Of a stretch of 25,094 bases of DNA, positions 1 through 25,094 are shown in pieces. Location: positions 1-25,094 of IMG/VR virus record IMGVR_UViG_3300008264_000032. One strand, given 5' to 3'. The position numbers and the translations under genes were made by a program. Numbering within the stretch: the stretch's first letter is position 1; each line of letters starts with the position of its first letter. Source of the DNA: a virus. A model generated the notes under the pieces. The model searched no databases. It was not told where the DNA came from and saw only the letters and a program-made list of their open reading frames with translations.

Positions 1-68
1 GCTCATTACCCGGAGAGGCAACTTACGCTCATTATATTGAAGTAACAAAACAAGCAAAGACATTATAA
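1..68 (+). CDS. 3' end of an unidentified phage tail gene (partial)
   Basis: Of the three forward frames, only the third stays open from the window edge to a TAA at 66-68, just before the Shine-Dalgarno of the baseplate hub gene. It encodes about 21 residues ending EVTKQAKTL. Its place directly upstream of the hub gene fits another tail or baseplate gene of the same operon, but too little is left to name it. Confidence 0.4.
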   Translation, partial: SLPGEATYAHYIEVTKQAKTL

Positions 69-85
69 GGGAGAGCTTAAGTCGG

Positions 86-901
86 TTGGCTGTTCCACTG
101 CTCCCCAAGCCCGAGATACAATTCGAAATTGTAAAATCAAAGAATGCCAAAGAAAATACGGCAAAGATTGAGATTTATAACCTTGCTCCTAGCACTCGAA
201 AACTTATAACGGAACAAGATGCCTTAGTTAGAATCTTTGCAGGTTATGCGAAAAATAAAGGTCTCATAGAAATAGGACAGGGCGATATCTCTAAGATAAA
301 GCATAACAGAGACAAGACTGAGGTAGTTACTGAAGTTTATATAGCCGAGGGTTTGCGGAAAATTAGGGATAACCCCTTAAGTATCAGTTTCTCAAGCAAA
401 TCTAAACTGAAACTCGGTAATGTACTGGATAATTTAAGAACAAAAAGTAATAATCAGTTTGTCTTTAGATTAATAGATGTTGATGAGAGCAAGACTATTG
501 ATAATGGCTATTCCGACCTTGGGTCTCTTGATCAAATACTGAATAATTTAGGTATCCAATTTGGGTTTGAGTGGTCGGTGCAGAATGGTATTATCACTAT
601 CAAAGGAACTAAGAAATCGCTTAGCTCTGAGATTATGTTACTCACTCCTAAAAATGGGTTAATTCTTCATCCAGAATCGGTAAAACAAGTCTCTAGGAGG
701 CTAGAAAAATCAAGTATTACTAAACAAGATAGAAAAATAAACTCGGTGCAGGCCCTGCTCCAACCTCATTTGCAAGTTAATGATATTATCGCCATTGAGA
801 GTCAGGATTTAAATGGCAAATATGAGATACAGAAAATAACTCATAAGGGTGATACTAGGGGCAATGATTGGTATAGCGATATGGAAGTAATCGCAATTTA
901 A
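86..901 (+). CDS. Phage baseplate hub protein (E217 gp41-like / late control D type)
   Basis: Probable central hub of a contractile-tail baseplate, the ring that joins the tail tube to the spike. The N-terminal stretch (residues about 11-60) has the family's hallmark order: an F-E-V-K-S type strand, then IEIYNLAPSTR, then V-R-I-F-AGY, then GDISK. The C-terminal part ends in a beta-rich region (HLQVNDIIAIES, YEIQKITHKGD) typical of hub domains. It is first in a run of baseplate genes, with the spike gene starting 13 bases later. The start is a TTG with AAGGGAG about 12 bases upstream. The frame stays open back to base 41 with no ATG or GTG, so the true start is uncertain and the N-terminus is a little shorter than usual for this family. 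The family call is from recalled motif order, not a search. Confidence 0.75.
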   Translation: MAVPLLPKPEIQFEIVKSKNAKENTAKIEIYNLAPSTRKLITEQDALVRIFAGYAKNKGLIEIGQGDISKIKHNRDKTEVVTEVYIAEGLRKIRDNPLSISFSSKSKLKLGNVLDNLRTKSNNQFVFRLIDVDESKTIDNGYSDLGSLDQILNNLGIQFGFEWSVQNGIITIKGTKKSLSSEIMLLTPKNGLILHPESVKQVSRRLEKSSITKQDRKINSVQALLQPHLQVNDIIAIESQDLNGKYEIQKITHKGDTRGNDWYSDMEVIAI

Positions 902-914
902 TTAAAAGGGAAAA

Positions 915-1901
915 ATGAGCAAAGGACAAGCGGAAGTTATTAATGATTTGATGCGCAAAATATCAGGCGGGGTAAGGGTAGCTATGCCAGCTTCTATCGA
1001 GAGCTATGATTTCAAGACGCAAAAAGCGGATATAAAGATTGATATGCAAGAGTTATATCAAAATGGAACAAGCTTAGACTACCCGGTATTATCTGGCGTG
1101 CCGGTAATCTTCCCTAGATGCGGTGGTGCTTCAATTACTATGCCTGTATTACGTGGCGATACTTGCTTAGTTATGTTTTTAGATCGTGATAGTACTGCGT
1201 GGCTACTGGGCGGGAAAAAGGTAAAGCCAAAGAGTATGAGAAGTCACCATTTAAGCGATGCCGTAGCTATTATGGGCCTCTGTCCTTTTACCAATAAAAG
1301 TCCAGCTAAAAATAATACCGACATGCTTATTAGCTTCGATGGTTCATTCGTTACTTTAAAGCCAAAAGGAATTATTGATATTACCTCAGCTAAAGAAATA
1401 AACGTCAAAACTGAAGGAGTGATAATTAACTGTAAGAATGCCAATGTGATGGCGGAGGAGTCTATCGATGTTACTTGCAAGAATGTAACGGTTAAAGCAT
1501 CAACTAACTTGGCCGTAGAATGTCAAAATGCTAATATTAAGGCAACTGAAATTTTAAATGCTGAGTGCAAAACTTTAATTACAAAAGTTAGTGAGTCTGC
1601 ATCGGTAGAATGCCAAAATGCTAGTATTAAAGCAAGTGGTACTATTGATACAGAGACACCTAATTTTACTCAAAAAGGTAACATGAAGATAGACGGTATG
1701 CTTGAGGTAACGGGTACTAGCTTGCTGACAGGTAAATTAACCAGTCAAAACGGCATAGAAAACAGCGGTGCTAACTTAATATCTAATGGAAAAATATTTG
1801 AGACGCATACTCATACATATCAAGATGTTACAACCGTTATTGCTCCAGATGGTCCATGCACGGTTACTAAAGTACCGACGAATTCAGGTCAAACAAATTA
1901 G
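915..1901 (+). CDS. Phage baseplate spike protein (gpV / gp138 type)
   Basis: Membrane-piercing spike at the tip of the tail tube, acting as a trimer. Residues about 20-130 form an OB-like N-terminal domain of the gp138/gpV type (IESYDFKTQKADIKI, PVIFPRCGG, GDTCLVMFLDRD). Residues about 140-260 are a valine- and asparagine-rich region of short strands that suits a triple-stranded beta-helix. It contains two near-identical VECQNA(N/S)IKA units 30 residues apart. Near the C-terminus is the motif THTHTY (His298 and His300), the HxH that binds an iron ion at the tip of P2 gpV-type spikes. The start is ATG with AAGGGA 5-10 bases upstream. It sits between the hub gene and the gp25-like gene, the usual order in myophage baseplate operons. 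Confidence 0.88.
   Translation: MSKGQAEVINDLMRKISGGVRVAMPASIESYDFKTQKADIKIDMQELYQNGTSLDYPVLSGVPVIFPRCGGASITMPVLRGDTCLVMFLDRDSTAWLLGGKKVKPKSMRSHHLSDAVAIMGLCPFTNKSPAKNNTDMLISFDGSFVTLKPKGIIDITSAKEINVKTEGVIINCKNANVMAEESIDVTCKNVTVKASTNLAVECQNANIKATEILNAECKTLITKVSESASVECQNASIKASGTIDTETPNFTQKGNMKIDGMLEVTGTSLLTGKLTSQNGIENSGANLISNGKIFETHTHTYQDVTTVIAPDGPCTVTKVPTNSGQTN
1515..1638 (+). repeat. 90-bp-period coding repeat in the spike gene
   Basis: The stretches starting at 1515 and 1605 match closely over about 34 bases (GTAGAATG(T/C)CAAAATGCTA...). They lie exactly 90 bases, or 30 codons, apart and in frame. They encode successive turns of the predicted beta-helix of the spike shaft, so the repeat is probably structural. 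Confidence 0.7.
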
Positions 1902-1906
1902 ATATT

Positions 1907-2263
1907 ATGTTTAAAAAAGACTTATTACTATCTAGTAGCCATGATTTAGCAATTATAGACTTTGATCTTCAATTGACAAGTGACCAGCAAGCTGTTGCCC
2001 AGAGAGTGAAACAAGCCTTGTTATTGTTTAAAGGTGAATGGTTTTTAGATCGGGATTTGGGCGTACCTTATTATGAAGATATCTTAGGTACTAAGAATTC
2101 AATTGATACTGTTCGCGGCGTATTTGTAAATGCCATTCGAGCGGTTGATGGGGTCAAAGATCTAACAGAGTTCAATATAGAGTTTAATGATGCTACTAGA
2201 ACTCTTAGCATTAAACTAACTATTATTGATGATTTAAGTAATGAGATAAATATTGAATTATGA
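1907..2263 (+). CDS. GPW/gp25 family baseplate wedge protein
   Basis: Small baseplate wedge component related to P2 gpW and T4 gp25, which links the hub to the surrounding wedges and helps trigger sheath contraction. The 118-residue length is normal. Visible family features are the RVKQALLLFKGEWFLDRDLGVPYYEDILG block (residues about 31-60), with the conserved E-W-F-L-D-x-x-x-G-V-P-Y core, and a C-terminal beta strand pair (LSIKLTIIDD). The gene starts 5 bases after the spike gene, and its TGA overlaps the ATG of the baseplate J gene as ATGA, which implies translational coupling. Confidence 0.88.
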   Translation: MFKKDLLLSSSHDLAIIDFDLQLTSDQQAVAQRVKQALLLFKGEWFLDRDLGVPYYEDILGTKNSIDTVRGVFVNAIRAVDGVKDLTEFNIEFNDATRTLSIKLTIIDDLSNEINIEL

Positions 2264-3690
2264 GCAAACAATACGGATTAACGCCAGAAGGATACAAGAC
2301 TAAGCCTTTTGATATTATGGTGGCAGAAGTAGAGGAAGCTTTGACAGGAGCGCTTGGGAGCATTAATTTAACTCCGCCATCGGTATTTTCTGTTTTAATA
2401 AATACCTTTTTAATAGAGGTAGCTAAAATTGATTTAAAGGCTGAGGAAATATATAATGCAAGCTATCCAAATACGGCAACTGGGTACAGTTTAGACGGTA
2501 TAGCTGATTATAATGGTATAAAGAGGTTATCTGCAACGTATTCAAGCGTTACGGCACAAGTTAGCGCTATTAACTACACTACTATTCCAGAAGGGTCGGA
2601 GGTTTTAATAGAAAACACAAATAATATTTTGTTATTTCCTCAAGATATTACGGTTAATAACGAGCAATGTAATTCTATAGCACTTGAAGTTATTGATAAT
2701 ACGCTTCCTGAATATAAAATAATAATAAATAATATTGAATATACCTATGAAAAACAGCTTTTAGAAACTACTGCGGACATTGCAGAAGGCTTGAAGTTAT
2801 TAATTGCTGTAAATACTAGTCTGAGCGTGACTAGGGCAGAGTCTATACTAACTATTACATCAGTAGATTACTTGTCTTTATTTGCTTGTTTTGCTACAGA
2901 AGAGATAGCAATTAATAGCTGCACCACTAATGTAGATTTAATTGCAAAAGAAACAGGAGCAATAGCCATTCCTGAAAAGAGTGTAACTATTATCCAGACA
3001 CCTATAGCTGGTTGGATATCGGTTAGTAATCGAGTTGCTGGTTTAACTGGTCGTGATCTAGAGACTGATATTGAGCTAAGAGCCAGAAGAATAAAATCAA
3101 TAAAATTCTCTGGCAGTGGAACTGTGGAAGCTATGAGAGCTAGGTTATTAAATATAACTGGTGTCACTTCGGTAAAAATACTTGAGAATGTTACAGATGC
3201 AACTGATATAAATGGTTTGCCTTCTAAGAGTTTTGAAGCACTAGTCTTAGGCGGAGCAGACTTAAGTATTGCTAAGATGATCTGGCTTGCAAAACCAGCT
3301 GGCATAAAAACTTATGGAAATACAGAAATAACTATACTTGATTCAGAAAGTAAGAACCAAATTATACATTTTTCTAGGTCAATAAAAGTTTACGTCTTTG
3401 CTAAGGTTATTATTACAAAAAATAGTGATTTTATTCCGGGTTCTATAGAGGCTATAAAGCAAAATATCGTCAATCAAATATTAAAGGTTAACTTGGGTGA
3501 ACCTGTAATATATCAATCTCTCTTTGCAGGGGTTTATGCAGTAGATGGTATTACTAATGCAAGCATAACAATAGGGGGAACTTTAGTGGAGACCGATATC
3601 CCTGCTCTTGCAGCTGAAAACATAATAGTCTTGCCTTCTCAAATAGTAACTACTGATATTAATAAAATCACGATTGAGGTATTAGTGTGA
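2260..3690 (+). CDS. Baseplate J-like protein
   Basis: Baseplate wedge protein of the P2 gpJ / Mu gp47 family, a main building block of the outer baseplate. The 476-residue length fits Mu-type members. The N-terminal region (residues about 1-90) has the family pattern GLTPEGYKTKPFDIM, then AEEIYNASYPNTATGYSLDGIADYNGIKR. The middle carries GRDLETDIELRARR (about 270-283), the most conserved J-family block. The C-terminal part (about 360-460) alternates strands with VNLGEPVIYQSLFAGVYAVDGI, also typical. Starts with ATG overlapping the wedge gene stop; its own TGA overlaps the GTG start of the next gene. Confidence 0.9.
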   Translation: MSKQYGLTPEGYKTKPFDIMVAEVEEALTGALGSINLTPPSVFSVLINTFLIEVAKIDLKAEEIYNASYPNTATGYSLDGIADYNGIKRLSATYSSVTAQVSAINYTTIPEGSEVLIENTNNILLFPQDITVNNEQCNSIALEVIDNTLPEYKIIINNIEYTYEKQLLETTADIAEGLKLLIAVNTSLSVTRAESILTITSVDYLSLFACFATEEIAINSCTTNVDLIAKETGAIAIPEKSVTIIQTPIAGWISVSNRVAGLTGRDLETDIELRARRIKSIKFSGSGTVEAMRARLLNITGVTSVKILENVTDATDINGLPSKSFEALVLGGADLSIAKMIWLAKPAGIKTYGNTEITILDSESKNQIIHFSRSIKVYVFAKVIITKNSDFIPGSIEAIKQNIVNQILKVNLGEPVIYQSLFAGVYAVDGITNASITIGGTLVETDIPALAAENIIVLPSQIVTTDINKITIEVLV

Positions 3691-4427
3691 ACACCGAGCC
3701 ACTACCAGAACCTGAAAATCATTTACAAGCAATAAAAAGCTATGATTTAGAGCAATACAAAGAGAGTGTTGTTCTATCATCTTTGACCAAAGCTCTGGTA
3801 ACTCAACTGCAACGAGTAGAAGACACTTTTTTAGATTTAGAGTTAAAGAGATTTATCTCAAGTGCTTTTGGTTACACATTAGACCTGATGGGCAGTATCG
3901 TTGGGGACTCTCGTAATTTTAAAAATGATAATGATTACCGCACTGCCATCTTGATAAGAGCCTTGATCAATAACGGCGGCGGTACTCCTGAGGATATCAT
4001 TTCGGCAATTAGAATACTCTATACCCCAAGGAAAATAGAATATAGTGAGGTATATCCTGCAAATTTTTCTTTATTCATACAAGCTAGCAAAGTTATCCCC
4101 CCACAAGTAGACCTTGGTTTATTGAATATCAGAAGTTTAATAAACTCTATAAAACCAATGGGCGTTGGTGAATTTATTGTCACAGCTAGTAGCGGGGACA
4201 ATCTATTTAGATTCAGTGAATCTACCAGCGAATTAGTGAATTTTATTGTAGATTTACCTCCAGCAGAAAAGCTTGAGGCTAATGAGATTGCTGAAATCTC
4301 GGAAGTATTAACAGAAGCAGATACAGTATCTGCTTCAATAGGCAGTTTTGGATTTGGAGAGTTTATATTAACATCAAAAGCCGTAGTTGGCGGCGGAACT
4401 TTAGCAGAGGTCATTAATTATGCCTGA
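3687..4427 (+). CDS. DUF2612-type phage baseplate/tail protein
   Basis: Baseplate protein taking the position of P2 gpI, between baseplate J and the tail fibre. The recognisable block is GYTLDLMGSIVGDSRNFKNDNDYRTAI followed by NNGGGTPEDIISAIR (residues about 61-110), the signature of DUF2612 proteins of Mu-like and E217-like phages. At 246 residues it is longer than the core domain. The extra C-terminus (about 165-246) contains two similar F-x-F-(S/G)-E type stretches (LFRFSESTSELV, GSFGFGEFILTS). The start is GTG, overlapping the J stop as GTGA, with GAGGT at 3676-3680 as ribosome binding site. Likely role is attachment of the fibre to the wedge, by position. Confidence 0.78.
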   Translation: MNTEPLPEPENHLQAIKSYDLEQYKESVVLSSLTKALVTQLQRVEDTFLDLELKRFISSAFGYTLDLMGSIVGDSRNFKNDNDYRTAILIRALINNGGGTPEDIISAIRILYTPRKIEYSEVYPANFSLFIQASKVIPPQVDLGLLNIRSLINSIKPMGVGEFIVTASSGDNLFRFSESTSELVNFIVDLPPAEKLEANEIAEISEVLTEADTVSASIGSFGFGEFILTSKAVVGGGTLAEVINYA

Positions 4428-4776
4428 ACCAGTAAAACCGATATTCCCAAGATGGGCCAGTTTAGAAATAGAAAACCCCACTAATCATGAGCTTAATGTT
4501 TATGAGCCGTCTGAACAAAAAAAAGATTTAGGTTGGGATTTAAACGAAGTACCTCCTAGGCAACATTTTAATTGGCTAGGTCGTCAAACTAATCAGGTCT
4601 TGGAGTATCATGATTATCATCTAAATCGTCCTAAGATTTATACTATTGCCACACTACCGCCTGCTGTTGATAATATTGCTCAAATAGTATTTGTAAGCGA
4701 CTCTGGCGGAGGAATACTTGCGTATAGTAACGCCGTGGTATGGAAAAATATAACAACTGGCAACGTGGTATCATAG
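4420..4776 (+). CDS. Small tail-fibre-associated protein
   Basis: A 118-residue protein made of two pieces commonly seen in phage tail fibre or collar proteins. Residues about 28-65 carry EQKKDLGWDLNEVPPRQHFNWLGRQTNQVLEYHDYHL, the G-W-x(4)-P-P-x-Q-x-F-N-W pattern of fibre attachment domains. Residues about 73-114 resemble the repeated fibre unit I-A-T-L-P-P-A...FVSDSGGGILAYSNAVVW. It overlaps the DUF2612 gene by 8 bases and ends one base before the fibre gene, so all three are coupled. Probable role: adaptor between baseplate and fibre, or the remains of a fibre gene split in two. The role is inferred from position and motif. Confidence 0.65.
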   Translation: MPEPVKPIFPRWASLEIENPTNHELNVYEPSEQKKDLGWDLNEVPPRQHFNWLGRQTNQVLEYHDYHLNRPKIYTIATLPPAVDNIAQIVFVSDSGGGILAYSNAVVWKNITTGNVVS

Positions 4777-4777
4777 C

Positions 4778-6340
4778 ATGGCAGGAAAACAAATTACTGA
4801 ATTAGAAAGCACTAATAAGATTTCAGAAGGAGATCTGTTATTCGTCAGAAAAACAACTAGCGGTACGGATAAGAAGATTAACTATACTGATCTTGTCGAA
4901 AGTATAGGTAACCCCGCAATAGATGGTTTTGTAGCAATAGTAGATCCACTTAATGCTAATACAATAATTTTAACACCAGCCAATAACGCCCGAATACCTC
5001 GTTACTTTGTCGGTATGAAAATATCCTTTGTCTCGCCCATTACAAGTACAGGGAATGTTAAAATAAAAGTAGGCAGTTTGACGGCTAAAGATTTTGTCCA
5101 GTATCAAACTACTGTTACAGTGGGATTACAAGTAGATGATTACGTAGAGGGGGTATTTATTACTGATAAATTTCATAGAGTTAATGATTTACGATCAGTA
5201 CAAAATATCTACAGTAATGAATATAAAGTAATTTTGGTCGAGATAGCCACTGACGAGAGCTATACCGATATACATTTAGTATCTTCTATCGGTTTAACAA
5301 AAACTAGTTATTATGACGGTATGTCGATTTCTTTTAGATGTACTGAGGATACAAAGGGGGCGACCAAGATATTCATAGACGGACTAGATAGTAAGTTTGT
5401 TATTGATGGTGACATAGAAAATTTTGTCTTGACCCCATTATATGCTAATCAACCTGTACATGCTATTTACTCGACCGCAAATGGGGCGTTTATAAGAGAT
5501 AGGTATGTAGTTCAAGATCCAACTGTCTCAGAGCCTATTGTACCAAGTATTGATAATCCAGATGAGCCTTATATTCCTCCGCAAAATATTTTTGAGTTTA
5601 CTGTGGGGGCAAATGAAAAGTTTAAAAATTTAGCTGAAGCCGTGACGAATTTAACTAAGGAGTTTGGTAAAGATGGAGGAGGTAGACAAGTTACGCTGTT
5701 AATTAAAGATACTCTCACAAAAACAAGCGCATTGATAATTTCAAATAGGAAACTAGGTTGGATAACTTTAAGAGGTGATAATAATATTATTAATTTTGAT
5801 TTGATAACATATAGTCCAAGCAGCAATTATATTGGTGTAGAGGGTGCTTCTGAATGTTTTAATATAGCAGAAAATACTATAGTTACTTGTAAAAACTTCC
5901 CTAGCAACGTAACTTTTATTCATTTATCCAGTCAGTCAGCTTGGAGATTAAACAATGTAACTTTTAAAAACACTGATTTTACCCCTCGTAGATTGTTTAC
6001 AGTCGGTAATTCTGACGTGGAGTTTAAAAATTGTGTTATCGAGGGCGGTACAGAAGTTATGCATATCACCAGTAGTGCAAAAGTGTTATTAGATGCTTGT
6101 GTTATTAAATCGTATCAGACGAGAGCCTTATATATTGACTCAGGTTCAACTGTTACTATAAACAATTGCGACTTATCCTCTAACGGAACTTCTGCTGCAA
6201 CAAATATCAATATAGGCACTTCATTTTCAAAAGTAGATCAATATAATTCGAAAGCAAAATCAAATTATGCACCAAATACAGGTGAAAGTAATGGGATGTT
6301 TTATAGAGTAACAGGTTCTCAGGATATACAAGGAAATTAA
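4778..6340 (+). CDS. Phage tail fibre / tailspike-like protein with beta-helix domain
   Basis: Receptor-binding fibre candidate of 520 residues. The N-terminus (ITELESTNKISEGDLLFVRK) is the short attachment motif common at the start of fibres. Residues about 50-235 hold two similar copies of one domain, each with a (Y/F)-x-G-M-x-I-S-F core (YFVGMKISFVSP and YYDGMSISFRCT). From about residue 270 there is a FTVGANEKFKNLAEAVTNL element followed by alternating strands and Asn/Ser turns up to the end, typical of a right-handed pectate-lyase-like beta-helix that binds or cuts surface glycans. No catalytic residues can be assigned by eye. It is last in the tail operon; no chaperone gene follows. Confidence 0.78.
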   Translation: MAGKQITELESTNKISEGDLLFVRKTTSGTDKKINYTDLVESIGNPAIDGFVAIVDPLNANTIILTPANNARIPRYFVGMKISFVSPITSTGNVKIKVGSLTAKDFVQYQTTVTVGLQVDDYVEGVFITDKFHRVNDLRSVQNIYSNEYKVILVEIATDESYTDIHLVSSIGLTKTSYYDGMSISFRCTEDTKGATKIFIDGLDSKFVIDGDIENFVLTPLYANQPVHAIYSTANGAFIRDRYVVQDPTVSEPIVPSIDNPDEPYIPPQNIFEFTVGANEKFKNLAEAVTNLTKEFGKDGGGRQVTLLIKDTLTKTSALIISNRKLGWITLRGDNNIINFDLITYSPSSNYIGVEGASECFNIAENTIVTCKNFPSNVTFIHLSSQSAWRLNNVTFKNTDFTPRRLFTVGNSDVEFKNCVIEGGTEVMHITSSAKVLLDACVIKSYQTRALYIDSGSTVTINNCDLSSNGTSAATNINIGTSFSKVDQYNSKAKSNYAPNTGESNGMFYRVTGSQDIQGN

Positions 6341-6386
6341 CTACAATAAATAGGGGTGGTAGCCGTCATCTTTATCCTCCTATGCG

Positions 6387-6403
6387 TGCCTAATTTCTAG
6401 GCA
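6387..6403 (+). terminator. Hairpin after the tail operon
   Basis: TGCCTA and TAGGCA form a 6-bp stem with a 5-base loop about 50 bases after the tail fibre stop. There is no T-run behind it, so it is a weak intrinsic terminator at best. The 239-base gap between tail fibre and lysis genes (6341-6579) otherwise holds only AT-rich sequence and the palindrome at 6540-6563; I see no gene in it. Confidence 0.3.
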
Positions 6404-6539
6404 ATATTAGTGCAACCATTAAATTCAATTAAAACCAAAAGCAATACACATTTTTATTAACAGAAATTGTGCATTACTTTTTTCACAGAAGTGTCACTAG
6501 TTTTTGCTTGGAAAATTTGCCGTCAGTTTTTTAGCTTAG

Positions 6540-6563
6540 TATCATTAATATATATTAGTGATA
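6540..6563. promoter_or_regulatory. Palindromic operator/promoter candidate before the lysis genes
   Basis: A 24-base near-perfect palindrome (arms TATCATTAATAT and ATATTAGTGATA, one mismatched pair) ends 16 bases before the first lysis gene. The size and place fit a dimeric regulator site overlapping the start of lysis-cassette transcription. The bound protein is unknown; AT-rich palindromes also arise by chance in such sequence. Confidence 0.4.
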
Positions 6564-6579
6564 TAGAGAGATAATACCG

Positions 6580-6816
6580 ATGCTTACAATTTTTAATTAC
6601 TTAAAATCATTGATTTGTAATAAATCTTTTTTACTGGGATCGATTCTGGCTACCTGCATGTTTTCTCATTACATCTTTGGTAACGATAATCTACTAGAGC
6701 AGTTGGGAGAGATTTTTATCTTTGAAAGCACTGGCAGGGATATAGATTTTACTCCTGAAAATATCAATTCATCTAACGATTCTTTAAAAGCTATAGTTGA
6801 GACAATTAAAAAATGA
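6580..6816 (+). CDS. Small membrane protein, holin-like
   Basis: A 78-residue protein with one clear hydrophobic segment (residues about 16-34, FLLGSILATCMFSHYIFG) and an acidic, soluble C-terminus (STGRDIDFTPENINSSNDSLKAIVETIKK). The tail resembles the E-x-x-T-G-x-D-(I/V)-D-(F/L)-T-P ending of small proteins found next to GH108 endolysins in other phages. It is preceded by an AGAGAG ribosome binding site and overlaps the endolysin ATG as ATGA. It may make the membrane lesion that releases the muramidase, or anchor it. The holin call rests on size, the membrane span and the neighbour. Confidence 0.55.
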   Translation: MLTIFNYLKSLICNKSFLLGSILATCMFSHYIFGNDNLLEQLGEIFIFESTGRDIDFTPENINSSNDSLKAIVETIKK

Positions 6817-7310
6817 ATACAGATTTAAATTTCAACCAAATAATTGATAATTCCCTAAAGAACGAGGGTGAATATGTTAACAACCCAAGTGATAAAGGAG
6901 CAGAGACCAAATTTGGTATTAGCAAAAGAAGTTATCCTGAACTCAATATTAAGAACCTAACCCTAGAACAGGCAAAGGCTATTTATAAAAGGGATTTTTG
7001 GGATAATCAGCCTTACAAAAATATAGAAAATATTAGCATTGCCGGTCGTGTTTTTGATATGTCAATTAATATGGGTACTAGACAAGCAGCTATATTACTA
7101 CAACGAGCATTAAGAGCTTGCGGGAATAAAGATATTATCGATGATGGAATAATTGGCCCTGCCACTTTAAACGCCGCTAATATAACTAGTATTAAGCTGT
7201 TAACGGTAGCGCTTAAATCAGAGTCAGCAGGTTTTTATAGAGGTTTAGTCGCCTCCAATCCCAAACAAATAGTTTTTTTAAAAGGATGGCTAAATCGTGC
7301 ATACGCTTAA
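6813..7310 (+). CDS. Phage endolysin, glycoside hydrolase family 108 (N-acetylmuramidase)
   Basis: Cuts peptidoglycan glycan strands at the end of the lytic cycle. The N-terminal GH108 signature is clear: LKNEGEYVNNPSDKGAETKFGIS (residues about 15-37), with Glu18 in the position of the catalytic acid, then LTLEQAKAIYKRDFWDNQPY (about 49-68). The C-terminal half has the predicted peptidoglycan-binding part of this family (QRALRACGNKDIIDDGIIGPATLNA, about 94-118). The 165-residue length is normal for phage members. There is no signal peptide, so export depends on the holin. The family motif is usually EGGY; here it reads EGEY, a minor change next to the catalytic residue. Confidence 0.9.
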   Translation: MNTDLNFNQIIDNSLKNEGEYVNNPSDKGAETKFGISKRSYPELNIKNLTLEQAKAIYKRDFWDNQPYKNIENISIAGRVFDMSINMGTRQAAILLQRALRACGNKDIIDDGIIGPATLNAANITSIKLLTVALKSESAGFYRGLVASNPKQIVFLKGWLNRAYA

Positions 7311-7340
7311 ATCATTTACAAGATTAAAGAAAATATATTA

Positions 7341-7853
7341 ATGGATAATGTAAAACAACAAACAATTTTAGCATTAGATCTTGGCACTATTACTGGCTTT
7401 GCAATAAAAGATCAATCAGGTGTTATTATTTCTGGTGTAGCTAGTTTTCACAATAAAAGGTTTGAAGGTGGTGGCATGGTATTTTTGCGTTTTAAACAAT
7501 GGCTTACCGAGTTAAAGAATTCTACTACTAACTTTGATGCGATCTATTTTGAAGAAGTCAGGGCGCATAAAGGAGTTGATGCGGCTCATAAATACGGCGG
7601 GTTCTTGGCTCATCTGACAGCTTGGTGCGAACATCACCAAATACCTTACCAAGGTATTCCCGTTGGAACAATTAAGAAACATATTACTGGCAAAGGTAAT
7701 GCGTCTAAAGAACAAGTAATAGATGCTGTAAGACAAAAAGGTTTCTCGCCAGTTGATCATAATGAGGCTGACAGCCTTGCCCTGCTTGACTTAGTATTAA
7801 ATGATCAAATAAAAAAAAGCGATTTTTCAACAACTAAAGTTATAGGGGTTTAA
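7341..7853 (+). CDS. RuvC-like Holliday junction resolvase / crossover junction endonuclease
   Basis: RNase H-fold nuclease expected to cut branched DNA. Residues 9-20 (ILALDLGTITGF) give the first strand with catalytic Asp13. FEEVRAHKG (70-78) supplies the second acidic residue (Glu71). The C-terminal stretch GKGNASKEQVIDAVRQKGF then HNEADSLALLDL (117-151) gives the last acidic pair around Glu142 and Asp144. This layout matches the poxvirus/phage RuvC group rather than bacterial RuvC. It lies inside the lysis cassette, between endolysin and spanins, 30 bases after the endolysin and one base before the Rz-like start. A plausible task is resolving replication or recombination branches before packaging, perhaps with the RecT system in this window. 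Confidence 0.82.
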   Translation: MDNVKQQTILALDLGTITGFAIKDQSGVIISGVASFHNKRFEGGGMVFLRFKQWLTELKNSTTNFDAIYFEEVRAHKGVDAAHKYGGFLAHLTAWCEHHQIPYQGIPVGTIKKHITGKGNASKEQVIDAVRQKGFSPVDHNEADSLALLDLVLNDQIKKSDFSTTKVIGV

Positions 7854-8096
7854 ATGTTTAATTTTCTACTCAGTAATATTAAAAATGTTGGTTATATGGT
7901 CGTTGCTTTCTTTACTGTTTATATTTTAAAAAGAAACAAAGACTTAAGCCTTGAGAATAATGATTTAACTCAAGAAAACTTAGCAAAGGAAAATGAATTA
8001 ACTATTAAAAAAGAGATATTAAAAATTGAAGAAAATTATAAACCTACTAGCCTTGATGATGATATTAAGCGGGTGCTTAGCAAAGGGTCAAAATAA
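7854..8096 (+). CDS. Rz-like inner-membrane spanin subunit (i-spanin)
   Basis: 80 residues with one N-terminal membrane segment (about 10-25, NVGYMVVAFFTVYILK) followed by a highly charged helical stretch (about 26-64, rich in E, K, N and L) likely to form a coiled coil in the periplasm. That layout, the position after the endolysin, and the lipoprotein gene overlapping its 3' end in another frame together define an Rz/Rz1 pair. The two link inner and outer membranes and fuse them in the last step of lysis. Sequence similarity to known Rz is not expected and was not used. Starts at an ATG directly after the RuvC-like stop. Confidence 0.75.
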   Translation: MFNFLLSNIKNVGYMVVAFFTVYILKRNKDLSLENNDLTQENLAKENELTIKKEILKIEENYKPTSLDDDIKRVLSKGSK

Positions 8097-8280
8097 AATT
8101 ATTACTGAGATTGATCTTCCAACTGCCCCAGATTTTTTAAGTTACGAAGTCGCAACAGAGCTAGATTATTTATGCAGACCACGGGATAAATGTGATTCAA
8201 TCAATGAATTTAAAAATAAATATTTCCTTTTTCTCATGAAATATGACGTTTACAGAAAAAACTATAAAACACCTGGATAA
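8026..8280 (+). CDS. Rz1-like outer-membrane lipoprotein spanin subunit (o-spanin)
   Basis: 84 residues with a lipoprotein signal peptide: MKKIINLL, a hydrophobic core, and the lipobox LSGC with Cys17 as the lipidated residue. The mature part is about 68 residues and holds two more cysteines (CRPRDKC) that could form a disulfide. The start is TTG at 8026, inside the Rz-like gene in a different frame. The first 71 bases overlap it, and the rest extends beyond the Rz stop. This overlapping arrangement is the classic Rz/Rz1 layout. The mature part is longer than lambda Rz1 and lacks obvious proline-rich sequence. Confidence 0.75.
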   Translation: MKKIINLLALMMILSGCLAKGQNKIITEIDLPTAPDFLSYEVATELDYLCRPRDKCDSINEFKNKYFLFLMKYDVYRKNYKTPG

Positions 8281-8317
8281 TCTATTAAATGCACTAACTT
8301 AAATAATTGGTTAAACG

Positions 8318-8337
8318 AGCTTTATCTCTTTAAAGCT
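8318..8337. terminator. Hairpin between lysis operon and cspA
   Basis: AGCTTTA and TAAAGCT make a 7-bp stem with a 6-base loop, in the gap between the converging spanin and cold-shock genes. It is symmetric enough to act on both strands, but neither side has a good T-run, so any terminator role is weak. Confidence 0.35.
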
Positions 8338-8403
8338 AAATATATAATTTATAAAGAAGGTTTGAAATGAGCGATTTTTGGAAAACAATATGTTAATGTT
8401 TAT

Positions 8404-8607
8404 TTAAAGAAATTTAATATTTATAGCAGAGATTTTTCCTTTTACATTTTCAAGTTCAAAACTAACTTTTTGTCCCGGTTTTATATCGATAAGACCTGTT
8501 TTAGCTAGTTCAGAAACGTGAAGAAAAATGTCAGTTGCTCTGCCATCCTGTTCTATAAAACCGTAACCCTTATCAGCATTAAACCACTTAATTTTACCTG
8601 TTTTCAT
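8404..8607 (-). CDS. cspA: Cold-shock domain protein (CspA family)
   Basis: A 67-residue single cold-shock domain that binds single-stranded RNA or DNA and melts RNA structure. Both nucleic-acid motifs are intact: RNP1 KGYGFI (13-18) and RNP2 DIFLHV (26-31), after the usual start MKTGKIKWFN. It is the last gene of a leftward run. There is no clear Shine-Dalgarno before the ATG. Cold-shock genes of this kind are frequent in phages and plasmids of intracellular alphaproteobacteria. Here it sits with HU- and GapR-like nucleoid proteins, which suggests a group of nucleic-acid chaperones acting on the element's own DNA or mRNA. Confidence 0.9.
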   Translation of the reverse strand: MKTGKIKWFNADKGYGFIEQDGRATDIFLHVSELAKTGLIDIKPGQKVSFELENVKGKISAINIKFL

Positions 8608-8629
8608 ATTTATTATTTGTTAATAATGC

Positions 8630-8920
8630 TTAATTCTCTGTTACAGAAACTGCTGTAATGATTGTTGCAAAAGATTTTTTATAAATCTTATAAATATCCT
8701 CGTCAATCATGTTTTCTGTATTGCGTACCCTATTTTCAATAACTATTTTTGATAGTTCAATAGCTGTGGTCATTGCAGAAGAGGCCAATTGACCTATAGA
8801 ATGATCCATTGTGGAATCCGTAGCAACGCCCACACCTATAGCGTCAAAGAACATATGTGATAACTCGTTAGGATCAAATTTAGAAACTTTTGGATCTTTG
8901 TTAGATTTCTTTTTTTGCAT
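8630..8920 (-). CDS. Unknown 96-residue protein
   Basis: I do not recognise a family. The N-terminus is lysine-rich (MQKKKSNKDPKVSKFD). The middle has a small-residue stretch (FDAIGVGVATDSTMDHSIGQLASSAMTTAIEL, about 25-56) that could be an amphipathic or weakly hydrophobic helix, followed by a charged helical C-terminus. No signal peptide and no metal or nucleotide motif are seen. It lies between cspA and the gapR-like gene in the leftward operon, with a 22-base gap to cspA and a 32-base gap to gapR, so it is probably co-transcribed. Confidence 0.55.
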   Translation of the reverse strand: MQKKKSNKDPKVSKFDPNELSHMFFDAIGVGVATDSTMDHSIGQLASSAMTTAIELSKIVIENRVRNTENMIDEDIYKIYKKSFATIITAVSVTEN

Positions 8921-8952
8921 TATATTAATTCTGTTGATTAAAATTATTAGCT

Positions 8953-9189
8953 TTAAATATTTAAAGCACTACGATATAGTTCTATAAGACTATCTTCCTC
9001 TGCTAAAGCGTCTTTATCTTTCGCCTTAAGTTTTAAGACATGCTTGATAATCTTTACATCAAAGCCCATTGATTTAGCCTCATTAAAGACATCCTTAAGC
9101 AAATCAGCAGACTCTATGCGTTCTTGCTCGATAGTTTCTAGTTTATTGATAATTTGTTTTAGCTTTTCAGCTTCTATAACTTCACTCAT
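8953..9189 (-). CDS. gapR: GapR-like DNA-binding protein (DUF2312)
   Basis: GapR is an alphaproteobacterial protein that, in Caulobacter, binds overtwisted DNA ahead of replication forks and helps relieve supercoils. The 78 residues follow the family closely: KLKQIINKLETIEQERIESADLLKDVFNEAKSMGFDVKIIKHVLKLKAKDKDALAEEDSLIELYRSAL. This shows the long N-terminal helix, the (Y/F)-x-E-A-K-x-x-G-F-D-V-K core (about 34-47) and the E-E-D-x-L-x-x-Y-x-x-A-L ending. The gene lies 11 bases from the stop of the HU gene and is probably co-transcribed. Copies of this family are also known from phages. On a mobile element it may manage its own supercoiling or act on the host; that is inference. Confidence 0.88.
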   Translation of the reverse strand: MSEVIEAEKLKQIINKLETIEQERIESADLLKDVFNEAKSMGFDVKIIKHVLKLKAKDKDALAEEDSLIELYRSALNI

Positions 9190-9200
9190 AAGTAATTTGT

Positions 9201-9479
9201 TTATTTGGGATTAACTGCATCTTTAAGCTTCTGGCCAACTTTAAATTTCGGTTGATTATAAGCGGCAATTTTTAAAGATTCCCCAGTACGAGGATTGCGA
9301 CCAGTTCTAGCTGCTACTTTACTAACTGAGAAACTACCAAACCCTACTAGAGATATTTCGTTACCAGCACCAAGTGCATCAATTACAGAAGAGACAAACA
9401 TATCTATTACTTTTTCCGCTTCTATCTTAGTACAACTATGTTTTTCTGATATGTAGTTTACAAATTCGCTTTTATTCAT
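9201..9479 (-). CDS. HU-family DNA-binding protein
   Basis: Histone-like protein that bends and wraps DNA as a dimer. The start KSEFVNYISEKHSCTKIEAEKVIDMFVSSV forms the helical dimer part. The family signature GFGSFSVSKVAARTGRNPRTGE (with G-F-G-S-F and R-x-x-R-N-P) is complete, and the lysine-rich end FKVGQKLKDAVN is typical. I chose the ATG at 9479, giving 92 residues, over an upstream ATG at 9491. Only the inner one has a reasonable ribosome binding site (TGAGAA), and it gives the usual HU length. The gene lies 18 bases downstream of the nuclease gene in the same leftward operon. Confidence 0.92.
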   Translation of the reverse strand: MNKSEFVNYISEKHSCTKIEAEKVIDMFVSSVIDALGAGNEISLVGFGSFSVSKVAARTGRNPRTGESLKIAAYNQPKFKVGQKLKDAVNPK

Positions 9480-9497
9480 TTTTATTCTCATTTTGTG

Positions 9498-9971
9498 TTA
9501 ATCTTTGTTTTTAGCTAAATCGATTAGTATTTTCCAATTTTCTCTATAACTATGTAAATTTTTAAAACTTCTAGATTTACTCCAATTCTCTATATCCGCA
9601 ATTGGAATTATATAGCATTCTCCATTATTTGTATCAATCCCAATAATTAAGTCGCAATCTTTCTCTGTATATTTATAACTCCTGCTAGGAGCTTCTCTTG
9701 AGATTTGCTTACCGCTTCTATATCCACCAACAAAACTCACCGTATCAGTACCAGTGCCTTTTATTTGTATTCTCAGTAACTTTTTGCAACCTCCTATGTC
9801 AACAATAGCATCATATTTTGCATTTGTTACATCCACTCTAGAACATGGAAAACCAGCCTTGATTATTCTACCTATAGCTATCATTTCATCAGCATTTCCG
9901 TTCATTGTTCGAAAAATACCGTTCTCAAGATCGGTTAAATTTATTACCCATTTTTTATTAGTATCCAACAT
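9498..9971 (-). CDS. Putative PD-(D/E)XK-type restriction endonuclease
   Basis: 157-residue candidate restriction enzyme partner of the adjacent methyltransferase. The region from GRIIKAGF (about 33-40) through KYDAIVDIGG to LLRIQIKG (about 52-72) has the order of a PD-(D/E)XK nuclease core: helix with R-x-x-x-A-G, a strand with the acidic Y-D-A-I-V-D, then a strand ending in the catalytic lysine. The usual E-x-K reads Q-I-K here, as in members of the intron-associated PDDEXK_5 group. The C-terminus CDLIIGIDTNNGECYIIPIADI is also typical of that group. Its ATG overlaps the methyltransferase TAA by one base (TAATG), implying coupled translation. It could instead be a solitary nuclease; the pairing supports restriction-modification. 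Confidence 0.62.
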   Translation of the reverse strand: MLDTNKKWVINLTDLENGIFRTMNGNADEMIAIGRIIKAGFPCSRVDVTNAKYDAIVDIGGCKKLLRIQIKGTGTDTVSFVGGYRSGKQISREAPSRSYKYTEKDCDLIIGIDTNNGECYIIPIADIENWSKSRSFKNLHSYRENWKILIDLAKNKD

Positions 9972-10921
9972 TATCCGTTTAGTGCTTGTAAAATATTTTC
10001 TGCTACCAACTTAATCACTGGAACACTAACACTATTCCCAAATTGCTTGTATAATACAGAGTCAGCAAAATTAGTGTTCAACTTGAAGCTGTCAGGAAAC
10101 CCTTGAAATCTAGCACATTCTCTTGGTGTCAATTTCCTTACTCCTTTTTTATCGAATATTAGAGGAACATTATGCCCGCCAGTACCCATATTAGCCGTTA
10201 AGGTAGGACATAAATTACTTTTGTTCTCTCTAACATAATGTCTACGCCACTGATAACAAGTATTACTGTTCGTCATACTTTCCTTTAATATAGGATAATA
10301 TTTACTATTGTTATAATAGTATTTATCCATAACTTTATTATCTAATAAATCCCTAACTGACAATAACTTTCTTGATTTTTGTGGAAAAATAAAGTGTTCA
10401 TAATCTTTTTTATCCCTAAAGCATACAATGTACAGCCTTTCTCTGTTTTGAGGAATGTTAGAGTATTCGCAACTGTTTAGCACTGCATATTTATTACTAT
10501 ACCCCAAATCTGTTATCTTTTGCAAAATGCTTTTAAAAGTCTCTCCTTTGTTATGAGATTTGAGATTTTTTACATTCTCTAAAAATACCACCCTTGGTAA
10601 TATACTTTTAACAATCCGTAGTAATTCAAAAACAACAGTTCCTCTTTCATCGGCAAAACCTTTTCTATGACCAGCTATAGAAAAAGCCTGACAAGGAAAA
10701 CCTCCTGTTAAAATATCAATTGGTACTAATTCCTCAGAAGTTAAGTTTTTTATATCTTTACAAATTATTTTATGATCAAAATTTCTTTCATAGCTTTTAC
10801 AAGCATTTGCATCAATTTCATTCGCCCATTCTATTTTACAACCAACTTGTAAAAATGCTAAGTCAATACCACCAATCCCTGCAAATAAACTCCCTACTTT
10901 GTACCTATACATTTCTTGCAT
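9971..10921 (-). CDS. C5-cytosine DNA methyltransferase
   Basis: Transfers a methyl group from S-adenosylmethionine to C5 of cytosine. Conserved motifs follow in order: I (GSLFAGIGGIDLAF), IV (DILTGGFPCQAFSIAGH, with catalytic PCQ), VI (VFLENVKNL), VIII (PQNRERLYIVCFR), then a target-recognition region around YQWRRHYVRENKSN and TLTANMGTGGHNVPLI, IX-X (RKLTPRECARFQGFP, QFGNSVSVPV). I place the start at the ATG at 10921, about 8 residues before motif I. The frame continues to a TTG at 10999 that would overlap recT but has no ribosome binding site. Paired with the nuclease gene it makes a type II restriction-modification unit; alone it would be a phage protective methylase. The target sequence cannot be read from the protein. 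Confidence 0.9.
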   Translation of the reverse strand: MQEMYRYKVGSLFAGIGGIDLAFLQVGCKIEWANEIDANACKSYERNFDHKIICKDIKNLTSEELVPIDILTGGFPCQAFSIAGHRKGFADERGTVVFELLRIVKSILPRVVFLENVKNLKSHNKGETFKSILQKITDLGYSNKYAVLNSCEYSNIPQNRERLYIVCFRDKKDYEHFIFPQKSRKLLSVRDLLDNKVMDKYYYNNSKYYPILKESMTNSNTCYQWRRHYVRENKSNLCPTLTANMGTGGHNVPLIFDKKGVRKLTPRECARFQGFPDSFKLNTNFADSVLYKQFGNSVSVPVIKLVAENILQALNG

Positions 10922-10991
10922 AATAGATTCTATAATTCTGTTTCTAAATTTTCGATTATAGGTTTGTTTTTTGATAAAAGCAGCTATTATT

Positions 10992-11822
10992 TTAAGCAAC
11001 TAAATCATCTGTTTTATCTGAATAAGAATATTGAGTATTAATGTAATTAATACATAACTCTATCTTATTATTATCTAACTCATTAATTGAGGAAACGCCA
11101 GCTTTATTACACCATTTACTAATAATTTCATCTGAAATGTTATGAGTAAGCACTAATGCCCCAAGCTCTTGAAGTTTTTCAGGATTTGCCTTTTCAACAG
11201 GCGTAACCACCTCTTTAACCTCCTGAACTTGATCGTTGATTAATTCATCTAGTTTGGAGTTTAGAGTTTGAGTTTTTGGGGTAACGTCTGAGATAGTAGA
11301 ATAATCCTGAGCTTCTTCTGCCATAATCAAGCCACTAAGTGCATCGGCAAATTTATCCCTAAGAGCAAAGCTTCTAGCTCTCATCTGTAGCATTCTTTTA
11401 GGATACTGACTCCATGGTCCAGCTTTTCCCCAAAGCCCTGCTTTCTTTGCATCTTCGCTACTAAAGCTAACTGTATATTCATCTTGGTTCTTACGCTTTA
11501 CCGTGCAGAAGGCAGTATTTGTTTTTTCATCAAATGCTTCTTTTACATCCTCAAATGACGGATGTGCTTGTACAAGAGCAAGTAGAGCATCACCGTATAC
11601 TGAGGGTTTGCCATTAATTACAGCTATATTTTGTAGCGCCTGTATAGGTTTTAACCCAAGTTCAGCTCCCATTTGCACCGCAACTAATATATCCCCCGGT
11701 TTGCCTTGATAATTCTTTGGAACCATTGTGCTATTCGCAATTATCTGCGCATATTCCATAGCTTCTTTTAAACTACTAGGTGTTAGTGAAAATGTATTTT
11801 TTACTCCTACTATATTAGTCAT
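10992..11822 (-). CDS. recT: RecT-family single-strand annealing recombinase
   Basis: Phage recombinase that anneals complementary single strands during phage recombination and repair, working with a 5'-3' exonuclease. The 276-residue sequence has the family core: MEYAQIIANSTMVPKNYQGKPGDILVAVQMGAELGLKPIQALQNIAVINGKPSVYGDALLALV (about 24-87), then GLWGKAGPWSQYPKRMLQMRARSFALRDKFADALSGL (about 130-166), and a variable acidic C-terminus. Partner is the YqaJ-type exonuclease upstream in the same leftward operon, separated by a Tad2-like gene and a 39-codon gene. Its ATG overlaps the TAA of the 39-codon gene. Confidence 0.9.
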   Translation of the reverse strand: MTNIVGVKNTFSLTPSSLKEAMEYAQIIANSTMVPKNYQGKPGDILVAVQMGAELGLKPIQALQNIAVINGKPSVYGDALLALVQAHPSFEDVKEAFDEKTNTAFCTVKRKNQDEYTVSFSSEDAKKAGLWGKAGPWSQYPKRMLQMRARSFALRDKFADALSGLIMAEEAQDYSTISDVTPKTQTLNSKLDELINDQVQEVKEVVTPVEKANPEKLQELGALVLTHNISDEIISKWCNKAGVSSINELDNNKIELCINYINTQYSYSDKTDDLVA

Positions 11823-11941
11823 TATTTCCCCTCTAATATTTTTTTAAATTTATTAACATTAGATAAAACAAGATTATCTAACAAATCCCATGGATTTACC
11901 TCTTCTAGATTTGAATTTCTTAAACTATCGGTATTTTTCAT
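11822..11941 (-). CDS. Unknown 39-residue protein upstream of recT
   Basis: Short open frame MKNTDSLRNSNLEEVNPW...KKILEGK with a good ribosome binding site (GAGGAT, 4-9 bases before ATG). Its TAA overlaps the recT ATG (TAATG). Such coupling indicates it is translated and may mainly serve to load ribosomes for recT. The sequence is acidic in the middle and ends basic; no domain recognised. Confidence 0.55.
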   Translation of the reverse strand: MKNTDSLRNSNLEEVNPWDLLDNLVLSNVNKFKKILEGK

Positions 11942-12009
11942 TTTATCCTCATTTATTTAATTATTATCGTTAGAAACATGAACATTAAAACAATCTGTAT
12001 ATTCTTCAC

Positions 12010-12237
12010 TTAATCCTCCAGTATTTCCCAGTCATCAGCTAAAATATCCTCACCTAAAAAAGTAGCGAACTTCTCTTCGTTAGAGCCTTCAATATGTTGG
12101 ATTAATTCGACTATTTCTCCATTGAAACCACGATTGCCGTAAATATAGACACATACCTCTTTGTCTATAAAAAACCAATCTTTACGTCTTATTCTCTTAC
12201 CTTCATAAGCCGCTTTTACCGCTTCTATAATGTTCAT
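12010..12237 (-). CDS. DUF2829 / Tad2-like small protein (candidate anti-Thoeris)
   Basis: 75 residues with the frame of the DUF2829 family: N-terminal MNIIEAVKAAYEGKRIRRKDWF (x-E-A-(I/V)-x-A-x-x-x-G-K-x-(I/V)-R-R-x-x-W) and C-terminal EDILADDWEIL (D-(I/L)-L-A-x-D-W). Tad2, an anti-defence protein that sequesters the cyclic signal nucleotide of Thoeris defence, belongs to this family. Many members have no tested function. It sits between yqaJ and recT, 11 bases after yqaJ, as a typical small cargo gene in an early phage operon. Family call is firm by motif; the anti-Thoeris role is inference. Confidence 0.68.
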   Translation of the reverse strand: MNIIEAVKAAYEGKRIRRKDWFFIDKEVCVYIYGNRGFNGEIVELIQHIEGSNEEKFATFLGEDILADDWEILED

Positions 12238-12248
12238 GCTGATTATCC

Positions 12249-13175
12249 CTATTTAATTAAAAACATTCTTGATCCTTTAGTATAATCAATATATTTGAAA
12301 TATATATCCTGACATTCTTGTTTTAACCTTTTAGTATCAAAGAACGACCTAGGAGCAGTATTCTTCCAAGTAGCAACTACGCAGCCGTTATTATCGAGTA
12401 GTATATCATAGTCCTGCATAAACTCTTGAATATCAACCTTTAGTGCATCAATTGCCTTTTGGATACTACTCTCTTGCTCTCTTAACGTTTTTAGCTCGTA
12501 TATTTTTTGAGTAATAGTTTCGCTAGCAGTTAGTTCCTTATTATTACCAACAGGAAACAAATTAAACGTATCGGCTAAACTACTACATTTTGGTGGTATT
12601 CGTTTTTCAACGTGATTATGCCAGAAGTTACATGCTATCTTTATGAGTTTTTCTTCTAGCTCTTGATCTCTAGTGTATGTGTATTCACGATAATTTTGTC
12701 CTCCTATTAAAACAGCAATATCTACTTTTGGTACGTCACAAATAGCAGAGTACCAGGCTACTTGCACAAGATATGATTCAGGGATTTGATCGGTTCCTTC
12801 ATCGCCCCATGCTTTGGATTTCATAAAATGAGCTGTTTTACATTCTAAGATATATTCATAATTACCGACCCACCGATCTATATTGCCAGCCATAAATGGA
12901 TATTTAGGATGACGAATTAACTTAGGCTCTATTGTTACTTCTACATTATGTTCTTCTGCATATCTTTCTGCTACATCTTTTTCCTGTTTTGCTCCCCAAT
13001 AAGCAGCTTCATAATTATGATCATCTTTAGTTAACTCGATAATCTCTGGATTTACTTTAGAGAAATACACATCAAGGGCAGTTTTCTTAAAACTAGGTAC
13101 ACCACAAATAGCTGCCATATCAGAACCACCCAAATAAGTTTTTCGCATCAATAGCCATTCTTCTCTACTGCTCAT
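12249..13175 (-). CDS. YqaJ-type viral exonuclease (RecT partner)
   Basis: Processes double-strand ends to leave 3' single strands for RecT. The 308 residues begin with SREEWLLMRKTYLGGSDMAAICG, the typical R-x-x-x-(L/I)-G-G-S-D start of lambda-exonuclease-like YqaJ proteins. The catalytic core follows: WGAKQEKDVAERYAEE (60-75), MAGNIDRWV with Asp100, then YILECKTA with Glu111 and Lys113, the D-(x)n-E-x-K site. QVAWYSAICDVPKVDIAVLIGG is the next conserved block. The C-terminal third includes a helical stretch (about 220-255). Its ATG overlaps the upstream 71-residue gene as ATGA. Confidence 0.9.
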   Translation of the reverse strand: MSSREEWLLMRKTYLGGSDMAAICGVPSFKKTALDVYFSKVNPEIIELTKDDHNYEAAYWGAKQEKDVAERYAEEHNVEVTIEPKLIRHPKYPFMAGNIDRWVGNYEYILECKTAHFMKSKAWGDEGTDQIPESYLVQVAWYSAICDVPKVDIAVLIGGQNYREYTYTRDQELEEKLIKIACNFWHNHVEKRIPPKCSSLADTFNLFPVGNNKELTASETITQKIYELKTLREQESSIQKAIDALKVDIQEFMQDYDILLDNNGCVVATWKNTAPRSFFDTKRLKQECQDIYFKYIDYTKGSRMFLIK

Positions 13176-13387
13176 AAATATACCTTTAAATTATTTAAAT
13201 TTCGCTCAGTCTCTAAAAACTCTATGTATTCCAAAATAAAATATCTTGGCAATACTACAAATTCATCATTAGTTTTTGATTTTAGCCACATCGATAAACT
13301 ATGAGTAGATATATCGCTTGTAATACCCCAAAGAAGAGTAGAAAGTTCTGCGCGGGTAATTCTGCAATCTTTTATGTTATTTAACAT
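13172..13387 (-). CDS. Unknown 71-residue protein, possible helix-turn-helix
   Basis: Small protein just upstream of yqaJ and overlapping it by 4 bases. Residues about 9-36 (RITRAELSTLLWGITSDISTHSLSMWLKS) have the spacing of a helix-turn-helix: helix 'RAELSTLLWG', turn, then 'THSLSMWLKS'. The rest (PRYFILEYIEFLETE) looks helical. It may be a small Cro-like DNA-binding protein, but the motif is too weak to rely on. Starts 2 bases after the stop of the 215-residue upstream gene. Confidence 0.55.
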   Translation of the reverse strand: MLNNIKDCRITRAELSTLLWGITSDISTHSLSMWLKSKTNDEFVVLPRYFILEYIEFLETERNLNNLKVYL

Positions 13388-13389
13388 AA

Positions 13390-14037
13390 CTACACCTCCA
13401 AACCACGACTGTGGACAAAGTAAGCATAGAGATCGTCATTCTCATATAATACTTTACGCTCTTGCTCCTCTATTTCTTGGTGCAAAGCCACTGGGTCATA
13501 TTCCGAGGTGTCCCAATCTATACAATAGTCTTTTGCTTTCTTAAGTAATTCCTCGTATTCGTCAATTTTTTGACTTAGTTCAAGAAAATTCACATTATGA
13601 ACGTCGTAAGGAATATTATATTGATAAGCTCTTGCTGTTTGCTCCTCGATAAACTCACGTCTTGCTCTAGCACCAATCCTAGAAAATGTTGCTTTTGTAT
13701 CGTCAGAGAGTTCTACCTTCTCAACTTGTGGCTCAAAAAACGTAGGTACTGTCTTGATATTGTTAGATAATTCTTTCGTACTATTTTTTTGAAAAAAGAT
13801 AGTCAAAGCTTCCTTTAAAGCCTCAAGGTTCGCTAGACCCTGCATAGCCCCTTTAGGTGTGATGACTTTATCTGGCATTGTGGCTTCATAATTATTATTA
13901 TTAATTATTCTACCATGCCCGTTATACTCGTCAAACTTTACGCTATTTAAGCGTGACATTGCCTGTGCAACACTTAGCTCCTCATAACTTTTATGATTTT
14001 TTGCCTTGAAAAAAGGCGTGACTTGGGTATTATCCAT
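13390..14037 (-). CDS. Unknown 215-residue protein, first gene of the leftward operon
   Basis: No recognised domain. The N-terminal third contains a basic and Asn-rich segment (GHGRIINNNNYE). The C-terminal half (about 115-215) is charged and looks helical (SRIGARARREFIEEQTARAYQ, SQKIDEYEELLKKAKDYC, HQEIEEQERKVLYEN), suggesting a coiled coil or a protein-binding role. It is preceded by a clean ribosome binding site (GAGGAG about 7 bases before ATG). It heads the run that leads to the YqaJ/RecT recombination genes, so a role in phage replication or recombination is plausible. Confidence 0.6.
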   Translation of the reverse strand: MDNTQVTPFFKAKNHKSYEELSVAQAMSRLNSVKFDEYNGHGRIINNNNYEATMPDKVITPKGAMQGLANLEALKEALTIFFQKNSTKELSNNIKTVPTFFEPQVEKVELSDDTKATFSRIGARARREFIEEQTARAYQYNIPYDVHNVNFLELSQKIDEYEELLKKAKDYCIDWDTSEYDPVALHQEIEEQERKVLYENDDLYAYFVHSRGLEV

Positions 14038-14123
14038 TTGTTCCTCCTCATACGGGAATTGTTAAAAGTTTAAGAATAAAAGTTTTTAGTTTCTCTTTTA
14101 TTCGATTGTTTTTATAGACAAGG

Positions 14124-14159
14124 AAAACGTCTTAAGTTCGAGCTTAGGGCGTTTTTTTT
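14124..14159 (+). terminator. Strong hairpin with T-run on the + strand
   Basis: AAAACGTCTTAAG (14124-14136) pairs with CTTAGGGCGTTTT (14143-14155), allowing three G-U pairs, closed by a 6-base loop and followed by eight T on the + strand (14152-14159). Read leftward it has only four T. It lies between two leftward genes, so it would end leftward transcription of the HTH gene only weakly. It fits best as the end of an unannotated rightward or antisense transcript. The rest of the 178-base gap (14038-14215) is AT-rich and without a gene. Confidence 0.65.
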
Positions 14160-14215
14160 GTGCCTTGCTTATGAGGTAAGTATATAGTGGAAAATCTGAC
14201 TTGTAAAGTATTTTT

Positions 14216-14530
14216 TTATTTATTTTTAAGTTTTTTTGTTTTTTTATATATTTCTTCAATTTCATCAAGCTTTGGTATTAGCAGTTTGAAAACTCCTCTT
14301 TTATTGTTTGTGGTATTTAAAGATTGAATAAGCTTCTCTTTTTCGAAAAGTCTAATTGCTTTATACACTACAGGTTGTGTTGCTCCAGATATTTCAGATA
14401 AATTACGAGGTGAAATTGTGGCAACTTCATCTATAGCCACTTGTACTAAAGTAGACAAAATACTACGTTGTTTATTCGTGTATAAGTCACAATTTTGTAT
14501 AGCTTCTATGTACATATTTTTCTTATCCAT
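14216..14530 (-). CDS. Winged helix-turn-helix regulator
   Basis: About 104 residues. Residues (from Met) about 31-58, SPRNLSEISGATQPVVYKAIRLFEKEKLI, form a helix-turn-helix, and the following LNTTNNKRGVFKLL gives the wing. It is thus likely a DNA-binding repressor or activator. I place the start at ATG 14530 rather than the TTG at 14548, since neither has a good ribosome binding site and ATG is favoured. It points leftward, next to the control region shared with the divergent candidate replication gene, so it may control one or both. It could be the phage early-gene or copy-number regulator; target unknown. Confidence 0.7.
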   Translation of the reverse strand: MDKKNMYIEAIQNCDLYTNKQRSILSTLVQVAIDEVATISPRNLSEISGATQPVVYKAIRLFEKEKLIQSLNTTNNKRGVFKLLIPKLDEIEEIYKKTKKLKNK

Positions 14531-14608
14531 TGTTCTATATTCTAACAAATTATTATTTAATGTAATATAATACTTAATAAAAACTTTTCAATAACTTAAA
14601 TTTTGATA

Positions 14609-14636
14609 TTGACTAAGCATAAAAACGCATTATGGT
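14609..14636 (+). promoter_or_regulatory. Sigma70-like promoter
   Basis: TTGACT (14609-14614), a 16-base spacer and TATGGT (14631-14636) make a fair sigma70-type promoter pointing right. The transcript would run about 160 bases to the intrinsic terminator at 14771-14807 and end before the replication gene, so it may make a short RNA rather than mRNA for that gene. Confidence 0.45.
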
Positions 14637-14770
14637 TAATACGTCCCTAGAGGGGATTTTTTAATTTATATGGAGAATGTATGTAAGAAATTTTAAGGTA
14701 TTTGGATATTTATAAGGAAAGTTTATTAAAATTCTTGCAGGTCTCTTAATTTAACTTTCTCAAACATCAA

Positions 14771-14807
14771 GGCGTTTTGCAGTAGCAAGGCGTCAACCGT
14801 TTTTTTT
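14771..14807 (+). terminator. Intrinsic terminator upstream of the candidate replication gene
   Basis: GGCGTTTTGC (14771-14780) and GCAAGGCGTC (14785-14794) form a 10-bp stem with three G-U pairs and a 4-base loop AGTA, followed by a run of eight T (14800-14807). It would stop rightward transcription about 125 bases before the replication gene. This either ends a short RNA or works as an attenuator. Confidence 0.65.
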
Positions 14808-14809
14808 AA

Positions 14810-14894
14810 CTAACTAACGACAAACTCACTAACGACAGTTGTGAGAATAGTAAAGTAATACCTATTCGTCAAGCAAATTTTTGTCGTTAGTTAG
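14810..14894. repeat. Three CTAACGACA boxes: operator or origin sites
   Basis: The box CTAACGACA occurs at 14814-14822 and 14829-14837 on the + strand and at 14882-14890 on the - strand. The outer copies are part of an exact 15-base inverted repeat (CTAACTAACGACAAA, 14810-14824 against 14880-14894). The middle copy is part of a small hairpin (CTCACTAAC/GTTGTGAG). The group ends about 38 bases before the GTG of the replication gene, a normal place for operators or initiator sites. Confidence 0.65.
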
Positions 14895-14932
14895 CTGAAA
14901 TATAAAAATATATTAACTAATGGAGAAAATAT

Positions 14933-16012
14933 GTGGCTTGTTTGGCACAAACACAGGAGCTAGAAGCTCCCAACTACCAAGAACACCAAGTATCGGCTTT
15001 GATATATAGCTTCATAAATCCTAATGCTACATATCGTAAAGAATACTTGTCATTTGATACTATAGAAAGAGCTTATCAGGCAAATCATAGGAAGATCACT
15101 AAGAAAACTAAGTATTTGAGCGATAAAGCAAAAAAAATACTAGCTCCTGTAATTCAAAAATTATTAAGAGGAGAGACTGTATTGCTAAACAGTAAATACA
15201 TATCGCAAATTACTGGCTGTGAAGCTCGACAAAATAGAAATATTTTGAATGAATTAAAAGGAATTTTGAAAATAAAACATCGTAAATTTATTAGAGTTAA
15301 AGGTAGGATTTTTAAGGGATATTATTTATTCAAATTTACCCCTGCAATACTATATGAACTATACCCCACAGAGGAAAAAGGAAACGGCAACAAATTGCCT
15401 TTACATATACATATACAAAATAACAAGAATATTGAAGATATAGATCTTGAATCTAATTTTTTGCAAAATTCTGAAAGTAAAAAAACTGAGGAAAGTACAG
15501 AATCTCAAATTAGTGAATTTCCACCAAACACCCCCCTTAAACTCAATAAAAAACCCTCTAATAAGCGGAAAAAGCCTACTATCGCACAGACAAAAGCAAG
15601 AATATATCATTTTAAACAATACAAAGAACCAGAAAACTTGGCTTATCATTACCCTTTAAACAACAAAGATTGCGCTAAACTACAAAGCAAATCTGGTCGT
15701 ATGTTTTGCTTAACTGCAATGAATGAAATACTCCTAGACATGTCAAAAAGGGTAGATCGAACCTTCAAATCTAAAGCCCTATTCATATCCTATTTTGGCA
15801 AATGTCTGGGAGGTGAGAAGCGAGACGCTGTCAAAACCGATAATATTAATTTCAAAATTAAAGCTAATATTACCGAGGAAGAAAGGCGATACGCTAAACG
15901 AGAGAGTTTTTTAAGGAGAGTAGAATGCAAAGTGCATGACTTAGAAAATAGGACTACTGAGGGCTTCCAAAGGCTGTCAGTGCTTGGAATACTAGAAAAA
16001 TTAATTAATTAG
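14933..16012 (+). CDS. Candidate plasmid replication-initiator-type winged-helix protein
   Basis: 359 residues in three parts. Residues about 20-150 are basic and helical with a likely helix-turn-helix (LLNSKYISQITGCEARQNRNILNELKGILKI) followed by a beta wing (RKFIRVKGRIFKGYYLFKFT), a winged-helix layout seen in plasmid and phage initiators. Residues about 150-215 are a low-complexity linker rich in N, E, S, P and K. The C-terminal part is again basic and helical. Start is GTG with GGAG upstream; an ATG two bases earlier is in another frame and stops soon. It lies just before a partition cassette and just after repeated boxes, the usual place of a rep gene. No similarity to a named Rep could be checked, so the role is inferred. 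Confidence 0.55.
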   Translation: MACLAQTQELEAPNYQEHQVSALIYSFINPNATYRKEYLSFDTIERAYQANHRKITKKTKYLSDKAKKILAPVIQKLLRGETVLLNSKYISQITGCEARQNRNILNELKGILKIKHRKFIRVKGRIFKGYYLFKFTPAILYELYPTEEKGNGNKLPLHIHIQNNKNIEDIDLESNFLQNSESKKTEESTESQISEFPPNTPLKLNKKPSNKRKKPTIAQTKARIYHFKQYKEPENLAYHYPLNNKDCAKLQSKSGRMFCLTAMNEILLDMSKRVDRTFKSKALFISYFGKCLGGEKRDAVKTDNINFKIKANITEEERRYAKRESFLRRVECKVHDLENRTTEGFQRLSVLGILEKLIN

Positions 16013-16019
16013 AGGCATT

Positions 16020-16382
16020 ATGAAAAAAGAATTAGAACAATACGAGAAAGGCACTAGGCATTTCAAAGCTATTGTTGGAACGATAACTTTGGATACTAAC
16101 CACTTTGGCTTGTCAGAAGAAAAACTATCATTAAAAAAAGTATCTTTTGCAAACTTTAGGAGTCTACCTATTGCAGATCATATCTATATTGGAAAAACTC
16201 AAGCTACAGAGCCGTTGTTTGATATAGCTCGTCAAGGTTTAACAAATCAAGAGGTATCTTTTTACGGAAGAATATTAGAGTACAACGAAGGTGTGCAAAT
16301 TTATGATGGCCTGAATTCTCTTCGAGAAGACGTTCATTGCAAAATTGGTTATATCAAAGATGTGACTATTCATTTTAAATAA
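16020..16382 (+). CDS. Unknown 120-residue protein between rep-like gene and parA
   Basis: No recognised family. Sequence mixes strands and turns (FKAIVGTITLDTNHFGLSEE, KKVSFANFRSLPIADHIYIGKTQ, EVSFYGRILEYNEGVQIYDGL), so a small beta-rich fold is likely. It starts 7 bases after the rep-like stop, with GAGG as ribosome binding site, and ends just before the box array in front of parA. It is probably co-transcribed with the rep-like gene and could take part in replication or its control. Confidence 0.55.
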   Translation: MKKELEQYEKGTRHFKAIVGTITLDTNHFGLSEEKLSLKKVSFANFRSLPIADHIYIGKTQATEPLFDIARQGLTNQEVSFYGRILEYNEGVQIYDGLNSLREDVHCKIGYIKDVTIHFK

Positions 16383-16387
16383 AGACA

Positions 16388-16460
16388 TAAGGACATTTTT
16401 ACTTCCTTAAATGAAAAAATAAGGATATAAAGAATTACACACCTCCTTAAACAAGGATAT
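16388..16460. repeat. Box array upstream of parA: partition site / operator candidate
   Basis: Five copies of a short box near TAAGGA(T/C)AT occur on alternating strands: + at 16388 and 16420, inverted (TCCTTAAA) at 16404 and 16444, and + at 16452 (CAAGGATAT). Start-to-start distances are 16, 16, 24 and 8 bases, all multiples of 8. This suits a ribbon-helix-helix protein binding in register, as in the ParFG and omega systems. The last box overlaps the parA ribosome binding site (AAGGAT), so it may double as operator for the parA operon. Confidence 0.68.
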
Positions 16461-16464
16461 TTTT

Positions 16465-17091
16465 ATGAAAGTTATTGCTATTCTAAATCAAAAAGGCGGT
16501 GTAGGTAAAACTACATTAGCTACTAACATCGCAACAAAATTACATTTGGATAATGAAAATGTGTTGCTTATAGATTCCGATCCACAAGGTTCAGCAAGAG
16601 ATTGGCACGCAGTTGGTAATAGCGATTTACCGGTTATAGGATTAGATAGACCTACATTGGATAAAAATATAGGTAAGATAGCTAGTAAGTTTGATTGGGT
16701 TGTTATTGATGGAGCTCCCCAATTAACTGATATGGCAATTAGTTCTATTAAATGTGCTGATTTAGTTATCATTCCTGTTCAACCTTCGCCGTACGACATT
16801 TGGGCATCATCGGATTTAGTAGATATTATTAAACAAAGGCAACAGATTAACAACGATATTCCCAAAGCTTATTTTTGTATTAGTAGAAAGATAGCTAATA
16901 CCACATTGAGCAAAGATGTTTTAGTAGCATTAAAAGATTATGGTTTCCCAGTTATGTGTGCAAGCACTTCGCAAAGAATTGTTTATCCAAAATCAGCGGC
17001 AGAAGGGAAAAGTATATTTGATCAACCTAAAAACCATGAAGCTATTGAAGAAATAACAGCAATTCTTGAGGAAATTAAAACAATTATATGA
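16465..17091 (+). CDS. parA: ParA-family partition ATPase (small, ParF-like)
   Basis: Walker-type ATPase that moves plasmid copies apart along the nucleoid. The 208-residue length matches the small type Ib group (ParF), which lacks the N-terminal DNA-binding domain. Motifs: deviant Walker A KGGVGKTT (10-17, with Lys10 as the signature lysine), Walker A' LLIDSDPQG with Asp39, and WVVIDGAPQ with Asp82. The nucleoid-binding end is helical. Start ATG with AAGGATA 5-11 bases upstream. The TGA overlaps the ATG of the small RHH gene, as in ParF-ParG pairs. Confidence 0.92.
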   Translation: MKVIAILNQKGGVGKTTLATNIATKLHLDNENVLLIDSDPQGSARDWHAVGNSDLPVIGLDRPTLDKNIGKIASKFDWVVIDGAPQLTDMAISSIKCADLVIIPVQPSPYDIWASSDLVDIIKQRQQINNDIPKAYFCISRKIANTTLSKDVLVALKDYGFPVMCASTSQRIVYPKSAAEGKSIFDQPKNHEAIEEITAILEEIKTII

Positions 17092-17288
17092 ACATGTTAA
17101 AAGCAGGTAGACCATCGGTCAAAAAAGAAAAAGCATTAAAACTGGTGAGTGGGCAAAAGCAACTAGTAAAAACTAATATCAATATGGAAAAAAGTTTTCA
17201 TAAAAAGATAAAGCAATATGCCTTAGATCATGAAATCACTATAACAGAACTTATACATTTATCCTTAAATGAGTATATAAGGAAGTAA
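17088..17288 (+). CDS. Ribbon-helix-helix partner of ParA (ParG-like centromere-binding protein)
   Basis: 66 residues, overlapping parA by 4 bases. A basic, unstructured N-terminus (MNMLKAGRPSVKKEKALKL) is followed by a ribbon-helix-helix fold: strand LVKTNINM (26-33), helix A KSFHKKIKQYALDHE (35-49) and helix B TITELIHLSLNEYI (51-64). This is the layout of ParG: mobile N-terminal tail to act on the ATPase, RHH to bind the centromere and the operator. Probable targets are the TAAGGA boxes on both sides of the operon. The stop codon itself lies in the second array. Confidence 0.8.
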   Translation: MNMLKAGRPSVKKEKALKLVSGQKQLVKTNINMEKSFHKKIKQYALDHEITITELIHLSLNEYIRK

Positions 17289-17302
17289 GGATATAAGGAG
17301 CG
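17262..17302. repeat. Second box array at the end of the RHH gene
   Basis: The same box as upstream of parA recurs at the 3' end of the operon: inverted TCCTTAAAT at 17262, then three direct copies starting at 17278, 17286 and 17294 (TAAGGAAG, TAAGGATA, TAAGGAGC). Distances are 16, 8 and 8 bases. The array overlaps the last codons and the stop of the RHH gene. Boxes on both sides of the operon suggest a two-part centromere. Confidence 0.62.
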
Positions 17303-17310
17303 TGTTATTA

Positions 17311-17432
17311 AGAAGAAGTAGGAAAAGCTTTTATTCTCTAGCTTGTCCTACTTCTTTAGAGAAAGTCAGAATCGACTTTTGAGAGGGAATTAATGGTCTG
17401 AAACTTTTTCAGGAACAGATGACCTTTAATTC
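17311..17432. ncRNA. Structured intergenic stretch: three consecutive hairpins
   Basis: Three hairpins lie in a row downstream of the partition operon. The first pairs 17313-17328 with 17341-17356 (AAGAAGTAGG...CCTACTTCTT, 16 bp with one mismatch, 12-base loop). The second pairs AAAGTC (17362-17367) with GACTTT (17374-17379). The third pairs 17387-17398 with 17421-17432 (GAATTAATGGTC/GACCTTTAATTC, one mismatch), enclosing a smaller CTGAAA/TTTCAG stem. The first could end the parA operon, though its T-run is poor. The set may be a small RNA, a transcript end, or a palindromic repeat element; the type is uncertain. Confidence 0.4.
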
Positions 17433-17499
17433 GTAACGTTTATATTAATAAAATTGATTATAAGATTTTTAAGAAAATTTATCCAGATAATTCTTATAT

Positions 17500-17757
17500 T
17501 TAACTAGTGCCAGCGGTAATATATGAACTTTTTAGCATAACTTGTAATTTTCCCATATCTTGCTCAGATACTTCGGTTAGCTGATCAGCTTTGTACAACA
17601 GATACAGATGTTCATTATACAATTTACCAAATAATTTGTCTGATCTATATAACTCAACACCATTTTTAGTCATTCTATATTGCACTTGCCCCATTTGTGA
17701 AAGAGTAGCAATAATTTCTTTGATTAGATTACTTTCCACAACAATCCTCATTTCCAT
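17500..17757 (-). CDS. Small protein resembling a TfoX N-terminal domain
   Basis: 85 residues. The order LSQMGQVQYRMTKNGVELYRSDKLFGKLYNEHLYLLYKAD (about 19-58) follows the outline of TfoX_N domains (L-G-x-V-x-x-R-x-M-F-G-G-x-G-L-Y-x-x-x-x-x-F-x-x-(I/L)-x-x-x-x-L-Y-L-K-x-D), but the central M-F-G-G is M-T-K-N. TfoX-type proteins act in competence and regulation in other bacteria; what the short domain does is unclear. It lies alone, pointing left, between the partition operon and ctrA. A perfect CtrA box (17814-17828) and a 9-bp palindrome (17784-17804) sit upstream of its ATG, so it is a good candidate for control by the ctrA homologue here. Confidence 0.5.
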   Translation of the reverse strand: MEMRIVVESNLIKEIIATLSQMGQVQYRMTKNGVELYRSDKLFGKLYNEHLYLLYKADQLTEVSEQDMGKLQVMLKSSYITAGTS

Positions 17758-17783
17758 TAATGATTTTACAAGACTTTGTCAGC

Positions 17784-17804
17784 CTTATAATCAGCGATTA
17801 TAAG
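17784..17804. promoter_or_regulatory. Perfect palindrome, operator candidate
   Basis: CTTATAATC (17784-17792) and GATTATAAG (17796-17804) are exact inverted copies separated by AGC. The site lies 27 bases before the ATG of the leftward TfoX-like gene and contains TATAAT in both directions, so it overlaps a probable -10 element. A dimeric repressor site is the simplest reading. Confidence 0.6.
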
Positions 17805-17813
17805 ACCTATAAG

Positions 17814-17828
17814 TTAAAAATATGTTAA
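17814..17828. promoter_or_regulatory. CtrA box (TTAA-N7-TTAA)
   Basis: TTAAAAATATGTTAA matches the full CtrA recognition pattern, two TTAA separated by exactly 7 bases. It lies about 57 bases upstream of the TfoX-like gene start and 113 bases from the 3' end of the ctrA homologue. That position is suited to control of the small gene near its -35 region. In sequence this AT-rich, about one such match in all the intergenic DNA could arise by chance, so the location near ctrA is the stronger argument. Confidence 0.5.
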
Positions 17829-17940
17829 GAGCAAAATATATTGTTGTTAGTTAAAATGTAATCGTTCCAAGAGAAGGTAGATAATAAGTTAAACTGTTAT
17901 AATAAGTATTAGAAAGAGTTATAAAAAATGCTACTGCCAC

Positions 17941-18639
17941 TTATCCTAAGGGGTGATGACGATCTTTTAACATATAACCATACCCTTGGACAGTTTCAAT
18001 ACAATTGATACCTCTAGAGGCTTTCGATAATTTTTGACGTATTTTACAAATAAAGACATCAACAATTTTAATTGATGGATCATTCACTCCACTATATAAA
18101 TGGTTTAAGAACATTTCTTTTGTCACAACAGTTCCTTTGCGCATAGCTAGTAATTCTAAAATAGCATATTCCTTATTTGTTAAGTGAATTGGTATGCCAT
18201 TTGCATCTAAGGTTCTTGTATCAAAGTTGATTGTAAAATTTCCAAATTGTGATGTCGATTCACAATGTCCTTTAAAACGCCGAACAATTGCTTTCATTCT
18301 TGCGAGCAACTCAGCTTTGTCAAAAGGTTTAGTTAAATAATCATCTGCACCTAGTTCTAAGGCTTTAATTTTTTTATCTGCCGATGATAGCCCAGATAAA
18401 ATAAAGACAGGTGTTTTGATTTTCCCAGCTTTTAGCTTTTCCATTACTTTGTAGCCGTCAATATCTGGTAGTACTAAATCGAGTAGGATTATATCGTAAT
18501 CATAAATCATTCCAAGATCTACGCCTTCTTGTCCAGTTTGAGCTATGTCGCAAATAATCCCATTTCTTGCAAGTGCTAATTCAATTGATTTTGCAGTCGA
18601 ATTATCGTCCTCTATAAGTAATACTCTCATCTTTTTCAT
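17941..18639 (-). CDS. ctrA: CtrA-family response regulator
   Basis: Master cell-cycle transcription factor family of alphaproteobacteria. The receiver domain (1-120) starts MRVLLIEDD and carries the acidic pocket, phospho-acceptor Asp in IILLDLVLPDIDGY (Asp54, or Asp51 as in known CtrA if Met4 is the start), SGLS and the lysine in DDYLTKPFDKAELLARM. The DNA-binding domain (about 128-232) has the CtrA-type stretches NFDTRTL, HLTNKEYAILELLAMRKGTVVTKEMFLNHLYSG and KIVDVFICKIRQKL. The end reads ETVQGYGYML, whereas CtrA usually has TVWGRGY, so it is a diverged copy. It stands alone, leftward. No kinase gene (CckA/ChpT) is in the window; phosphorylation would depend on the host. Confidence 0.92.
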   Translation of the reverse strand: MKKMRVLLIEDDNSTAKSIELALARNGIICDIAQTGQEGVDLGMIYDYDIILLDLVLPDIDGYKVMEKLKAGKIKTPVFILSGLSSADKKIKALELGADDYLTKPFDKAELLARMKAIVRRFKGHCESTSQFGNFTINFDTRTLDANGIPIHLTNKEYAILELLAMRKGTVVTKEMFLNHLYSGVNDPSIKIVDVFICKIRQKLSKASRGINCIETVQGYGYMLKDRHHPLG

Positions 18640-18848
18640 TCTTCTTCAATCGACTCGTTATCCCAAAACATTTAAGTAGCTTCGGTTTCTCATAATATAG
18701 CTGGAGGAAATAAGTGCAATAGCATTTAAAGGCATAGTTATAGATACAATATTTAAGTCAGAATGTAATACAAAAGTAAAGTGTGATTATAAACATACTT
18801 TTTATAAAAATACATTGTACTGTTATTAGTTAATTTTCCTTAAGGGTC

Positions 18849-18867
18849 AAGCCGAATCTATCGGCTT
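18849..18867 (+). terminator. Hairpin in the ctrA upstream region
   Basis: AAGCCGA and TCGGCTT form a 7-bp stem with a 5-base loop followed by TTC on the + strand. It lies in the 275-base gap between divergent ctrA and the 181-residue gene. It could be a short terminator or a leader structure of the rightward gene. A TTAA-N6-TTAA pair at 18830-18843, one base short of a CtrA box, lies next to it. Confidence 0.4.
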
Positions 18868-18914
18868 TTCAGCTCTGAATATATCATATAATATTTTTTT
18901 AGTTGAACTTCTTT

Positions 18915-19460
18915 ATGGTTTTTATGAATAAAGTAACTATGCCTCTTTTTCATGATTTTTTACAAATTTTTAAGAACAAAACAATTGATATGCTTGTAGT
19001 AGCTGCATGTCTTGCTCGTAATGGTTTTGAAATAGGTTGCTGTTCTGATGAAATAATAGAAGTTAGAACAAACTTTTCTCCCGATAGTATTCAGCAATCT
19101 TTTAAACGATTAGCTAGGGAAGGAATTTTTTTAAGAGAAATAAGAACAAAATATAAAAAACGTCACGGAAAGATTAAAATAGATGATTTTAAAAATAAAT
19201 ATTCCTATCTCTGTAGCCCACATTCTTGCGTTGATAATTTCAGGGGTATTGTAACAAAAATAGAGACTCAAGAATCTAGAATTTTTTTGGAAGGAGAAAA
19301 GAAACAGCAATATGTAGTTTTTTCTCAGGACTCAGAGTCTGTAATTTTTTGTCTTTCTATAGGAGTAAAAATTACTTTTGAAGGCTCTGTATTAGATAAT
19401 TCAACCGAACCTATTGCAATCTGGCTAAACGATAACAGTATAAAACGCGCAATGAATTAA
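18915..19460 (+). CDS. Unknown 181-residue protein, winged-helix-like N-terminus
   Basis: No named family recognised. Residues about 15-75 look like a winged-helix DNA-binding part (TIDMLVVAACLARNGFEIGCCSDEIIE, FSPDSIQQSFKRLAREGIFLRE). The C-terminal part from about 105 on is beta-rich (FRGIVTKIETQESRIFLEGE, YVVFSQDSESVIFCLSIGVKITFEG), perhaps an OB-like fold. I chose the ATG at 18915 over a TTG at 18903 and an ATG at 18924; none has a ribosome binding site, but a CATATAAT -10-like element lies just upstream, so the mRNA may be almost leaderless. It is divergent from ctrA and heads the small-gene operon to its right. Confidence 0.6.
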   Translation: MVFMNKVTMPLFHDFLQIFKNKTIDMLVVAACLARNGFEIGCCSDEIIEVRTNFSPDSIQQSFKRLAREGIFLREIRTKYKKRHGKIKIDDFKNKYSYLCSPHSCVDNFRGIVTKIETQESRIFLEGEKKQQYVVFSQDSESVIFCLSIGVKITFEGSVLDNSTEPIAIWLNDNSIKRAMN

Positions 19461-19493
19461 CCATATAAACAACAAAATACAAGAGTCATAAAC

Positions 19494-19631
19494 ATGATCC
19501 ACCTCTCAATTATACTCAAAATAAATAACTGGTTAAGCACTCGAGCTGAATGCAAACGTATTCAGGTCATAAGAGAGTATTGGCAAGATTATGAAAAGAG
19601 ACGTGGAATTAATCAACCAAACATAAGGTAA
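19494..19631 (+). CDS. Unknown 45-residue protein
   Basis: Short open frame MIHLSIILKINNWLSTRAEC...QPNIR, very basic and rich in aromatic residues (REYWQDYEKRRG). Ends 3 bases before the next small gene, whose ribosome binding site (TAAGG) lies inside it. Tight packing with the genes that follow supports real translation. No domain recognised. Confidence 0.5.
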   Translation: MIHLSIILKINNWLSTRAECKRIQVIREYWQDYEKRRGINQPNIR

Positions 19632-19634
19632 TTT

Positions 19635-19781
19635 ATGAGCGATAAAGAGCAAAGAATAATAGTTGCAGAGCGTATGGAAAACTTACGTAGTAGAAAGCAT
19701 AGCACAGCTGAGGCATTGGCTTTTTTCAATGACGCAATAACGTTGATGGAGTTGGTTTTAAAAGAAAGAGGCGAGGTATGA
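19635..19781 (+). CDS. Unknown 48-residue protein
   Basis: Open frame MSDKEQRIIVAERMENLRSRKHSTAE...ELVLKERGEV, charged and almost fully helical by eye. ATG has TAAGG about 6 bases upstream. Its TGA overlaps the ATG of the next gene as ATGA, as do the next two junctions in this run, so it belongs to a translationally coupled operon. It may be a small regulatory or structural peptide; function unknown. Confidence 0.55.
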   Translation: MSDKEQRIIVAERMENLRSRKHSTAEALAFFNDAITLMELVLKERGEV

Positions 19782-20092
19782 GCATAAACACAAAAGAAAT
19801 ACAAAAGGCATTTAAGAGAGCTAAGAATTATTTTGAACAAGAGGGGATGGGGTATGTAATATCTTGCGCTTGTGTAAAAGAAAAACACCCAGGTCACTTC
19901 AGTGGAACAAACCTAGCAAATATTGATGCCATAATTATGTTAGCGAACGCATTAAGCACCATAGTTAAACAATCTTACTCCGAGGAGGTGTTTGATGCTT
20001 TCGAAAGATCACTAGACAAATCAATAAATGAGTTTCGCTCAATACATAGACACAATCAATTACTCAAACTTGAATTAGGAGGGGTGGCATGA
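19778..20092 (+). CDS. Unknown 104-residue protein
   Basis: Second coupled gene of the small-gene operon; overlaps its neighbours by 4 bases on both sides. Features: a cysteine pair in SCACVKEKHPGH (about 29-40), which together with the histidines might bind a metal, and a helical middle (NIDAIIMLANALSTIVKQSYSEEVFDAFERSL). No family recognised. Confidence 0.6.
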   Translation: MSINTKEIQKAFKRAKNYFEQEGMGYVISCACVKEKHPGHFSGTNLANIDAIIMLANALSTIVKQSYSEEVFDAFERSLDKSINEFRSIHRHNQLLKLELGGVA

Positions 20093-20457
20093 GTAAAAAA
20101 ATAAACGGAGATATCAAGAAATGGCACACTGAAATCTGGGAATTAATTAATAGTAAAAACGTCAAAAACTATGAGTATATATTTGTCGTTCATAATAACA
20201 ATACGATGCCTAAAGGAATTCGTGCCAGTAAAGAGGTGGGTTTTAATATTGGGTCTAATCTCTTTGTACAAGGGTTGTCTGAGTATCTGATCGATCAATA
20301 CGATGTGGTACGCATGCCCAAAACAATGCTTTCTTCCACAATAGACTGTCTGCTTTATCAGCTAAAACATGACGTAATCCAAAGAATACAAAGTCATAAA
20401 AAAGAATCAAAATCATCTGTTTTAAATTTTCCTCTCAAAAAAGGAGATAAAGCATGA
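20089..20457 (+). CDS. Unknown 122-residue protein
   Basis: Third coupled gene of the small-gene operon, ATGA overlap at both ends and GGAGG as ribosome binding site. Begins basic (MSKKINGDIKKW), then strands (YEYIFVVHNNN, VGFNIGSNLFVQGL) and ends with a lysine-rich tail (LKKGDKA). No motif recognised; role unknown but linked to the downstream DNA-binding gene. Confidence 0.6.
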   Translation: MSKKINGDIKKWHTEIWELINSKNVKNYEYIFVVHNNNTMPKGIRASKEVGFNIGSNLFVQGLSEYLIDQYDVVRMPKTMLSSTIDCLLYQLKHDVIQRIQSHKKESKSSVLNFPLKKGDKA

Positions 20458-20966
20458 AAGCTGTATCTAATAATAAAACTGAGCCGACTGTTATTAAAGT
20501 TAAAAACACTAGTCTCGTCCTTAAAAACAAACATCAATTAAGCACAATTATTGTGGATTCAAGAGGTAGGCCAGATACTTTAGCGATTAACTTATATTGG
20601 GACGAATTTAGATCATGGCATAATCCTAAGAAAATATATAATAAAGGTAATGTTGTATATTTTTCTCGTTTAAAGAAAAAGGGCATAAGTACTTCTTATC
20701 AAAGATTATCTAAAAAATATGGTTTTACAAAGGAAACCCTAAGGCAAAAAGTAGTCAAACTAGAAGAATTAGAACTAATTAGTAGAGACTTTGAGACTGA
20801 AACAAAATTCAAAAAGGTTTTTCATAATCAGCTAGTTATTCATGTTTGGCAACAAACTCCTCATTTCTATAACCCCATGGGAGTTGATAGAGAACAAATA
20901 AAAGAACTAAGATTATCAACTAATCATGAGTATATAGAGTCGAAATATGGGTATTATGACAAGTAG
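20454..20966 (+). pseudogene. Winged-helix replication-type protein, 3' end cut by a transposon
   Basis: 170 residues remain. The part KNKHQLSTIIVDSRGRPDTLAINLYWDEFRSW (about 25-56), then TSYQRLSKKYGFTKETLRQKVVKLEELELISRDF (about 82-115), recalls the winged-helix proteins of Rickettsiales plasmids and conjugative elements often labelled DnaA-like or replication-associated. The terminal inverted repeat of the Tn3-type element begins at 20959, and the TAG stop at 20964-20966 and the last residues lie inside it. The native C-terminus is therefore lost or on the far side of the transposon, beyond the window. The remaining domain could still be made and bind DNA. The family resemblance is from memory and moderate. 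Confidence 0.6.
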
Positions 20967-21061
20967 AGGCCAAATCCGACATTAGGGTGATTATTTGGGT
21001 AGTTTTTAGGGGTTTAAGCAGGAATTTATCTTGTGACTTAGTAAGCGCATAATTAGTATTA
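20959..21061 (+). repeat. Left terminal inverted repeat
   Basis: Exact inverted copy, over 103 bases, of 24992-25094. Begins ACAAGTAGAGGCC and contains the stop and last 17 codons of tnpA (21006-21061). Tn3 repeats are usually about 38 bases, so this is unusually long, and the true outer end cannot be fixed here. Confidence 0.9.
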
Positions 21062-24035
21062 AACTCAATAATTCTTCAACATTTGTTGGTTCATTTGCTG
21101 CTAAATTTCTAAAATCATAAGTTCCCAGCATATTGACATGTCTCCACATTAATATTGAGCCATTAGTAATGTTTTCCATAAGGAAAGGCCTTTGTAGAGT
21201 ATCAGACGTCATTATTACTTTTGTAAGCTTAACGTAGTTCCACAATACAATAATATTTTGTAATATCATTTGACACATCGCAGCTTGTTCCTGCTCATCT
21301 CTGCCTACTTGTGTCAATTCTTGGTTATTAGCAAAGACAATAGCCCCTTGGAATCTATTAGACAATTCCCCTTTATTCAATTGCTTCTCTATTTGCTGAC
21401 GTAATTCAACATTATCTATAATATCTAAAATAAAACATGTTTTGATAATCCTGCCAAATTCTTTTAGTGCAACATATAACCTGTGTTGTTTATCATAGGA
21501 AGATAATCTCTTCATTATGGTAGATGCTTTTTCTTCTCTAAGCAATATAGTTGCTAATAACCTCAGCACTGTATCCCAACAGCTTCTCATATATTTTTCA
21601 TTCACATAGCGATTTGGTGAAATTATGTAATTAGCATCTTGTTTATCAAATGATACTAGATACTGCGTTCCTAAATTCTTGATTCTAGGGGCAAATGATG
21701 TTTTCATTAAATGTGATAGAGCAAATACTAATTCTGTATAGCCTTCAGTATCTGTAGAATGTATATCACTTTTTACCCCTACATTATGTTGTAAACCATC
21801 TATAACATAAGCTGCATCACGTTCAGAGCTACTAAATACTGTAGAATAAAATAATATATTTCTCTCATCAATAAATGTATAAATGTTTGATCCGCGACCA
21901 TGACCAAAATATTTATAGGAATAGTTTGCATTTAATGACTCAGCAGATACACATCTTTTTTTACCATCACTAGAGGTATGTAGTAAATTTTGTTCCTTTT
22001 GAAACTGCTCTGGTAACCACATCTTGCTCATAAAATCTACTAACATATTATTTGTTGCATATAGATTTTCGAGCGAGAAATGCCAGTTCACACCATGCAA
22101 TAAACTATTATAGCTCACTCCTACCGCTGTGTTAGCCAGTTTATGTACGCCTATATTACTGCCGAGTGCAAATAGACCTGCAAATATTGTTTCGTCGGAG
22201 ATTTTCTGCTGTACTCCTTTAACCTTATGATGCTTAAAGTTACCAGTAAATCCTATCATATTGTTTACTTCAGACATCATCTGTAAAATCGGTATGTAGT
22301 TGTCATAACCTATAATTTTATAAATGGAATCATAATGAGGTTTTTCTGGGGCGGGTGTTGATAAAGAAAAATTACCGTCTTCTTTAATTTTAATATATTT
22401 ATTAGTTGCTAAATTCTTATTAACCCGAGAGTATTTATAATTTAACTCGGTTCTTAATTTTGTAAGTATATTATTTATATCAGCGAATTCTTGTAATCCC
22501 AATTTCTCAAGCAATTCTTCTTTTCTTTCTTGCCAAATTTTCTCTTTAATTAAATAGGATTCTATAGGCATATAACGATATGACCTTGCAAGGCTAACAT
22601 CCCCAGATTTAATAGCCTCTACTATTTTCATAAATAATAAGACCTTATATAAACTAGCATTAAAGCCATTATTGTATATAATCTCTATCTCGTTTTGCTG
22701 CAAAAATTTATTAGGTGCTGCTTTAGTTAAATTATTATTTTGATAATATACTATTGCATCGCGCAAATCATCACCTGCAACAACAAATTCAATATGTTTG
22801 ACAATATCAGCTAATCTGTTTTGTAATTTGCGTGATGCTCTTTCTAAAATTATTAAATTCTGCTTATTATGGTTGTAATGATCTAGATTTTTCTTCAATT
22901 CATTGACTTTAGCTACTGAATCAGTTTCTTGTTTTTCCTTGGATAAGATAACCTTCAATTGTTTAATCTTATTGTTATTATTAGTTTCCGTATCATAAAC
23001 CACTTTTTTTATTGCACCAATAAGGTCTGCTTGTTTATCAAAACCACTTAAGACAAAACCAAGTAAATTACTGTTACGTGCAGCAAATTCCGAGTGAGAT
23101 TCCTTAACTGCCATTTCAATTTTATTTAGGTGCTGTTGATTGACTTTTAGCATAGTATCGATAAAAATATCTTGCCAATTTTTATATTGATGATCAATAA
23201 AAGCCAGCAAATATAAATAGCGAATATTATCATCGTTTATTGCTTTTATTTGTGACGTTTTTGCCTTTATAACCCAATTAGCATAATATTTTATAGCTTC
23301 TGTAGATAAATCTAATTTCGTAAGTAACACGGCTATATCATTATGTAACTTCTTAATAAGTATAAAACCACTAACACTTTGCTTAATACTTGATGGTCTT
23401 ACTGATTGGCTGATTATCCTTAATTTAGTTATTGTAGCGCTATTATCTCCAGATTCTAGCAAACTATCAAAAATATCTTTGTGATCATTAGTGATGTTTG
23501 CTTCTATTTTTAAAGCTAAATTTTTCTCGAATTTATTAAGATAACTAGTGATTGTTCTTGCAAACGTATCATAATTAGGTACTTCTACTTTTTGCTCCCT
23601 AAGTAAATCTACCATGGCAAATATTATTTTGCGAGGATGCATTTGTTTAGATATAAGATTTGCTATAAATCCTGCAAACAAAGCTTTTGATTTGTTAAAG
23701 GATTTATAACCAAGCATTTCTAAAATTGCTAATTTATGAGTAAGACGAGTTCTTTCACTATAACCAGTATTGTAACCATCAAGATTTATACCAAGAAGTT
23801 TACCAATAAAAGCTTTGTCATCATGATTATATTCACTATAAAATTTACCAGTTGCTTTGAAATAACCTAATTGTAGGACAAACCCTATTTTGCTATCATT
23901 CGCGCTTAAACCATTCAATTTATCTTTTATTTTTGCTGAAACAGCAAAAAATTTATGTCTCTCATTATCATTAAATAATGGAACACTATCAAATTTTTTA
24001 ATCTCGTACGGTGATAAAATCTTTATTCTACTCAT
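21006..24035 (-). CDS. tnpA: Tn3-family transposase TnpA
   Basis: DDE-type transposase that cuts the transposon ends and makes cointegrates. The 1009-residue length is normal. Helical N-terminal part binds the terminal repeats. The catalytic region shows the family blocks: FAGLFALGSNIGVHKLA (about 618-634), SSDGKKRCVSAESLNANYSYKYFGHGRG with Asp690, VIDGLQHN, DIHSTDTEGYTELVFAL with Asp762, FAPRIKNLG and KQLNKGELSNRF with Glu890. Asp690, Asp762 and Glu890 have nearly the spacing known for the Tn4430 triad (72 and about 130 residues). The frame is intact. Its ATG overlaps the tnpI stop by 4 bases (ATGA), and its last codons lie in the left inverted repeat. Confidence 0.95.
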   Translation of the reverse strand: MSRIKILSPYEIKKFDSVPLFNDNERHKFFAVSAKIKDKLNGLSANDSKIGFVLQLGYFKATGKFYSEYNHDDKAFIGKLLGINLDGYNTGYSERTRLTHKLAILEMLGYKSFNKSKALFAGFIANLISKQMHPRKIIFAMVDLLREQKVEVPNYDTFARTITSYLNKFEKNLALKIEANITNDHKDIFDSLLESGDNSATITKLRIISQSVRPSSIKQSVSGFILIKKLHNDIAVLLTKLDLSTEAIKYYANWVIKAKTSQIKAINDDNIRYLYLLAFIDHQYKNWQDIFIDTMLKVNQQHLNKIEMAVKESHSEFAARNSNLLGFVLSGFDKQADLIGAIKKVVYDTETNNNNKIKQLKVILSKEKQETDSVAKVNELKKNLDHYNHNKQNLIILERASRKLQNRLADIVKHIEFVVAGDDLRDAIVYYQNNNLTKAAPNKFLQQNEIEIIYNNGFNASLYKVLLFMKIVEAIKSGDVSLARSYRYMPIESYLIKEKIWQERKEELLEKLGLQEFADINNILTKLRTELNYKYSRVNKNLATNKYIKIKEDGNFSLSTPAPEKPHYDSIYKIIGYDNYIPILQMMSEVNNMIGFTGNFKHHKVKGVQQKISDETIFAGLFALGSNIGVHKLANTAVGVSYNSLLHGVNWHFSLENLYATNNMLVDFMSKMWLPEQFQKEQNLLHTSSDGKKRCVSAESLNANYSYKYFGHGRGSNIYTFIDERNILFYSTVFSSSERDAAYVIDGLQHNVGVKSDIHSTDTEGYTELVFALSHLMKTSFAPRIKNLGTQYLVSFDKQDANYIISPNRYVNEKYMRSCWDTVLRLLATILLREEKASTIMKRLSSYDKQHRLYVALKEFGRIIKTCFILDIIDNVELRQQIEKQLNKGELSNRFQGAIVFANNQELTQVGRDEQEQAAMCQMILQNIIVLWNYVKLTKVIMTSDTLQRPFLMENITNGSILMWRHVNMLGTYDFRNLAANEPTNVEELLSLILIMRLLSHKINSCLNP

Positions 24036-24907
24036 TCTTCCTCGCTAATTTTAGCCACCGCTTCACTTAAATCAGCATTCGAAGGATGGCAATATATTTT
24101 TGTTGTATCTAAACTCTCATGACCAGCTAGTAGCGCAACCTTTTCAAGACTAACCCCACTATTTACCAAATTTTTACAGAAACTATGACGTAAATCATGA
24201 GGACTAATATTGGCTAAATCTGTATTAGCCAATACTCTCTTTAACATCAACTGCACGCCTCTTGGAGTCAAGCTTCCTCTCTGACCAACAAAAATCTGAC
24301 TATCACTACCAACGTTAGCTTGATAATTAATAGATTCAAATGCGAGTCTGGCTGATTTATTTAAAGGAATCTCTCTAGATTTACCCCCTTTACTATAATG
24401 TACAACCAAATTACCTCTACGGTTTGTTATTGTAACATGCCTCCACCTCAAGTTACAAAGTTCTTTTATCCTGAGCCCTGTATGTAGTAAAATTTTGATA
24501 ATTGCTATATTCCGAACGTTGGCATATCTCTCAAAATATCTCAGTAATGTATTTTGTTCAAGACGGTCTAGCCATCTAGCTGTAATGGAACTTTGCTTTA
24601 CTAGTTTCGGTAGCGGAAATCTATATTCCATTTTTTTAGTATCCCAGCCCCATTGCATAAAATATTTTAAACTAAGGATTTTGCGATTTATGGTATTTGG
24701 TTTGAATTCATTATCAATTAAATATTGCTTATATAGACGAATATCTGTTGGCGTAACTTTGTGAATGACAAAGGAATAATGGTTGACCTTATCAAACCAT
24801 CTGGCAAAAACAATTATATCATTTTTATAACTATTTATTGTAGATTCTGATTTATTCAGGTGTTTTTGGTATTTTACAAAATCTTCAATTTCTTTGATTT
24901 TGGGCAT
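24032..24907 (-). CDS. tnpI: Tyrosine recombinase TnpI (cointegrate resolvase)
   Basis: Phage-integrase-type recombinase that should resolve transposition cointegrates at a site in the transposon. The N-terminal core-binding SAM-like domain spans about 1-95. The catalytic residues are all present: Arg146 in TGLRIKEL, Lys173 in YSKGGKSREIP, His237 and Arg240 in PHDLRHSF, His263 in LLAGHESLDTT, and nucleophile Tyr272 in KIYCHPS. It precedes and overlaps tnpA in one operon. Its start is 85 bases from the right terminal repeat, with the candidate target site between them. It could also be a XerC/D-like phage integrase, but the position makes TnpI far more likely. Confidence 0.92.
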   Translation of the reverse strand: MPKIKEIEDFVKYQKHLNKSESTINSYKNDIIVFARWFDKVNHYSFVIHKVTPTDIRLYKQYLIDNEFKPNTINRKILSLKYFMQWGWDTKKMEYRFPLPKLVKQSSITARWLDRLEQNTLLRYFERYANVRNIAIIKILLHTGLRIKELCNLRWRHVTITNRRGNLVVHYSKGGKSREIPLNKSARLAFESINYQANVGSDSQIFVGQRGSLTPRGVQLMLKRVLANTDLANISPHDLRHSFCKNLVNSGVSLEKVALLAGHESLDTTKIYCHPSNADLSEAVAKISEEE

Positions 24908-24912
24908 AACTT

Positions 24913-24995
24913 ATTATACGATTAGTTTTTCTAGAGATAATTTAGCATAAAAGTATCCTTTATGCGATGAGTTCCTCACTAATATATCGTATAAT
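24913..24995. promoter_or_regulatory. Probable TnpI recombination site (IRS-like) and tnpI-tnpA promoter region
   Basis: The gap between tnpI and the right inverted repeat has nested inverted repeats. The outer pair ATTATACGAT (24913-24922) and ATCGTATAAT (24986-24995) is exact over 10 bases. The inner pair GCATAAAAG (24945-24953) and CCTTTATGC (24957-24965), separated by TAT, matches in 8 of 9 positions. The inner pair looks like a recombinase core site; the outer elements resemble accessory arms. Position and layout match the IRS of Tn4430. Confidence 0.65.
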
Positions 24996-25094
24996 ACTAA
25001 TTATGCGCTTACTAAGTCACAAGATAAATTCCTGCTTAAACCCCTAAAAACTACCCAAATAATCACCCTAATGTCGGATTTGGCCTCTACTTGT
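24992..25094 (-). repeat. Right terminal inverted repeat, including a copy of the tnpA 3' end
   Basis: Inverted copy of 20959-21061, reaching the last base of the window. It therefore carries a duplicate of the tnpA 3' end on the + strand (MRLLSHKINSCLNP then stop). Its inner edge overlaps the probable TnpI site. Confidence 0.9.

What the first reader, a model, noticed from the sequence alone, without database searches (positions are those of the whole stretch)
17814..17828. Perfect CtrA box next to the ctrA homologue, before a TfoX-like gene
TTAA-N7-TTAA occurs here exactly, in the presumed promoter of the 85-residue leftward gene, with a 9-bp palindrome 10 bases away. Given the AT content, a match is expected about once by chance in the intergenic DNA here, so place matters more than pattern. 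If real, it defines a small CtrA-controlled circuit on the element, possibly driving a TfoX_N-like protein.
Basis: partly seen in the sequence, partly recalled or inferred. Interest (0 to 1): 0.62.

Follow-up and report, generated by a model that had tools for sequence, protein, structure and literature searches.

The report
Conserved CtrA-type promoter on Rickettsiaceae phage element
A short DNA switch on a phage-like element of Rickettsiaceae bacteria matches the binding site of the cell-cycle regulator CtrA, keeps its exact layout in all four close relatives found, and probably lets host CtrA turn on a small TfoY-like protein; the element also carries its own altered CtrA gene next door.

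Summary
The box is real. TTAA-N7-TTAA lies at 17814-17828, but it reads properly on the minus strand (TTAACATATTTTTAAC, 17828-17813), where it also has the C of the published 9-mer TTAA-N7-TTAAC. The bare pattern is not enriched in the window (2 found, 4.7 expected). What makes it credible is its context. A TATAAT lies exactly 11 bp downstream, and no -35 hexamer sits at 16-18 bp. The layout is conserved at the three closest homologues of the downstream gene (64-66% identity; two Ca. Megaera/Megaira records and one unnamed Rickettsiaceae genome). The 22-bp core is 86-91% identical there, while the 60 bp upstream is at chance level (13-37%). The same layout (TTAAY-N6-TTAAY-N10-TAYAAT) occurs 24 times in 12 records, against 3 for a control shifted by 3 bp. 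ctrA is next to the gene only here, so the box is explained by host CtrA. The element's CtrA is a fast-evolving Rickettsiaceae CtrA that has lost residues invariant in 40 other CtrAs. The gene product is a TfoX/TfoY-N-like fold of about 79 aa. No binding or transcription data exist.

The parts
17813..17828 (-). CtrA-type full box TTAACATATTTTTAAC (TTAA-N7-TTAAC; also a TTAAC-N6-TTAAC direct repeat)
   Evidence: sequence; conserved in 4 of 4 close orthologues
17797..17802 (-). -10 hexamer TATAAT, 11 bp after the second TTAA; predicted +1 near 17790, which puts the 5' base of the box at -38
   Evidence: TATAAT or TACAAT at the same place in all four orthologues; no -35 hexamer at 16-18 bp; TSS inferred, not mapped
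17784..17804 (.). Perfect 9-bp inverted repeat CTTATAATC-agc-GATTATAAG over the -10/+1 region; candidate operator, present only in this element
   Evidence: absent in orthologues
17500..17739 (-). Small TfoX/TfoY N-domain-like protein (79 aa from the conserved GTG start with GAGG upstream; 85 aa if the ATG at 17757 is used)
   Evidence: Pfam TfoX_N 15.6 bits, below cut-off; fold match to 2od0 = VP1028/TfoY; alignment A2
17941..18639 (-). Divergent CtrA (response regulator with winged-helix domain), 232 aa
18814..18843 (-). Candidate N6-spaced CtrA box with -10 upstream of ctrA itself: TTAAGGAAAATTAAC-TAATAACAG-TACAAT (possible autoregulation)
   Evidence: only suggestive: about 1 such relaxed match per window by chance, and no relative to compare

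Best explanation
The 32 bp at 17828-17797 (minus strand) form an activator-type promoter. Phosphorylated CtrA would bind the TTAAC-N6-TTAAC direct repeat centred near -31, in place of a -35 element, and recruit RNA polymerase to the TATAAT 11 bp downstream, switching on a small TfoX/TfoY N-domain-like protein. The site serves host (chromosomal) CtrA, because the same promoter stands before the same gene in relatives that have no ctrA beside it. The element's own CtrA copy, derived from a Rickettsiaceae ctrA and keeping the DNA-recognition helix, can probably bind the same site, but its effect (co-activator, competitor or weak repressor) is unknown. Shown: sequence, geometry, conservation, recurrence of the promoter class. 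Inferred: CtrA binding, activation, and the role of the product.
For: Conservation: the 22-bp core is 86-91% identical between window and three orthologues, against 13-37% in the 60 bp upstream, and the -10 is kept at the same spacing. Specificity: TTAAN7TTAACNTATAG occurs 8 times in 85 Rickettsiaceae genomes (control patterns 10 times), and both genomes that hold a close orthologue have it once, at that gene. Promoter class: TTAAY-N6-TTAAY-N10-TAYAAT 24 hits in 12 records against 3 at a 3-bp shift; the only hit in the window, in W01 and in G031 is this promoter. 17 of 19 such sites elsewhere have an ORF start 11-41 bp downstream, against 3 of 19 controls, Fisher p = 1e-5. A matrix from G018/G026 only ranks this site first in the window (no other above threshold) and its orthologue second in a 1.45-Mb genome. 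CtrA full motifs in Caulobacter have their 5' base near -35/-39 of activated start sites (PMC4287350). R. prowazekii CtrA works in Caulobacter (PMC9437464, PMC6180460).
Against: No binding, transcription or start-site data. Only four close orthologues are known. Three more distant homologues (28-36%) also have a perfect TTAA-N7-TTAA upstream, but with other -10 spacing, and others have a one-mismatch box or none. The matrix and pattern counts fix the TTAA and TATAAT letters, so they test the layout rather than the identity of the regulator. Two of the genomes carry most of the class hits (G018, G026).
Confidence: 0.77

Rival explanations
1. Closed circuit on the element: the neighbouring element-borne CtrA is the main regulator of the box (and of itself through an N6 box), so the element carries a private CtrA switch.
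For: Adjacency; recognition helix kept; candidate N6 box with TACAAT upstream of ctrA, like the TTAA-N6-TTAA of Caulobacter ctrA P2 (PMC11264516).
Against: ctrA is not adjacent in the three other orthologues; element CtrA changes D186, E187, E189, W218 and R220, all invariant in 40 other CtrAs; the N6 box is about chance level.
Confidence: 0.25
2. Real conserved promoter, but read by another OmpR/PmrA-type response regulator or by RNA polymerase alone; the TTAA repeats are not a CtrA site. PmrA/BasR boxes also have TTAA repeats spaced by 7 (own knowledge).
For: PmrA/BasR are close structural relatives; the pattern alone cannot name the regulator.
Against: No -35 hexamer at 16-18 bp, so unaided use is unlikely; the C/T after each TTAA (16 of 16 sites at both unfixed positions) fits the CtrA consensus TTAAC; CtrA was found in 76 of 85 Rickettsiaceae genomes.
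Confidence: 0.15
3. Chance TTAA pair in AT-rich DNA.
For: The bare pattern is expected 4.7 times in the window.
Against: Conservation in 4 of 4 orthologues with chance-level flanks; composite pattern expected 0.0 times.
Confidence: 0.03

Closest known systems
CtrA full-site activated promoters (TTAA-N7-TTAA near -35), Caulobacter crescentus (PMC4287350)
   Same: Same box; 5' base at an inferred -38; -10 downstream; no separate -35 hexamer
   Different: Very AT-rich Rickettsiaceae element; fixed 11-bp gap to TATAAT; start site not mapped; no SciP or GANTC sites examined
CtrA boxes in alphaproteobacterial phages, e.g. vB_BsubS-Delta DELTA_120, a 68-aa gene of unknown function (PMC9437464)
   Same: Mobile-element gene for a small protein placed under a CtrA box, using host CtrA
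   Different: There clusters of boxes with EMSA and lacZ proof, and no CtrA copy is mentioned in the parts read; here a single box, an element-borne ctrA next door, and a TfoX-like product
TfoX/TfoY (Sxy) family, PF04993; structure 2od0 = VP1028 (TfoY, V. parahaemolyticus, PMC6618264)
   Same: Predicted helix - five strands - helix topology; best fold and profile match
   Different: Below Pfam cut-off; N-domain only, about 79 aa; no evidence of a role in competence or T6SS
Rickettsiaceae chromosomal CtrA
   Same: 67-72% identity to the nearest ones; nests in that clade; recognition helix kept
   Different: Carried on an element, long branch, DEPE loop and WGRGY wing changed, short C-tail

Membership tests
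CtrA full-site activated promoter | TTAA-N7-TTAA, best with C after the second half | tested here: met
   minus strand TTAACATATTTTTAAC; 9-mer consensus from PMC9791040
CtrA full-site activated promoter | Box near -35 of a -10 hexamer / start site | tested here: met
   TATAAT 11 bp after the box, same in 4 orthologues; the start site itself was not mapped
CtrA full-site activated promoter | Conserved across related loci | tested here: met
CtrA full-site activated promoter | Binds phosphorylated CtrA and is activated by it | not testable with these tools
   needs EMSA or footprint and a reporter
CtrA (NF045991) | Score above the curated cut-off (350) | tested here: not met
   331 for the window protein against 404 for Megaira chromosomal CtrA; best family by far, but a divergent homologue
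CtrA (NF045991) | Groups with alphaproteobacterial CtrA | tested here: met
   inside the Rickettsiaceae clade, 100/99 support for that clade, on a long branch
CtrA (NF045991) | Invariant DEPE loop and WGRGY wing | tested here: not met
   NDPS and QGYGY
TfoX_N (PF04993) | Pfam gathering score 30.1 | tested here: not met
   15.6 bits, E 0.017
TfoX_N (PF04993) | TfoX_N fold | tested here: inconclusive
   2od0 is the top hit of both fold search (E 0.013, prob 1.00; model pLDDT 59) and profile search (E 0.0065)
TfoX/Sxy regulators | C-terminal TfoX_C domain and a role in competence | tested here: not met
   protein ends after the N domain; role not testable

The most novel reading that the evidence does not exclude
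The element carries an altered CtrA (recognition helix kept; loop and wing residues lost) that competes with host CtrA at TTAAY-N6-TTAAY-N10-TAYAAT promoters. It would thereby re-time the host's CtrA programme, which in some Rickettsiaceae includes effector-like genes, with the TfoX-like gene and ctrA itself as built-in targets: a mobile element that hijacks the master regulator of an obligate endosymbiont.
Probability: 0.18. Interest if true: 0.78.

Novelty: new variant of a known kind. Interest (0 to 1): 0.52.

Why it matters
CtrA control of phage genes is known in free-living hosts. Here it appears in a phage-like element of obligate intracellular Rickettsiaceae, tied to a TfoX/TfoY-like gene and beside an element-borne CtrA. 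The check also yields a simple, testable signature for CtrA-type promoters in Rickettsiaceae (TTAAY-N6-TTAAY-N10-TAYAAT), which in two genomes precedes many effector-like genes. Since most of these bacteria cannot be grown or manipulated, a readable regulon signature would be useful.

Tried and rejected
Plus-strand reading of the box: lacks the C and has no gene in that direction; rejected. The other window match (8393-8407) lies at the 3' end of the cold-shock gene between convergent genes; rejected as a promoter. Searching IMG/VR for relatives of the 85-aa protein, as single sequence and as alignment, found none, and an 11-row alignment was too diverged to search. TTAAN7TTAACNTATAG over IMG/VR gave only chance hits with no 85-aa relative. 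Counting TTAA spacings over whole genomes was confounded by codon periodicity, so I moved to intergenic DNA and to fixed -10 spacing. I first noted that distant paralogues lack the box; this was wrong for minus-strand loci and was corrected. A lost C-terminal degron in the element CtrA was considered, but tails vary too much among Rickettsiaceae to claim it. No terminator was found between ctrA and the box, so read-through from ctrA is not excluded.

Full report
What the window is. G000 is a 25,094-bp IMG/VR virus record. It has tail/baseplate genes (phrog_6 and others), a lysis-type Glyco_hydro_108 gene, RecT- and RecE-like genes, HU, cold-shock and C5-methylase genes, and a Tn3-type transposase with a tyrosine recombinase. 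It also has a ParA partition gene, so it may be a phage-plasmid. Short stretches at its right end match five Ca. Megaera polyxenophila plasmids at 95-96%. Its CtrA is closest to Rickettsiaceae, so the host is most likely a Megaera-like Rickettsiaceae.

The observation. TTAA-N7-TTAA is exactly at 17814-17828. The bare pattern is under-represented (2 found, 4.7 expected), so by itself it means nothing. Read toward the gene (minus strand) it is TTAACATATTTTTAAC. This satisfies the CtrA 9-mer TTAA-N7-TTAAC (PMC9791040) and is a perfect TTAAC-N6-TTAAC direct repeat. Eleven bases after the second TTAA is TATAAT (17802-17797). With that as -10, the predicted start is near 17790 and the 5' base of the box is at -38. 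Caulobacter CtrA full motifs have their 5' base near -35, at -39 for ctrA P2 (PMC4287350). The hexamers at 16-18 bp from TATAAT do not resemble TTGACA, as expected for an activator-dependent promoter. The full composite is expected 0.0 times in the window.

Conservation. Three close homologues of the 85-aa protein (64-66% identity) were found: on Ca. Megaera plasmid NZ_CP104167.1 (L089), on the Ca. Megaira chromosome CP084576.1 (L091), and in Rickettsiaceae genome G031 (L094). All have the same promoter: TTAATATATTTTTAACCTATAGACTTTACAAT, TTAATACATTATTAACTTATAGATTTTATAAT and TTAATATATTCTTAACTTATAGAATTTACAAT, against TTAACATATTTTTAACTTATAGGTCTTATAAT here. In an anchored comparison, the 22-bp core is 86-91% identical between window and each relative, the 60 bp upstream 13-37%; 82% of core columns are invariant against 13% outside. 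Across 85 Rickettsiaceae genomes, TTAAN7TTAACNTATAG occurs 8 times (control 10), yet both genomes that have a close orthologue have it once, at that gene. More distant homologues (28-36%) also often carry a TTAA-N7-TTAA upstream (3 perfect, 2 with one mismatch, 1 type without), with other -10 spacing.

A promoter class. TTAA-N7-TTAA followed by TATAAT was counted at gaps 8, 11 and 14 in 85 genomes. Gap 11 stands out in G018 (8 against 1 and 2) and G026 (10 against 2 and 4). Of 19 gap-11 sites from G018, G026 and G025, 17 have an ORF start 11-41 bp downstream, against 3 of 19 control sites (p = 1e-5). The base after each TTAA, which the pattern did not fix, is C or T in all 16 sites used for the matrix, at both places, as a TTAAC direct repeat predicts. 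With TTAAY-N6-TTAAY-N10-TAYAAT, 12 records give 24 hits against 3 at a 3-bp shift. A matrix built only from G018/G026 gives the 17828 site as the only window hit above threshold (21.4), and its orthologue is second in the 1.45-Mb Megaira chromosome (23.5).

The regulator. The neighbour at 17941-18639 is a CtrA homologue: best NCBIfam model CtrA, 331 bits, just under the cut-off of 350 that Megaira chromosomal CtrA passes with 404. It nests among Rickettsiaceae CtrAs on a very long branch (2.6). CtrA was found, one match each, in 76 of 85 genomes of the family at E <= 1e-60, so this is an extra copy. The recognition helix and the Asp of the receiver are kept, but D186N, E187D, E189S, W218Q and R220Y hit positions invariant in 40 chromosomal CtrAs; the three DEPE-loop positions and W218 are also intact in all five CtrA-like sequences from viral contigs, R220 in four of the five. 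By general knowledge of OmpR-family proteins these lie in the loop that contacts RNA polymerase and in the wing; so it may bind but activate differently. ctrA is not adjacent in the other three orthologues, whose promoter must answer to host CtrA. Upstream of the element ctrA is TTAAGGAAAATTAAC-TAATAACAG-TACAAT (18843-18814), an N6 box like that of Caulobacter ctrA P2 (PMC11264516). About one such relaxed match is expected per window, so this stays a lead.

The product. In all four orthologues the reading frame from V/L/M-(E/K)-(S/N)-N is shared and a GAGG- or GGG-type sequence precedes it, so the start is probably GTG 17739 (79 aa). Pfam TfoX_N scores 15.6 bits (cut-off 30.1). A single-sequence AlphaFold model (pLDDT 59) has helix - five strands - helix; its best PDB match is 2od0 (E 0.013, prob 1.00), and a profile of the family also finds 2od0 first (E 0.0065). 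2od0 is VP1028, which PMC6618264 identifies as TfoY. In L089 and L094 the gene precedes HU and cold-shock genes on the same strand, suggesting an early-gene cluster; here it stands alone.

The palindrome. CTTATAATC-agc-GATTATAAG (17784-17804) covers -14 to +7 of the predicted start. It is unique in the window (0.07 expected with 3 mismatches) and absent in the relatives, so it may be an operator specific to this element.

Conclusion. The box is most likely a genuine CtrA-type activator site serving a TfoX/TfoY-N-like gene, conserved independently of the adjacent ctrA. The private circuit is possible but unproven. CtrA sites in phages are known (PMC9437464), so this is a new variant of a known kind.

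Noticed in passing
L366-L385 (G018, G026, G025): Rickettsiaceae promoters with the layout TTAA-N7-TTAA-N11-TATAAT precede effector-like genes: ankyrin repeat (L382), Sel1 repeat (L375), a related pair of long proteins (L366 with a weak phosphoinositide-phosphatase match, L380 with a CKSGKDRTG motif), large coiled-coil proteins, plus RlpA-like (L370) and NhaA (L381). This suggests a CtrA-controlled host-interaction regulon.
   Followed up: partly
G001:C1:793546-793577 (-), also G029:C1:1133301-1133332: Best matrix hit in the Megaira chromosome: TTAATATATTATTAATTTATGTTGTTTATAAT before an 87-aa protein of unknown family; conserved in G029.
   Followed up: no
L002-L006 (IMG/VR contigs): Several other viral contigs carry CtrA-like genes (48-53% identity) that keep the DEPE loop and mostly the WGRGY wing; contexts not examined.
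   Followed up: no
plasmids: Small Methylobacterium plasmids (37-67 kb) carry extra CtrA genes; plasmid-borne CtrA looks widespread.
   Followed up: no
L091 1158-1361 (-), L089 5657-5842 (-): Short SpoT/RelA-like fragments sit divergently upstream of the TfoX-like gene in two relatives (recognised by eye).
   Followed up: no
window 20943-25094: Tn3-type transposase and tyrosine recombinase; the region's ends match five Ca. Megaera polyxenophila plasmids at 95-96% identity over short stretches.
   Followed up: partly
window 20089-20457: Weak match to bacHORMA_1 (E 0.008, below cut-off) in a small protein before the transposon.
   Followed up: no
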